Below are positions 1 through 64,000 of a stretch of 64,000 nucleotides of DNA, piece by piece. Source of the DNA: an uncultured Granulosicoccaceae bacterium (lineage in GTDB: Bacteria > Pseudomonadota > Gammaproteobacteria > Granulosicoccales > Granulosicoccaceae). Below the pieces are notes generated by a model. That model had not been told where the DNA came from and did no database searches. It was given only the letters and a program-made list of their open reading frames with translations. Each line of letters begins with the position of its first letter. The stretch's first letter is position 1. The position numbers were made by a program, and so were the translations under genes. The DNA is taken from contig CAKZUP010000032.1 of the NCBI GenBank assembly GCA_937922945.1, positions 57,849-121,848 of the forward strand, in the 5' to 3' direction.

Positions 1-244
1 TGATTCTTTATGGAGTAGATTAATTAACCTGATATAACGGTACTCGCGACGAGACTCGTTACGACCGCGGGCATTTCTCGGAATTTTTATGCATAAGGCC
101 TGGTCGCCAGGATGCTGATAACATAATCTACCCGACCCTCGCCCCAACAAGCGCAAAGGTTCGCTCAAATCTGCAGACTCAATTGCTCGTGCAAGCCGTT
201 CCTTACAGCGGTAGGTATAAAGACTTTCGATCACGGTATTGGCA

Positions 245-2404
245 TCACCTTGAGTTTTGGATTGAATGTTCCAATAACTTTTTGCAGGCATGCACGCTTG
301 ATAATGCTCCTAACTCCCAATCGGATCCCTTGGTCATTCGCACCACGCAAACATCATCGCTTGTGCCATTTTGCTGAAAATGTTCAACGCTATCGCTGTC
401 AGTTGAGCTGGAGAAGTCGAGTTTGTCTTCTTCTACTAAAACGATAGTACGGGACCATGAGGCGGTCGATGTGTCCCTTTGGTAATAGGTGAGTAACCCA
501 TTCTGACTCAGCTGTGCTGATTGTAAGTTGCATGCTGAAATGTCAGGCAGCTTGCCCACGCACTGATCGTTAGTGTAAGAAAATCCTGTTTGGCGTTTTG
601 ATAACCCAAGTTTGGTTTGAGCGCTACCCGAGCAATAAATGTTTAGCGTGCTGGCTTTACCTTGGTACACATCGCTTGCACAGCCACTGATATTGTCAGG
701 CAACGTGCTTGAGCGATAGAGCTGGTTTACCTCGACCAAGGCATCGAGCGCTTCGGTATCAATCGCCTTCGACAATTCACTGAACATGATTTGAAGCTCA
801 CTATCATCTGCATTCAAACCGACGACAACCCCTTCGTATCGCGCACCAGTATGATGATTGATAACAGTGTATACGCCATCTGTAACTGCACATGACCGGC
901 CACCAGCACAAATTTCTTTTTGATTTTGCTTTTCATCCTGCACTTGGTACCAGCCGTCGTCCGGCCAACTTATCGTATTTCCGCTAATCACCAATGGATG
1001 CCCCTGTTTAGATGGAGCCACAGGTTCAGGCGTCGCTGTTGATGTACCAGATGATGCTGGCTGCGACGCACCCACAGGTATATCTCTAAACCGCTTACCG
1101 GTTGCATGATTGATAACAAGGTAGCTGCCTACTGGTACATCGCAAGAACGCCCACCAGCACATACTTCGACGAAATCCCCTTCACTCAGCACTTGATACC
1201 ATCCATCATCTGGCCAGCTCAACGTACCACCGGTCACCACCACAGGGCCATACTGAGACGATGTTTCCGCAGAATCATTCGCTGGCGCTGGTACCGGTGC
1301 TGGCTCTGGTGCTGGCTCTGGTGCTGGCTCTGGTATTGGCTCTGGTATTGGCTCTGGTGTTGGCTCTGGTGTTGGTGCTGGCTCTGGTGTTGACACGGCA
1401 CCACCGACAGCATCTTTAAATACGTTACTGGTTAGCGAGCGCACAGAAGGAATGGATTTAGAGGTTATCGGTGCCCCACCACCAGCCACCAACAGCTTAC
1501 CGTCAAAAATTCTTGCCACGGGTGCGACCAACGTTTGCGGCAGTGTGGCAACCTGAGACCACGTGTCTTTTTTCCAGTCATATCTCACTACCCTATTACC
1601 TGGTCTGTTCCCACCGACCATGTAGATAAAACCGTTATGGACAAACGTACCCGGTTCGCTATGAGATTCAGCCGCCGGTAAATTAGCCACACGATTCCAT
1701 TGATTGTTTGCAGGGTTATACGTGTGTACAAAAGGCACATTGCCACCACCAATGCCTGGACAACCATCGTGTCCGTTCTGACCACCGATGGCGTAAATCA
1801 GGTTGTTCAGGACAACGGTTGAAAAATGATTTCGTGCTAGCGGCATTGCAGCACTACCTGTTAGATCTTTCCAGCCTGCTCCAATGGCACTCAGATTCAG
1901 AACATAGTGAAAGTTAACATCACATTTGGCTTGCGCGTCCATACCACCAAAGATGTGAATATTATTACCAACCAAAGCCGCTCCGCCACCTGCCATCGGC
2001 TTTGGCAAACCGGGGCCTTTGCGCCATTGCTTGTTGTTCAGATTGTAAATCCACACATCTGCTGTGACTTTTCCGGGGTGTGCTCCAACCCGGCCTCCCA
2101 ATAGCCATACATCTGCACCGACTTTGACTGTTCCTGTATGAGTAACCGCCGTTCCATTGGCCACAGACGTATTTCCGAGCAATGACCACTGTTTGGTTGA
2201 AGGGTTGTACTTCTCGATGCTATTACCAACGAACAGTCCTTTTGAAAAACCATTGAATACGTAGAGTTCCCCATTGTGCGCAACCGATGCTGCTTCCGAT
2301 CGATTCAGCTTCATATTGGGTTGAGTATTCCACGACTGTGCGGATGCTGTAGACACCGAAAAAAACAGCCAGAAAAGGCCTGACATCAGACTATAACTTC
2401 GCAT
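245..2404 (-). CDS. Secreted kelch-repeat beta-propeller protein with Pro/Glu-rich linker and duplicated C-terminal module
   Basis: 719-aa ORF; signal peptide (MRSYSLMSGLFWLFFSVSTASAQS); several kelch-like blades (LVGNNIHIFGG, VLNNLIYAIGG, VHNGFIYMVGG); (P-E-x-P) linker; two copies of a 'SWPDDGWYQV...CAGGRSC...Y.VINH.TG.R' module. Confidence 0.85.
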   Translation of the reverse strand: MRSYSLMSGLFWLFFSVSTASAQSWNTQPNMKLNRSEAASVAHNGELYVFNGFSKGLFVGNSIEKYNPSTKQWSLLGNTSVANGTAVTHTGTVKVGADVWLLGGRVGAHPGKVTADVWIYNLNNKQWRKGPGLPKPMAGGGAALVGNNIHIFGGMDAQAKCDVNFHYVLNLSAIGAGWKDLTGSAAMPLARNHFSTVVLNNLIYAIGGQNGHDGCPGIGGGNVPFVHTYNPANNQWNRVANLPAAESHSEPGTFVHNGFIYMVGGNRPGNRVVRYDWKKDTWSQVATLPQTLVAPVARIFDGKLLVAGGGAPITSKSIPSVRSLTSNVFKDAVGGAVSTPEPAPTPEPTPEPIPEPIPEPAPEPAPEPAPVPAPANDSAETSSQYGPVVVTGGTLSWPDDGWYQVLSEGDFVEVCAGGRSCDVPVGSYLVINHATGKRFRDIPVGASQPASSGTSTATPEPVAPSKQGHPLVISGNTISWPDDGWYQVQDEKQNQKEICAGGRSCAVTDGVYTVINHHTGARYEGVVVGLNADDSELQIMFSELSKAIDTEALDALVEVNQLYRSSTLPDNISGCASDVYQGKASTLNIYCSGSAQTKLGLSKRQTGFSYTNDQCVGKLPDISACNLQSAQLSQNGLLTYYQRDTSTASWSRTIVLVEEDKLDFSSSTDSDSVEHFQQNGTSDDVCVVRMTKGSDWELGALSSVHACKKLLEHSIQNSR
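1281..1395. repeat. 12-bp-scale tandem repeat encoding the PEPAPEP/PEPIPEP linker of the kelch protein
   Basis: Repeated 'gctggctctggt' / 'attggctctggt' units read directly in the sequence. Confidence 0.9.
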
Positions 2405-3058
2405 AATTCCGCTTCCTGTTTTTATGCCACTGGGTGTGACAAAAAAGGGTGGTAAAAAATCCGCTATTTACCGAATACCAACGGCCTTTAACTTAACTTG
2501 ACTACTGCTTTGTGAAAATAATACTTACAGACTAGGTTTAGCAAAAATATGAAAGAAAACACGTTTATTCGTGGTTTGAATCGCTAAGTGATAGATAATT
2601 AAACAACTTCACTGAAGACATTAAGCCCTTAGCGTGCAACGCTGTTCATGTTTCAGGAACACATGCGCAGACACGCATCAGCAAACGACACAGCAAAGAG
2701 AACTCAGGACAACTCGCACTAAGCAAAAAAAACAGGTCGCATGCCAGCACCGAAGCCAAAACTGCGCGTGATTTTCCGGTGCAGATTTTCGGCTGATCGA
2801 CGACAAAACATGGCTCAAACCGTGTTTCACCTGCGACACCGTTCATGGTTTTTACATCCTGTCGCCCGAGCATGTACCGGTAACCCCCAGGAAACACAAA
2901 TTGACATAAAATCGGGCTATCAGTCAGTGGTCATCGGGGTTTTCGGGCTATAGTTTTACGGCTGTCGATGGAAGCTATCGGCAGCTCTCATCCACTTTGC
3001 GACAAAACCGCCATGCCAAACACGCTAGCGGCCGCTGGCAGAACAGGACATCATTGAT

Positions 3059-5032
3059 TTGCAGCCAACTCTTCCATACCTTTGCCTTTCTGTGAAAAAG
3101 GGTTTAGCCCACAAAGGCATCCTATTCAACGGAGTCGCTCTGTCTAAGAATACCGGCCAGAGCTTGAGCTTATTTCTTCTATTGATTTTTGTTGTCACAG
3201 TGTCTGGCTGCGATGCCGGTGTAAAGGTGGCATCTGAATTCAAGTCGTACAACAGCGGCTGCAACGATAGTCACTCGACTATTATCATTTGCCCCGCCAC
3301 CGACATGGCAAAAATAACCAAAGAAGGAAACATCGGATTTGAGCACAAGGATTACAACTGGTCGACAGGTGTGTTGGAACTTCATGCTGCACGGAACGAA
3401 ACCGTTGCTTATCAACTCATACTAAAACGGGCAACCGACGACACTGTTACAAACATTACGCTATCGTTTGGCGAATTTCGCGCAAGTGATACAGGCTCGA
3501 CAACCCAGTTTTACCAATCAGCGTATGCCGCGTTTTATCACCCTATAGATAATGCTGGATACACATGGGGCCCACCAACCCCTGTGCTTGCCTGGCCGGC
3601 AGAATACCCTGACGCACTTGTACCATTTACAGAAACGTGTGCGTCAGATGCTTCCGGACAAGTCCTCAAACAGGTTGATATTGCATCGCCAAAACTTGTC
3701 GAACAAAACCAGGCTATCTGGATTGACACCTACATACCAAAAAACACAGCACCGGGCATCTACGAACAAATATTGGATTTAGAAATTGATGAGCACGTTA
3801 TACAACTGCCAGTACAGATCACAGTTTATAACACCACTCTGCCAGACGAACCCAGTATCGACGCTGTTGGTGAGATATACAGAAGTTATGATCTTGAAGG
3901 AGCGGGCTTTGATATAACCGACCCTGCCTGGAAAGCAATGTCGCACTGCTATCAACGTTTAGCGCACCAGCACCGCATGGTCTTTATCGAACGGTTACCA
4001 ACGCTGTTAACGCAAAATCAATTAGACGCTTATGCTGATGTTATAGAGCCAATAGTTACCGGGAGCTTATTTGATGTTGCAAACGGTTATATTGGACCGG
4101 GCGAAAATACCCCGGTATCTATCTGGAAAACACCGTGGCCGCAAACCATCAATGGCTTTTCTGTCGAACCATTGAGTGAGCGTGAAATAAGCGAATATGC
4201 ATCGCTTGCATCGAACTGGAATGCGTTGTCCACAAACAGAGGCTGGCCAACTATAAATTACTTTGCTTACGTGTTTGATGAGGTGGATGGCCCCGATACA
4301 ACAAGCGACACAGGCGACGCCCGCAGCCGCTACATAGAACAAATACACGATCAGATATCATTGGTACAAAACGCCATCGATTCAGGCACCACCGATATTG
4401 CTATTGACCTTATCTGGACCAGCCATAGCAACCCCTCCGCATGGAAAGACGATCCGGCACTCGACCTCACCGATAAAGTAAGGCTATGGGCACCAAATGC
4501 AAGCGCAGCAGACACGCAATTTTTAAGCGAGCGCATAGCGTCTGGAGACAAAGCTTGGTTTTATCACAGTGGGCATCCGGCTGTCGGTGCACATAGCATT
4601 AACGTATCGGGTATTGAGATGCGAACGTGGGGTGTGATTGGCGCGCGTTATGGATTTCAAGGGCAGCTAATGTGGGCACTAAACCTGGGTAGTGATGACT
4701 TTCCCTATCGTGAACCTCATTACAGGCCGGATGAAGATCGCGCCGGTAACGGTGTCATGGTTTATCCCGGCAATCAACTGGATAAAATTGGTTTTAAAAA
4801 ATCCCCTGGCCCCGTTCCTTCTATGCGGTTAAAAGCATGGCGGCGGGGTTTGCAAGATGCCGAACTCTATTATTTGGCGTTTGAACAATCACCGGAAACA
4901 GCAACACAACTTATTACTGGCATGGTTCCAACGGCCCTTAGTGAGGGCGAAGGCCGTGCCAGCTGGCCCAGTACCAGCGGTCCATGGATTGAATTCCATA
5001 AACAATTACTACAGGCAGCGTCTACTCGCTAA
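3059..5032 (+). CDS. DUF4091 domain-containing (putative glycoside-hydrolase-like) lipoprotein
   Basis: 657-aa ORF; hydrophobic N-terminus ending in lipobox VSGC; C-terminal 'MRLKAWRRGLQDAELYYLAFE' typical of DUF4091 proteins; exact start uncertain. Confidence 0.7.
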   Translation: MQPTLPYLCLSVKKGLAHKGILFNGVALSKNTGQSLSLFLLLIFVVTVSGCDAGVKVASEFKSYNSGCNDSHSTIIICPATDMAKITKEGNIGFEHKDYNWSTGVLELHAARNETVAYQLILKRATDDTVTNITLSFGEFRASDTGSTTQFYQSAYAAFYHPIDNAGYTWGPPTPVLAWPAEYPDALVPFTETCASDASGQVLKQVDIASPKLVEQNQAIWIDTYIPKNTAPGIYEQILDLEIDEHVIQLPVQITVYNTTLPDEPSIDAVGEIYRSYDLEGAGFDITDPAWKAMSHCYQRLAHQHRMVFIERLPTLLTQNQLDAYADVIEPIVTGSLFDVANGYIGPGENTPVSIWKTPWPQTINGFSVEPLSEREISEYASLASNWNALSTNRGWPTINYFAYVFDEVDGPDTTSDTGDARSRYIEQIHDQISLVQNAIDSGTTDIAIDLIWTSHSNPSAWKDDPALDLTDKVRLWAPNASAADTQFLSERIASGDKAWFYHSGHPAVGAHSINVSGIEMRTWGVIGARYGFQGQLMWALNLGSDDFPYREPHYRPDEDRAGNGVMVYPGNQLDKIGFKKSPGPVPSMRLKAWRRGLQDAELYYLAFEQSPETATQLITGMVPTALSEGEGRASWPSTSGPWIEFHKQLLQAASTR

Positions 5033-5117
5033 TTTCCAATTTATACTTACCCACACTGTGGCAAATAAACCGGGAATGCGAGATACTGCAATCTGTACTT
5101 AGCGAGGTACTCAATTC

Positions 5118-5735
5118 ATGCACAGCCACGATGATGATGATCACTCTCACCTCACCGATATCGAAGCGCGCGTTAGAGCACTTGAGAGCTTACTTGGCGA
5201 AAAAGGCTATATCAACTCTACCGCCGTCGATGAAATAGTTCAGACCTACGAGAAAAAAATTGGTCCGCAGAACGGTGCACATGTGGTTGCCAAAGCATGG
5301 ACAGACAAACAGTTCAACGATTGGTTGCGTAAGGATGCCACTGCAGCTATTCATTCGCTTGGATACACATCAAGACAGGGAGAGCACATGGAAGCCGTGT
5401 TCAATTCTCCAGACACACACCACCTGGTCGTTTGCACATTGTGCTCATGCTACCCTTGGTCGGTGTTAGGGCTTCCACCAACGTGGTACAAGTCCCCACC
5501 CTACCGATCTAAAGCCGTTATCGATCCACGTGGTGTACTTGCAGATTTTGGTGTGCACCTGCCAGAACATACCAGCATCGAAGTTCACGACTCCACTGCA
5601 GAAATACGCTACTTGGTAATACCCGAACGGCCAGCCAACACCGATGATTTAGATGAAAAGGCGTTGTCACAACTGGTTACACGCAATTCCATGATCGGTA
5701 CCGCAATACTTGCACCAGCGGAGAAAACCAAATGA
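5118..5735 (+). CDS. nthA: Nitrile hydratase alpha subunit (cobalt type)
   Basis: VCTLCSCYPWSVLGLPPTWYKSPPYRSKAV metal-binding claw motif; the Thr in CTLCSC indicates Co-type; ATGA overlap with the beta subunit. Confidence 0.95.
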   Translation: MHSHDDDDHSHLTDIEARVRALESLLGEKGYINSTAVDEIVQTYEKKIGPQNGAHVVAKAWTDKQFNDWLRKDATAAIHSLGYTSRQGEHMEAVFNSPDTHHLVVCTLCSCYPWSVLGLPPTWYKSPPYRSKAVIDPRGVLADFGVHLPEHTSIEVHDSTAEIRYLVIPERPANTDDLDEKALSQLVTRNSMIGTAILAPAEKTK

Positions 5736-6427
5736 ATGGTGGCGCCGATCTGGGTGGCATGATGGGCTTTGGACCGGTCATTGAAGAACCAGATGAGCCG
5801 AACTTTCATGCACAGTGGGAAGAGCGCGTATTAGGCATCACGGTGGCACTCGGCGCTTGTGGTCAATGGAATATCGATCAAAGTCGCTTTGCAAGAGAAA
5901 GCCTGCCACCGGCTATTTACTTGTCATCCTCCTATTATGAAATCTGGTATCGCGGTATTGTTAAATTATTGAAGCAGAACCACATGATATCTGACAAGGA
6001 GCTAGCCACAGCCCAAGCCTCTCTACCTAGAGTTGACGAATGTAATGCACTGTTGCCAGAGAACGTTGAAGCTACTTTAATGGCGGGTAGCCCGGCCAAC
6101 AGAAAGTCCGACCAACCAGCTGCATTTGACGTTGGCCAGCAAGTTCGAACCATCAACATTCATCCGGAAACGCACACCAGACTTCCTCGCTATGCGCGAG
6201 ATAAAACGGGCATTATTTCGAAAGTTCATGGTGTACACGTTTTGCCAGATACCAGCGCCGTAGGTCAAGGCGAGCAAGCCACATGGTTGTATAAAGTCAG
6301 TTTCGATGCGCAAACGTTGTGGGGCGATACCCGTGTTAACGAGCAAGTCAATAACAAAGCAACTAACAAAGACAAGGTGCATCTGGATTTGTGGCAGCCA
6401 TACCTTAAAGCAGACACGACATTATGA
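5732..6427 (+). CDS. nthB: Nitrile hydratase beta subunit
   Basis: Starts MNGGADLGGMMGFGPV; C-terminal SH3-like 'LYKVSFDAQTLWG' region; immediately after nthA. Confidence 0.93.
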   Translation: MNGGADLGGMMGFGPVIEEPDEPNFHAQWEERVLGITVALGACGQWNIDQSRFARESLPPAIYLSSSYYEIWYRGIVKLLKQNHMISDKELATAQASLPRVDECNALLPENVEATLMAGSPANRKSDQPAAFDVGQQVRTINIHPETHTRLPRYARDKTGIISKVHGVHVLPDTSAVGQGEQATWLYKVSFDAQTLWGDTRVNEQVNNKATNKDKVHLDLWQPYLKADTTL

Positions 6428-6756
6428 CCGATCTTAGTTTATTGCCAGGAATATCACTTCACGAAAATGAACCGGTGTTCAATGAACCCTGGGAGGCACA
6501 AGCGTTTGGCATAGTTATAGCGCTCCACGACAACGAAGTGTTCAGCTGGGATGAATGGGTGAGCGCACTGGTTAAGGTATTGAATGAGCACCCGAATGAA
6601 GATTATTATAAAAATTGGTTAAGTGCACTTGAGAACATCGTTGATTCGAAAAAATTAATTTCTTTTGACACCTTGTCCCATCGAAAAGCGCTTTGGCATG
6701 AAGCTGCGGCACAAACACCGCATGGCGAACCAATACAATTACCAAGTCATACCTGA
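6424..6756 (+). CDS. Nitrile hydratase accessory/activator protein
   Basis: 110 aa; 'NEPVFNEPWEAQAFGIVIALHDNEVFSWDEW' resembles the beta-subunit N-terminus and Co-NHase accessory proteins; ATGA overlap with nthB. Confidence 0.85.
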   Translation: MTDLSLLPGISLHENEPVFNEPWEAQAFGIVIALHDNEVFSWDEWVSALVKVLNEHPNEDYYKNWLSALENIVDSKKLISFDTLSHRKALWHEAAAQTPHGEPIQLPSHT

Positions 6757-6943
6757 TTTTATAAGAATAAGCCGAACTTGCATTTATCCGGCCCTGTGGT
6801 CAGTTATCTGCTGTTTAAAGGCTTGATTGTGTTCAGATTATGTGAACTCATGCTAGCCCTGGACACAGGAATTGGCCCTGCCGACCGCACAAGTAACAGC
6901 CGTTTGTTACAATCGGGCATCCTCTCGGCCAAAGACAACGACG

Positions 6944-8278
6944 ATGAAAAGTATGATAAAAAAACCAATCCACGCCGCCGTCCAGCTAGCGGGCATAGTG
7001 TTTCTAGTCGGGTTCATCAGCGGCTGCAGTAGCAGCGGTGGCGGAAGCGATGATGATTTTGTGGTACTTACGCCGGAAGTGCCCGAAGCTCAACAACAAC
7101 CACGTGCCTTCGCCTTAGCCGACGCATACAACGCTAACAGTCCATATAAAGATGTCTTGAAAGACTGTTACGATGCAGCAGAGGGTGAGGAGTGCACGTT
7201 CACTCAACTACCACTGCTTGGACAATCGTCCGGCGGCAACCCGACTATCCCGGATATTATGGATCGTGTCATAGTCAGTCACGATTGGATGGGTGTTCGA
7301 TTCGAGCAGCTACTGACCAGAATGCCTGCTGAAGCCTTGCAGCTATTCAAACCGGTTGCCGTTATATTTATAGGTAGCGAGTTAACCTTCAGCAGCTACG
7401 CAGCATTCAGAGGCGCGCTTAAAGTTGATCCAGAATCACTCTGGCTTACTGCAGACGAGAAAACGGCTCTCACTAACGACACCGGCACAGGTGGAGGTTC
7501 AACAGACAGCACTCGCGACGACTTACAATTCAGAACACGTTGGACTCTTGCCAAAAATGGCTTAGGATTGAATCGTCGACTTTCTGCCAGCGAAAGAGAA
7601 TTTGGCGATATTTATGATTTCTTTGCTTATAGCACTTACGCCGATCTTGCGTTTGCGTTCGATCTGTTTCCGGAATCAAGCTATACAGAAGACAGACCAC
7701 TGGCAACCCCTGCAGTCATATTCAATGAAACTATCAACAGCAACAGCGTCGTCACTGATCCGTTGTATCAGGATGCTAACCTTACTGTTATTAACTCTGT
7801 TTTAAATGGTGTTGTCGATGTGTATTACGATGACGTACCAGCCACGGATGCTCAAAAGGCATTAACAGCCGAGGAAATTGGAAATATCTTCGATCAGGAA
7901 GGCCGCGCCACGTTGTGGTCATACACACGAGATTACCGAGATACGTACCGGCTATTTGCCATGGCGATGATGCAGTACAAGCACAATGTTACACTGAATG
8001 TACTGTTTCTCGATGGGACTGAGGTTAACGACAACAGCACCATCGCTTACGGTATTAAAAACAGACTGGCAACGCCGGAAACCGCACCAAGAGCTAAGTT
8101 TGTCTTGGAACGCATGATAGGTGAGTCAGCAGAACTCGACAGTTTCTTCAGTTCTTCCATAGGCTCGCCAGAATACATCACCCCAGGAACAACCTACGGC
8201 AGTTATCTGGATGAATTCTTCCCGCCAGCTGCAGCAGACTCGGCTATCGGCGCACGTTCGCAGGATAACTTCGAGTAA
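6944..8278 (+). CDS. Uncharacterised lipoprotein
   Basis: ORF 6872..8278; the internal ATG at 6944 gives a classical lipoprotein signal (MKSMIKKPIHAAVQLAGIVFLVGFISGCSSSGGGS). Confidence 0.65.
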   Translation: MKSMIKKPIHAAVQLAGIVFLVGFISGCSSSGGGSDDDFVVLTPEVPEAQQQPRAFALADAYNANSPYKDVLKDCYDAAEGEECTFTQLPLLGQSSGGNPTIPDIMDRVIVSHDWMGVRFEQLLTRMPAEALQLFKPVAVIFIGSELTFSSYAAFRGALKVDPESLWLTADEKTALTNDTGTGGGSTDSTRDDLQFRTRWTLAKNGLGLNRRLSASEREFGDIYDFFAYSTYADLAFAFDLFPESSYTEDRPLATPAVIFNETINSNSVVTDPLYQDANLTVINSVLNGVVDVYYDDVPATDAQKALTAEEIGNIFDQEGRATLWSYTRDYRDTYRLFAMAMMQYKHNVTLNVLFLDGTEVNDNSTIAYGIKNRLATPETAPRAKFVLERMIGESAELDSFFSSSIGSPEYITPGTTYGSYLDEFFPPAAADSAIGARSQDNFE

Positions 8279-8295
8279 TCAGTCCAACTGTTGTA

Positions 8296-8317
8296 TAGCA
8301 AATACCCACTTTTGCTA
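8296..8317 (+). terminator. Possible hairpin terminator after the lipoprotein gene
   Basis: TAGCAAA-TACCCACT-TTTGCTA inverted repeat 18 nt after the stop codon; no strong T-tract. Confidence 0.35.
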
Positions 8318-8409
8318 TTAACAATGCCTCCGTTGTTGCCAATGCGTTAACTCAATAAACGTGTTTTCGCATTGGCACACGGTACTGCAGTAAAGGCTCA
8401 GCACACCGT

Positions 8410-9606
8410 ATGAACTTATCTCATCGCAAAACAGTTTGGTTTTGCGGTCTGTTGATGGCAGTTCCTGCTTTTTCGATAGACATCCTTCTACCGATGTTTG
8501 GCCTTATCGCGTCAGACCTTGACACTCATATCGACAAACTGCCGTTTCTGGTTACCGCATTTATGGCCTGCATGGGGCTCGGCCAATTGTTTTTCGGTGT
8601 TCTCTCCGATCGCTTTGGCAGACGCCTTATTCTCTCTTGCGGCATTGGCATATTCTTCCTGGGAACGATAGCCGCGGGCTTCGCAGCTTCCTTTGAATCC
8701 ATGTTAATCGCACGTTGTCTGCAGGGCTTTGGAGCAGCCGCGCCACACATACTTTCTCGGGCAATATTACGAGATATGTATAGCGGAACCGAACTTGCCA
8801 AAAAGATGGCGATAGCCACCGGCATATTCTCCATAGGACCGACCGTCGCTCCACTGCTAGGTGCTGTTATTCTGGAAGTCGGGGCGCATTGGCGTTGGGT
8901 ATACGCATTTATGGCGGTGTACGTTGCATGCCTGCTCTATGGCCTAACGCGCATCGACGAAACAAATCAAAACCTTAATGCGTTATCGACAAAATTCAGC
9001 AACATTAAAGTGAACGCTGTTTCTGTTATTCAGGTGCGTCAATCCCGTACTTTCCTGTTTGTCGGCATGGCTGTTTCTGTCAGCATGATACTGATCATTT
9101 CAATTAGCCCCGGTGTGTATAAAAACGCCTTTAACATATCAGGATCACTATTTGCGCTTTACTATGCAGTGCATGGTTTTGGCATTATTTTGGGGCAATA
9201 TGCCAATCATTATTTCATCGGTAAAATCGGTAGTGTTCGTACCAGCATTCTGGGTACGGTAATTATGTTGCTTAGCGCAGTAAGCATAAGCCTACCTTCA
9301 ATTCTTGGCATAGCGGAGGCGTGGATGGTGAGCTTATCGTTGTCTGTCTTCGCGGTCGGTTATTTAAGCGTCGTAGCCAACGCCACCAGCTTGCTGCTTC
9401 AATCACATGGAAAAATAATCGGTTTTACGACGGCCTTTCAGGGAACAGTCACAATGGTATTTTCAGGCCTGTTCGCAAGCGTGCTTTCGACCTTGATCAA
9501 TGGCAATATCATTTATTGGGGCATCTATTTGGCTATAGGACCGGCCATTGTTTTATTCGTGCTAGTAAAGTGGCTTCGCGGTAGTTATTACGAAGAGCAG
9601 AATTGA
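8410..9606 (+). CDS. MFS transporter, Bcr/CflA-like drug exporter
   Basis: 398 aa, about 12 TM; 'DRFGRRLIL' MFS loop motif; 'LPMFGLIASDL' N-terminus. Confidence 0.85.
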   Translation: MNLSHRKTVWFCGLLMAVPAFSIDILLPMFGLIASDLDTHIDKLPFLVTAFMACMGLGQLFFGVLSDRFGRRLILSCGIGIFFLGTIAAGFAASFESMLIARCLQGFGAAAPHILSRAILRDMYSGTELAKKMAIATGIFSIGPTVAPLLGAVILEVGAHWRWVYAFMAVYVACLLYGLTRIDETNQNLNALSTKFSNIKVNAVSVIQVRQSRTFLFVGMAVSVSMILIISISPGVYKNAFNISGSLFALYYAVHGFGIILGQYANHYFIGKIGSVRTSILGTVIMLLSAVSISLPSILGIAEAWMVSLSLSVFAVGYLSVVANATSLLLQSHGKIIGFTTAFQGTVTMVFSGLFASVLSTLINGNIIYWGIYLAIGPAIVLFVLVKWLRGSYYEEQN

Positions 9607-9670
9607 ACTCCATTCGTTCAGCAATATTCGACATACTGTTTTCCTGATGGTTCTAAGCCGCTCACAATAA

Positions 9671-10774
9671 TCACAGATTAAAGTACTCCACCATTTCGTC
9701 AATAAGTGTTGAGTGAAAAGCATTCATGCGTGCACTGGGTTGCTGTTTAACGGCACGATCGATCATTGGGTCGTTCGCCCGAACAGACGAACCAGACATT
9801 TCTTCGAGCATCGCGTGGCCACAGAAGGGAACATACATTTCGGCGTACCCACCTTCATGCGCGGCTACCAAACGCCCATTGGTTACTGTCATTAACGTAT
9901 TTGTCATGCTGCGAAACGTTTCTGATGTACACATCATTCTTGAGAGCGGATCGTAAGTGCACGCATCAAAACCACAGGCAATGACGACAAGGTCGGCGTC
10001 GAATGCTTCCAGTTTAGGTACGACCAATTTCTCCATAACCTCAAGATAAGCGTGATGCCCACAGCCGGGAGGTAATGGAACGTTCATATTGGCGTCTCTG
10101 CCCTCGCCTTCGCCGGTATGCTGCATGTCACCAGTATCGAATGGATAGTTGCGTTCCTGATGTATGGAAATAGTTAAGACATCGGGTCGATGATAAAAAA
10201 TATGTTCAGTGCCATTGCCATGGTGCACGTCCCAATCGACCACCGCGATTTTTGAGGCCAATTTTCTGGACAGAGCCGCCTCAATTGCGATTGCAATATT
10301 TGCCAACAAACAAAATCCATTTGGCCAATCTGGCAAACAATGATGCCCTGGAGGCCTTGACAGCGCATAGGCATTTCGATGCTCATTGGAAAGCACCGAT
10401 TCAACGGCCGCTACCACCAAACCAGCAGACAGACACGCTATTTCATACCCACCTGGCCCGAACGGTGTACGCATACCTAATTCGCCGCCGCCTTGATCTG
10501 ACTGTTGTTTGAATTGGTCAAGATAGGTCTGAGGGTGCACGTTAAGCAAGGTGTTAGTGTTGGCCGGAGTGGCCGAGAGCATACTGAGTTCATCCGCGAG
10601 GCCCGTCACGTGCAACAAATTTTTCAGACGCCGTTTGGTTTCGGGTGCTTCTGGCAATCCACCCGATACCATGGGCTGTACATGCCCACCAACCTGAGCC
10701 ATTTGTGCGTAATTGCCACCAGCGTGCCAAAAACACTTTTCGTCAGAAAAAAAGGCCGTTTTGTCCGAGCTCAT
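9671..10774 (-). CDS. Histone deacetylase-family (acetylpolyamine amidohydrolase / class II HDAC-like) deacetylase
   Basis: SRPPGHHCLPDWPNGFCLLANIAIA, VDWDVHHGNGTEHIFY, CGFDACTYDPL motifs; start placed at internal Met (MSSDKTAFFSDE) to avoid overlapping the divergent SDR gene. Confidence 0.88.
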   Translation of the reverse strand: MSSDKTAFFSDEKCFWHAGGNYAQMAQVGGHVQPMVSGGLPEAPETKRRLKNLLHVTGLADELSMLSATPANTNTLLNVHPQTYLDQFKQQSDQGGGELGMRTPFGPGGYEIACLSAGLVVAAVESVLSNEHRNAYALSRPPGHHCLPDWPNGFCLLANIAIAIEAALSRKLASKIAVVDWDVHHGNGTEHIFYHRPDVLTISIHQERNYPFDTGDMQHTGEGEGRDANMNVPLPPGCGHHAYLEVMEKLVVPKLEAFDADLVVIACGFDACTYDPLSRMMCTSETFRSMTNTLMTVTNGRLVAAHEGGYAEMYVPFCGHAMLEEMSGSSVRANDPMIDRAVKQQPSARMNAFHSTLIDEMVEYFNL

Positions 10775-10839
10775 AGTATCTGCAGTTACTCTATAATAGA
10801 GTTCACAGATTATCACGCCGCGAATTAAGATATCAATCG

Positions 10840-11634
10840 ATGACAAATTTAACGTATGCCATAACAGGTGTAGCTACAGGTATTGGCGCGGCATTGGCGG
10901 CTGTGTTAAAAAGACAAGGCCATACGGTTATCGGATTCGACATTAAGGAAACCACAGATAATATCGATGATTTTATACACGTGGATCTTGCCGATGAATC
11001 AAGTGTCAGTGCCGCCACTAACAAACTAAACACGCGCTTGGATGGTCTTTGCAACGTAGCAGGAATACCGCCTCGTGATGGACTTGAATCAGCCATACTC
11101 ATCATTAACTTTACAGCGCAGCGCCAGTTTACCCAGCGTCTCATACCCCACCTGAATGCAGGTGCATCTGTAGTTAATATGGCTTCTCGAGCTGGACACG
11201 GGTGGTTACAAAATGTAGATCAGGTTAAGCGATTGGCTGTTCTCAAATCTCTTCAGGATATTCAAATTTTCGTGGAACAGGAAAAATTAAACCCAACCCA
11301 GTGCTATAACTTATCAAAGCAGGCCATGATTCTCTGGACGTTAGCGGAAAACGAACGATTTATAAAAAACGGTATGCGCGTTAATTCGATCAGCCCAGGT
11401 GGTATTTCCACCGGAATATTAAACGACTTTAAAAAAGCATTTGGCGATCAGATGGCTCGTAACGTTGAACGCGCCGGCAGACCCGGCGAGGCTATTGAGG
11501 TCGCTGAAGTTGCCGCTTTTATCTTATCACCGGCAAGCCATTGGATAAAAGGCACAGACGTGCCCGTTGATGGCGGTATGGGAGCATTTGGTTTGTGTGA
11601 CCAACTTGATTTGGCCAAGCTTTGCATCGATTAA
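10840..11634 (+). CDS. Short-chain dehydrogenase/reductase
   Basis: N-terminal TGVATGIG nucleotide-binding motif, YNLSK catalytic motif, C-terminal 'VPVDGGMGAF'. Confidence 0.9.
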   Translation: MTNLTYAITGVATGIGAALAAVLKRQGHTVIGFDIKETTDNIDDFIHVDLADESSVSAATNKLNTRLDGLCNVAGIPPRDGLESAILIINFTAQRQFTQRLIPHLNAGASVVNMASRAGHGWLQNVDQVKRLAVLKSLQDIQIFVEQEKLNPTQCYNLSKQAMILWTLAENERFIKNGMRVNSISPGGISTGILNDFKKAFGDQMARNVERAGRPGEAIEVAEVAAFILSPASHWIKGTDVPVDGGMGAFGLCDQLDLAKLCID

Positions 11635-11674
11635 CAGCGGCGCCAGTTCTTATTTCCACACGTGTTCATATTGA

Positions 11675-12403
11675 TTAGTCGTTATCGTTCAATTCAGCCC
11701 CTGCTCCCAGCACCCGAGACGCAGCTGTTGCAGGAGCGTAAGTACGCTGCGCAAACTCATCCAACGCTAGCCAATCTGAGTGCGATACGCAAACACGTGG
11801 TGTTTGGTGTGTACGATGATCATTTAGCGCTTCTATTTCGCTGTCTGTAGCCAGACGGCAGTTTATTCGAGAAACGAATACAGAGTGCAATAACATGGGG
11901 TCGGAAAAATGCACCGCGCACCCATTGGTTATCACGCTCCCGCTCATGCAAGAGCTACTGCGACCAGATGAGAGCGCGTTGGTGTTATGGGCTGGTTCTG
12001 CCGCATCGAGCGTGAGGTGTACATAGGCACTACTGCGCGCCGCCAGATCGGCAATGAAGGGCACGATAAGCAACGGATACTTCACACTGCTAACGCTTAA
12101 CCGCATATCTGCAGCTAAACTATCGTGAGATTCAGTGAGTGCGCAACCAGCAGCAAATGGGCAAAGCCATTGCAGTGTTGGCAGTAGTTCATTGCCTATG
12201 CTCTGCGGTACAGCGCTGTTTACGTTTTCGTTTTTATTGAACGACGACAATAGCTGCACCAACACGTTCGCCGCGGGCAACCCTCGGCTGATCAGCCAGA
12301 AAACACCACGTGAAACCTCTTCGGCCATGCCCCAGGAATAACCTGCGCCCTTTGCAGCCAATTTTGCGCGACTCGCCACTTCATTCAACGAATAGTCAGA
12401 CAT
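11675..12403 (-). CDS. DUF3726 domain-containing protein
   Basis: 242 aa; 'SLNEVASRAKLAAKGAGYSWGMAEEVSRGVFWL' N-terminus resembles DUF3726 proteins; 8 nt downstream of the preceding gene. Confidence 0.65.
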   Translation of the reverse strand: MSDYSLNEVASRAKLAAKGAGYSWGMAEEVSRGVFWLISRGLPAANVLVQLLSSFNKNENVNSAVPQSIGNELLPTLQWLCPFAAGCALTESHDSLAADMRLSVSSVKYPLLIVPFIADLAARSSAYVHLTLDAAEPAHNTNALSSGRSSSCMSGSVITNGCAVHFSDPMLLHSVFVSRINCRLATDSEIEALNDHRTHQTPRVCVSHSDWLALDEFAQRTYAPATAASRVLGAGAELNDND

Positions 12404-12411
12404 GCTTTACG

Positions 12412-14109
12412 TTACTCTGGATACACCCAGTGATCTGCATCGAGTTCTGATAATTCTTCAGGATATGGCGCATTTCCAAACATGCGAATTCTGACCCAAC
12501 GATCAGACTTTGGGTCAAAATGGATAGCCCCAAAAAAAGACAATTTACAGCGCAGCATATCGATCGGCAACAAACTTGAACTGATGGTGTTGTCGCGTAT
12601 TTCACCGTACGGTAAGTCCTGCAGGGTTTGAACGCGACGTACCATATGCCTATGCTCGGGGTGCATCAACAGAAAAGCGGCAACGTTAGCATGCTCTCCG
12701 GCCTGATTATAATAAGATTTAAGTGCCGCTAGCATCGCTATAGCGTCACGGGCTGGAGACAAAGGTTGCTCATAGTCGGCAATAGGCTCATCAAATCTTT
12801 CACCCAGACGTGGCTCAAGTTTTTCTGCAGACACATACCATGCACGGGCACATGACGCATTTTCATGCCAATTAATCGTTTCAGCCCAGTCGTAAAGGGT
12901 CTGTGTTTGTTCAATTAATGATGCAACCTTTACCGCCCCGCGAATAGGCGCAATAGTTGGTTCATCACTGCCCATGCAATGCGTAAATCCATCGATTAGA
13001 TCGCCGTATGGTTCTAACATGAGCGAAACAATGCATTCCTGAGCTTCAATACAAAGGTTGTTTTCTGCCCAACCGTACAGTTTATTCCAAGGGTTTGGAC
13101 ACGACTTATCGAACTCAGACAGGTAATCTGCAAAACCGGCAAGATCAGATTGCAGTTGGCAAATTTTAACGGCTTGAGCTTCGTGCTGGGTGTGCCATTG
13201 CTTTATGGAACGTTCAGCACGAGCAAACAACTGCAGAAATAGTGAGTATTGAGCATCGGTTGCCTTACTAATTGATCGAACGGTGGAGAGCGCTTCTTCT
13301 TTCGCTAAAATCCAGTTGTTAAACAACGCTGGGTGATTAAGTATAAACGGCGCCATTCCTAAACCGGTTGAGTTTCCGATTCCAAGTGATCGGGCTATTG
13401 CTGGCTCCATAGCCACTGCGTGGGTACCGCCCTTCACCCTGGCCATGTGCTCCACGAGATCACGTACAAAGGTTCTAATTAAATAAACTGTTAACATTTC
13501 CACCTGAAACGGCGCACGACATTCGTCTCGTTGTGCAATTGCTTGCCGATCTGCGGCGCCGAACTTACCAGACCCGTATACAGCTGTGGTGCGCATTAAA
13601 TAACCGACCGAATCTATTTGAGCTTTATCGGGTTGTTGACCGTTCGCGAGTCTATCCACAACATGATTCCACAGCCTTACTGAACGATTGGCTCGTGAGA
13701 GCGTGAGTTCGGTGCCAGTGAGTCGTCCTGCTTCTTGATGGGGTACATTTCGCTCTAAACGCGCTATATCTTCCTGCGTTGGAATACCATCGAACAAAAC
13801 AAACGTTGCATCCCACTGTTCTGCAATGACACGATCTGATCGCAATGCGTCGGGTAAGTCATGGGAAAACGCAACCAGGGAATACGTATTTTGCGGACCT
13901 TTTGTCGTATATACAGCGTAGCCAACACCACTATCGTTTACATTGAAACTGGCTTTGGTAAACGACCAGCTCTCCGATTTTAATCGGCGCGTCAAGACTC
14001 GCATGAAAGACAAACGAGATTGGTGAAAACAGCCGAGGCGTTCAAGTCGCATAACCAATTCGGGCGAGCGACGACTCACTTTTAATTCTGAAGTATCAAC
14101 GCTTTCCAT
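12412..14109 (-). CDS. Conserved protein of unknown function (565 aa)
   Basis: Long ORF tightly packed between the DUF3726 and M19 genes; distinctive 'SLGIGNSTGLGMAPFILNHP' motif; no catalytic family recognised. Confidence 0.75.
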   Translation of the reverse strand: MESVDTSELKVSRRSPELVMRLERLGCFHQSRLSFMRVLTRRLKSESWSFTKASFNVNDSGVGYAVYTTKGPQNTYSLVAFSHDLPDALRSDRVIAEQWDATFVLFDGIPTQEDIARLERNVPHQEAGRLTGTELTLSRANRSVRLWNHVVDRLANGQQPDKAQIDSVGYLMRTTAVYGSGKFGAADRQAIAQRDECRAPFQVEMLTVYLIRTFVRDLVEHMARVKGGTHAVAMEPAIARSLGIGNSTGLGMAPFILNHPALFNNWILAKEEALSTVRSISKATDAQYSLFLQLFARAERSIKQWHTQHEAQAVKICQLQSDLAGFADYLSEFDKSCPNPWNKLYGWAENNLCIEAQECIVSLMLEPYGDLIDGFTHCMGSDEPTIAPIRGAVKVASLIEQTQTLYDWAETINWHENASCARAWYVSAEKLEPRLGERFDEPIADYEQPLSPARDAIAMLAALKSYYNQAGEHANVAAFLLMHPEHRHMVRRVQTLQDLPYGEIRDNTISSSLLPIDMLRCKLSFFGAIHFDPKSDRWVRIRMFGNAPYPEELSELDADHWVYPE

Positions 14110-14116
14110 TTGAACG

Positions 14117-15130
14117 TTAATCCCCTGCGTTCAAGGGAGTAAAATTGTCGGCATAAAACCGGTACCAGTTGCCTCCCATAAATGCTGAGATATCATCGCT
14201 GCTCATGCCAATCTCTGTAAGACCATTTTCAATATTATTAAAATCGCGATTGTCATTGAACCAGACTGGCATTGGTGGAAAACCAGGCGCATCTGCTGTC
14301 CCCTCTCCATAATCCATTTCTTTCGACCAACGCCCAACACGCATCCATTCGACAATGGAATCGGGTTGATCCTGACAAAGATCAGACCCCAGACCAATAT
14401 GATTAATCCCGTACTTTTCAGCCGTGTTCGCAACCATTAGACAAAATTCCTTCAGCGAACAATCGCTTTTGCCTTTCAGGTGATGGGGATACAATGAAAA
14501 ACCGATCATGCCGCCATTGTCGATTACTGCGCTTATTACCTCATGCCGTTTGTTGCGTAGTGCGGGCATCCAGTCGTAGGGGTTGGCATGAGTAATAGCA
14601 ATTGGACGCTCCGATATGTCAGCTGCTTCAATAGTAGATTTATCACCCGAGTGGCTCATATCAATCACCAGACCTACTCGATTCATTTCTTTAATCACCT
14701 GCTTACCCATACGGGTTATGCCGGCATCGGTAGACTCATAGCAACCAGTGGCGAGTAGAGACTGATTGTTGTATGTCAGCTGCATAAAGCGTGCTCCGAG
14801 CGTATGCCAGACTTCAATCAGACCAATATCATCTTCTATAGGACTAGGGTTCTGAAACCCAAAAAATATCGCTGTGCGATTAGTCTGTTTTGCGCGATCG
14901 ATATCGCTTGCCCACTTTCCATGAAAAATAAGGTGTGGAAACTGTTCGAACCAGCGATTCCACTGCTCAACATTCAGTACGGTTTCTCGAAAATTTTCAT
15001 GGTAAGCGATGGTGACATGCACGGCATCGACTTGCCCTTCACGCATCTGGCGAAAAATCTTTTCTGACCAATTGGCGTATTGGAGATTGTCTATTCGCAC
15101 GGGATAAATTAAACAAAGTGGTTTAGCCAA
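14117..15130 (-). CDS. Membrane (renal-type) dipeptidase, peptidase family M19
   Basis: VIDMSHSGDKSTIEAADISERPIAITHANP and IGLGSDLCQDQP motifs of M19. Confidence 0.9.
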   Translation of the reverse strand: MAKPLCLIYPVRIDNLQYANWSEKIFRQMREGQVDAVHVTIAYHENFRETVLNVEQWNRWFEQFPHLIFHGKWASDIDRAKQTNRTAIFFGFQNPSPIEDDIGLIEVWHTLGARFMQLTYNNQSLLATGCYESTDAGITRMGKQVIKEMNRVGLVIDMSHSGDKSTIEAADISERPIAITHANPYDWMPALRNKRHEVISAVIDNGGMIGFSLYPHHLKGKSDCSLKEFCLMVANTAEKYGINHIGLGSDLCQDQPDSIVEWMRVGRWSKEMDYGEGTADAPGFPPMPVWFNDNRDFNNIENGLTEIGMSSDDISAFMGGNWYRFYADNFTPLNAGD

Positions 15131-15206
15131 GAATAAATGAAATTCACGTTCTGCACAGCCGATTTATAGCCTAAATTCGACTAACTACACACCACAGACG
15201 ATACAA

Positions 15207-15851
15207 TTATCTATTGACATCAGGCTTTATCATGTTTAGCGCCGATTCGGCACTTTTTCCTAGTGAAAACCGCCTTGGTAACCGATAAAGATGTTTAGAA
15301 CCTAAAACGATCTCAGCAGCTGTGCCAACGGTTTTAAATCCTACAGATTGCGTGACGTTGAGGAAGGCAGAATTAGTCCAGTCGGTCGTTGTTACAATCC
15401 AATCTATACCACGGGATTGGAAATATTCAGCAGCATAATACAGTATCAACTTTGCGACCTTTTTACCCCTGTGCTCGGGCAACACCAGCACTTTATAGAC
15501 GTATCTGACGTTTTCCGGAAACACCAGCCCTATACCGGAAAATGGTTTGCCTCCTGAATTTCGATGTGGCTCTACGGGGCTTGTGCAAAAAAACATATAA
15601 CCGATCAATTGCTGTTTGTGCAGAGCGCCTATACACACAACGCTGTTTGATTCGAGCGAAGCCACGACTGATTCACTGAGTTCGTATTCCGGTTTGTTAA
15701 TCAATGGTACAAGATCGTTGGAATTTAACCTGGAGAAGTTAAAATCCGTATGTGCATAGCCTAACGAATCTTTATTCAGCTGCCACATCAGCAGCCGCGT
15801 GATATCCATTGGAACGATCTTGGATAACTTTCGATAAAGCGTTTTAAGCAT
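15207..15851 (-). CDS. GNAT-family N-acetyltransferase
   Basis: 'YVYKVLVLPEHRGKKVAKLILYYAAEYFQSRGID' acetyl-CoA-binding region. Confidence 0.75.
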   Translation of the reverse strand: MLKTLYRKLSKIVPMDITRLLMWQLNKDSLGYAHTDFNFSRLNSNDLVPLINKPEYELSESVVASLESNSVVCIGALHKQQLIGYMFFCTSPVEPHRNSGGKPFSGIGLVFPENVRYVYKVLVLPEHRGKKVAKLILYYAAEYFQSRGIDWIVTTTDWTNSAFLNVTQSVGFKTVGTAAEIVLGSKHLYRLPRRFSLGKSAESALNMIKPDVNR

Positions 15852-15865
15852 AGCGAGAAAAGGCG

Positions 15866-16585
15866 TTATTCGGTACTGTCTATCGCAGGCTGTTTGTCAT
15901 GTCCTACTTGCGCATCCAACGATACATCACTTCCGTCCATTGCTCCGGCTGTGTGGGCCGATCCACTTCTGAATCTGACCGTTCGGCGTCTCGACCCTTG
16001 TATATCGTCGGTGCAATTCTCTTCGACCAATTCGCGTTTTAGCACCACCAGTGATGAGCCGTAAGTGGAGTCATTGATAGCAGAATGAGCAGCGACTTTC
16101 TCAGCCTCTACGCGTTCCTGATGAATAGTTCGACAGCGATTCAGTACGGATATGCCAAACCCCACTCTATAATCAAAACTTGCCGACCGTCCCGGCGACA
16201 CCTTGCCTTGCTTTTTGCGCAGCTGTAATGATCGCTCCATTGACTTGGATAGGTAGTCGTAGGTTAAATTGGCTACTTCGGCATCGATACTGTAACCGCG
16301 AAATTCAATGTCTCCAGTATCAACACAAATACAGTCATGCAAAAGTGCAACGGCAGAGCTCAGCAACGTCACGTAACTGGGTACGCTTTGGAAATTCTTA
16401 CCAATCGATGAGGAGCCAAACTCTGATGTATTCAAATCACTGATGGATACACCGAATTTCTGCATCAGTGAATGGCATCGGCGAAGGGCTATTTCAGCTT
16501 CGTTCGGGCTAGAGTCTGAGGCCTGACTCATGGCGTAGAGCTTACGAACCCGTTCTATGACTTTATCACGCTCCATCCAATCCAC
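15866..16585 (-). CDS. DUF2786 domain-containing protein
   Basis: N-terminal 'RVRKLYAMSQASDSSPNEAEIALRRCHSLMQKFGVSISDL' characteristic of DUF2786. Confidence 0.8.
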   Translation of the reverse strand: MDWMERDKVIERVRKLYAMSQASDSSPNEAEIALRRCHSLMQKFGVSISDLNTSEFGSSSIGKNFQSVPSYVTLLSSAVALLHDCICVDTGDIEFRGYSIDAEVANLTYDYLSKSMERSLQLRKKQGKVSPGRSASFDYRVGFGISVLNRCRTIHQERVEAEKVAAHSAINDSTYGSSLVVLKRELVEENCTDDIQGSRRRTVRFRSGSAHTAGAMDGSDVSLDAQVGHDKQPAIDSTE

Positions 16586-16732
16586 CCGATTGCTTTTTGA
16601 CTATTATAGAACGTATCGATGGTTGGTACCGTGGATATGAGAAAACGGCTGAAACTCAGCTGTCTGTGCTAAGTTACTTGCTTGTTTCCGGCTTATTACT
16701 GGCGCAATGACTTTTAGGCCGCCTTGCCGTTT

Positions 16733-18877
16733 TTAGCCTGCTTTATTATTATGGTGCTGCTGATTTTCGAGCAAGAATCCAGTCCACTGGTCTGCATGCT
16801 GTGGCGCTCCTACACCGTAACCTTGAGCGTAATCGATACCGAGGGCTTTAAGCATGCTCTCTGTTTCAGCGTCTTCAACAAATTCTGCCACTGTTAGCAT
16901 ACCCAACTCGTGACTCAGCTGATTAAAAGCTGAGACGATAGCCCGGCATGTTGCGTCTGTCAGCATGTTTTTTACAAAGCTACCATCGATTTTCAAATAG
17001 TCGACAGACATTTCTTTTAGATAACCAAAAGAGCTCAAGCCACTGCCGAAATCATCTAACGAAAACTGACAACCAATAGACTTCATGGCTTGTATAAAAT
17101 TTTGTGCGGTGCTGATATTCTTAATCGCCACCGTTTCAGTGACTTCGAATACCAACCAACTGGGTGATACCTTCGATGCATTTATGGCATCGCGGTATAT
17201 GACTGCGCTGTCTTTGTTGCTTAAAGTGTTACCGGATAAATTGATAGAGAAAGAAACATCCAGATTATCTTTTCGCATTAAAGAAAGCGTATTCAACGCT
17301 TCATACAATACCCATTTATCCAAGTGTTGCATAAGGTCATATTTTTCGGCCACGGGTATAAATTCACCGGCTGATTTTATTTTGCCGTCATCGTTCAATC
17401 TTAGCAGCACCTCAAAGTGCATATGATCAGTTTTGTATTGCAGTGATTTTATTGGTTGCAAGTAAAGCATAAGCCCATCATTGTCCATGGCGTTACGCAA
17501 TAAATTGACTTGCTTTAACTCAAGGCTTAGCGGATCTTGAAAAAACTCATCGTACTTATAGATTTGCGCCTGATTTCGGCCAGCATTTTTAGCCATATAA
17601 CAAGCTGTATCGGCCTGCGACATTAGCTCTGATATATCTGAACTTTCCCTTTCAATTGATACTAATCCGGCACTTGCGCCAATCGTATAGTTTCGTTGAT
17701 TCCAATCAAAAGGTGTAGAGCTAATGTGCTGTATTAACCTATTTATCTCAAGCAAAGCTTCGTTAATTGCCAGTGGGAGAATAACGCCAAACTCATCACC
17801 ACCTAGCCTTGCTACCAAGGCATCTTTGCCCAAAAGCTGGCTAAATGTCTGCGCTATATTTTTTAATAGCTGATCACCGGCATCATGTCCGCCACCGTCA
17901 TTAACCAGTTTGAATCGATCAAGATCAACAAAACACAAGGTTGCAGAAATAGTTTTATCTCGGGCTCGTTGCAATAATCCGGCAAGTGCAGATTCGAACG
18001 CGCGTCGGTTCACTAACCCGGTTAAGTCGTCATGTTCTGCAAGATAATTTAATCGCGATTGCAACTTGATTTCTTGGGTCACTTCGCGCCCACAGCCAAG
18101 GTAGCCTGTGAAGTTCCGATTTTTATCAAACGTGGGCTGCCCAATGACCTTAACGTGCCGGTCTGCGCCATGTTTCCGTCGCCATGTCAGGACAACATCA
18201 AACGGTCTGTGCTCCAGCAACGCATTCATGTGTTCCAGCGCTCCATCACTTTGAACTAAATTCGCCTGTACCGAGGATATTCTAGACATACCCACAAGCT
18301 CTTCATGATTGAACCCGGTTAACGAGCGTTGATGACCGGAGTGATAGACATAACAAAGATGCTCATCAAGCTCCCAAAACCAGTCCATGGCTAGATGTGC
18401 GAAAGAACGATAACGTTGATGGCTCTCTTCCAATGCCAGTTGACTAAGACGGCCATCAGTTATATCCATTGCAAGAAACAACCAATGTCCGGTTGTTGTT
18501 TTGCTCATATCGACTTGCATCCATCGACCATCGTGCAGGTGATGAATATGTTGAGCATTTTTCTGTTCGAAAATACTCAATGCCACTTCCAGCCATTCGT
18601 CGGCTGTAGCAGCAGGCCCCATATTTTGCACACCTTGCTGCTCGAAAAAAATGCGCATGTAATCGGCATACGACATACCTACATAAATATGGTCTCGGAG
18701 CGAGGGATATAAATCTGGAAAATCAGAAGAAAATGCTTGCAGGTTTTTGTCTTCATCGAAAATGCAATAGCCAGAGGTGCAATTAAGAAAAACCTCATCG
18801 TAGGCCGAACTGGACGCCAGCTCACCCACAAGCGAGACGTTACTTTGAATTCCATTATTTCTTAAGTGCAGAGTCAT
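16733..18877 (-). CDS. PAS-GGDEF-EAL bifunctional c-di-GMP signalling protein
   Basis: GGDEFGV motif, EVLLRL (EAL position), LDDFGSG; PAS-like N-terminal region. Confidence 0.92.
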   Translation of the reverse strand: MTLHLRNNGIQSNVSLVGELASSSAYDEVFLNCTSGYCIFDEDKNLQAFSSDFPDLYPSLRDHIYVGMSYADYMRIFFEQQGVQNMGPAATADEWLEVALSIFEQKNAQHIHHLHDGRWMQVDMSKTTTGHWLFLAMDITDGRLSQLALEESHQRYRSFAHLAMDWFWELDEHLCYVYHSGHQRSLTGFNHEELVGMSRISSVQANLVQSDGALEHMNALLEHRPFDVVLTWRRKHGADRHVKVIGQPTFDKNRNFTGYLGCGREVTQEIKLQSRLNYLAEHDDLTGLVNRRAFESALAGLLQRARDKTISATLCFVDLDRFKLVNDGGGHDAGDQLLKNIAQTFSQLLGKDALVARLGGDEFGVILPLAINEALLEINRLIQHISSTPFDWNQRNYTIGASAGLVSIERESSDISELMSQADTACYMAKNAGRNQAQIYKYDEFFQDPLSLELKQVNLLRNAMDNDGLMLYLQPIKSLQYKTDHMHFEVLLRLNDDGKIKSAGEFIPVAEKYDLMQHLDKWVLYEALNTLSLMRKDNLDVSFSINLSGNTLSNKDSAVIYRDAINASKVSPSWLVFEVTETVAIKNISTAQNFIQAMKSIGCQFSLDDFGSGLSSFGYLKEMSVDYLKIDGSFVKNMLTDATCRAIVSAFNQLSHELGMLTVAEFVEDAETESMLKALGIDYAQGYGVGAPQHADQWTGFLLENQQHHNNKAG

Positions 18878-19089
18878 GCCGCGGCATCTGATGTTTATAC
18901 AATGTGCGAGCGTTAATGCTCGTTTCAGTCTTTTTCCTTATGAAGGGTGTAGCGGCCAACGCAGACGAAAAAAACAGATCGACAAAGTGATGCATGTAGC
19001 ACTTTCGCAAGCGCTGAAAGACATAATCCGCAATGCGTGAATTGAGCTGGAACCAGTTCACACCCAGGCGATCGAACACACAGACAAAA

Positions 19090-20604
19090 CTAACTTGCCG
19101 CACAGCATGGCTGTCTCGGGCACGCACCTCGTCTGGGGCAGATAACACGCGCTTCTTTCTCGATTCCTCGGTGCAACCACGCAATATTCAGAATTCTGGC
19201 TACGCTTGCCAAGTCTCGCTTAATCGTTGGTGGAATGGGTGAGTTTCCACCCTGCTTTACGCAAACCCGCATTAATTCCATAGCAATCTCAGAGGCATCC
19301 TTGCCTTGGGCATGCAAGGCAGGATTAATATCAATCCCGGCGCATAACACCTCGGCGTTCCCGGCAACATCGGTTACGTTGACAGACTCACAGCAGTAAA
19401 TGCGTGTTTCGTTGCCATCGTTCATTATGGATATTTGAGCTGATGAACTGCTGACATCGCTCGATAACATTCTAAATACCGCCCAATGGTTACAAGGGTC
19501 GGCTACTTGTCGCATATTGCCCCATGGTAGAGGAATGCCATTGCCACGATAAACCGCGTTGAGTTTACCCGCTGCGTATGCATCAAAATAATGCCAGTGG
19601 GGATAGTTGGAAACGGCCGTCATTCTTCGCATCGCAACCGATCTGGACACGTCGATCTGTTCACCAACGGTAATTTCGTGTGCATGTTGTTCCAGTAAAC
19701 GTCGAAAAGGTACTTTCGGACACAACAACGCTCCGGCAAAAAAACTACACTCAAAATCTCGCCAGGCATGAATAATATCCTGCGCATCCAGTGCACTGGA
19801 TTGATTCAAATCAAGCGCCCCATCTCTGGCAGAGGATAAGCTTCGCCGGTCGGCAATCATCGGGCTTTTAATGCCATCGGCGTTATGCAGGACTTTATGG
19901 CCGATGTGCACGGCTAAATCGTACTTCAGTCTGGCGGGTTGTTTCTCCAACGCCCGATTAACCATGATCGTGTCTGGTGCACGAAAGTACGATCGAACAA
20001 ACGTGCCACCGCGTACACCTAAACGTTGCACCTCCTCATCTGGCAACGTGTCAAACTGTTCTATTGACAAGCCAAGTTGGCGGCAGATGATCAGTAACTC
20101 ATCCAGACTGATGGGCATTTGTTTCTTCCCGACTTCTTCCGCAGCTCGTTCAAGTTCTGGAAAATGATTCTGGTTGTTTTCCTGATGCGCACGAATTAAT
20201 AGCTGCGCAAATTGTCTTCCGGAAACACCCGTCTGGGACAGCATTTCAGGTATGGCAATACCGAGTATTTCCTTTGAAAATAGAAAACTTGGCTCTAGCG
20301 CGATGCCACGAATACCGCCACGCCGGCCTTTATCCGGTACAAGTTCATCGCCTTCAGGCGCATCGCTAATAAACCATTGAATGTCTTTTTCAAACACCTG
20401 GGCGATGACCGCGAGCATTTGCTCACTCGGGTATCGTTTGCCACGCTCTATCATCGACAGATAGGAAACCGATGGCGAGCCACTGACATCGATTTTCATA
20501 CACCGCGCCGACAAATCTTCCATCGTCAGATTGTTGCGCTTGCGCAGATTCCGTATTTTCGTTCCGAGAAAATGCGCGTTCCTAATCAGATTTGACTGCT
20601 TCAT
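19090..20604 (-). CDS. XRE-family transcriptional regulator with DUF3612 / ScfR-like domains
   Basis: N-terminal HTH (LRKRNNLTMEDLSARC...SVSYLSMIERGKRYPSEQML); long C-terminal region as in DUF3612 regulators; divergent from aceA. Confidence 0.82.
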   Translation of the reverse strand: MKQSNLIRNAHFLGTKIRNLRKRNNLTMEDLSARCMKIDVSGSPSVSYLSMIERGKRYPSEQMLAVIAQVFEKDIQWFISDAPEGDELVPDKGRRGGIRGIALEPSFLFSKEILGIAIPEMLSQTGVSGRQFAQLLIRAHQENNQNHFPELERAAEEVGKKQMPISLDELLIICRQLGLSIEQFDTLPDEEVQRLGVRGGTFVRSYFRAPDTIMVNRALEKQPARLKYDLAVHIGHKVLHNADGIKSPMIADRRSLSSARDGALDLNQSSALDAQDIIHAWRDFECSFFAGALLCPKVPFRRLLEQHAHEITVGEQIDVSRSVAMRRMTAVSNYPHWHYFDAYAAGKLNAVYRGNGIPLPWGNMRQVADPCNHWAVFRMLSSDVSSSSAQISIMNDGNETRIYCCESVNVTDVAGNAEVLCAGIDINPALHAQGKDASEIAMELMRVCVKQGGNSPIPPTIKRDLASVARILNIAWLHRGIEKEARVICPRRGACPRQPCCAAS

Positions 20605-20655
20605 TTTGTAAAATTAACAATGTGAAATTTTAATTGTGCAATTTTAGTATAGATG
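20604..20655. promoter_or_regulatory. Candidate operator: three phased AT-rich direct repeats between the XRE regulator and aceA
   Basis: TGTAAAATTAACAA (20607), TGTGAAATTTTAAT (20621), TGTGCAATTTTAGT (20636), spaced 14-15 bp. Confidence 0.5.
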
Positions 20656-20805
20656 GTTTTAGAATGGCCGCCAACTGGTAAAACACGCTGTGAGTTTCAG
20701 CGCCCGATGCGCTAATCAGACAGCACGTGATCTCAGTGGCAACACACTAAACGTGAACTAACCCACATCTGATAATCAACGACATTTCCTTACGGCACTT
20801 AAAAT

Positions 20806-22407
20806 ATGATTCATTACAAAGAGTTAGTAAAGCAGCAACAAGAAATTATCGACGCCGGTGGCTCCAAATGGGGTGCGATCAATGCTGAACACGCGGCACG
20901 GATGAGCTTGCAGAACCGTTTTAAAACCGGCTTGGATATCGCGAAGTACAACGCTGCGATCATGCGTGAAGATATGGCGGCATATGACGCCGATTCAGAA
21001 AAATACACACAATCCCTTGGCGTGTGGCATGGCTTTATAGCTCAACAAAAAATGATTTCCATCAAGAAGCATTTTAATGGCGAGACCAAGCGCCGTTACC
21101 TGTATTTGTCTGGCTGGATGATCGCTGCCCTGCGTTCACAGTTTGGACCCTTGCCCGATCAATCCATTCATGAGAAGACCTCTGTACCCGATCTGATTGA
21201 AGAGCTGTATACGTTTCTTAAACAAGCCGATGCGCGTGAGTTGCGCCACTTGTTCACAGACCTTGATGACGCTCGGGCAGAAGGCAACGAAGTAAAAGAA
21301 AAGGCCGTCCTTGATAAAATAGATAACTTCCAGACACACGTGGTGCCTATTATTGCTGATATTGATGCAGGCTTTGGTAACGAAGAAGCCACTTATTTGT
21401 TAGCGAAGAAAATGATTGAAGCGGGAGCGTGCTGCCTGCAAATAGAAAATCAGGTTTCAGATGTAAAGCAATGCGGCCATCAAGACGGTAAGGTCACGGT
21501 TCCACACGAAGATTTCCAGGCCAAGATTAACGCGTTGCGTTACGCTTTCCTTGAAATGGGTGTTGAAGATGGCGTTATAGTTGCGCGTACCGACTCCCTT
21601 GGAGCAGGACTAACGCAAAAAATTCCGGTATCCAGCCAGCCTGGCGACTTAGCCGATCAATACATTTCATTTATTGATGGTGAAGAAATTACGTCAATTG
21701 ATGATATCGCGCCAGGAGATATTGCCATTCGCCAAGGTGATAGAACAATAAAAGCTGCCCGATTACCCAATGGCTTATTCCAATTCAAACCAGATACAGG
21801 AGCTGATCGTGTGGTTTTGGATTGTGTAACGGCTCTGCAGAATGGAGCTGACTTACTGTGGATTGAAACTGAAAAGCCACATGTTGGTCAGATTGCCAGT
21901 ATGGTTGATCGAATAAAATCGATCGTTCCTGACGCCAAGCTGGTATATAACAACAGCCCATCGTTTAACTGGACATTGAATTTCCGTCAACAAGTATTTG
22001 ATGCGTGGACGGATGACGGAAAAGATGTTACTGCGTACGATCGCGCAAACCTGATGGATGCCAGCTATGACGACTCAGACCTTTCGACGGAAGCGGATAA
22101 GCGCATACAGGCGTTTCAGCGTGATGCAGCAAAAGGTGCGGGTGTTTTTCATCACCTTATTACCCTGCCTACCTACCACACAGCGGCTCTGTCAACCGAC
22201 ACGCTATCCAAGGACTATTTCGGTGAACAAGGTATGCTGGCCTATGTTCGTGATGTTCAACGACAAGAGATTAGATCGGGTCTTGCGTGCGTCAAGCATC
22301 AGGACATGGCAGGTTCAAATATCGGTGATGATCACAAAGAATACTTTTCAGGCGGGCAAGCACTCAAAGCTTCTGGTGAAGACAACACCATGAACCAGTT
22401 CGGCTAA
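20806..22407 (+). CDS. aceA: Isocitrate lyase
   Basis: 'KMIEAGACCLQIENQVSDVKQCGHQDGKVTVPHEDF' active-site region (KQCGH); 'PIIADIDAGFGN'; about 530-aa long-form ICL. Confidence 0.96.
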   Translation: MIHYKELVKQQQEIIDAGGSKWGAINAEHAARMSLQNRFKTGLDIAKYNAAIMREDMAAYDADSEKYTQSLGVWHGFIAQQKMISIKKHFNGETKRRYLYLSGWMIAALRSQFGPLPDQSIHEKTSVPDLIEELYTFLKQADARELRHLFTDLDDARAEGNEVKEKAVLDKIDNFQTHVVPIIADIDAGFGNEEATYLLAKKMIEAGACCLQIENQVSDVKQCGHQDGKVTVPHEDFQAKINALRYAFLEMGVEDGVIVARTDSLGAGLTQKIPVSSQPGDLADQYISFIDGEEITSIDDIAPGDIAIRQGDRTIKAARLPNGLFQFKPDTGADRVVLDCVTALQNGADLLWIETEKPHVGQIASMVDRIKSIVPDAKLVYNNSPSFNWTLNFRQQVFDAWTDDGKDVTAYDRANLMDASYDDSDLSTEADKRIQAFQRDAAKGAGVFHHLITLPTYHTAALSTDTLSKDYFGEQGMLAYVRDVQRQEIRSGLACVKHQDMAGSNIGDDHKEYFSGGQALKASGEDNTMNQFG

Positions 22408-22441
22408 CAAGCCAGCTTTGTATTAACACCACTACAGTGGG

Positions 22442-22471
22442 ACCCGTGGCGAGCATTCGTTCGCCACGGGT
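22442..22471 (+). terminator. Hairpin terminator downstream of aceA
   Basis: Perfect 11-bp stem ACCCGTGGCGA-GCATTCGT-TCGCCACGGGT, then TTGGTTGTT. Confidence 0.7.
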
Positions 22472-22526
22472 TGGTTGTTACCAACCGACAATTAGTACAA
22501 GTTCAGACTGCAACAGCATTAGGTCA

Positions 22527-23354
22527 CTACAGCTCGAAAACCCGCTTTGCACTGGTAAACGGACAAACAAACGCCAACCTACTCGCAACCAGTTGAAGGT
22601 CCGTGCTGTGCTCTCTTTGTTTATCAAACAATCTATCACCAACAACTGGCAATGCTACCGCGCTGAGATGATGACGAATTTGATGTTTCCTACCAGTTTC
22701 AATTTTTACCAGTAACCGACTTATCTGCGTGTTCTCATCGTAGCTACTTTGCAAAATATCCGTGATGGCAACTTTGTCTTCTATGGTCGAGTCAATCCGA
22801 TACGGAAGCTCAAAACCACAACGCCCATGTACTTGCACCGTGTAATGTTTTTCTACCTCTCTAGCCGCGAATAAATCGGCTAATTTCTTTAACGCATTTT
22901 TCGTGTGAGCAACAACAATCAAACCAGACGCTGCCTTGTCCAGCCTGTGAACCAGATAGGCAGGCTTGGCGTGTATTTGCCGCACGGTTTCAGTAATGGT
23001 GCAGTGGTCGCTCCATTTACTTCCCTGGCTCAGCATACCTGCCGGTTTGTTCCAGATGCTGTAATTGAGCTGGTCGGATATCAGGCTGGGTGTCATTGGC
23101 GATTGTGCCAATACACTGGCATCGTAATTGAGAAAAAGCTGATCGCCCGGATCGACGCCGGCGTCGATATTACGAAAGCGTCGCAGCTTGTGCATACCGT
23201 GCCGCTTACGCCAGAGCGCACCTTTACTGGCTGCATCCGCTACTTCTTGCTCACTCAACTTGCTTAAGCTTGCGAGTTGTTCCTTCGCAGTTTGCCAAGC
23301 CGACACTGTCAGCTCTATCTGAATGGGCTCGTGCTGATTTTCACTTATAGTCAT
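22527..23354 (-). CDS. RluA-family RNA pseudouridine synthase
   Basis: 'YLVHRLDKAASGLIVVAHT' HRLD motif; 'GRKHQIRHHLSAVALPVVGDRLF'. Confidence 0.92.
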   Translation of the reverse strand: MTISENQHEPIQIELTVSAWQTAKEQLASLSKLSEQEVADAASKGALWRKRHGMHKLRRFRNIDAGVDPGDQLFLNYDASVLAQSPMTPSLISDQLNYSIWNKPAGMLSQGSKWSDHCTITETVRQIHAKPAYLVHRLDKAASGLIVVAHTKNALKKLADLFAAREVEKHYTVQVHGRCGFELPYRIDSTIEDKVAITDILQSSYDENTQISRLLVKIETGRKHQIRHHLSAVALPVVGDRLFDKQREHSTDLQLVASRLAFVCPFTSAKRVFEL

Positions 23355-23500
23355 AACGACATGTTAGCCCCTTTTGCCACCGAAAAACAAACCAATTAGG
23401 TACCAACAATACCAAATACTACAAAGAATGCTTGCACCCATTCTTGACTGGTGTTTATGATCTTACGTTAACCATCAACATGCTTTGAAAGGAGAACGCC

Positions 23501-24847
23501 GTGGGTAATAAAAAGAGAGTTGCAGTGATCGGTGCCGGACCGTGCGGCTTGGCTCAGCTTCGAGCTTTTCAATCAGCTGCGGAAAACGGCGTTGATATAC
23601 CCGAGGTCGTGTGTTTTGAAAAGCAGGAAAATTGGGGTGGCCTTTGGTTATATAACTGGCGTACCGGGCTTGATGAATTCGGGGAACCAGTGCATGCGAG
23701 TATGTATCGCTACTTATGGTCGAATGGTCCGAAAGAAGGATTGGAATTTGCCGACTACAGCTTTGAAGAACACTTTGGTAAACAAATCGCGTCTTATCCC
23801 CCGCGCGCTGTGTTATGGGATTATATAAAAGGACGAGTTGAGAAAGCCAACGTCAGAGATTGGATTCGTTTTCGAACACCGGTTCGCAACGTCAATTATG
23901 ATGATACATCAGGCAAATTCAATCTCACATCGCATGACCTGATTAATGACAAAGTAACCACCGAACAATTCGATCATGTGGTGGTAGCCAATGGCCACTT
24001 CTCAACTCCCAACGTACCGCAATTCGAAGGGTTCGAGAATTTCAACGGCCGCGTTCTGCATGCGCACGATTTTCGCGATGCGGTTGAATTCAAGGACAAG
24101 AACGTACTCATTATAGGAACGAGCTATTCGGCTGAAGATATCGGTTCACAATGCTGGAAATATGGCTGTAAATCGATCACAGTGAGTCATAGAACAGCGC
24201 CAATGGGTTACAACTGGCCAGACAACTGGAAAGAAGTGCCACTACTCACCAGCGTTTCGGGCAACACGGCGAACTTTAAAGATGGCAGCACCACTGAAAT
24301 AGACGCTATTATTCTGTGCACTGGCTACCAGCACCATTTCCCGTTTATGGAGGAAGCGTTAACTTTGCGCACCGCCAATCGACTGGCTACTGCGGACTTA
24401 TACAAAGGCGTCACATGGGTACACAATCCAAAGCTATTTTATCTTGGCATGCAAGACCAGTGGTATACGTTTAATATGTTCGATGCTCAAGCCTGGTATG
24501 TACGCGACACTATTCTGGGGAAAATTCCCACGCCAGATAAGCAAACCATGCTAAACGATGTAACGCAACGAGTTGCCAACGAAGACGCCATTGAAGATGA
24601 TTATGGTTGCATTCGATATCAGGGTGATTATGTAAAAGAGCTTATCGCCGAAACCGACTACCCTAGCTTTAATGTGGATGCAGCTAATGAAGCTTTTTTT
24701 CAATGGAAGAAACATAAAAAAGAAAACATCATGGGATTCAGAGACAACAGTTATACATCAGCCATTACCGGAACCGTAGCACCGGTGCATCACACAAAGT
24801 GGGTAGATGCACTGGATGATTCATTCGATACCTATATGAAAAACTAA
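23501..24847 (+). CDS. tmm: Trimethylamine monooxygenase (bacterial FMO)
   Basis: [19 protein letters not shown] motif; '[49 protein letters not shown]' and '[32 protein letters not shown]' closely match Methylophaga/Roseobacter-type Tmm as recalled. Confidence 0.93.
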
Positions 24848-24855
24848 CCATACCA

Positions 24856-25293
24856 ATGAAAGCACTAACGACCAAAGCGGCCACCCCTAGCGATGCGGAA
24901 TGGGTTTGGCATTTATACAAGTCTGAACTACAGGAGGCCGTTGACAAGCAATGGGGCTGGAACGAATCTTTTCAAAAATCTTCGTTTGAGAAAAACCTGC
25001 CAATCGATAAATTTAATATTGTCAGTCAAGGGGGTGAACCCGTTGCTGCGCTCATAGCCGAACAAGATGAAACACACCTTGAGCTAAAAATGTTACTGGT
25101 GGTTCCAACGCATCAAATGCAAGGTATTGGTCGCTGGTGCGTTGAGCAATTGCAAAACGACGCTATTGAAATGAACTTGCCGATAAAACTAAGCGTTATT
25201 AACGCCAATCATGTACACGAGTTTTACGAGAAAACAGGGTTTGGCGTGAATAAGAAGGAAGCCGATAAAACCGAATATATCTGGACGCAATAA
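24856..25293 (+). CDS. GNAT-family N-acetyltransferase
   Basis: 'KMLLVVPTHQMQGIGRWCVEQLQNDA' acetyl-CoA site; 8 nt after the tmm stop. Confidence 0.8.
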   Translation: MKALTTKAATPSDAEWVWHLYKSELQEAVDKQWGWNESFQKSSFEKNLPIDKFNIVSQGGEPVAALIAEQDETHLELKMLLVVPTHQMQGIGRWCVEQLQNDAIEMNLPIKLSVINANHVHEFYEKTGFGVNKKEADKTEYIWTQ

Positions 25294-25358
25294 TTTTTCG
25301 CGGTTAACTATCCAGTGCTAACTCTGATCGTAAATTAAGGAAGGTTTATCGAAAGAAA

Positions 25359-25383
25359 AAACGCCGGCAACATGCCGGCGTTT
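25359..25383. terminator. Bidirectional terminator between convergent tmm-GNAT and amt operons
   Basis: AAACGCCGGCA-ACA-TGCCGGCGTTT, flanked by A-run on one side and T-run on the other. Confidence 0.85.
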
Positions 25384-25441
25384 CGGTTCTAACATGCGAT
25401 TCCAGCTATTAAACGCTTAACGCTGGAAACAACACGCATTG

Positions 25442-25624
25442 CTATACATCTTGATGTTTCTTCTCAGCCGCCCTGTACGCCCTGCCCTCATGCAGCGCAC
25501 CGCCAATAAGCGCGATAACACACAGTGCAATAGAGGCGTAGAGCCAAATGGCTTCCGTACCCACGGCGTTGTAGTAAGTATCAACAACCCCATCCCAGGT
25601 ACCTGTATCGAATGGTGCTCCCAT
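25442..25624 (-). CDS. Small single-TM protein (60 aa) downstream of amt
   Basis: MGAPFDTGTWDGVVDTYYNAVGTEAIWLYASIALCVIALIGGALHEGRAYRAAEKKHQDV: one clear TM helix; 24 nt after the amt stop, same strand. Confidence 0.6.
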   Translation of the reverse strand: MGAPFDTGTWDGVVDTYYNAVGTEAIWLYASIALCVIALIGGALHEGRAYRAAEKKHQDV

Positions 25625-25648
25625 TATATTATCTCCTATGTGCAGCGC

Positions 25649-27031
25649 TTAATGCGCATCGTAAGCGGGTGATGGTGCAATACCCTCAGGGTATGCCGAG
25701 GCTGGAACCTTGGTTCTATCAAGACCAACAAGCTCTGCCGTTCTGCCCACGCGTAACAAACCAAACATGCGTAACAACAAAGACAGAATGTAGCCAGGGA
25801 AGAATCCCAATGAAACCATGACACCTGCACCAATAAGCTGACCGGTAAAGTTGGTAAGCGCAACGCCCTCGCCTTGTGTGGCCGGATAACCAGCAGCAAA
25901 AATGCCCACCGCAAGTACACCCCAAACACCTAATACACCGTGGACGGTTACTGCACCAACCGCATCATCTATACCCATTTTTTCAATGACTCTTGCAGCA
26001 TACGGCATAATGCAACCACCGATCATAGCGATAACAAAGGCCATTGGAGGCCAATACACATCGAGACCAGCTGCGCATGAAATAATCCCGCCCAGTGCAC
26101 CAGACATCATCCAGAACGGATCGCGTGTGATAAACCATGCGCCAATTATTCCACCAGCAAAACCCATCAGGATATTGAACGTTAAGGCAGACAGCGTCAT
26201 GGGTGTACCATAAATCGTGGTGAATTCTGTTGCCGACCATGACCAGGCTTCGCCCGGAAAAATCAGGCAAGCCATGAGAAACCCCCAGAAACCGACGATA
26301 ATGGTCATAAGACCTATCATGGTGAGTGGCATGTTATGGCCAGCCAGGTTGTTCGCTGAGCCATCACTGTTGTACTTACCCAGACGCGGACCCAGATTGA
26401 TCAACACACCAAGCGCGAAGAATCCTGCGACGGTATGCACAACACCTGCTGCACCAAAGTCATGATAACCAAACTTTGTTACTAACCAACCATCGGCGTG
26501 CCATCCCCATGCAGCTCCAACTACCCAGGCAAAGCTACCTAATACAATGGCGAGAATACAAAAGCCAAACAAACGTATGCGTTCAATCACGGCACCACTC
26601 ATGATGGATGCGGTGGTAGCGGCGAATAAAGTGAATGCCCCCCAGAATACGCCCGTAGCGTTGTCAGCAAGGTTTGGCCCCATAACAGCACCGGCCGGGT
26701 TGGCAACGTCCATCGCGTAGTCCCAACCACTGATACCCATCGCACCCGCTGAGAAATCGATACCGGTTGGAAACGCCCAATAAACAAACCAGCCAAAGTA
26801 ATAAAAAGTGGGAACCAAAAAGGCAAACGCCAAAATGTTTTTAACCCCTGAGGTGAGTACGTTCTTCTGACGGGTTGCACCCATTTCGTAGGCTAAAAAA
26901 CCGACGTGAATCAGGATCATCAGCGGAATAGTTAAGTAATAGTACGTTTCCGCGAAAACGGTATTGCCCACCGCATTTGCAGCTTCTAGAGCCGCAATTT
27001 GACTTGCAAGCTCTGCAATCTGTTCTTCCAT
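25649..27031 (-). CDS. amt: Ammonium/methylammonium transporter, Amt family
   Basis: 460 aa polytopic; 'GVVHTVAGFFALGVLINLGPRLGKY', 'AVGAVTVHGVLGVWGVLAVGIFA'. Confidence 0.93.
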   Translation of the reverse strand: MEEQIAELASQIAALEAANAVGNTVFAETYYYLTIPLMILIHVGFLAYEMGATRQKNVLTSGVKNILAFAFLVPTFYYFGWFVYWAFPTGIDFSAGAMGISGWDYAMDVANPAGAVMGPNLADNATGVFWGAFTLFAATTASIMSGAVIERIRLFGFCILAIVLGSFAWVVGAAWGWHADGWLVTKFGYHDFGAAGVVHTVAGFFALGVLINLGPRLGKYNSDGSANNLAGHNMPLTMIGLMTIIVGFWGFLMACLIFPGEAWSWSATEFTTIYGTPMTLSALTFNILMGFAGGIIGAWFITRDPFWMMSGALGGIISCAAGLDVYWPPMAFVIAMIGGCIMPYAARVIEKMGIDDAVGAVTVHGVLGVWGVLAVGIFAAGYPATQGEGVALTNFTGQLIGAGVMVSLGFFPGYILSLLLRMFGLLRVGRTAELVGLDRTKVPASAYPEGIAPSPAYDAH

Positions 27032-27304
27032 CTTTCCTCCCAGTTATGTTTTTCTACATGTCTACTCTGTTTAACTTCACTGTTGCCCTGAGAGAATAAC
27101 AGCACTGTTGAATTGTTACCAATAGTTTAGCCCTGTGGGCATAGGAAGAATGGGTAAGTCGAAAGATGATGCTTCTACTGAACCAGTTTCGAACCATATA
27201 TAGTGCAGCATGCGTTATGCAAATGCACTCGGTGTAGTAAACGTGCGCTACCGATAGACCTAGCGTTCAACGTAGCTGAACCACACCCGACTTATCGTCA
27301 TACG

Positions 27305-28636
27305 CTACTCACGATCGCGAGCGGCAACTGCGTTATCCAGCCGGTCGACAATGTATTGATACCAGCTGTTCGCAGCAATCAAAAAATGAGGTCGTTGTGT
27401 GCGATGAAACCATCGTGTACGAAAGTTTGATTGTTGATAAGCCGTCGTTCCTCGTTCATCCTCTAGCGCCATGTAGGCAGCCTTAGCGCCCAGATAGGGA
27501 GCAATTGCAACACCAGAGCCAGAATACCCCATCGAAAAATGCAGGCCATTATGGCTTCCTACATGTGGCATATGATTGAATGAATAACCAGTGAAACCAG
27601 ACCAGCAATGCGTCAGCTTCACGTTTTTCAACTCGGGCCAAACCTCGGTAAGGCTTTGCCGCAAACGCATAGCAGCACGTTCAGTGCTTATTGGTGTCAT
27701 GGATGCCCGGCCACCGTAAATTATTCGCGTACCATCCGGCGATAGCCGAAAATACGAGTGCCGCGCTCGCGTTTCAACCATCATGCGTTTACCAGGCGCT
27801 AGTGAGCTCAGCAAATTGTTGGATAAAGGTTCTGTGGCAATAAGGTAACTTGGCAATGGAAATACACGTCGTGCAAACCATTTAAATTTCCCCTGTGTAT
27901 AGCCATTGGTCGCCATAACCACGCGTTCAGCCTGCAACCGATCACCAGTCCGCGACGTAGCGATATATCGATTGTGGTGTTGGGTAATTTGCTCAATCGG
28001 GCAATTTGCAATTATGGGAATGCCTCTTGCCAGCGCAGCTTCCAGCAATCCATCGTGGAACAGGCGTGGCTGAAGTGATGCGTGATCGGGAAAGCGAATT
28101 CCGCCGAAATAACACGGGCTGTTTATTTCCTTTGCCAGCTCATGCTGTTCAACCAGTTCAAGGTTCATGTTACTCACCAACTTTAACTGTTGAACCTGTT
28201 TTCTCTGTGCAGCCAGATGCGCCTTGGTCCATGCTAACTGAATGCGACCACATTGCTCGAAGTGGCAGTTAATGCGCTCTGAGTGAATGAGGTTAGAGGT
28301 AAATTCGAATGCATCCTGGGCTTCATTAAAAATGCCTTGCGCAGTCTGCTTACTGAATTTTTTCGATAGCTCTGTATAACTGAGACGAGGGTGTGCTCCA
28401 AACATGCCGCCATTGCGCGTCGATGCACCTATGCCGGGTAAGGAGGCATCAACCACAACCACTTTCGCACCAGCATCGCACGCAGCTATAGCGGCAGAAA
28501 GTCCCGTGTATCCAGCACCTACAATAAGCAGCTCGGCTTTATCAGGCAGGTTACTGGAAAATTCTGGCTCTACACTACTCTCTTCCCACCAATACGGTGT
28601 ACCCGGAACAGCTGCATCGGCAGCAAACAAACTCAT
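27305..28636 (-). CDS. DAO-family FAD-dependent amine oxidoreductase (gamma-glutamylputrescine oxidase-like)
   Basis: LLIVGAGYTGLSAAIAACDAGAKVVVVDA Rossmann motif; 'GASTRNGGMFGAHPRLSY'; 'SMGYSGSGVAIAPYLG'; ATGA overlap with tdm. Confidence 0.87.
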   Translation of the reverse strand: MSLFAADAAVPGTPYWWEESSVEPEFSSNLPDKAELLIVGAGYTGLSAAIAACDAGAKVVVVDASLPGIGASTRNGGMFGAHPRLSYTELSKKFSKQTAQGIFNEAQDAFEFTSNLIHSERINCHFEQCGRIQLAWTKAHLAAQRKQVQQLKLVSNMNLELVEQHELAKEINSPCYFGGIRFPDHASLQPRLFHDGLLEAALARGIPIIANCPIEQITQHHNRYIATSRTGDRLQAERVVMATNGYTQGKFKWFARRVFPLPSYLIATEPLSNNLLSSLAPGKRMMVETRARHSYFRLSPDGTRIIYGGRASMTPISTERAAMRLRQSLTEVWPELKNVKLTHCWSGFTGYSFNHMPHVGSHNGLHFSMGYSGSGVAIAPYLGAKAAYMALEDERGTTAYQQSNFRTRWFHRTQRPHFLIAANSWYQYIVDRLDNAVAARDRE

Positions 28637-31005
28637 GCATAGTCGCCCTTTACTCGCGACTTGGTCGGATCAAAATGGGGGAATGCAGAAACGCTGGCTT
28701 TGAGTCTTTTCTGTTGACCATCGAGCTGACCCACTTCCAGTTCTGTGCCGATTTGTGCATGCGTGGTGTCAACTCTCGCCAACGCGATCACTTTGCCGAG
28801 AATGGGTGATTTAACAGCAGAGGTCACTTGGCCGACTTGTGCTTTACCAACCCGTATACAATCGCCCGAGCTTGGCACGACACCTCCTAAAATGTCGAGA
28901 CCAACCAGTTGGCGCTGTGGATGTTCTTTTCTTTGTACTAATGCATCGCGACCGATAAAGTCGTCGGGTTTGGATTTCAACGGCACAGTAAAACCGATTC
29001 CAGCCTCATACGGGTTAGTGGTGTCGTCAAACTCGTAGCCTGCAAAGATAAGCCCTGACTCTATCCGCAACATATCCAACGCGCTGAGACCGAGTGGTAC
29101 CATTCCAACCGGTTCGCCTGCCGCCCACAGCGTATCGAACACAGCCGTGGCATCTTTAGGGTGACAATATACTTCGTAGCCTAACTCACCGGTGTAACCA
29201 GTGCGGCTCACGACCACAGGCGCGCCATGAAAATCGTTCAGGCGTCCTACAGAAAATCGAAACCAACCTAAATCTGTGATACTGGTCTGGGTAGGAGATG
29301 TCCAGATAACGTGTTCAAGAATGCTGCGCGAAAGCGGGCCTTGCAATGCCACATTACACAACTGGTCGGTTGAGCATCGCACCCATGCATTCAGCCCTCG
29401 TTTCTCTGCCTGCTCTCGAAGCCATAAGCCACTGTCGTCGTTACCACCAATCCAACGAAAATTTGTATCGCCAAGTCGATATACAGTACCATCGTCAACC
29501 ATGCCGCCATGCTCGTAACACATAGCGGTATAAACGACTTGTCCTACCGCCAGTTTTTTCATATCGCGGGTAACGCAAGCCTGCATTAACTGTTCTGCAT
29601 CAGGCCCTGTAACTTCATATTTACGCAATGGACTTAAATCCATGATGGCGGCTTTTTCGCGACAAGCCCAGTATTCGGCAATAGCACCTTGATTATCAAA
29701 TTGATTGGCTAACCAGTAACCGTTGTACTCGATAAAATCTTGAGTGTGTTTTGAAAAGCTTTGATGAAAACCGGTTTGTTTTGTTTCTTCCACGTCTGCC
29801 TCCGGCGACTTGCGCCACCCGATAGATGTTTTAAATTGTTCTTTCTCTGCATAGACACGAACCTGAATGTCGGTTGGATTCCAACCATTGGCCGGGTCTA
29901 TATCGCACGGGCAAGCAGAGGATACGCAAACCAGATCGGTCAGGGCTTTGAGCATGACATAATCGCCGGGCCGCGACCAAGGCGCGTCAAAGCCGATAGC
30001 GTTTGTGTCATCAAGCAACGTATTAAAAAAGAAATTAATCGCTGGCCAACCGGCTCTGGGCCGCACGTTGAATTTGGCTAGTTCCCGGTTCATGTTGTCA
30101 GAACAATTAATGTGTCCCGGATACCCTAGATCGTCGTAGTATCGAGCAGTACAGGCTAAACCAAACGTATCGTGACGACCGCATGTATCCTGAACAATTT
30201 GAACCAACGGTTCCTGATCAACACTAAAATATTTAGAATAGATGCCCGGCGCAGGATACAGAGAACCCATAAGTGTTCGAGTGGTTGTCGGGTCGATATC
30301 GCGTTCAATGCCTTTATCCAGCGCTCTTGCGGAAAACGCCTGAAAGTCTGAACACTCGCGACCTTGTACGTCGAGCACTTGAATGTAATCACCGGCGCGA
30401 ACTTCGTAGACATGGGCTGAGCCAGGTGCAATGTTTTTATCAACAAGGGTATCTGCCAGTGGATCGGGGGCAACCAGAGCAGCCTTTGCCTCGTTCGGGT
30501 TAACGCGTTTTATGTACAGCACAAGCTCGGTTGGTGCATTTTGCGCTTCTGGCAACATAGACTGCCCGACCGCGCAAACCAACAATAATCCATCTGCACT
30601 GGCATGCACTGTGTGCATAGCACCAGCTTTCGAGCCTTCGCCAAACACCGTTATCGCTTCGGCCTTGGCAAGATCAAACCCTGACATTTTAAGCGCCGTT
30701 CGCACTTTTTTCGCCGACGGTTCATCAGCGCTTAATGCCGTTACAGTACCAGCAGGAGATGATGCATTGGATGCGCCAAGTACCGATACATCCGATGCAC
30801 CATCTGGCGTGAAAAAAATCAATTCACCAGTCTGCAAACCCTGAGGGTCCAACACACTGATTTCATCTCCGGCACTAATGCTTAGCGCACGCGTACCACC
30901 TCCTGGTACGGGATGACGTTCTACACCGTGTTCGAGTACCGGTAAACCCGGTTCTATAACACCTTGACGTTCATAAGGTGTTTCAAACACAGCTCTGACG
31001 CTCAT
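28633..31005 (-). CDS. tdm: Trimethylamine N-oxide demethylase (DUF1989-GcvT fusion)
   Basis: 790 aa; two DUF1989-like N-terminal segments (including EVRAGDYIQVLDVQGRECSDFQAF and CPCDIDPANGWNPTDIQVRVY) fused to a C-terminal GcvT/THF-binding domain (SRTGYTGELGYEVYCHPKDA); genomic proximity to tmm. Confidence 0.85.
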   Translation of the reverse strand: MSVRAVFETPYERQGVIEPGLPVLEHGVERHPVPGGGTRALSISAGDEISVLDPQGLQTGELIFFTPDGASDVSVLGASNASSPAGTVTALSADEPSAKKVRTALKMSGFDLAKAEAITVFGEGSKAGAMHTVHASADGLLLVCAVGQSMLPEAQNAPTELVLYIKRVNPNEAKAALVAPDPLADTLVDKNIAPGSAHVYEVRAGDYIQVLDVQGRECSDFQAFSARALDKGIERDIDPTTTRTLMGSLYPAPGIYSKYFSVDQEPLVQIVQDTCGRHDTFGLACTARYYDDLGYPGHINCSDNMNRELAKFNVRPRAGWPAINFFFNTLLDDTNAIGFDAPWSRPGDYVMLKALTDLVCVSSACPCDIDPANGWNPTDIQVRVYAEKEQFKTSIGWRKSPEADVEETKQTGFHQSFSKHTQDFIEYNGYWLANQFDNQGAIAEYWACREKAAIMDLSPLRKYEVTGPDAEQLMQACVTRDMKKLAVGQVVYTAMCYEHGGMVDDGTVYRLGDTNFRWIGGNDDSGLWLREQAEKRGLNAWVRCSTDQLCNVALQGPLSRSILEHVIWTSPTQTSITDLGWFRFSVGRLNDFHGAPVVVSRTGYTGELGYEVYCHPKDATAVFDTLWAAGEPVGMVPLGLSALDMLRIESGLIFAGYEFDDTTNPYEAGIGFTVPLKSKPDDFIGRDALVQRKEHPQRQLVGLDILGGVVPSSGDCIRVGKAQVGQVTSAVKSPILGKVIALARVDTTHAQIGTELEVGQLDGQQKRLKASVSAFPHFDPTKSRVKGDYA

Positions 31006-31610
31006 GGCACCAGCGACCGGTTTTCAGATTTGTCCCAATCGGGAGTGAAACCGAGAATAATAGTATCTGGATGCAATTCAGGGTTGAACAGTAAGTTGTG
31101 CCACCACGTAGACTGATACAACGGGTGCGTCTTCGACAACTCAACCACTTTGCATTGCAACCGGTATTGCTGCGAGTACGCTTCAAATAATAATGAACAG
31201 CTTCCTGCATCGATAAGACGACGTGCACCGACAGATTCAGGTTGGAATGTGGCGCTTAACGTGTCTGTAAACTCTCTTGCCTTTTGAAAATAGGTCGACG
31301 AAAAATACGTCAACGCTTTTTCTCGCCGTTGTGCCGGGTCGTGAGTTTGCTTAACCATGTGTTTTAATTCAGGGGTCTTTGAATAAGCGCCCCATTTGGA
31401 AAACACAGTAATGATGTTACCGAATGGTTCTGTATTTCCGGGCAGCGTCACCGCAGGTGTTACCGCATCATCGGGCCGACCTTGATGGTCGCGCATGGCT
31501 ATTTGCCTAACGCGGCATTGCCAACCCAGAAATTGCTCCATCAGCGCATGATTGCCTGGCCCTTTGACCATCATCTCGATTGCCGACGACGTACCGGTAA
31601 ATGTGCTCAC
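31002..31610 (-). CDS. Uncharacterised 202-aa protein in tdm operon
   Basis: ATGA overlaps with both the tdm start and the upstream amidase stop; no family recognised. Confidence 0.7.
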   Translation of the reverse strand: MSTFTGTSSAIEMMVKGPGNHALMEQFLGWQCRVRQIAMRDHQGRPDDAVTPAVTLPGNTEPFGNIITVFSKWGAYSKTPELKHMVKQTHDPAQRREKALTYFSSTYFQKAREFTDTLSATFQPESVGARRLIDAGSCSLLFEAYSQQYRLQCKVVELSKTHPLYQSTWWHNLLFNPELHPDTIILGFTPDWDKSENRSLVP

Positions 31611-32485
31611 GCCACTTCCTCACCAGGTTCGCGCTTGTTATCGAACTTGTTTTCGACAACCGCAAGCGTATACGGCTTGCCATGTTTCAGACTGGGAATT
31701 TTTGCACGTGTTGCTTGTGCATCGTCGACGTTGAAGGATGCGCAGACAATACCAGTTCCCTCTCCACCATCTGCCAGCACTGCACCCCATGGGTCGATAA
31801 CGAGTGAATGGCCGTAGCTCTCACCACCTCCAGAGACTTTTCCGGTCGCACAGGGCGCGATAACGAATGCCCCGTTTTCAATCGCCCGTGCCCGGTTCAG
31901 CGCGTGCCAATGCGCTTGCCCGGTTTTCTTGGTAAACGCCGCTGGCACCAATAAAATGTCTGCACCCGCCTGTGATAAGTCTCGGTATAAACTCGGAAAA
32001 CGTAAATCGTAGCAGATAGACAAACCGAGCTTCCCGAATGGCGTATCTACTACAACCGCCTTGTCGCCAGCCTGCACTTTTTCACTTTCACAATAAGACT
32101 GTTTTTCTGACAACGCGATATCGAACAAATGAATTTTGTCGTAACGCGCTTTAATTTCGCCCAGATTATCAATGACAAAACAACGGTTATAGAATTTATT
32201 GCCAGCCGGGTTTTCAATGGCGACAGAACCGAGCACCACCCACACGTTGTGTTCTTTCGCGAACGCTTGCAGCCCGGATAAAACCGGGTGCGCCTGTTCA
32301 GTGTAAACCGGCGGTGAAAACAAGCGACCTTCTGTTTTCAATCCACCGGAATACTCCGGCAGTAGCAATAACTCTGCGCCTTCTTCCACGGCACGTTTAG
32401 CAAGTTCAATCGCGTGAGCCAGCGCATCATCGGCACTGGCATGCGCGCAGGTTTGCAAACACGCTATGTTGACCTTTCTGCTCAT
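31607..32485 (-). CDS. Carbon-nitrogen hydrolase (nitrilase superfamily, Nit2/omega-amidase-like)
   Basis: Catalytic Glu (LLPEYSGG), Lys (YDKIHLFD), Cys (SICYDLRFPSLYRDL). Confidence 0.9.
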   Translation of the reverse strand: MSRKVNIACLQTCAHASADDALAHAIELAKRAVEEGAELLLLPEYSGGLKTEGRLFSPPVYTEQAHPVLSGLQAFAKEHNVWVVLGSVAIENPAGNKFYNRCFVIDNLGEIKARYDKIHLFDIALSEKQSYCESEKVQAGDKAVVVDTPFGKLGLSICYDLRFPSLYRDLSQAGADILLVPAAFTKKTGQAHWHALNRARAIENGAFVIAPCATGKVSGGGESYGHSLVIDPWGAVLADGGEGTGIVCASFNVDDAQATRAKIPSLKHGKPYTLAVVENKFDNKREPGEEVA

Positions 32486-32490
32486 TTTAA

Positions 32491-32526
32491 AATTTGCACT
32501 CTAATTTGCACCCTAACTTGCACGTT
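32491..32526. repeat. 3 x 12-bp tandem repeat in the gap between two operon genes
   Basis: AATTTGCACTCT / AATTTGCACCCT / AACTTGCACGTT. Confidence 0.85.
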
Positions 32527-32938
32527 AGAATTTACAGTAAGCCTTTCTCAGTGTTACCAATGGATGCCTGTCGGACATTTGAAACTTGATTAGTAACTCT
32601 CGTGCAATCATGTCACGATCTTGCTGATTGTCCGGTAATTCAATGGTATCGGGCACTCTAACCCAACCATTGATATTGCGATCGAAAACAGCGGCTTTAC
32701 CGTCTTCGTATCCCATGTGAACATCTTCCAACCAGTTCAGATCGTCCCACCCCATGACTTCCATATAACCTTTGAGAAAGTCGGTGATACGGTCGTAGTC
32801 TGGCACAAGATTAACGTCGTAGCGATAACCTATGTGTTGACCAATTTCCTTTTCACGTTCAGAGTCCAGCCCCGATTTATCTTTGACAAACTGGTCGACA
32901 TCTTTGATTTCCGACCCTCGGTATTGAGTGCCCGCCAT
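32525..32938 (-). CDS. Uncharacterised 137-aa protein following mgsC
   Basis: ORF 32525..33019; start placed at MAGTQYRGSEIKDVDQFVKDKSG just after the mgsC stop; no family recognised. Confidence 0.65.
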   Translation of the reverse strand: MAGTQYRGSEIKDVDQFVKDKSGLDSEREKEIGQHIGYRYDVNLVPDYDRITDFLKGYMEVMGWDDLNWLEDVHMGYEDGKAAVFDRNINGWVRVPDTIELPDNQQDRDMIARELLIKFQMSDRHPLVTLRKAYCKF

Positions 32939-32954
32939 TGTTCTTCTCCTTACC

Positions 32955-34310
32955 TTATAAGTGGTGGTAGTCGTCAATGCCGACTGTGTACTCAGTACCC
33001 GCCAATGGCACACCAGCAATAGCTGAGGCTTCCATTGTCAGTGCTGCCAAATCTTCAGGTTCAAGCGAATGAAGGTTGGTTTTACCGCAGGCTCGTGCAA
33101 ACAACTGGGCTTCGATAGTTAATGTGTGAAGAAAGTTATAGACACGTTCTGCAGCTTCGTCCGGGTTAAGCCTTGCACGCAGCTTTGGATCTTGCGTAGC
33201 AACTCCAACAGGACATCGACCCGTATGACAGTGATAACAGTAACCGGGCTCAACACCCATTTCTTCTTCAAAGTCTGCCTCTGGAATATCTTTGTTGCAG
33301 TTCAGTGCCATCATTGCAGAGTGGCCGATAGCGATAGCATCAGCACCGAGTGCAATTGCCTTCGCGACATCTGCACCATTGCGAATTCCACCAGCGTAAA
33401 TAAGCGTAATTTCACCACGCTTGCCAAGATCATCAATGGCTTTACGCGCCTGTCGAATAGCCGCCATACCGGGAACACCCGTTTCTTCTGTCGCCAGGTG
33501 TGGCCCCGCTCCGGTACCACCTTCCATTCCATCAATGTAAATGGAATCCGGGTCGCACTTAACGGCCATACGAACATCGTCATATACGCGAGCTGCACCC
33601 AGTTTTAACTGAATAGGAATCTGCCAATCAGTTGCTTCTCGAATTTCCTGTATTTTCAAGGCAAGATCATCAGGCCCCAACCAATCAGGATGACGCGCAG
33701 GTGAGCGTTGGTCGATGCCCGCCGGCAGTGATCGCATTTCTGCAACCTGATCAGTTACTTTTTGACCCATCAGGTGCCCACCCAATCCAACTTTACAGCC
33801 CTGACCAATGAAAAATTCACAACCATCGGCAAGCATTAAATGATGTGGGTTGAATCCATAGCGAGATTGAATGCATTGATAAAACCATTTAGACGAGTAG
33901 CGCCTTTCGTCTGGAATCATACCGCCCTCACCCGAACAGGTTGCACTTCCAGCCATAGTTGCACCGCGTGCTAAGGCTGTTTTTGCCTCGAACGAGAGTG
34001 CGCCAAAACTCATGCCGGTGATATACACCGGAATATCAAGCTCAATGGGCTTTTTACATCTGGGCCCGATTATCGTTTTGGTATCACACTTTTCCCGATA
34101 TCCTTCAATAACAAATCGCGTTAAGGTGCCAGGTAGAAAGGTTAAGTCATCCCAATGCGGAATCTTCTTAAACAACGAGAAGCCGCGCATGCGATAACGG
34201 CCCAGCTCGGATTTAATGTGAATGTCGTCGATTACGCGAGGTGGGAATACAAACGACTCGCCTAACCGGTTAACGTCTCTGGTCAGATTTTTCTTTTTTA
34301 CTTCATCCAT
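32955..34310 (-). CDS. mgsC: N-methylglutamate synthase, FMN/Fe-S glutamate-synthase-like subunit
   Basis: 'ITGMSFGALSFEAKTALARGA', 'DSIYIDGMEGGTGAGP', 'CYHCHTGRCPVGVATQDPKLR' of the GltB central/FMN domain; order with GXGXG, GATase and gmaS. Confidence 0.88.
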   Translation of the reverse strand: MDEVKKKNLTRDVNRLGESFVFPPRVIDDIHIKSELGRYRMRGFSLFKKIPHWDDLTFLPGTLTRFVIEGYREKCDTKTIIGPRCKKPIELDIPVYITGMSFGALSFEAKTALARGATMAGSATCSGEGGMIPDERRYSSKWFYQCIQSRYGFNPHHLMLADGCEFFIGQGCKVGLGGHLMGQKVTDQVAEMRSLPAGIDQRSPARHPDWLGPDDLALKIQEIREATDWQIPIQLKLGAARVYDDVRMAVKCDPDSIYIDGMEGGTGAGPHLATEETGVPGMAAIRQARKAIDDLGKRGEITLIYAGGIRNGADVAKAIALGADAIAIGHSAMMALNCNKDIPEADFEEEMGVEPGYCYHCHTGRCPVGVATQDPKLRARLNPDEAAERVYNFLHTLTIEAQLFARACGKTNLHSLEPEDLAALTMEASAIAGVPLAGTEYTVGIDDYHHL

Positions 34311-34327
34311 TGTATTGTCTCCACCCG

Positions 34328-35197
34328 TTACAGAATGAGCTTTTTCTCATTAGGCTCAAGATTGTCGTAGTTCCACAACTGCTTACCAGCAACAATCTTG
34401 TGGAAATGATCAACGCCTTTATCAGGCATTAATTCGTATTGTTGTAGTTTTCTGGTTAACCAGGCTTTGTCGAGATCGGTCAGTTCAGCATGGACCGCAT
34501 CCACGCCCAAGGATTTGATATCGCCGCCGATAAAAATCGTACCATCGTACATGGAGTCACCCAGATTCTTACCAGCATTACCGCAAACTATCATGCGTCC
34601 ACGTTGCATCATGAAACCTGACAATGCGCCAGTGTCACCGCCAACAATAATGGTGCCGCCCTTCATATCGATACCTGTTCGGGAGCCAACCGAGCCACGG
34701 CAAACAAGATCGCCACCACGAATTGCAGCACCGAACGTGGAGCCTGCATTCTTCTCAATGACCACGGTGCCCGACATCATGTTCTCACCACACGACCAGC
34801 CAACACGCCCTTTAATTCTGACATTCGGACCATCAATGAGACCCACTGCGAAATAGCCGAGTGACCCTTCTACTTCCAGCGTAAGCCGGTTGAGGATGCC
34901 AACACCCACTGAGTGCATTCCGCGAGGGTTCTTGATAACGATCGTGCCGTTACCTTCTTCCATCGCTGCGCGCATCTTGTTATTTAATTCGGTCGTGGTA
35001 AGACCATCAGTGTCAATTTCAACTCGTTTGTTATAAAAAACATCCGGCGCCCACGGGTAGGTATAACGTTCTTCCTCATCGGGATTAAACTCGATAAGAA
35101 GCGAGCGACCAAACAGTTGTTCTGTGGTTAAGCCCAGAGCCTCAACACGCTGTTCTTGTGTCATTGCCTGTAGCTCAGAATCAGTTACGCCTGCCAT
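34328..35197 (-). CDS. mgsB: N-methylglutamate synthase, GXGXG-domain subunit
   Basis: Repetitive beta-helix 'GGDLVCRGSVGSRTGIDMKGGTIIVGGDTGALSGFMMQRGRMIVCGNAGKNLGDSMYDGTIFIGG'. Confidence 0.88.
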   Translation of the reverse strand: MAGVTDSELQAMTQEQRVEALGLTTEQLFGRSLLIEFNPDEEERYTYPWAPDVFYNKRVEIDTDGLTTTELNNKMRAAMEEGNGTIVIKNPRGMHSVGVGILNRLTLEVEGSLGYFAVGLIDGPNVRIKGRVGWSCGENMMSGTVVIEKNAGSTFGAAIRGGDLVCRGSVGSRTGIDMKGGTIIVGGDTGALSGFMMQRGRMIVCGNAGKNLGDSMYDGTIFIGGDIKSLGVDAVHAELTDLDKAWLTRKLQQYELMPDKGVDHFHKIVAGKQLWNYDNLEPNEKKLIL

Positions 35198-36120
35198 ACT
35201 CGAACCTCCTCGTCGTAGGGATCGGTGGTGTCTATCTCTTCAGGTAAAATAGCGCGTATAGCAACTTCCTCAGATGCCATTGCGATAAGATCATCACTCT
35301 CGTACAACACTAATGGTTTCGCAGCCATAGTGTCTTTTGCCATACCGAGTTGATCTTTTGTGGCAACCAGGTACGTGAACACACCATCAATTTCGTCTAT
35401 TGAGCGTTTCAGGCTTTCCTCCAACGACACACCATTCGCTAGATTGTCTGCGGTATAAACAGCAAGTAACTCTGAATCACAGTTGGACATAAAGCGATGA
35501 CCTTTTTGCTCCATCTGACGTCGCTTGATCCAATAGTTTGTGATCTGACCGTTGTGCACTACCGAGACATCGTTATAGGGAAAAGCCCAATAAGGATGAG
35601 CGGAACGGATATCGACGTCTGATTCTGTTGCCATTCGTGTGTGGCCTATACCGTGTGTCCCCTGAAAATCGCCCAGCCCGTAGGTGTCTGAGACAACGGC
35701 TGCATCGCCCAAATCTTTTATAAGTTCCAGTCCATTACCAAGCGATAGAATCTCAACGCCTTCGAGTTCCTCAATATGCCTGGCCATATCTTCCGTATCG
35801 CCATCGTGAGAAATAAGATAACGCAGCGCATACGCGGTTGCTTGTTCTTTTGCTTTGACTACCGCCTTGTGTTCTGCAAGCAGAGCTTCAACGTCAGCGA
35901 TTCGCTTGTGAAGTACCTCAGTAAAACCGCGACCGCTTTCCATGTCTTCGCGCTCGGCACACTTCACCCGCATGATGTAGTCACCTTCGGTTGGTTCACC
36001 ATAAACGGCAAAACCAGTCGAATCAGGCCCCCTATGCTTTAAAGCTTGCAACATGGCTGTCATTTCAGACCCCACGTTCGAGCTTTTTCCTTTGTGTATA
36101 AGTCCGGCTATACCGCACAT
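35185..36120 (-). CDS. mgsA: N-methylglutamate synthase, class II glutamine amidotransferase subunit
   Basis: Starts MCGIAGLIHKG (Cys2 nucleophile); 'GIGHTRMATESDVDIRSAHPYW'; overlaps mgsB. Confidence 0.88.
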   Translation of the reverse strand: MCGIAGLIHKGKSSNVGSEMTAMLQALKHRGPDSTGFAVYGEPTEGDYIMRVKCAEREDMESGRGFTEVLHKRIADVEALLAEHKAVVKAKEQATAYALRYLISHDGDTEDMARHIEELEGVEILSLGNGLELIKDLGDAAVVSDTYGLGDFQGTHGIGHTRMATESDVDIRSAHPYWAFPYNDVSVVHNGQITNYWIKRRQMEQKGHRFMSNCDSELLAVYTADNLANGVSLEESLKRSIDEIDGVFTYLVATKDQLGMAKDTMAAKPLVLYESDDLIAMASEEVAIRAILPEEIDTTDPYDEEVRVWQA

Positions 36121-36195
36121 AAAGTGTGCTCCCCAGTATTAATAGGTTTAAAAATTATTTCTGTATTGGTTCAGCTATACAGCATTAGTTTCATT

Positions 36196-36230
36196 AAGCC
36201 ATTCCAGCCAGCGAGGTGCTGGAATGGCTT
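36196..36230. terminator. Perfect 13-bp hairpin between gmaS and mgsA
   Basis: AAGCCATTCCAGC-CAGCGAGGT-GCTGGAATGGCTT; T-rich tail lies on the + strand side, so the role on the minus-strand operon may be attenuation or mRNA stabilisation. Confidence 0.6.
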
Positions 36231-36237
36231 ATGTTTT

Positions 36238-37710
36238 TTATGGCAAGTAATCCATATACGTATCAGCATCCCAGTCGGTTGTGGTGTGCATGAAACGCTC
36301 CCACTCATCTGTCTTGTACTCGTGGAATAAACGATACATTTCACCCGGCATCGCACTTTGGATAACCTCATCTTTCGATAGAGCCACCAGTGCATCACCT
36401 AGAGACATAGGCAGTTTTTCAACCTGCTTACCTTCCTCTATTGCTGCGTATATATTGCGCTCTTCGGGCTCACCGCAGGGAATCTTGTTAGACAACCCAT
36501 CGTCCATCGCTTGTATGAGTCCGGCAGCCATAAGATAAGGATTAACCATGGAATCAACCGAGCGGAATTCAAACCGGCCAGGTGCTGAAATTCGCAAACC
36601 GGTTGTACGATTCTGAAAACCCCAGTCTTTGAAAACCGGTGCCCAAAAACCGGTATCCCACAAACGACGGTAGGAATTCACTGTCGAACAACCGATAACT
36701 GTTAATGCATCCAGATGTTTTACCATCCCGCCAATGGCGTGTTGTCCTATGATTCCTGGCATTTGCGGATCGCTGCCATCTGGCATAAAGGTATTTTCAC
36801 CGCCTGAGCGATAGGTGAAAACGTCTTCAGAGGCTGGCATGGTTTCTAATCTCAACGGGTTTACCTTGTCTTCACCGCCTTTCCACAAGCTTATATTGTG
36901 ATGACAACCACTGGCCGACACGCCCATAAACGGCTTCGTCATAAAGCAGGCGATAAGGCCTTCTTCACGCGCCACTTGTGCGCAAATTTGTCGGTAAGTG
37001 GTGAGTCGGTCTGCTGTCCGGGTGCATAAGTCGTAGGTGTAATTCAATTCAAGCTGACCAGGCGCATCTTCATGATCGCCCTGGATCATATCCAGCCCCA
37101 TAGCACGTGCGTACTTCAATACTTTCATGTAAACCGGGCGCAGGCTTTCAAATTGATCGATGTGATAGCAATACGGTTCGGAAAAACCCCCATTTGGCTT
37201 GCCGTTTTCATCTTTTTTCAGCCACATCATTTCTGGCTCTAATCCGGAGCGTAAATGCAGGCCGTGCTTGTTTTCAAAATCGGTGTGCAGCCGTTGTAAA
37301 TTACCGCGACAGTCAGACGTCAGGAATGAACCTGCATCTTCCCTTTCTTCACGGTTTCTGAACAATGTGCACCACACTCTGGCAACGCGCTTGTCCCACG
37401 GTATCTGACAAAACGTCTCAACCTCAGGAATGCCAACAAGCTCAGCTGCTTCGGGCCCGTAGCCCATGTAGTCGCCGTGTCGGTTTGTGAACAAATTGAT
37501 GGTCGCGCCGTAAACGAGTTGAAAACCCTTTTCAGCAATGGACTCCCAGTGATCAGCAGGTATCCCTTTTCCGCAGATTCGGCCGGTGATAGAGACAAAC
37601 TGCAAGTAAAGGTACTCAACGCCAAGTGCATCAATTTGCTTGCGCACCTCTTTAACCATCTTGTCTCTATCAGGCGCTTCAACAAACGCTTCGATATCGG
37701 TTTTGCTCAC
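36238..37710 (-). CDS. gmaS: Gamma-glutamylmethylamide synthetase (glutamine synthetase-like)
   Basis: Glutamine-synthetase fold signatures ('QGDHEDAPGQLELNYTYDLCTRTADRLTTYRQ', 'GRFEFRSVDSMVNPYLMAAGLIQA'); adjacency to mgsABC. Confidence 0.88.
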   Translation of the reverse strand: MSKTDIEAFVEAPDRDKMVKEVRKQIDALGVEYLYLQFVSITGRICGKGIPADHWESIAEKGFQLVYGATINLFTNRHGDYMGYGPEAAELVGIPEVETFCQIPWDKRVARVWCTLFRNREEREDAGSFLTSDCRGNLQRLHTDFENKHGLHLRSGLEPEMMWLKKDENGKPNGGFSEPYCYHIDQFESLRPVYMKVLKYARAMGLDMIQGDHEDAPGQLELNYTYDLCTRTADRLTTYRQICAQVAREEGLIACFMTKPFMGVSASGCHHNISLWKGGEDKVNPLRLETMPASEDVFTYRSGGENTFMPDGSDPQMPGIIGQHAIGGMVKHLDALTVIGCSTVNSYRRLWDTGFWAPVFKDWGFQNRTTGLRISAPGRFEFRSVDSMVNPYLMAAGLIQAMDDGLSNKIPCGEPEERNIYAAIEEGKQVEKLPMSLGDALVALSKDEVIQSAMPGEMYRLFHEYKTDEWERFMHTTTDWDADTYMDYLP

Positions 37711-37929
37711 TATGAATATCTCCTCTTGTGGTTGTTACTCTGGTTGTCCGTCTGATAGTCCGTCGGCTCGCCTCACTGTTTTTGGCAGGGGTTTACGGCG
37801 AAATTCGTTGGTTATTTCAACGCACCATACAGCTGATAATCAGCCTGTAAACGGCTTCGTGTTCTACGTCGCAGATTAATCGGAACCGTACCGACAAGCA
37901 ACCTTTTTTGAGCCAATATTGATTTTTTA

Positions 37930-38676
37930 GTGCATTTGCCGCCCAATTGGATTAGTATTGGCATTGAACACACAGGACAGACTTTAGTGACTGAGACCAA
38001 AAAAACACGCATTGGCTCGGCGGAAATTGCCAGTTTAATCAGGCGTGATATCAAAACCGGCGAATTAAGTGCAAAAGAGCGCCTCCCGCCCGAGCGCGTG
38101 TTGGCAGAAAGCTATAATGTTGCTCGCGGAACCGTCCGAGATGCGCTAAACAAACTGGCAGAAGAGTCACTGGTTGAAATCCGCGCCGGCAGTGGCACCT
38201 ATGTCACGTTCGATCCAAGCGAAGACACGGGCAACGTCATTATGAACGCCCGACCACTGGAATTAATCGATGCACGCTTTGCATTAGAACCGCACATTTG
38301 CCGTTTGGCAGTACTGCACGCGCGACAAAACGAACTGGACGAGTTAGAGCGACTACTGGAAACAATGGAGAATAGCGTTAACGATGTCCCGACATTCGCG
38401 TCAGCCGATACCGCTTTTCATAGCCTGCTTGCAGAAACCACGGCTAATTCCCTGCTGATCTGGATCGTATCTCAGATAAATTCGGTGAGAAGTCAGAAAG
38501 AATGGTCAAACATGCGTCGAGTGGTTCTGAACGAAGAAACCATCGCGAACTACAACAGGCAACACAGAGACGTTCTTAACGCTATACGCGCCCGCGATCC
38601 GGAACAAGCGGCAGCGGCAATGAAGGAACACTTGGAAAGTGCTCGACTCTCATTAACTCGCAATGCAGCAACCTAA
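37930..38676 (+). CDS. GntR-family (FCD domain) transcriptional regulator, divergent from gmaS
   Basis: 'IRRDIKTGELSAKERLPPERVLAESYNVARGTVRDALNKLAEESLVEIRAGSGTYV' wHTH plus FCD domain; GTG at 37987 is an alternative start. Confidence 0.88.
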   Translation: MHLPPNWISIGIEHTGQTLVTETKKTRIGSAEIASLIRRDIKTGELSAKERLPPERVLAESYNVARGTVRDALNKLAEESLVEIRAGSGTYVTFDPSEDTGNVIMNARPLELIDARFALEPHICRLAVLHARQNELDELERLLETMENSVNDVPTFASADTAFHSLLAETTANSLLIWIVSQINSVRSQKEWSNMRRVVLNEETIANYNRQHRDVLNAIRARDPEQAAAAMKEHLESARLSLTRNAAT

Positions 38677-38698
38677 TTAAAACGGCTAGCGCACTATT

Positions 38699-39361
38699 AT
38701 GTTCTTAATCGTTGTTGTTCTCACGTTTGCAGCATCCTGGTTGGTCAAAGTATGGATGACCCGTACCTATAACAAATGGAGCCGTGTCCCTAATGCAGTA
38801 GCAGCGAACGGGCATCAAGTGGCAAGACACATACTGGATACCAATGGCTTGCAACACGTTCAATTGGAGGTATCCAAAGGGCAGCTCACCGATCACTACA
38901 TTCCAAGTCAAGATTTAATGCGCTTGTCTGAGTCCATAAACAATGATGCATCTGTTGCATCTATTGCGGTAGCTGCACATGAATGCGGCCATGCATTGCA
39001 GGACAAAGAAAACTACCCGATGCTGAAGTTAAAAGCTGCATTGATGCCATTGGCTGCGCTGGGTAACCAATTCGGCTTATTGTTGTCGATTGGTGGTGGA
39101 GTATTGGGCAGCTCAACGTTAATGAATGCGGGCCTGGCGCTCATCGCTTTTGGTGTGTTAATGCCGGTGTTAACACTACCAATAGAATTCGATGCAAGCA
39201 AACGGGCATTGGTCGAGCTACAGCGTCTGAAATTGGTGGACGATAAAGATTATGATGGCGCCAAGTCGATGTTGTTGGCGGCGGCCATGACGTATGTCGC
39301 CAGCGCTGTTTCTTCAATGGCGATAATCGGCGTTTTTCTGATTCGATTCATTCGCCGCTAG
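38699..39361 (+). CDS. Membrane zinc metallopeptidase (YugP-like)
   Basis: 'VAAHECGHALQDKENY' HExxH-type motif; hydrophobic helices. Confidence 0.85.
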   Translation: MFLIVVVLTFAASWLVKVWMTRTYNKWSRVPNAVAANGHQVARHILDTNGLQHVQLEVSKGQLTDHYIPSQDLMRLSESINNDASVASIAVAAHECGHALQDKENYPMLKLKAALMPLAALGNQFGLLLSIGGGVLGSSTLMNAGLALIAFGVLMPVLTLPIEFDASKRALVELQRLKLVDDKDYDGAKSMLLAAAMTYVASAVSSMAIIGVFLIRFIRR

Positions 39362-39399
39362 CAAGTTACATCCGATACGATTAAGCCACCACTTGGAGT

Positions 39400-40353
39400 T
39401 TACCGAACGATGTGTACTGCGGCATCCAACGCTAAATCCCGTTGAATTTGAAGCTCACGCTCACGCCACCAGATATACACGCCGCTGGCGATAATGATTC
39501 CAATGCCAATAGCAGTAGAGACGGTAGGAACATCGTTGAAAATAATCCAACTAAATAACGTGATGTAAATGATTTGAGAATAAACCGTGGGCGCCAGCAC
39601 CGAAGCTTCCGCATAGCGATGTGCCAGTGTCAAAACGGAATGGCCTAACATGCCCAACGAGCCAATGAGTATCAGTAGCCCCCAATTCAAACTGCTATCA
39701 GGCCATTCCCAAATACTCAGAACAATCGGCGCCAATATCAATGTAGGTATGCCGGCACAATAAAATTGAGTCACGGCATTGCTATCGATGCCGGCGACCA
39801 CCCGGCTCATCACAAAATACCCTGACGCACCAAGTAACGCGCCTACGGCTAAAAAGATGTGGTAATCAAATGTTTCACCCCACGGCTCAACAATAATTAA
39901 AACACCAATAAATCCAACAAAAATAGCGGCAAAACGCTTGAGCCCTACTCGCTCTTTTAAAATGGGGATGCTCAGCAAACAGACCACCATAGGCGCTGCA
40001 AAAAATATTGCGACAGTCGTTGTGAGCGGCAGGTACTTCAGTGCTGTGAAATTGAACGCTGTGCCGCTGAACAACAACACTGCACGCAAAATCTGCAACT
40101 TGGGGATTTTAGATTGAGTTATTGAGAAACCGTTGCGCGGCAAATACAGTATCAACACCCATAGTAAATGCACAAAATAGCGTAAAAATGCTACCTGCAA
40201 TGATGGTATTGCAGCCATTACCAGCCATTTGGCCGATGTATCCATAATGGCAAAACACAGAAACGCAATCAACATCAGGCTTAACCCAACCGTCGGCGTG
40301 GCATTCTCTGTTTTTGAGGTTACGCTGCTCACCCCGTGCAGTTGACTCGGCAA
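39400..40353 (-). CDS. DMT-superfamily EamA transporter
   Basis: About 10 TM helices; 'LKYLPLTTTVAIFFAAPMVVCLLSIPILKERVGLKRFAAIFVGFIGVLIIV'. Confidence 0.85.
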   Translation of the reverse strand: MPSQLHGVSSVTSKTENATPTVGLSLMLIAFLCFAIMDTSAKWLVMAAIPSLQVAFLRYFVHLLWVLILYLPRNGFSITQSKIPKLQILRAVLLFSGTAFNFTALKYLPLTTTVAIFFAAPMVVCLLSIPILKERVGLKRFAAIFVGFIGVLIIVEPWGETFDYHIFLAVGALLGASGYFVMSRVVAGIDSNAVTQFYCAGIPTLILAPIVLSIWEWPDSSLNWGLLILIGSLGMLGHSVLTLAHRYAEASVLAPTVYSQIIYITLFSWIIFNDVPTVSTAIGIGIIIASGVYIWWRERELQIQRDLALDAAVHIVR

Positions 40354-40460
40354 TCTGTTGGTACAGTTGCCAGAAATAGTCTGAATCGATCACTCACTAG
40401 AATCATTATCCCACTCGAACCAGCGACAGACTCTGGTTCAAAATTGCACAGCACCCGTAT

Positions 40461-40515
40461 AGCAAAGGCGTACAGCAAAGGCGAACAGCATACTTACCGC
40501 AAAGACGAACAGAAC
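40461..40515. repeat. Degenerate about 13-bp tandem repeat
   Basis: AGCAAAGGCGTAC / AGCAAAGGCGAAC / AGCATACTTAC / CGCAAAGACGAAC. Confidence 0.75.
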
Positions 40516-40745
40516 ACCTGGCCAAGAAGAAAACCAGAAGAGTAAAAACCACAGAGAGATTGTTCAGCTAACTTTAGCGCTTAAATGGGTGTAACAACCA
40601 ATCATGCAAGTTACCACTGCCCGAGCAATCGTGCCCTGGAACACGCTTATTTTAGCCTAACACACGCATATGGTACTCAATTTCGACTATTATTCGTGGT
40701 AATAGAAAGACAAAAAGTTCGGCAAAAATCAGGAAACCTATTTTA

Positions 40746-41396
40746 GTGGCTAAAACAGAATCTCCTATGGCAACAGAGCAGGCATCCGCGCTGTCCACGG
40801 CACTAGAAAAGTACCGATTACCGCTGTCAAAAGCGGTTGTTGCGCTCATCCTTCTACTCATGATTTTTACAGCCAGCCGATGGGTTTTATCGCCTGTGAC
40901 AACGTGGGCCCTTGACAGCATCGCTCTGTTTTTATTACTCGTTGCCTGTCTGGGTAGAGTGTGGTGCATCATGTATATCGGTGGGCAGAAAAATAACTCT
41001 GTTGTTTCTGCAGGCCCATACTCGATGGTGAGAAACCCACTCTATGTGTTTAGTTTCATTGGTGCCTTAGGCCTGGTTTTAATGACTCATTCGATCACTA
41101 TTGCGGCTCTGCTACTTGTTTTTTATGTTGGCATCTATCCATTTGTAGTTGCAAAGGAAGAAGCCAATTTACACAGCTTGTTCGGGGAGGCGTATCAGGA
41201 CTATTGCGACAATACGCCACGATTCATTCCATCATTCAAGCTGTACTCTACAGAAACTCAAGTAGCAGCAGATGTTAAACGCCTGGAACGCTCACTGTTC
41301 GACAGCGGTTGCTTTGTGCTGGCTTTTATTGCTTTAACCGGTATTCGCATGGCTCACGAATCAGGACTTATCCCTGTGTTGTTTAAACTACCCTAG
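40746..41396 (+). CDS. Isoprenylcysteine carboxylmethyltransferase-like / PEMT-like integral membrane methyltransferase
   Basis: 'GPYSMVRNPLYVFSFIGALGLVL' and 'AKEEANLHSLFGEAYQDYCDNTPRFIP' ICMT-type motifs. Confidence 0.82.
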   Translation: MAKTESPMATEQASALSTALEKYRLPLSKAVVALILLLMIFTASRWVLSPVTTWALDSIALFLLLVACLGRVWCIMYIGGQKNNSVVSAGPYSMVRNPLYVFSFIGALGLVLMTHSITIAALLLVFYVGIYPFVVAKEEANLHSLFGEAYQDYCDNTPRFIPSFKLYSTETQVAADVKRLERSLFDSGCFVLAFIALTGIRMAHESGLIPVLFKLP

Positions 41397-41474
41397 CCTA
41401 TTGCTCACCCTGAGAATTAACAGCGATATCATGAAAAGGATTTTTTGCCAGAGCTGCAATTTAGCAACAGCACA

Positions 41475-41547
41475 GTGGAGGCATCCAAATTGACCACACG
41501 TCATGCAAGCGTGTGTTGCCAGTCCACCGCTACGCGAGTCGCGAAGC
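41475..41547 (+). other. Candidate structured RNA leader upstream of the mttB-family gene
   Basis: GTGGA...TCCAC outer stem enclosing CACACG...CGTGTG hairpin, followed by GCTACGCGAGTCGCGAAGC hairpin. Confidence 0.35.
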
Positions 41548-41647
41548 ATCCCAAACAAGTCGTTTTCCGGCTAGATACGTGCCAACAGTTCCCAACAGTC
41601 GTGTCAAAATGTTGAATTGGTCATTGCCTAAATTCTGAGGATAACGC

Positions 41648-43213
41648 ATGACAGAGCTCTCCAAAGGCCAGTCTCGGCGCGGTGCCCGTGCCGCGAAGCG
41701 AGCCTTGCGCTCAGCACCACTTGCCGATGAAGACCGCGCGGTTCGCCCCGGAATGCAGGGTGGAAACTACAACCCTCTTAGCAGCGTTGATATGGATAAA
41801 ATCAACAATGCCGTGATGGAAGCACTGGAAACAATCGGTCTCTCTCAGGCGATCCCTTCTTGTATAGAGGCTGTTACGGCAGCAGGTGGTCATTACAAAA
41901 ATGATCGATTATTTTTTCCTCGCTCGTTGGTAGAAGACACCATCGCCAACTGCGCCAAAAATATCGTGCTCTATGGACAGGATCCTAAACACGATATAGA
42001 AATCAGCGAAAAAAAAGTCTACTTTGGCACCGCAGGGGCTGCCGTGCATATCGCGGAATACGATACAAATGAGTATCGTGAATCAACGCTAGCCGACTTA
42101 TATAACATTGCCCGGCTTGTGGACAAAATGGATAACATTCACTATTTCCAGCGTCCATTGGTACCGCGTGACGTATCCGACCCGTTAGACATGGATTTCA
42201 ACACCTGTTACGCATCAGTATCCGGCACCACCAAGCACGTCGGAACCAGCTGGGTTGAGCCCGAGAACTTCAAGCGCAGTCTGGCCATGCTCCATCACAT
42301 AGCCGGTGGTGAAAAACAATGGCGCGCTCGACCATTTGTCAGCATGTCGAACTGCTTCGTTGTACCGCCCATGCGATTTGCGGAAGACTCCTGCTTTTGT
42401 CTTGAAGCGGCAGTACACGCCGGTATGCCTGTTCTGCTCTTGGCGGCCGGTCAAGCTGGAGCAACCAGCCCTGCAGCGCTTGCCGGTGCAATCGTACAAG
42501 AGGTGGCAGAGGTTCTGGCAGGCCTGGTCTGGGTTAATCTGATGGTCCCCAAGCACCCTGCCATATTTGGTACTTGGCCGTTTGTGTCCGATTTACGAAC
42601 AGGGGCCATGAGTGGTGGTAGCGGTGAGCAGGCCGTGCTTATGGCGGGCTGTGGTCAAATGGGTCGATACTACGAACTTCCAACGGGAATAGCCGCTGGC
42701 ATGGCAGACGCAAAATTTCCGGATGCCCAATCGGGTTTCGAAAAAGCCTACACGAATACACTTGCAGCACATTCTGGTGCAAACCTTGTTTATGAGTCTG
42801 CCGGAATGCACGCTTCTCTACTGGGCTGTTGTTACGAAAGCTATGTTATTGACAACGATATGCTCGGAGCGATTAATCGTACTGTGCGTGGTATTGAAGT
42901 AAACGATGAAACCCTGTCTCTCCAAGCAATGCGTGATGTGTGTATCGATGGCCCCAGCCACTACTTAGGTCACGAACAAACGTTTGGCCTAATGCAAAAA
43001 GAATACATTTACCCGGAAGTTGCTGACCGCACAAGCCCTAAAGAGTGGGCAGAACGCGGGAAGCCACAACTGATGGTAACGGCACGAAAACGCGTTGATG
43101 ACATTCTCAGCACGCATTACCCATCGCACATAAGCGACGACATTGACGCAACAATCAGAACTGAGAATAACGTGGTTTTACCGCGAGAGAGCATGAAACC
43201 TGAAGCTTCATGA
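41648..43213 (+). CDS. Trimethylamine methyltransferase (MttB) superfamily protein, non-pyrrolysine
   Basis: 521 aa uninterrupted; 'AHSGANLVYESAGMHASLLGCCYESYVIDNDMLGAINRTVRGIEVNDE', 'GHYLGHEQTF'-like C-terminal region of the MttB family. Confidence 0.9.
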   Translation: MTELSKGQSRRGARAAKRALRSAPLADEDRAVRPGMQGGNYNPLSSVDMDKINNAVMEALETIGLSQAIPSCIEAVTAAGGHYKNDRLFFPRSLVEDTIANCAKNIVLYGQDPKHDIEISEKKVYFGTAGAAVHIAEYDTNEYRESTLADLYNIARLVDKMDNIHYFQRPLVPRDVSDPLDMDFNTCYASVSGTTKHVGTSWVEPENFKRSLAMLHHIAGGEKQWRARPFVSMSNCFVVPPMRFAEDSCFCLEAAVHAGMPVLLLAAGQAGATSPAALAGAIVQEVAEVLAGLVWVNLMVPKHPAIFGTWPFVSDLRTGAMSGGSGEQAVLMAGCGQMGRYYELPTGIAAGMADAKFPDAQSGFEKAYTNTLAAHSGANLVYESAGMHASLLGCCYESYVIDNDMLGAINRTVRGIEVNDETLSLQAMRDVCIDGPSHYLGHEQTFGLMQKEYIYPEVADRTSPKEWAERGKPQLMVTARKRVDDILSTHYPSHISDDIDATIRTENNVVLPRESMKPEAS

Positions 43214-43283
43214 CAAACGATAGCAATCTTTAACGCAGCAGCCTTACATTCAGCAGGCTTTAACACCGTTAGATTGATCGTCG

Positions 43284-44054
43284 TTAGTCACGATAGCTCG
43301 GATCAGATTTATCCAAAATTTGTTTAAGCTGTTCAAAATGAGCAAACGCAGAGTCGCTGTACAACTCCCAGCCGAGTGCGGTTTTCTCCGCAAGTTCATC
43401 ACTCAATATCGACAGTGGCTGTCCGGCGGCATAAGCGAGCATCATCGTCTTTGCCGCTCTTTCAACGTAGTATAAATGTTCAAATGCTTCTGCCACCGTT
43501 TCTGCTGCGCAGCTCACGCCATGATTTCCCATCATTAAAATCGATGATTCTCCAAAAGCATTTGCTATTCGGATGCCTTCCTGGTCGTCATCAGCCAAAC
43601 CACCAAACTCGAGATCGACCGCGATTCGGTTAAAAAACCGAGCCGTATTTTGGTCGATCGGTTTAATGGTCGGGTCTTTCAGTGTTGATAACGCTGTCGC
43701 GTATGGAGGATGGCAGTGCAGCAACACTTTCGCGTGTGGCAGTCTTGCATGCACTGCGCCATGAATGCACCAGGCAGTGGGCTCAGGTGCGTTAGGCCCT
43801 TGCATCACAGAATCGTCATCGGCATCGAGCAGCAGTAAATCGCTGGCTTTAACCAATGAAAAATGCATCCACTTTGGATTCAACAGAAATTGCTTACCGT
43901 CGGCAGACACCGCAGCACTAAAATGATTTGCGATCGACTCATGCCAGTCGAAATGAACCGCCAAGCGGAAAGCGGCAGCCAAATCAATACGCAGCTGCTG
44001 TTCCGATGCGTCTGTTGATTGATGATCGCGTGTTTTTAGTGGTGTTGACATCAC
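43284..44054 (-). CDS. Class II aldolase/adducin family protein
   Basis: 'HGAVHARLPHAKVLLHCHPPYATALST' and 'MMGNHGVSCAAETVAEAFEHLYYVERAAK'. Confidence 0.9.
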   Translation of the reverse strand: MMSTPLKTRDHQSTDASEQQLRIDLAAAFRLAVHFDWHESIANHFSAAVSADGKQFLLNPKWMHFSLVKASDLLLLDADDDSVMQGPNAPEPTAWCIHGAVHARLPHAKVLLHCHPPYATALSTLKDPTIKPIDQNTARFFNRIAVDLEFGGLADDDQEGIRIANAFGESSILMMGNHGVSCAAETVAEAFEHLYYVERAAKTMMLAYAAGQPLSILSDELAEKTALGWELYSDSAFAHFEQLKQILDKSDPSYRD

Positions 44055-44104
44055 TCTGCCCCGTTAGAATATCGATGTATAAGCCTGCTTCTCACTGGGC
44101 CAGC

Positions 44105-44842
44105 TTATAACATAGTGAAACCTTTGGAATTTAAAAATTCACGCATGTGCGGGCGCGACTCTTTGCCGACAAGTGCGCGCATTTCCTCACTCCAGCAACT
44201 GTCCTTTTTGCCGCCGGTTCTGGAACGGTAATAGGCTCGAATATGTTCATCATAGGCGTCAATTCCGGGCTGCAAAACGTTTTCAGTGTAAACATCTTGC
44301 ATCAGAACCGATGACAACGGCAAGCGAGGCTTGATTTCAGGGTCTTGTTCAGGATAACCAATACAGAAACCAAATACAGGATAAACGTTCTCAGGCAATT
44401 TTAAGAGTTCGCTGACCTCTGCGGGTTTATTGCGTAATCCACCAATGTAGCAAATTCCTAAACCTAATGATTCTGCAGCAATAGCACAGTTCTGTGCAAA
44501 CAAGGCAACATCGACCGTTGCAATAATAAAATGTTCTGTCATTCCTTGCGTGAATTCTCCACCTTGAGAATCACACGCTTGTGCTGAGCGTTTTAAGTCT
44601 GCGCAAAACACCAGAAATGCACCTGCGGTTGACACGTATTTCTGACCGCCCGCAAACGCAGCAAGCTGATCTCTGTCGCTCGCGCTGTTGACTTGTATTA
44701 CCGTTGTTGCTTGTACATTGCTGGATGTGGCGGCAGCCTGACCCGAAGCAACGATGGCATTAATGGTTTCCTGATCAATGTCTTTATCGGAAAACTTCCT
44801 GATTGATCGGTGAGATTGAAGAAGTTCTATAACGTCATTCAT
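44105..44842 (-). CDS. NADPH-dependent nitroreductase (NfsA-type flavoprotein)
   Basis: 'LLQSHRSIRKFSDKDID' N-terminus; 'AESLGLGICYIGGLRNKPAEVSELL'. Confidence 0.88.
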   Translation of the reverse strand: MNDVIELLQSHRSIRKFSDKDIDQETINAIVASGQAAATSSNVQATTVIQVNSASDRDQLAAFAGGQKYVSTAGAFLVFCADLKRSAQACDSQGGEFTQGMTEHFIIATVDVALFAQNCAIAAESLGLGICYIGGLRNKPAEVSELLKLPENVYPVFGFCIGYPEQDPEIKPRLPLSSVLMQDVYTENVLQPGIDAYDEHIRAYYRSRTGGKKDSCWSEEMRALVGKESRPHMREFLNSKGFTML

Positions 44843-44976
44843 TTTTTAAAATGGTTCCTGATACGTCGACATGTAAATCGATTGTACGTCGATTGTGCTT
44901 TAATGAACTGTATTCGAATTGGCTTACAACCATAAAGAGGCGAGTAAGTCGCTGTGAGTCATAATCTGTTTTTTAC

Positions 44977-45198
44977 TCACTCTACCGACACCAACTTCAA
45001 GGTAAATTCATTATCAAATATTTTTATGGAGTCACCCGCTAACATTTTACGGCGCTTGCGCGTTTCAACAACGCCGTTAACGGAAACCATGCCATCAGCA
45101 ATGAACAGCTTCGCTTCAGCTCCACTGGCTGCCAACCCCTCGAATTTTATGATTTTATAAAGCTCAACTGGCTGGCGATTAATTTCAACGCTACGCAT
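44977..45198 (-). CDS. S4-domain RNA-binding protein (YbcJ-like)
   Basis: 'IIKFEGLAASGAEAKLFIADGMVSVNGVVETRKRRKMLAGDSIKI'. Confidence 0.88.
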   Translation of the reverse strand: MRSVEINRQPVELYKIIKFEGLAASGAEAKLFIADGMVSVNGVVETRKRRKMLAGDSIKIFDNEFTLKLVSVE

Positions 45199-45291
45199 GC
45201 ATACCCAGATGGTGTGAAAAGAAGGTTTTCAAAACCTGTTAATTTATCGTTATAGTGTAGCAATAGCAGACACCAAAATCAGAAATACCCA

Positions 45292-46104
45292 ATGCCAAAC
45301 GCGTTTTTTACATTGAAGACTACACCCAAGACCACACCCAATAATGACCCATGGTTCCAACCAACCGAACATACCAGGGGACCATGGGACGAAAACGCGT
45401 GTCATGCCGGCCCACCCACAGGCTTGTTGGCACGCGCTGTAGAGCAACTGCTACCCGAAAAACGACTCATTCGACTCAATGTCGATTTGTTGCGTCCCAT
45501 CCCTTTCGAGGGCTTTCATATTGACGCAAAAATAAGCCGGAACGGGCGCAGCACAGCTGCATCCACAGCAAACCTGATAGCGAAATCAGGAAAAATTATT
45601 GCTACAGCGCATGCTTTACACATGCTCGAGCAGCCTGCAACCGACTACCCATCGCACAGCCGCACTTTTGGCAACGCTGCCCAAGCGCATGAAGGACCTT
45701 TCCCCATTCAGACATTGCACGATAAAAATGCGTTTAATGGAGCCGGCGTACACATGCGATATCCAGAAGGTGAAAATGGTGCGCCCGGCCCGACCACCGT
45801 GTGGATGAAAACTGTACCGCTGCTTGCCGATGAAGAGCCGTCGGCCTTTCAGCGCATTTGCCCACTTGCCGATTGTGGTAACGCGTTCGGACGAAATGCA
45901 GAGCCGTCACAAGTCAGTTTTGTTAATCCCGATCTTACAATCGTATTGCATAGAAATCCCGAAGGCGAATGGCTGGGTTCACAAAGCGTTGGCTATTGGG
46001 AACCCAATGGACAAGGCCTTGCTGACGCACTGCTGTTTGATGAAAAAGGCGTGGTTGGTCGTGCGCTCCAAACGCTGCTACTTAAAAAACAGGTGGACGC
46101 TTAA
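45292..46104 (+). CDS. Acyl-CoA thioesterase family protein
   Basis: Hotdog-fold pattern 'HAGPPTGLLARAVEQLLPEKRLIRLNVDLLRPIPFEGF', 'RNGRSTAASTANLIAKSGKIIATAHAL'. Confidence 0.8.
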   Translation: MPNAFFTLKTTPKTTPNNDPWFQPTEHTRGPWDENACHAGPPTGLLARAVEQLLPEKRLIRLNVDLLRPIPFEGFHIDAKISRNGRSTAASTANLIAKSGKIIATAHALHMLEQPATDYPSHSRTFGNAAQAHEGPFPIQTLHDKNAFNGAGVHMRYPEGENGAPGPTTVWMKTVPLLADEEPSAFQRICPLADCGNAFGRNAEPSQVSFVNPDLTIVLHRNPEGEWLGSQSVGYWEPNGQGLADALLFDEKGVVGRALQTLLLKKQVDA

Positions 46105-46116
46105 CTTGCTTGAATA

Positions 46117-46154
46117 AGCTGAAGCAGAGTTTTGATCGCTCTGCTCAGCTTTTT
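46117..46154 (+). terminator. Rho-independent terminator after the thioesterase gene
   Basis: AGCTGAAGCAGAG-TTTTGATCG-CTCTGCTCAGCT followed by TTTT; one bulged A. Confidence 0.8.
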
Positions 46155-46157
46155 ACT

Positions 46158-46193
46158 GACATTGTAGCGGACAATGTAACGCACATTGAAAAG
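46158..46193. repeat. 3 x 12-bp degenerate tandem repeat
   Basis: GACATTGTAGCG / GACAATGTAACG / CACATTGAAAAG. Confidence 0.65.
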
Positions 46194-46209
46194 TACACAG
46201 TTACAATAC

Positions 46210-46734
46210 TTAACTGATTAAGGAGCTGGACGAATCTGTAGAGGTATCAGCGTAGACCACGGCGTTGGTATCAGCCATAAACGCACCAAGCGTAATAATT
46301 GATGTTTCATCACTTAACCGCTCCACTGATTGATCAGCCCATACGTATTCAGTTGGGCCTGCATTGACCACGGGCCACACACGAAAACTCAGCGCAACAC
46401 TGTCGCCTGATTTTAACCGTAGCGCTTTGCCAGCGGTGCTTTCATTCAGATCCATTATTTGACCATCAAAGTAGATATGTCCCGGCATGAATCTGGATAT
46501 GGTGAGGTCATCATCGCCGTTATTGCGTATAAGTACATCGTTGTCTGGTACAGACGAGCTATGGATAATCTGTATCTGCACTGGCAATCCTGTTCTCGGT
46601 TTAGCAGCTGGCAGCAGCGCTGCGCTTCTTAACGCTTTATCACCAGCGGCACTTGCCATACTCACCAACGGCAACGACAACAATGGCACAGCGCCCATCA
46701 ATTGAATGGTTCTACGTTTAGATACGTCAAGCAT
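46210..46734 (-). CDS. Hypothetical exported protein
   Basis: 174 aa; N-terminal signal-like segment after KRR (MLDVSKRRTIQLMGAVPLLSLPLVSMASAAG). Confidence 0.6.
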   Translation of the reverse strand: MLDVSKRRTIQLMGAVPLLSLPLVSMASAAGDKALRSAALLPAAKPRTGLPVQIQIIHSSSVPDNDVLIRNNGDDDLTISRFMPGHIYFDGQIMDLNESTAGKALRLKSGDSVALSFRVWPVVNAGPTEYVWADQSVERLSDETSIITLGAFMADTNAVVYADTSTDSSSSLIS

Positions 46735-46859
46735 TTAGTTCTCCCACAAAACGTTATAACGACACCAATGAATACCTTATCATGCGCTTGAGCGTAAACC
46801 GCCTGGAGCGTTACACAGATTTACATTTCAACATGTGTAAATCTAAACCTGACGCGTGC

Positions 46860-47876
46860 TTAGCAATAGCCCTTTATCTGCTGGTAAAGCTCCTTTGAAA
46901 CCTTAACACCACTATTGAGCGTCCGCGCACGCGCATCGTAACGACGAGATGAAGGCAGTCGAGTGCCCTCCTGGGCCAAAACGCGGCTAAACAGCTCTTC
47001 AGCTCTATTTTGTGCCGTCTTTGCATCAGCGTGCGTTACGGTGTGTGCAATATCAATAGCAATTAAAAACTCACCACCAAATGGCGCGCCGTAATTGGCT
47101 GTGTCTTTTTGTGTAGATTCATAGCTGAACAGGTCGCCGATTAAAGCGCCGGCAAGCAGCTCAATCATGAGCGCGAGTGATGAACCTTTATGGCCACCAA
47201 ACGGCAGTTGCGCTCCGGCTAACGCATCATCAGGATTATTCGTCGGGTTACCCTCTTTATCAATCGCCCAACCATCGGGTATGGGTTTACCTGCGATTCC
47301 ATGCAGTTGGATCTCCCCTCTAGCGCTGGCGCTGGATGCCTGATCGAATACAAACGGTGGCTGCTCGTTCCTTGGCCAGGCGAAAGCCATCGGGTTAGTG
47401 CCAAACAACGGTTTAGTACCTCCATGCGGTGCAACAAACGCATTGGCTGCAGTAAACGCAAACGCAACCAGCCCCTGCTCTGCTAATGTCTCTACCTCGG
47501 GCCAGAGCGCTGCTATGTTGTAAACGTTGTGTATAGCGAGCGCAGCAATACCATGGTGCCTTGCTTTATCAGCTAATAGCGGCAAGCCCTTTTGCAGAGC
47601 CAATGGGCAGAATCCTTCGCAACCGTCAATGTGAACAACAGCAGATTTACTCTGACCTATTTTAGGCTCGGCCTTTAGATTGGTGGCAGAATTTTTACCC
47701 GCTTTAAGATACAACGGGATTCGAAACAAGCCATGCGAGTAACATTCATCGCGCTCAGCGGCAGTGACTGTTAACGCAATAGCGTTAGCTTGCTCGGTTG
47801 AGAAACCGTTTGAGGTCAATGCTTGTGCGGCTAGTTGGGTGACTTCGTCAAGGGATAAATTTATACTATCAGACAC
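46860..47876 (-). CDS. Ldh-family (malate/L-lactate/ureidoglycolate dehydrogenase-like) oxidoreductase
   Basis: 'CYSHGLFRIPLYLKAGKN', 'AALAIHNVYNIAALWPEVETLAEQGLVAFAFTAANAFVAPHGGTKPLFGTNPMAFAWP'. Confidence 0.88.
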   Translation of the reverse strand: MSDSINLSLDEVTQLAAQALTSNGFSTEQANAIALTVTAAERDECYSHGLFRIPLYLKAGKNSATNLKAEPKIGQSKSAVVHIDGCEGFCPLALQKGLPLLADKARHHGIAALAIHNVYNIAALWPEVETLAEQGLVAFAFTAANAFVAPHGGTKPLFGTNPMAFAWPRNEQPPFVFDQASSASARGEIQLHGIAGKPIPDGWAIDKEGNPTNNPDDALAGAQLPFGGHKGSSLALMIELLAGALIGDLFSYESTQKDTANYGAPFGGEFLIAIDIAHTVTHADAKTAQNRAEELFSRVLAQEGTRLPSSRRYDARARTLNSGVKVSKELYQQIKGYC

Positions 47877-47918
47877 AGCGCATTCTCCTTCATCTATATC
47901 GTTTTTGTCTTTATCAAT

Positions 47919-47940
47919 AGCTTATGCATAGCTTATGCAT
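47919..47940. repeat. 2 x 11-bp direct repeat upstream of the Ldh-family gene
   Basis: AGCTTATGCAT AGCTTATGCAT. Confidence 0.9.
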
Positions 47941-47979
47941 TGAGTTCGGTCGGTGTTCATTACCGCCTACCTGCAAGAA

Positions 47980-48894
47980 CTAACTCGACGTTTGAGTGTT
48001 TCTTGCTGGTAAATTAACCAGAACAATACCGACAGAAATACACACTAACGCAATAACCAAACTATAGGTTACAGATTCATCGAGTATCAGCCAACCAAAG
48101 AAGACGCCAAAAACCGGTGCGAGAAACGCATAGGTTGCCATATTCGCTACGGGGTAAATTGACAATACCCAGAACCATGTCAGGAAACCGATAGAAACCA
48201 CAACGACAACCTGAAAGGCGAATACGGCCCAAACCAGCGTTGTTGGCTCTCTGAAAATATCACCGCCCCACAGTGCTGCGATTAGAAGAATGGGGGCAGA
48301 GACGGCTAATTGGTAGAGCAACTGCATTTCTGGCGTGGAACGCTTCAATTGCGTGGTTCGAGTCAGTATTGCGATTCCAGCCCAGCCACAGGCAGCAGCC
48401 AGACAGTATAGGTCGCCTAACCATGTTGACCCAGCCTCACCGTCGGCATTGGTTCTGAAACGCAGAATCACAATAATACCGAGAAGCGCACATACCAGCC
48501 CTGCTAATTTTAAGCGGGTCAATTGCTCATTGGGTATTAAAAAGTGGGCTGCCAAAGTCAGCCAAAATGGCATCGTATAAAACAATATGGATGCTCTGGA
48601 CACGCTAATATAATCTAACGCCTGGAACAGCAGCATAAACTCAAAGGCGAACAGGAAGCCACTGGCTATACCTGCAACAAGACTCCCATCAGTTACGCTT
48701 AATTGACGTTTCATCAAAGAAGCAAATAACCACACCACAAAAAAAGCACAAACTGAGCGCAAACCAGCCTGAAAAATCGGCCCCATTCCGACATTAACAA
48801 ATTTAATACACACCTGGTTTAGACCCAATAAAGCAGATACGCCAACCAGTAGTACAGCGCCGTGAAAATCGATGCGGTCTTTGGTTTTGCTCAT
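47980..48894 (-). CDS. DMT-superfamily EamA transporter
   Basis: 304 aa polytopic; 'LDYISVSRASILFYTMPFWLTLAAHFLIPNEQLTRLKLAGLVCALLGIIVIL'. Confidence 0.88.
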   Translation of the reverse strand: MSKTKDRIDFHGAVLLVGVSALLGLNQVCIKFVNVGMGPIFQAGLRSVCAFFVVWLFASLMKRQLSVTDGSLVAGIASGFLFAFEFMLLFQALDYISVSRASILFYTMPFWLTLAAHFLIPNEQLTRLKLAGLVCALLGIIVILRFRTNADGEAGSTWLGDLYCLAAACGWAGIAILTRTTQLKRSTPEMQLLYQLAVSAPILLIAALWGGDIFREPTTLVWAVFAFQVVVVVSIGFLTWFWVLSIYPVANMATYAFLAPVFGVFFGWLILDESVTYSLVIALVCISVGIVLVNLPARNTQTSS

Positions 48895-49246
48895 TTGGGT
48901 TATTTATTTCGGATTGTTAGAAAGAAAATTCAGTTTGTTGGATACAGGATGCTAAGCCTTGTTTACCGCATTTTTTATTGCGTTAAGCAACGCTTTTACA
49001 TGTCCCTAAGTGAATTTAGTACTGTTCTTCATGTGATGCCTCTCTCATTACATAATGGCATGTAACATAAAAAATCGAAATCAAATTCTCTATTGGCGCA
49101 CATGAAAAAAGCAATTTTTTTTAATTAATCTTTATTAACCGGAAAACGTACTATTCGAGTCTCAGTTTAGCATTTCAGTTTCAAAGACGAGTGGCAAGAA
49201 CCGATACATATCACAGGAGTCAATGTAGAACCCAAGGCTAAAAGGT

Positions 49247-50284
49247 ATGTTTTACGGTTATTTTAAAAACAGTTTATCCGGTTTGGCCCTCGTGGCCATT
49301 TTATTTAGTGGCAGTGTATTGGCTGAGAAGCGATATTACCCCCCCGCTAGCCCTGACCGTCTTGAAGTTGGTAGCGAAGAATTTACCGACAACTATGCAT
49401 CGCTGGCAGGCCTTGAGGGCGTCAGAGTTGATACAACGTATGTTATCGGTTCAGCTGAAAAATACGAACTCACTGACATGAAAAGTGATTTGGTAGAGCA
49501 AATACGCCAACGTCTCACGGATGCCGGTCTACGCATGCTTTCAGAGGAAGAACTTGAATCCACACCCGGACAACCATCCTTGACTTTTTTCCCGGCTTAT
49601 CAGGGAAACGATATTGATGCACTGAAGGCAAAACTGGCTGGCGAAGATGCGGTAGCGGAGCACGCGAAAATCGACGAAAGCCACGATTGCTGCCGTTCAT
49701 CGATATGGGCGTCCTTTCAACAATCTTCCTCAATTTTGCGCGACCCGAACCGACAGTACCGGTTTGCTACCTGGGGCTCAGGAGATGACACAGACTCTTG
49801 CAATGACAGAGGCTTATGGACCTATAATGCCGTGCTCGAAACGATTGATCGATTTATTGAAGATTACAAAAAAGCAGAAAGTGAGCTGAGACCTATGCTG
49901 GTCAGCAACGCTGCAGAAGTACCAGAAAGCTGCTCACAAGCCTGGTTAATGAATCTTAGTGTTTTTGACACCAACAAAACGGCTATTAGCGAGGCCGTAA
50001 AGCCCATCCTCGACCAACTGGCTGATACCGCTGCCCGTTGTGATCGCTATAACTACCTGATAGAAACTCACGCGGATAAACGTGCAGATGAGGCCTATAA
50101 CAAACTTCTATCAGAAGCCAGAGCCTTGGCAATCAAGGACTATTTGCTACAGAAGGACGTTCCGTATGGCCGGTTAAGAACTATTGCTTATGGCGAATCC
50201 AAACCATTATCCAATGGGAATTCTGAAAAAGATCATGCAGTGAACCGACGCGTCGTTATCATTCCACAACTGGATAAAAGTTAA
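49247..50284 (+). CDS. OmpA-family exported protein
   Basis: Signal peptide (…LVAILFSGSVLAEKR); C-terminal 'IETHADKRADEAYNKLLSEARALAIKDYLLQKDVPYGRLRTIAYGESKP…NRRVVI' OmpA-like domain. Confidence 0.85.
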   Translation: MFYGYFKNSLSGLALVAILFSGSVLAEKRYYPPASPDRLEVGSEEFTDNYASLAGLEGVRVDTTYVIGSAEKYELTDMKSDLVEQIRQRLTDAGLRMLSEEELESTPGQPSLTFFPAYQGNDIDALKAKLAGEDAVAEHAKIDESHDCCRSSIWASFQQSSSILRDPNRQYRFATWGSGDDTDSCNDRGLWTYNAVLETIDRFIEDYKKAESELRPMLVSNAAEVPESCSQAWLMNLSVFDTNKTAISEAVKPILDQLADTAARCDRYNYLIETHADKRADEAYNKLLSEARALAIKDYLLQKDVPYGRLRTIAYGESKPLSNGNSEKDHAVNRRVVIIPQLDKS

Positions 50285-50325
50285 CGGGCAACCGGAGAAA
50301 CTCGAGATGTGATAGTCAATAGTAT

Positions 50326-50394
50326 TTTTTAGCCAACTATATTAGCCAACTATTTCAGCCAACCAATTTTGCCCACCATTTTTGCCCACTAATG
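50326..50394. repeat. About 5 x 13-14-bp degenerate tandem repeat upstream of the GT39 gene
   Basis: TTTTTAGCCAACTATA / TTAGCCAACTATT / TCAGCCAACCAATT / TTGCCCACCATTT / TTGCCCACTAATG. Confidence 0.85.
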
Positions 50395-51936
50395 GATACG
50401 AAAGCTCAAAATAACACGGTGGTGCTTTCGTTGGGGTTGGCTGTTGCGCTTGGTATATCTGCCTATTATCGAATGCAGTTAGGCACCACAGCGGGTCACA
50501 TGGATGAATATGACTACCTGTTTATTGGCAAAACACTACTCTCTGGTAACAATTGGCCGAGTCACACCTATGTTTTTGGTTGGGACTTAAGCTGGTTATT
50601 GTTCGCCTGGGCAGACGTATCATTCGGAGGACTAACTGGCGCTAGGCTCGTATCAGCTTTTTTTGGCATTTTATCCCTTTTGGGCATGTATGTATTTGCC
50701 TATTCAATATGGCACTGTAAAAAAACAGCGCTGATTTCAACCCTGCTGCTTGGCATGGAGGCATCGCACATTTATATCAGTACGATTGCCACCTATGACA
50801 TTATTAGCTTTACCGCTTTTCTATTCTCACTCCCGGCCATTGTTACGGTGTGCCGTGGAACATCCAATCAGGTTCTTTTAACGTTAGTTTCAAGTATTTT
50901 ACTGTGCATTGCGATACTCACTAAATACAGCGTTGTATTGTATCTGCCTTTTATTGCAATTCTGGTTTTGTGGAGGGCGCCATTGTCAGCCCTACTCGGA
51001 TTCTGCGCCATAGCCACTATGCTTGGTAGCTACCTACTTATTCATTACGAGCAGCTTAAGGTTCTGTACACCGTACAAATTCTTAGTGCACACAAACCAA
51101 ACGCAAACACGTTTGATATAGCGTACCGAATCATCAACCAGCACGCAGCGTTGATATTATTAGCAATAACCAGCTTGGTTTATGCACTAATTATCATCAA
51201 CTATAGAGCTTTTAAAAATAGAGCAACAGCAAACCAGATTAATGGAAATTACGAATTTTTGACTCGAAAAAATAACCATACAATCGGCCTGATAGTTTCC
51301 TTGCTAATAGCTTCAACGCCTTTATGTATTTACCATGTTGTCGGAACGAACGTCATCTCGCTACATAAACATCTTGTTTATACCAGCCTATTTCTTATCC
51401 CAATAATTGCCCGGTTCATGCAGAATCTGTTGAATCACCCTTTACAAGGATATAGCGCCGAATGTTTACTGCTTGTCTCGTTTGTGTTTTTCGGATACTA
51501 CAATTCAAGTATTCTATCGGTAATGCGCTCCAGCTACCCTGACATGAGCTCCATAGCCGCATACACAACCCACATGACAGAAAATGACTCAATACTCAGC
51601 GAAGATCCGTATCTGTTTCGGTATGCATTAATTGATAAAGGCGATCAAACACGCATAAAGGAAACCAATTGGATTGATAACAATTTAGACGGAATTTTCG
51701 AACACAGAGATGTAAAACAAGCAGTTTGGGGTCGCAAATTTGACTATGTTTTTTTAAATGATCAATTACACAAAACACTGAACAAAAAACTGAGAAAGAT
51801 GTTAGCTCACCGTGGCTACGTGGCATTGGTAGATAACCATTATGTAGTGAATACGCTTTCGGGACAAAAACGCTCAGGACGACTTAGTCTGTACGCCAAA
51901 CCCCAAACAACGAAAAGTGCGATGAACGAAGAATAA
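50392..51936 (+). CDS. Polytopic membrane glycosyltransferase, GT39/ArnT-like
   Basis: 514 aa, many TM; 'MDEYDYLFIGKTLLSGNNWPSHTYVFGWDLSWLLFAWADVSFGGLTGARLVSAFFGILSLLGMYVFA' typical of PMT/ArnT-like proteins. Confidence 0.78.
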   Translation: MDTKAQNNTVVLSLGLAVALGISAYYRMQLGTTAGHMDEYDYLFIGKTLLSGNNWPSHTYVFGWDLSWLLFAWADVSFGGLTGARLVSAFFGILSLLGMYVFAYSIWHCKKTALISTLLLGMEASHIYISTIATYDIISFTAFLFSLPAIVTVCRGTSNQVLLTLVSSILLCIAILTKYSVVLYLPFIAILVLWRAPLSALLGFCAIATMLGSYLLIHYEQLKVLYTVQILSAHKPNANTFDIAYRIINQHAALILLAITSLVYALIIINYRAFKNRATANQINGNYEFLTRKNNHTIGLIVSLLIASTPLCIYHVVGTNVISLHKHLVYTSLFLIPIIARFMQNLLNHPLQGYSAECLLLVSFVFFGYYNSSILSVMRSSYPDMSSIAAYTTHMTENDSILSEDPYLFRYALIDKGDQTRIKETNWIDNNLDGIFEHRDVKQAVWGRKFDYVFLNDQLHKTLNKKLRKMLAHRGYVALVDNHYVVNTLSGQKRSGRLSLYAKPQTTKSAMNEE

Positions 51937-52046
51937 AGGCCCCAATTGTTGTGAAATTGGACACACTAAACCAGTAACGCTGTGTGGTTAATGCAGTTTG
52001 GATTCGATTCGCCGATATCAAGAACAGTACAGGCACACTTAAGACG

Positions 52047-52403
52047 ATGAACAATCTACCACTCTTTTATTTGCTGATTACGGTGTTGCTCACATCCGTA
52101 GCTCAATTGCTGCAGAAACAGGCAGCGATTGAACTGTCGGAGAGTACCCATCAAGCGTCCCTATTGAGTAATTTAAATTTTATTCTAAGTGGAGTTCTGC
52201 TTGGCGTTGCATTGATTACGTGGCTACAAGTGCTGAACTCCATTGAAGTATCTTTAGCGTATCCCATGCTGAGCCTGAACTATATTGTCGTTCTTGTTTT
52301 GGCTAAATTTTTTTTTGGCGAATCGGTCCCAACGCATCGTTGGATAGGCGTAGCCTGTGTTGTCGCAGGCGTGGCAGTATTAGCATCCGGTAGCATTATT
52401 TAA
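52047..52403 (+). CDS. SMR/EamA-like small membrane protein (ArnE-like)
   Basis: 4-TM SMR-type pattern 'QLLQKQAAIELSE...VSLAYPMLSLNYIVVLVLAKFFFGESV'; start at internal ATG 52047. Confidence 0.8.
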   Translation: MNNLPLFYLLITVLLTSVAQLLQKQAAIELSESTHQASLLSNLNFILSGVLLGVALITWLQVLNSIEVSLAYPMLSLNYIVVLVLAKFFFGESVPTHRWIGVACVVAGVAVLASGSII

Positions 52404-52792
52404 TGATGCCGAGCGTGTATATCGTTAGCGCGATTGTAGGTGGCGCGCTTGCACAGATTTTTATGAAAGCAGGTCTTTTTGCTGTTTCTACATCCAGCTT
52501 TGGAGCATTAAGCTACAGCATAAATGCTTACCCGAAACACGCCTTTTTCATATTTTTGGGCATATTTTTATACGTGGCTTCCATGTGCGTTTGGGTATAT
52601 GCCTTAAAGCAATATAAGCTTAGCAAGGCGTATCCGCTGCTAAGCCTGGGCTACGTTGTTGTCTACGTTATATCCACGGTTTGGCCTGGTATTCAAGAAT
52701 CGTTCAGCACTCAAAAATCCATCGGCATTGCTTTGATTGTGTTTGGTGTATGGTTCTCGCAGCGAACGCCTGATTCCAGTGCTGAAAAATGA
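52403..52792 (+). CDS. SMR/EamA-like small membrane protein (ArnF-like)
   Basis: 'GALAQIFMKAGLF...QYKLSKAYPLLSLGYVVVYVISTVWPG'; overlaps neighbouring genes. Confidence 0.8.
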   Translation: MMPSVYIVSAIVGGALAQIFMKAGLFAVSTSSFGALSYSINAYPKHAFFIFLGIFLYVASMCVWVYALKQYKLSKAYPLLSLGYVVVYVISTVWPGIQESFSTQKSIGIALIVFGVWFSQRTPDSSAEK

Positions 52793-53529
52793 GTACCCTT
52801 GATTTTCATGTAACGATCATCATCCCCGTGTATAACGAACAAGAACGCATTGCGAGTACGCTCTATACAATAAAAGACTATTTAAGCCAACAGGACTATA
52901 CCTCTGACATTATCGTAATTGATGATGGCAGTGAGGATCTGACCACTGAAATAATACGTGTGGTTAACCACTATGGTGAAGAACTAAAAGAACAATCCTC
53001 TGGTGCAATGGTACACAACGTGAAAAACGTCGGTAAAGGCTACTCTGTTGCGAAAGGCCTGTTACTCGCCAAAGGGGATATTATTGCGTTTACCGATGCA
53101 GATGCATCAACGCCAATAGAAGAAATTGAAAAGCTCCTGCAAAAAATCACTGAAGGCTACGATGTCGTTATTGGCTCTCGAAATCTCGCTGCGTCAAACA
53201 TTTCAGATCGACCTCTGTCCAGAAGCATCACCAGTATGGTTTTTAATCAGCTAGCTTCGGCACTGGGACTAATGAACGTATCAGACAGCCAATGTGGCTT
53301 CAAGGCCTACAGACGCACAGTGGCCAGAGAAGTTGCCAAAAGACAGAAAACATTCGGATTCTGTTTCGACGTAGAGCACATTTATCTCGCCACCAAGCTG
53401 GGTTACAACGTGACGGAGGTACCAGTAACGTGGCAACACTGTGCCGGCTCTACTCTATCACTGATAAGTGATTCACTTACCATGTTTTTCGATTTATTGA
53501 AAATACGATGGCTGCATAGAAAACTCTAA
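52789..53529 (+). CDS. Family 2 glycosyltransferase, polyprenyl-phosphate glycosyltransferase-like
   Basis: 'VTIIIPVYNEQERIASTL', 'DIIVIDDGSEDLT', 'AFTDADAST', 'DSQCGFKAYRR' (ALG5/DPM1-like). Confidence 0.9.
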   Translation: MSTLDFHVTIIIPVYNEQERIASTLYTIKDYLSQQDYTSDIIVIDDGSEDLTTEIIRVVNHYGEELKEQSSGAMVHNVKNVGKGYSVAKGLLLAKGDIIAFTDADASTPIEEIEKLLQKITEGYDVVIGSRNLAASNISDRPLSRSITSMVFNQLASALGLMNVSDSQCGFKAYRRTVAREVAKRQKTFGFCFDVEHIYLATKLGYNVTEVPVTWQHCAGSTLSLISDSLTMFFDLLKIRWLHRKL

Positions 53530-53677
53530 AACACCTTATAAACAGGGTTACATGCTGTAAATATCAGTGTATCCATAGCCGCTACTTCCCCCGAACTCGA
53601 ATATTCATCTGGTTTTTACCAGTTTCCGATCACTCTTAGCACGAGTAACTGCGTTTGCTCGTGAGCAAGGGGAACAC

Positions 53678-55777
53678 ATGCGCTTATTATTGGTAGCGCC
53701 AGCTCTATTGCTGGCATCGAACGTTTCAGCAGGTCCTTTTGAAGAATGCCCTACAAAAGCCTTTTTAACTCAAGGGGCTATTGCCAGCACTTACGCGGTA
53801 AACCTTGTCACGGGTGATTACCAAGTCGTTGCCAGCAATATGGGTGTAAACAAAGCGGTCAACGGGCTTGGTTTTAACAGCAACGACAATTTTATGTACG
53901 GCTGGTCGTATGCACATGGAAAACCTGCACGTATTCATGGCGACTTCGTGGTTGAAGCTTTGCCTGTGGAAAATATCGACCCCGGTAATTTCTATGTTGG
54001 TGACGTCTCAATCGTTGATAACACCTATTACGTCTACAGACGCGGAAGTACAACCGGTTTGTACGGGATCTCTCTTGACCCTTCGCACAACGATTATCAT
54101 AAAATGATAAAAATCATTGATGGCTCCCAGCTTAATCTGAAAATCGCTGATATGGCCATCCACCCATTCAGTAATATGGCTTACGCAGTTGATTCTGGAG
54201 GCAACTTATTTGAGATTGATCTCTCCACCGGAAACGCAAGCAATTTAGCGAACGTTAATCAAAAAGGCACATTTGGAGCAGCGTATTTTGACCCCGATGG
54301 CAACTTGTATATTGGTCGAAATTCGGATGGCTCGGTATTCAGAATAAAAATTGATGAAGGGCAATATGAGGCGGAGTTCTTTGCCAAAGGCCCATCCTCC
54401 AGCATTAACGACGGTTCGAGATGCGCCTTGGCCCCAGTTCTTGATTTGAGTAACACTAATCTCGACTTCGGCGATGCGCCTGACTCTTACAGTACATCTC
54501 TCGCTAACAACGGTGCGCGTCATGGGTTATCGGAACAGAACGACTACTATCTGGGTAACTATGTCGATGGTGAGTCAGATGCTTCGCTGCACCCCCTATC
54601 CGATGATACGAACGGCATCAACGAAGACGATGATGGCGTTCAGTTTGCCACCAATATAGTGGAATCGAGCAAGGCTATTGCTAAGGTTACAGCGCAAGGC
54701 GATGGGTACCTTAGCGCATGGATTGACCTAAACCAAGACGGTGTGTTCGATAGCAATGAACAGGTAGGTCAGGATATTCCATTAACAACCGGAAATCAGT
54801 TCGTTTATTTAGACATTCCAGCTGGTGTGAAAGATGGGGAAACATGGGCGCGCTTTCGTTACTCAAGCACAACCGGGTTACAGGCTATTGGTGGTGCACC
54901 CGATGGAGAAGTGGAAGATTACAGAGTTAACGTTCAGGAAGCGGATGCCGTTGTAAGCACTTATCCATCTACCAATGGCTGGACAAGTGTGGCATTTGAA
55001 GATAATTGGCCGCATGAAGGAGACTACGATATGAACGATCTTGTTGTTCATATGCGTACCGAAGTATGGCGTAAAACAAGCGGTATTACCAATGTTGCGA
55101 TGAAAGGTGAAATATCAGCGGTTGGCGCGGCATATCATAATGGCTTTGCGGTTCGTCTACCCGGCGTAAAGCGAGATCAGGTTGATGCTGAGAATATTCA
55201 GTTTTCGATCAATGGATCGGAAGCAAGCTTTCAACCACTGGAAACAGGACGTGACGAGGCCATTTTTATTCTGGCGTATAACCTATGGGATTACGTTGCT
55301 TCAGGAAATTTCTGCAAATACTATCGAACAGAACCTGGTTGCGGCTCCGATATTCAGATGAATTTTTCAGTGCAGATACCAATGAAGCAACCGGTTGATG
55401 TGGACTTGAAAGGGGTATTTGATCCATTCTTGTTCGCAACTCCTGGCGCCTGGCACGGTGGGCATTTTGTTACAGCACCAGGGCGTGGTTATGAAATACA
55501 TTTGAAAAACTATGCGCCAACAGAAGCATTCGATATCGCGTTATTCGACCAAGCTGGCGATGATACGACAAACCCTGCCAACAACCATTACTTTCAAACC
55601 GATCAAGGTCTGCCATGGGCATTGGAAATAGGGACTAAATGGACACATCCACAAGAATACAACGATATAAGTCATGCCTATCCATTATTCGCGCAATGGA
55701 CTCAATCCAATGGTGCAATAAATGGTGACTGGTATTTGCCGTCTAACGCAAACAACCCTCTTCTGTTCGAAGAGTAG
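53678..55777 (+). CDS. Exported LruC-domain protein with N-terminal propeller-like and GEVED domains
   Basis: Signal peptide; 'DFGDAPDSY...GDGYLSAWIDLNQDGVFD...GAPDGEVEDYRV' GEVED; 'EDNWPHEGDYDMNDLVVHMRT' LruC. Confidence 0.88.
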   Translation: MRLLLVAPALLLASNVSAGPFEECPTKAFLTQGAIASTYAVNLVTGDYQVVASNMGVNKAVNGLGFNSNDNFMYGWSYAHGKPARIHGDFVVEALPVENIDPGNFYVGDVSIVDNTYYVYRRGSTTGLYGISLDPSHNDYHKMIKIIDGSQLNLKIADMAIHPFSNMAYAVDSGGNLFEIDLSTGNASNLANVNQKGTFGAAYFDPDGNLYIGRNSDGSVFRIKIDEGQYEAEFFAKGPSSSINDGSRCALAPVLDLSNTNLDFGDAPDSYSTSLANNGARHGLSEQNDYYLGNYVDGESDASLHPLSDDTNGINEDDDGVQFATNIVESSKAIAKVTAQGDGYLSAWIDLNQDGVFDSNEQVGQDIPLTTGNQFVYLDIPAGVKDGETWARFRYSSTTGLQAIGGAPDGEVEDYRVNVQEADAVVSTYPSTNGWTSVAFEDNWPHEGDYDMNDLVVHMRTEVWRKTSGITNVAMKGEISAVGAAYHNGFAVRLPGVKRDQVDAENIQFSINGSEASFQPLETGRDEAIFILAYNLWDYVASGNFCKYYRTEPGCGSDIQMNFSVQIPMKQPVDVDLKGVFDPFLFATPGAWHGGHFVTAPGRGYEIHLKNYAPTEAFDIALFDQAGDDTTNPANNHYFQTDQGLPWALEIGTKWTHPQEYNDISHAYPLFAQWTQSNGAINGDWYLPSNANNPLLFEE

Positions 55778-55787
55778 GAACACAAAC

Positions 55788-56285
55788 ATGATAAAACCAA
55801 TTAGTATTATTTCTGTGACATTCCTGATCGTAGCGTGTGGTGGTTCGGGCTCGTCCAGTTCAGTTATGACTGATAACAGTGGCTATGCCGCATCGCCAGA
55901 TTTAGGCGCAGCATCAGAAATCGTGATCGACACTGACTCCTTGCAGGTTAATCGAGACTTTGCGTTCGATACGGCGAAAACAATTGATGTGGACTTTGAT
56001 TTGGCGTTTGCCAGAGATGACGATGCGTTCGTCACGGTTTGTACCGATTACACACCTGTAGGCGCAGAGTACGATGTCGATTTTAATTCGTGCGCTATAT
56101 CTGGCAAGCTGCAACAAGGCGTATTTAAGCAATCAATTGAAATTACCAATGATAAAGAATCGGTCGTTGCAGTTGTGCTATTTCAAGATGCTGAAAAACC
56201 ACCCGTTTTCAATGAGTTCAGCGTCGATGATAATACTCGGGTTAAGGCCGATGGCAGCACATCGCGTACATTCGTCTGGAATTAA
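55788..56285 (+). CDS. Small lipoprotein, unknown function
   Basis: Internal start MIKPISIISVTFLIVACGGSGSSS (lipobox); 10 nt after the LruC gene stop. Confidence 0.7.
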   Translation: MIKPISIISVTFLIVACGGSGSSSSVMTDNSGYAASPDLGAASEIVIDTDSLQVNRDFAFDTAKTIDVDFDLAFARDDDAFVTVCTDYTPVGAEYDVDFNSCAISGKLQQGVFKQSIEITNDKESVVAVVLFQDAEKPPVFNEFSVDDNTRVKADGSTSRTFVWN

Positions 56286-56319
56286 GTTAATCGAATAACG
56301 TTTTGCGGACCACAACCGG

Positions 56320-56363
56320 CCCCATCTTTAATTGATGGGGCTTATTGATGGGGCTTATTGATG
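56320..56363. repeat. CCCCATC/GATGGGG hairpin with its 3' arm tandemly duplicated (13-bp unit)
   Basis: CCCCATCTTTAATTGATGGGG, then ATTGATGGGGCTT x2 + ATTGATG. Confidence 0.85.
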
Positions 56364-56408
56364 CATTTCTTTGTCAATGCAGTATAAGCGCGACAAGCCA
56401 GTTTCTAT

Positions 56409-58391
56409 TCAAGCGGTAGCAAGAATACTCGATAGCTCCCCGATGAGTTCTGCTGGTTGAACCGGTTTATGAAGCAATTGAAAGCCACTGTTTGTTGCTT
56501 CAATTAGCCTGTCTGCCGATGTGTCACCGGTTACTATAACGGCGGGAATGTCAGCATTAAATTCTTCACGAATTAGTTCTATTGCTTCATCTCCGGTTTG
56601 ACCGTTCTCAAGCCGATAATCTGCGACTATTGCGGTTGGTACAAGATCTCTGCCAGTCAGCGTATCGATCGCCTCGCTGACAGACAACGCAGATACCGGC
56701 ACACAGCCATGAGATTCAAGCACGTGGATCATTCCGTCAAGAATATCGCTATCGTCATCTATAACCAACACAATTTGCCCCGACAACTCACTCACATTTG
56801 ATACGGTTTGCACGCTTTCAATGAGGCGAACATCGCCTAACGGCAACTGAATTGAAAACGTTGACCCTTTACCACTTTCAGATTCTAACTCGAATGATAT
56901 TTCAAGTAGATCAACCAAGCGGCGAACGATCGCAAGGCCTAAACCTAATCCGATTGTTGGTCGACGCCCCTCATGCTCGAGTTGATAGTATTCGGAGAAA
57001 ATTGCATTCTGTTCGTATTGAGGAATGCCGGGGCCTGTATCAACGATTCGAATTTCCAGATAATCCGCCTGTAAATGGCATTTAACCTTTACACAACCTT
57101 CGTTTGTATAGGTGACTGCATTTTGTATAAGGTTACGCAAAATGCGTTCTAACAGCACCGGGTCGGTAAAGACAGCGGCATCACTTTGTTCAAACATAAT
57201 TGCCAGCGACTTGTCGGCCGCCACTTCCCGAAACTCTTCGCGTAATCCTTCCAATAACGCTGATACAGAAAAGTGACTAGGCTCGACCTCTACCACACCT
57301 GCATCGAGTCTGGAAAGGTCCAATAAACTGTTAAACAGAACAGACAATGCCTTACTTGAATTCTTAATCTTTGAAATTAGCGCTCGCTGATCATCGTCAG
57401 ATAGTTTCGACTCCAGAACATCCAAGTACAAGCCAAGCGCATGCAGCGGCTGGCGCAAATCGTGGCTGGCGGTAGCAATGAATTTGTTCTTCGCGGTTAC
57501 CGCAAGTTCGGCCATGAGGCGGCTATGGTCTGCTTTGAGCTTCTCTTGAGTTACTTTTTCAAGCATCTCACTACGTTCTTTGAGTACCTGCTCTGCTTTC
57601 ACTATAGCGGTTACATCTTCTGAACAGATGAGAAGCGCATACACCTCGCCCCAATGATTTTTCAATGGTACTCGTGTGGTTCGTCGATGTCGGGTATCGC
57701 CAGTAAAAACACGCCAATACGGATTAGTCTCAACCGTAGGCTCACCGCGCTGAACAGCGTAATCGTCTTGTGGCCAAAAACCTTGCCAATCGGCTTTCTC
57801 GCTGCCTAATACAACGTCTTTACTGAATCCAACATCAAGATCGTTTTTACCAATAACGTTGTCAAGAGATCGCTCAAGACTGCTCGCATACTCTTCACTA
57901 ACAGCCAAAAAACGATGGTCAAGATCTTTAATAAATAGCCAGTCGCTCGCATGATTAACTACCGACTGTAGCAATTGTGCTTCGGGAGCATTCGTGGATG
58001 TGATGGTTATTGGATCTTTGTAACGCCGGAGCAGTACATTTAAACGCAACCGGAAGGACGCAAGGCTAAACTCCTGCTCGCAGACAAAATCGTTAAAGCC
58101 GACCAACAATTCGCTATTGCTTAGTTCGTATTCAGAATTAATTAGCGCAACAACCGGCTCCCTGCCAGCCAGTGCACAGAAATATTGAGCAACCTCTTCA
58201 TTGTTGTCTCGCCAATCGACAAGCAGACAATCATAGGTAACAGGCTCTGTGTGGTCATAGTGTTTCAGGTCAATATTGTGCTCTTCGATATCAAACTGCG
58301 CCGACTTCAGCGCCTGAAGTATTGCTTGGTCAATTGGTTTACCAAAAAAATTACATACTCGTAGCTTGATAGGGTCGCACTGTTTAACCAT
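56409..58391 (-). CDS. Hybrid sensor histidine kinase (REC-like N-term, PAS, HisKA, HATPase, C-terminal REC)
   Basis: 'FIATASHDLRQPLHALGLYLDVLES' H-box; 'IVDTGPGIP', 'GLGLGLAIVRRL'; 'VLVIDDDSDILDGM…AIVADYRL…ALLHKPVQ'-type receiver. Confidence 0.93.
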   Translation of the reverse strand: MVKQCDPIKLRVCNFFGKPIDQAILQALKSAQFDIEEHNIDLKHYDHTEPVTYDCLLVDWRDNNEEVAQYFCALAGREPVVALINSEYELSNSELLVGFNDFVCEQEFSLASFRLRLNVLLRRYKDPITITSTNAPEAQLLQSVVNHASDWLFIKDLDHRFLAVSEEYASSLERSLDNVIGKNDLDVGFSKDVVLGSEKADWQGFWPQDDYAVQRGEPTVETNPYWRVFTGDTRHRRTTRVPLKNHWGEVYALLICSEDVTAIVKAEQVLKERSEMLEKVTQEKLKADHSRLMAELAVTAKNKFIATASHDLRQPLHALGLYLDVLESKLSDDDQRALISKIKNSSKALSVLFNSLLDLSRLDAGVVEVEPSHFSVSALLEGLREEFREVAADKSLAIMFEQSDAAVFTDPVLLERILRNLIQNAVTYTNEGCVKVKCHLQADYLEIRIVDTGPGIPQYEQNAIFSEYYQLEHEGRRPTIGLGLGLAIVRRLVDLLEISFELESESGKGSTFSIQLPLGDVRLIESVQTVSNVSELSGQIVLVIDDDSDILDGMIHVLESHGCVPVSALSVSEAIDTLTGRDLVPTAIVADYRLENGQTGDEAIELIREEFNADIPAVIVTGDTSADRLIEATNSGFQLLHKPVQPAELIGELSSILATA

Positions 58392-58393
58392 AG

Positions 58394-59659
58394 TCAGGTT
58401 TCTTCGTAAATCGAATAGGCAGCGTCAACTCCTGCACCTTGTTTGGTTTTGAAGCCACGACGGTTGAGCACCATTTCCAATGCGCTTAAGCAGCGCAGCA
58501 CATTGGACTTTCTGCACACGTAGCCCATTGTACCAATTCGCCAGATTTTTCCATCAAGTGGACCGAAGGATGTGCCTATTTCGATGCCGAAATCGTTAAG
58601 CATGTCAGATCTTACCAGCGCGCCGTTTCCGCACTCCTTGGGAATATAGATGCCTGTCACATTATCCATTCGGTGATTTGGGTCACCAAATAACTCTAGG
58701 TCCATGGCTTGCAAACCTGATCGCAAGGCACGACTGGTGAGCTGATGCCGATGCTGGCAATTTTCCAAGCCCTCTTCTAATAATATACGCGCGCACTCAC
58801 GCGACGCATACAACATACTCGCCGATTCCGTGTGATGATTTAATCTATCCGGCCCCCAGTAATCCATAAGCATGGCCAGATCAAAATAGTTCGATTGAAT
58901 AATAGGGCCATCGGCATCCACTATTCCCGGTGCGCGTATTCCCGCCTCAGTGTGTTTGCGATGCAGAATTCGTTCAGCCACCTCGTCTGTAAAACTAATA
59001 GGGGATGAACCCGGAGGACCTGACAAACATTTCTGCAACCCCGCACTGACAATATCGATATTCCATTCATCGATGGGTAACGCATTCCCTCCAAGACTGG
59101 CAGTCGCATCGACATACAAAATGCAATTATACTTTTTACAGATTTCGCCAAGTTCTTTTAACGGCTGTTTTACTGTTACGGATGTATCGCCCTGACTAAT
59201 TGCTACCACCTGAGGCTTATGCGTCTTTATTGCTGCCTCTAATTCATCCGCGGTGAAAATCTGCCCCCATTCGGTATCGATGCTGACTGTTTTCGCAGAA
59301 GAGCGTTTAGCTATTTCCTTAAGCAGATGGCCGAAACGTCCGAAGATAGGCGTCAGTACCGTGTCGCCGGGTCTGATAATTGAAGTAAGACACGCTTCTA
59401 TACCAGCCCGTGCAGTACCGTTAACCAGTAAAGTTTGCTGGTTACGGGTTTTAAAAACCTGCCTGTACAGCACTTGCACCTGATCCATATATTGCGTGAA
59501 TTGCGGGTCGAACTGTCCTTGTAATGGAGTAGACATTGCACGCAATACTCTTGGATAGACATCCACTGGCCCGGGTCCCATTAATAGTCGCGGCTCTGGG
59601 TCTAGTTCTTCAAACAACACAGGATAATCAGTCACGGTAGTCAACTCTTTGTTAATCAA
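58394..59659 (-). CDS. pucG: (S)-ureidoglycine-glyoxylate aminotransferase
   Basis: 'LMGPGPVDVYPRVLRAMSTPLQGQFDPQFT', 'NGTARAGIEACL', 'SNYFDLAMLMDYWGPDRLNHHTES', 'GTSFGPLDGKIWRIGTMGYVCRKSNVL', recalled as PucG-like; adjacent to allC and allFGH homologues. Confidence 0.85.
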   Translation of the reverse strand: MINKELTTVTDYPVLFEELDPEPRLLMGPGPVDVYPRVLRAMSTPLQGQFDPQFTQYMDQVQVLYRQVFKTRNQQTLLVNGTARAGIEACLTSIIRPGDTVLTPIFGRFGHLLKEIAKRSSAKTVSIDTEWGQIFTADELEAAIKTHKPQVVAISQGDTSVTVKQPLKELGEICKKYNCILYVDATASLGGNALPIDEWNIDIVSAGLQKCLSGPPGSSPISFTDEVAERILHRKHTEAGIRAPGIVDADGPIIQSNYFDLAMLMDYWGPDRLNHHTESASMLYASRECARILLEEGLENCQHRHQLTSRALRSGLQAMDLELFGDPNHRMDNVTGIYIPKECGNGALVRSDMLNDFGIEIGTSFGPLDGKIWRIGTMGYVCRKSNVLRCLSALEMVLNRRGFKTKQGAGVDAAYSIYEET

Positions 59660-59697
59660 AATCGTAGTTTGTCAATCTAACTCGATCTGCAGCAGTG

Positions 59698-61005
59698 TTA
59701 AGTTATAAGCCCACACATATTCTGAACGGTACGCATAAGTACGTTCGCCCCCAGTATCGCATCTGCTTCGGTGACAGATTCGTCCGGATGATGACTCACT
59801 CCGCCTTTACAACGCACGAACAACATGCCAATGGGTGTAATTGCAGCCATTGCAGCCGCATCGTGCCCTGCACCACTGGGCATTGAGATAGGCTTTACAT
59901 TCTCAGCAAGCAGCGCCTGCTTCATGGTATCCAACAGCACATCGCTGCAACTGACCGTACTGGCATCGTGCATGCGATCTACTGTTATGGCGATATTTCT
60001 TTGTTCACAGAGTGCCGTCATGTCCGACAACAACGCATCGACCTTAGCCAAGCGAAGCGTGTCGTCCTGGGCGCGAACATCGACACTGAACTGTGCGCTT
60101 CCCGGAATAACGTTGCCGGCTCCGGGCTCAGCCTGTATACGTCCGACAGTACCGACCAGACCAGCGTGACCAGTGCACTGTTGCTCCACCAGAGAGATGC
60201 AAAGTGCAGCCGCCGCTAACGCATCACGGCGCAAGCCCATGGGTACCGTACCTGCATGGCCGGCAAGGCCATCCAACGTAATGTTAAGACGCGTTGCACC
60301 TGCAATACCGGTAACCATTCCCACCGCTTGCGATTCCACTTCCAATACCGGGCCTTGCTCGATGTGCAGCTCAATATAGGCAAGCAGCTCCTCCGGCATA
60401 CGTTTGGCCTTGGGTATGCGCGCAGCGTCTTGTCCAAATGTTTTCAGAGCATCAACAAACGAGATGCCATCTGCATCTATTCTATCCAGAACCGATGGGT
60501 TAAATTCACCAGAAACCGCACGACTGCCTAGAAATGTTGACTGATACCGTACACCTTCCTCATCAGCAAAGCCTATAATTTCAACGGCGTAAGGTAGTCT
60601 TACGTTGTTTTCGTGTAGTGTTTCCACGCAAGCCAGCGCGCTGACGATACCCAACATGCCATCGAACCTGCCAGCATCTATAACCGTATCTAAATGTGAG
60701 CCAAGCATAATTGCCTTGGCTTTATTGTTGCCCTCGGAGTCTGTATTTCCAACCGAGCCATCGTTGTGTGCCTCATAGCGGCCAATAATATTTCCAATCG
60801 CATCTTCTCGGGTAGACATACCGGCATCTGCCATCCAATTTGCCACCAGATTATTGGCTCGTCGATGCTCAACACTTGCAAAGCGTCTGGTTAATCCGTT
60901 GGGTGATTCCGAAATTGCAGCCAGTTCTTCAATGCGCGGCATAATCCGTGCAGCGGCCGACGCACTTAACCTTAACTGAGACGGGCTTGTTGTCATATTC
61001 ACCAC
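59698..61005 (-). CDS. allC: Allantoate amidohydrolase (M20-family Zn-dependent carbamoyl amidohydrolase)
   Basis: 'IMLGSHLDTVIDAGRFDGMLGIVSAL', 'GFADEEGVRYQSTFLGSRAVSGEF', 'ELHIEQGPVLE', 'MPSGAGHDAAAMAAI'; start may be the second Met (60996). Confidence 0.88.
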   Translation of the reverse strand: MVNMTTSPSQLRLSASAAARIMPRIEELAAISESPNGLTRRFASVEHRRANNLVANWMADAGMSTREDAIGNIIGRYEAHNDGSVGNTDSEGNNKAKAIMLGSHLDTVIDAGRFDGMLGIVSALACVETLHENNVRLPYAVEIIGFADEEGVRYQSTFLGSRAVSGEFNPSVLDRIDADGISFVDALKTFGQDAARIPKAKRMPEELLAYIELHIEQGPVLEVESQAVGMVTGIAGATRLNITLDGLAGHAGTVPMGLRRDALAAAALCISLVEQQCTGHAGLVGTVGRIQAEPGAGNVIPGSAQFSVDVRAQDDTLRLAKVDALLSDMTALCEQRNIAITVDRMHDASTVSCSDVLLDTMKQALLAENVKPISMPSGAGHDAAAMAAITPIGMLFVRCKGGVSHHPDESVTEADAILGANVLMRTVQNMCGLIT

Positions 61006-61088
61006 TCAACACCAATACAGTTTATTAAAATTAGCATCACCATACCCACACAACACATAAAGCGAAATCTAAGACGCTTAACGCACAG

Positions 61089-62084
61089 TTAGACACAACA
61101 CGTTGTACGGTAAGGCACGTTATTCGGTGCGGTTGATTTATCTATGCACGTTATCGCCTCCAGACATAAACTAAATCCTGCAAACCAATCCCAGCCTGAC
61201 GTATTGCCAATACCGTTTAGCGCTTGCGCTACGCTACGCTGACTCGATTGTGGATAGCGCACTAACAATGCAATGAGTGTCTGCATACGCTCGCTGTGCT
61301 CATCGTTAGCAGCAAGCTCAAGTAACGCACACGACACCATCGTTGTTTTTCCGCAAGCATCGTCACGCATTGCAGACCATAGCCGACGAACACATGCGTC
61401 ATGCTGCAAAAGATTCAAGCATGTGAACACCCCCATGATGAAATCATCGCCAGACGGCGTTAATCCAGGACCAACACCTAGCAGCTTTATGAACTGTTCA
61501 GTATCGAACTGAAAATGGGCGTTCTGTTTCAAGGGCATCACAATGAAAGCGCTAATTTGCTGTAGCAGCGAACGTACTGCAGGAGCTGTGTAGTTCAGCA
61601 ACGAATGATCCATCGCTTTTTCGCTGAATAGTCGGGCCATTCCATCGTGCGGTAGTGGCAATTGATTTCGCAGGTTGCTTATAGCTTCAGCCCAATCGGG
61701 CATCAGGGTGACGCTGCGTATTACCCCATCATGTTGGTTTGCACTATGCAAGCTCAGCACGTGGCCGTTTTCGAACATTAATCCCGATGCATTGAAATGC
61801 ACTTTGGCATCAGGATAAACACATGCCGGCAGCGCGGTTAAGGTTTTCGGGAGCTGCGCTGTGAGTGGGCCTGCACCCAATTCATGCAAGGCAAGGCAAA
61901 CCAACCGATCGTTGAATTGCAGATACGCACTTCGGTTAAATACACACAGTACACGACCAACCGCTCGGGAGGCATACAGCGAGTAGACGACCAACCCGGC
62001 ATTGATAATTGAAATCGAGCCTACGCCCGCTACAGCATAAACTTCACTGCTTCGATTCTCTTTACGTAATGCTGTAACTGCCAT
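61089..62084 (-). CDS. allH: DUF2877 protein (AllH/YlbF-like), candidate oxamate carbamoyltransferase subunit
   Basis: 331 aa; 'LLGVGPGLTPSGDDFIMGVFTCLNLL' signature of DUF2877; adjacent to fdrA and DUF1116 genes. Confidence 0.82.
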   Translation of the reverse strand: MAVTALRKENRSSEVYAVAGVGSISIINAGLVVYSLYASRAVGRVLCVFNRSAYLQFNDRLVCLALHELGAGPLTAQLPKTLTALPACVYPDAKVHFNASGLMFENGHVLSLHSANQHDGVIRSVTLMPDWAEAISNLRNQLPLPHDGMARLFSEKAMDHSLLNYTAPAVRSLLQQISAFIVMPLKQNAHFQFDTEQFIKLLGVGPGLTPSGDDFIMGVFTCLNLLQHDACVRRLWSAMRDDACGKTTMVSCALLELAANDEHSERMQTLIALLVRYPQSSQRSVAQALNGIGNTSGWDWFAGFSLCLEAITCIDKSTAPNNVPYRTTCCV

Positions 62085-62096
62085 CCTTATTGATAC

Positions 62097-63581
62097 CTAG
62101 TCGGCAGCGATAAGCTGCAGTGCAAGCAGTGTGGCTTCTTCATTGCTGTCGGCGACCAGAACACCGGCGTTTACAAGCTTGCTCACCTGACTGGTACGTT
62201 GTTGCGGATCATCATCGGTTCCTGTGACAGATGCAATAACTTGAGTATTGGCATCCACGCCGCCCGCTTGTTCAAGGCACTGCACCAGTTGCCCAGCAGG
62301 GTCACTATGTGCGCCAAACCCGATGACAACATCCAGTAGTAATACACCCACGTTAGCGTCCGCCAACGCTCTTTGTATCGCCTCGTCGCGAATGCTCGGT
62401 TCGATCATTGGGTGCGGTTTACCCTGAGTAAATTCATCAGCACCCAGATCAATAATTTGATGTGTATTCGCCTCGTACTGCATACCCGGCATAACGATAT
62501 TGGAAGATACCGGCATTTTGTGACGATTAAACAGAATAAGCGCTTCGGTACAAAGCGTGCCTCCGCAAAACAATCCGTGTATTGTTTGTCCCGCTCGTCT
62601 TGGTAGGGATTCGGGCAAGACGGGCGCCGCTAACAATCCATCCTGTCGCATTGCTATTCTTGCTGCTTCACTGAGCGTTTCTGCCCAACCGCAATTATCG
62701 GGTAGCGTGGGTTTCTCACCACCGAGAAAACACAGCGTGTAGGTTTTAGCCGATTGTGCCACCGCTTCTAACACCTTGGCGCTGACGGCTGCACTCGGCG
62801 GCTTTGACACCAGCACGACGTGACGCGTATCAACATCGTTTTCAAGCGCACTCATTGCCATTAGTGTGGAAACACCGCCAACACGTTCGTGAAGATCCCG
62901 GCCCCCAACGCCAATGCCCTGAGAAATGCCTTGACCCTGCCGCGCCATTAGGCAGGCTATTTCCTGTATTCCGGTACCAGATGCACCGACAATGGCAATA
63001 TCACCGCGAGGCACTTTGTTGGCAAACGCCAACGGCACACCATTTATAATAGCGGTGCCGCAATCGGGGCCCATCACGAGCAATCCCAGTTCACGCGCTT
63101 CAAGCTTTAATTGCGCCTCCTGTTCAATCGGTACGTTGTCACTGAAAATCATCACATGAAGACCACGTTGCAATGCCTTGCGGGCTTCACTCACAGCAAA
63201 TGCGCCGGGTACGGAAACTAACGCAAGGTTTAATGACGGTCGAACTTGTTTGGCACTGCGTATGCTCTTGGGTTTCCAGACATCGCCTTGCTCTGAACCC
63301 GTGGGTGAACTCAATAAGCGATCAGCTTCTGTCATCGCAGCGGTCACGCTCGTCGCATCGTCGCCGCGAACAGCAATGATAAGGTCTGCAGGAGTCGCCT
63401 GAATGTTGTTCGCTTCGAGCAATCCGGCGTTTTGCATAATCTCGATATTGGATGGTGTGGCCATCATCATAGCCGCATCACTGACACCAGCAAGGTTGGC
63501 AAGCGCCTTTGAACTGCGCATTAACGCAACAGAGTCGAGATAGAGTCTTTGTTTGATCTGATACTCACAAATCCCGCTCAT
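62097..63581 (-). CDS. allF: FdrA-family (AllF) acyl-CoA-synthetase-like protein, candidate oxamate carbamoyltransferase subunit
   Basis: 'LGLLVMGPDCGTAIINGVPLAFANKVPRGDIAIVGASGTGIQEIACLMARQGQGISQGIGVGGRDL'; 'GLFCGGTLCTEALIL'. Confidence 0.88.
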   Translation of the reverse strand: MSGICEYQIKQRLYLDSVALMRSSKALANLAGVSDAAMMMATPSNIEIMQNAGLLEANNIQATPADLIIAVRGDDATSVTAAMTEADRLLSSPTGSEQGDVWKPKSIRSAKQVRPSLNLALVSVPGAFAVSEARKALQRGLHVMIFSDNVPIEQEAQLKLEARELGLLVMGPDCGTAIINGVPLAFANKVPRGDIAIVGASGTGIQEIACLMARQGQGISQGIGVGGRDLHERVGGVSTLMAMSALENDVDTRHVVLVSKPPSAAVSAKVLEAVAQSAKTYTLCFLGGEKPTLPDNCGWAETLSEAARIAMRQDGLLAAPVLPESLPRRAGQTIHGLFCGGTLCTEALILFNRHKMPVSSNIVMPGMQYEANTHQIIDLGADEFTQGKPHPMIEPSIRDEAIQRALADANVGVLLLDVVIGFGAHSDPAGQLVQCLEQAGGVDANTQVIASVTGTDDDPQQRTSQVSKLVNAGVLVADSNEEATLLALQLIAAD

Positions 63582-64000
63582 ACCACACCCTCATGTTCAG
63601 CAAAGGCCTTCAATGCATTAACGAAACACGCCATGGGGGCTCGGACCACACCCGCACCCACCTGCCCGATACCAGGCTCTTTATGGGCAATACCGGTATT
63701 AATCGTTGGTACAAGACCAAGCTCGACTACACGGCGGATATCTATTCCGGTTGGGACACCCAGAAAATCCATGGCCGGAATACTCCATTCCGGATTCTTG
63801 GCACAGCATATTTCACCCATATCTTGCGTGTAGATAGCCGCATCAGAGGCAGCGCCAGCACCAACAAAGCCTGCAACAGCTGGGGACGCCCCCATTGCAA
63901 ATCCACCCAGTCCGATGGTTTCGACGATGGTCGAATCGCCCATATCCGGATTGGCATCGGCAGCACTGAAGCCTGCAAAGTACAAACCTTCTGGCATCTC
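63578..64000 (-). CDS. allG: DUF1116 protein (AllG/YlbE-like), C-terminal part; 5' end beyond the window
   Basis: 'TINTGIAHKEPGIGQVGAGVVRAPMACFVNALKAFAEHEG' C-terminus of DUF1116; ATGA overlap with fdrA; reading frame continues to the window edge. Confidence 0.85.
   Translation of the reverse strand, partial: EMPEGLYFAGFSAADANPDMGDSTIVETIGLGGFAMGASPAVAGFVGAGAASDAAIYTQDMGEICCAKNPEWSIPAMDFLGVPTGIDIRRVVELGLVPTINTGIAHKEPGIGQVGAGVVRAPMACFVNALKAFAEHEGVV

Follow-up and report, generated by a model that had tools for sequence, protein, structure and literature searches.

The right end of the analysed DNA (the window, a stretch of 64,000 nucleotides from an uncultured Granulosicoccaceae bacterium) carries a single operon in which two branches of purine-nitrogen salvage, each known separately, are combined. 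Based on the analyses described below, it is likely that the operon is a hybrid of the HPX pathway of Klebsiella and the ALL pathway of E. coli, and that it would convert allantoate to oxamate and carbamoyl phosphate.

Organization of the locus in the window and in related genomes

Starting from the end of the contig, the following genes are found on the minus strand:

63578–64000, minus strand: allG (DUF1116/YlbE), C-terminal 139 residues; 86% identity to residues 278–416 of the full AllG of relative G020
62097–63581, minus strand: allF (FdrA), 494 aa; lacks the tail domain (~45 residues) found at the C-terminus of E. coli FdrA; NCBIfam FdrA, PDB 3dmy
61089–62084, minus strand: allH (DUF2877/YlbF), 331 aa; PF11392 AllH, 4e-22
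59698–61005, minus strand: allantoate amidohydrolase of the HPX type (HpxK-like AllC), 435 aa; NCBIfam, 515 bits
58394–59659, minus strand: predicted ureidoglycine-glyoxylate aminotransferase (HpxJ/PucG type), class V, 421 aa; 3nnk, clade and residues
56409–58391, minus strand: hybrid histidine kinase (PAS, HisKA, HATPase and receiver); Pfam domains

The successive intergenic gaps from allG to the kinase gene are −4 (an overlap of allG and allF), 12, 83, 38 and 2 bp, which suggests that the genes form one transcript. The first five of these genes had been named in an earlier note made from the sequence, and the family, structure and clade evidence presented here bears out all five identities at the coordinates listed. 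The hybrid histidine kinase is the probable regulator of the operon; its orthologues, 71–73% identical, occupy the equivalent position in relatives G020, G010 and G022. Neither in the window nor in these three relatives does a separate response regulator gene adjoin the kinase gene.

The assembly comprises 5.04 Mb in 225 contigs and is 94% complete. At the protein level, its close named relatives are uncultured Granulosicoccaceae/Granulosicoccus, and the host is accordingly a Granulosicoccus-like gammaproteobacterium. The window extends up to the end of contig C32 (121848 bases), which stops inside allG, and therefore the remaining part of this gene is not readable. A search of the assembly for the missing part, performed with PF06545 and with the full AllG of a relative, returned only the fragment in the window.

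The gene set of the window recurs in related genomes. In G020 (L002), G010 (L003) and G022 (L028), the order is allG-allF-allK-allH-amidohydrolase-aminotransferase-kinase, with a divergent gene of the gamma-glutamyltransferase (gGT) family next to allG. G007 shows a permuted arrangement (aminotransferase-tail gene-allG-allF), and thus the linkage of these genes survives rearrangement. Of the seven genomes of the genus with AllF, five have an orthologue of the aminotransferase, and in the other two the contig breaks off within allH; no orthologue was found in the 17 genomes of the genus without AllF.

The aminotransferase and the amidohydrolase

Comparison with the PDB revealed that the aminotransferase best matches Klebsiella HpxJ (3nnk; 512 bits), followed by B. 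subtilis PucG (3isl; 397 bits), while the best alanine-glyoxylate enzyme scores 276 bits. In a maximum-likelihood tree of 23 proteins, it is placed inside the HpxJ and PucG clade with support of 100/100. The protein retains the PLP lysine Lys198, as well as Gln37 and Asn264 (PucG numbering), two residues that we take to lie on the substrate side and to bind ureidoglycine; His and Tyr replace them in alanine-glyoxylate enzymes and in the paralogues tested. In total, 27 positions, Gln37 and Asn264 among them, are uniform in the HpxJ/PucG set and differ in three characterised alanine-glyoxylate enzymes.

An alternative is that the protein is an ordinary alanine/serine-glyoxylate aminotransferase turning glyoxylate into glycine, with ureidoglycine leaving only via AllE and AllA. 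The two kinds of enzyme share a superfamily, annotation pipelines name such proteins as members of the alanine--glyoxylate aminotransferase family, and AllE and AllA, encoded by adjoining genes on contig C65, provide ureidoglycine with another exit. The placement with the characterised HpxJ and PucG, the 27 separating positions, the difference between 512 and 276 bits, and the absence of the gene from the members of the genus without AllFGH all speak against this alternative, which we regard as extremely improbable. The alanine/serine-glyoxylate identity was rejected on the clade and the diagnostic residues, and the protein is, on the same grounds, a predicted ureidoglycine-glyoxylate aminotransferase of the HpxJ/PucG type. 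This agrees with the earlier note, which had named it a PucG-type ureidoglycine-glyoxylate aminotransferase. That note had also set the operon apart from the AllE/AllD route, which holds for the operon, where neither gene is present, but not for the genome, which encodes AllE and AllA. Since both of these are present, the window genome has both ureidoglycine exits. The AllE/AllA branch and the aminotransferase branch probably run in parallel, and the former would supply glyoxylate, the acceptor needed by the aminotransferase.

The amidohydrolase scores 515 bits against the NCBIfam allantoate amidohydrolase model NF006775 (cut-off, 479), and its best match in the PDB is an N-carbamoyl-amino-acid hydrolase. 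It shares 40–42% identity with the Pseudoalteromonas and Zymomonas copies encoded beside HpxJ, and 34% with E. coli AllC. With the amidohydrolase nearer to the HPX-type copies than to E. coli AllC, the front half of the operon is of the HPX type and the back half of the ALL type. As a candidate for a second allantoate amidohydrolase, only a HyuC-like paralogue (30%) encoded beside a dihydropyrimidinase-like gene on contig C139 was found, and it was rejected.

The predicted transcarbamylase subunits and the tail domain

AllF, AllG and AllH are encoded together in the window, AllF and AllH completely and AllG by its C-terminus, and the full set is present in G020, G010 and G022. AllF reaches 510 bits with the NCBIfam FdrA model (cut-off, 433), in an alignment that extends only to position 494 of 555, and its best PDB match is FdrA (3dmy; 1.2e-95). 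AllH is divergent, with about 33% identity to the AllH at the equivalent operon position in relatives. The fragment of allG is 84–86% identical to the C-terminus of the full AllG in relatives, and the full-length AllG of G020 matches PF06545 (AllG) with an E-value of 2.6e-90. A Pfam search with the fragment alone gave no match because most of it falls beyond the C-terminal end of the 215-residue AllG core. In the tree of AllG, represented by the proteins of the relatives as the window copy is incomplete, the genus is placed, with moderate support (89/90) and with long branches that call for caution, as the sister of the E. coli/Enterococcus AllG clade of allantoin clusters and not with the YahG-type paralogues.

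In E. coli, AllFGH has been shown to be an oxamic transcarbamylase (PMC11326118), which substantiates the link to oxamate carbamoyltransferase drawn in the earlier note. It might be argued that AllFGH of the genus moves a carbamoyl group from another ureido compound and that the ureide enzymes are merely neighbours, especially as AllG is placed next to the E. coli clade with moderate support, AllH is divergent, and other genomes and plasmids encode AllFGH paralogues together with isochorismatase-like hydrolases and without allantoin genes. Paralogues next to such hydrolases, and those of the yah cluster, may indeed act on other ureido substrates. In the genus, however, AllFGH is linked throughout to the HPX-type amidohydrolase, the aminotransferase and the oxamate amidohydrolase, including in the permuted G007, and the very metabolites that would join AllFGH to the neighbouring ureide enzymes are oxalurate and oxamate. 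Another substrate is thus considered unlikely.

E. coli FdrA consists of 555 residues, and AllF of the window, with 494, has no tail. In six relatives, a small gene (67–83 codons where measured) is located directly upstream of allG; five of these tail-domain genes are as follows:

L003:8507-8755: tail-domain small gene
L002:8528-8734: tail-domain small gene
L028:5197-5400: tail-domain small gene
L030:1486-1737, minus strand: tail-domain small gene
L032:4317-4556, minus strand: tail-domain small gene

A profile built from five small-gene proteins of the relatives matches the C-terminus of FdrA in E. coli, Photobacterium and Enterococcus, as well as the N-terminal part of long AllG paralogues, YahG among them (E-values, 7e-8 to 4e-17), and gave no unrelated match among 207 comparison frames from E. 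coli and genus loci. The domain, about 45 residues long, has no match among Pfam families. Its occurrence as a fusion to AllF, as a fusion to AllG or as a protein of its own is as expected for a piece of one complex. As for the composition of that complex, we infer that the free tail-domain protein is likely a fourth subunit of the transcarbamylase; such a split-off small subunit looks undescribed. In the window genome, the expected place of the domain is beyond the contig end. For structural work, the split domain would indicate which small piece a reconstitution from other lineages must include.

The AllG most similar to those of the genus outside it (67%; L114:8746-9990) is found in G322, a genome of the same phylum. 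At that locus, AllH, a free tail-domain frame and AllF are encoded behind an ABC transporter-like set, and the neighbourhood contains neither the aminotransferase nor the amidohydrolase.

Predicted route and comparison with known systems

Both enzymes that the earlier note had proposed to seek elsewhere in the genome were found. The allantoinase, of the PuuE type, is encoded on contig C17 (512 bits; cut-off, 425); in G010, the PuuE gene is located near genes that we read as putative hiuH, xdhABC and adenine deaminase genes. Carbamate kinase is encoded by allK between allF and allH in the relatives and is missing from the operon of the window, where the two genes are 12 bp apart. The window genome carries an intact copy on contig C190 (C190:9301-10251), which is 81% identical to the G020 operon copy. 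As an additional observation, the carbamate kinase frame (L055:9286-10314, the same contig) overlaps the end of the preceding helicase-like gene.

The gene divergent from allG is an orthologue of hpxW in five relatives, with 71–79% conservation. The best PDB match of its product is 5hft, which we take to be the Klebsiella oxamate amidohydrolase HpxW, and the motifs PHHLASQ and VVYPHMNGLGGD are common to both and missing from the ordinary gGT-type paralogues. The 5hft structure paper is cited in PMC5270733. No HpxW orthologue was found in the available contigs of the window genome, where its expected place lies beyond the contig end; in the window species, HpxW is probably encoded there. A gGT-type paralogue on contig C181 (35%) was considered as the HpxW of this genome and rejected, as the HpxW motifs are missing from it.

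These differences from the relatives could also mean that the module is decaying in the window species, with carbamate kinase moved out of the operon, HpxW gone and no flux through AllFGH. The short gap between allF and allH without allK, and the recovery of the 35% gGT paralogue and no HpxW orthologue, would fit such decay. On the other hand, all of the readable frames of the module are intact, allK is intact elsewhere in the genome with its 81% identity, and the contig stops inside allG, before the expected place of hpxW, in an assembly that is 94% complete. Decay of the module therefore appears very unlikely.

With substrates and the direction of flux deduced from the computed gene identities, linkage, clade and diagnostic residues, the route would begin with PuuE, which would open the allantoin derived from purine breakdown. 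The operon amidohydrolase would convert allantoate to ureidoglycine, NH3 and CO2, and the HpxJ/PucG-type aminotransferase would transfer the amino group of ureidoglycine to glyoxylate, yielding glycine and oxalurate. AllF, AllG and AllH, together with the tail-domain protein that relatives encode separately, would then phosphorolyse oxalurate to oxamate and carbamoyl phosphate, from which carbamate kinase would produce ATP, NH3 and CO2. Finally, HpxW, in the five relatives and probably here too, would convert oxamate to oxalate and NH3; with this step, all four nitrogens would be recovered without urea. The order of reactions foreseen in the earlier note, from allantoate via ureidoglycine to glycine and an oxalurate-type product and on to oxamate and carbamoyl phosphate, agrees with the clade, the diagnostic residues, the carbamate kinase, the allantoinase and the oxamate amidohydrolase gene adjoining the operon of relatives, but requires amendment at its end: with hpxW next to the operon in five of the relatives, the genus probably degrades oxamate further. 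The route thus points to the consumption of oxamate, a dead end in E. coli, and the operon suggests a transcarbamylase able to take oxalurate from a transaminase.

E. coli allFGHK (fdrA-ylbE-ylbF-ybcF) encodes the oxamic transcarbamylase and carbamate kinase (PMC11326118, PMC9843812). The present system shares with it the three subunit families, the carbamate kinase and the predicted reaction of oxalurate to oxamate and carbamoyl phosphate. It differs in that oxalurate, formed in E. coli by AllE and AllD, would here come from the transaminase; AllF is devoid of the C-terminal domain, for which relatives have a gene of its own upstream of allG; the gene order is G-F-(K)-H, with oxamate amidohydrolase linked in relatives; and the allantoinase is PuuE instead of AllB. 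With the Klebsiella-type HPX operon (hpxJ, hpxK, hpxW and hpxXYZ), it shares the HpxK-type amidohydrolase, the HpxJ aminotransferase and, in relatives, HpxW, whereas the oxalurate step, which in HPX loses the carbamoyl group by hydrolysis, would be performed by AllFGHK and give carbamoyl phosphate. No HpxY-like frame indicative of the HpxXYZ oxalurate amidohydrolase was found in the stretches read around the operons. Judging by gene content, the operon of the relatives is an HPX operon in which the hydrolytic oxalurate amidohydrolase is replaced by the AllFGHK transcarbamylase. The HPX-type plasmid clusters of Pseudoalteromonas and Zymomonas have, in addition to the amidohydrolase and aminotransferase genes, an amidase-family or AtzE-type gene, of the family to which the oxalurate amidohydrolase HpxY belongs, in place of AllFGHK here; the Pseudoalteromonas cluster also contains a gGT-family gene. 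B. subtilis PucG resembles the window aminotransferase in clade and diagnostic residues, but the latter is closer to HpxJ.

Of the roughly 20 AllG loci from outside the genus that were read, only those of Photobacterium and Enterococcus include the aminotransferase. The clusters of Photobacterium DA100 and of an Enterococcus gilvus plasmid likewise combine AllFGHK, AllC and an aminotransferase of the HpxJ/PucG clade; unlike the operon of the genus, they include AllE and AllD, and their AllF retains the tail domain. The ureidoglycine carbamoyltransferase of Barba 2013 was considered as a possible FdrA and rejected, the enzyme there being of the ATCase type. In a literature search that covered mainly open papers, AllFGH was found described for E. 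coli and nitrifiers, and the present combination was not found. The enzyme families and single steps are already known; the combination looks new. We would give about an even chance to the full proposal, that is, a urea-free, ATP-yielding route freeing all four allantoate nitrogens via non-orthologous replacement by AllFGHK, with a fourth subunit consisting of the ~45-residue domain (AllF-fused in E. coli, AllG-fused in YahG-type proteins and free in Granulosicoccus).

Genes of the DUF1116 (AllG) type are also common on plasmids, with 193 records, 96 of which are from Escherichia. One of them, the E. coli conjugative plasmid NZ_OY856300.1 (L157), encodes carbamate kinase, an isochorismatase-like (cysteine) hydrolase and an AllFGH set.
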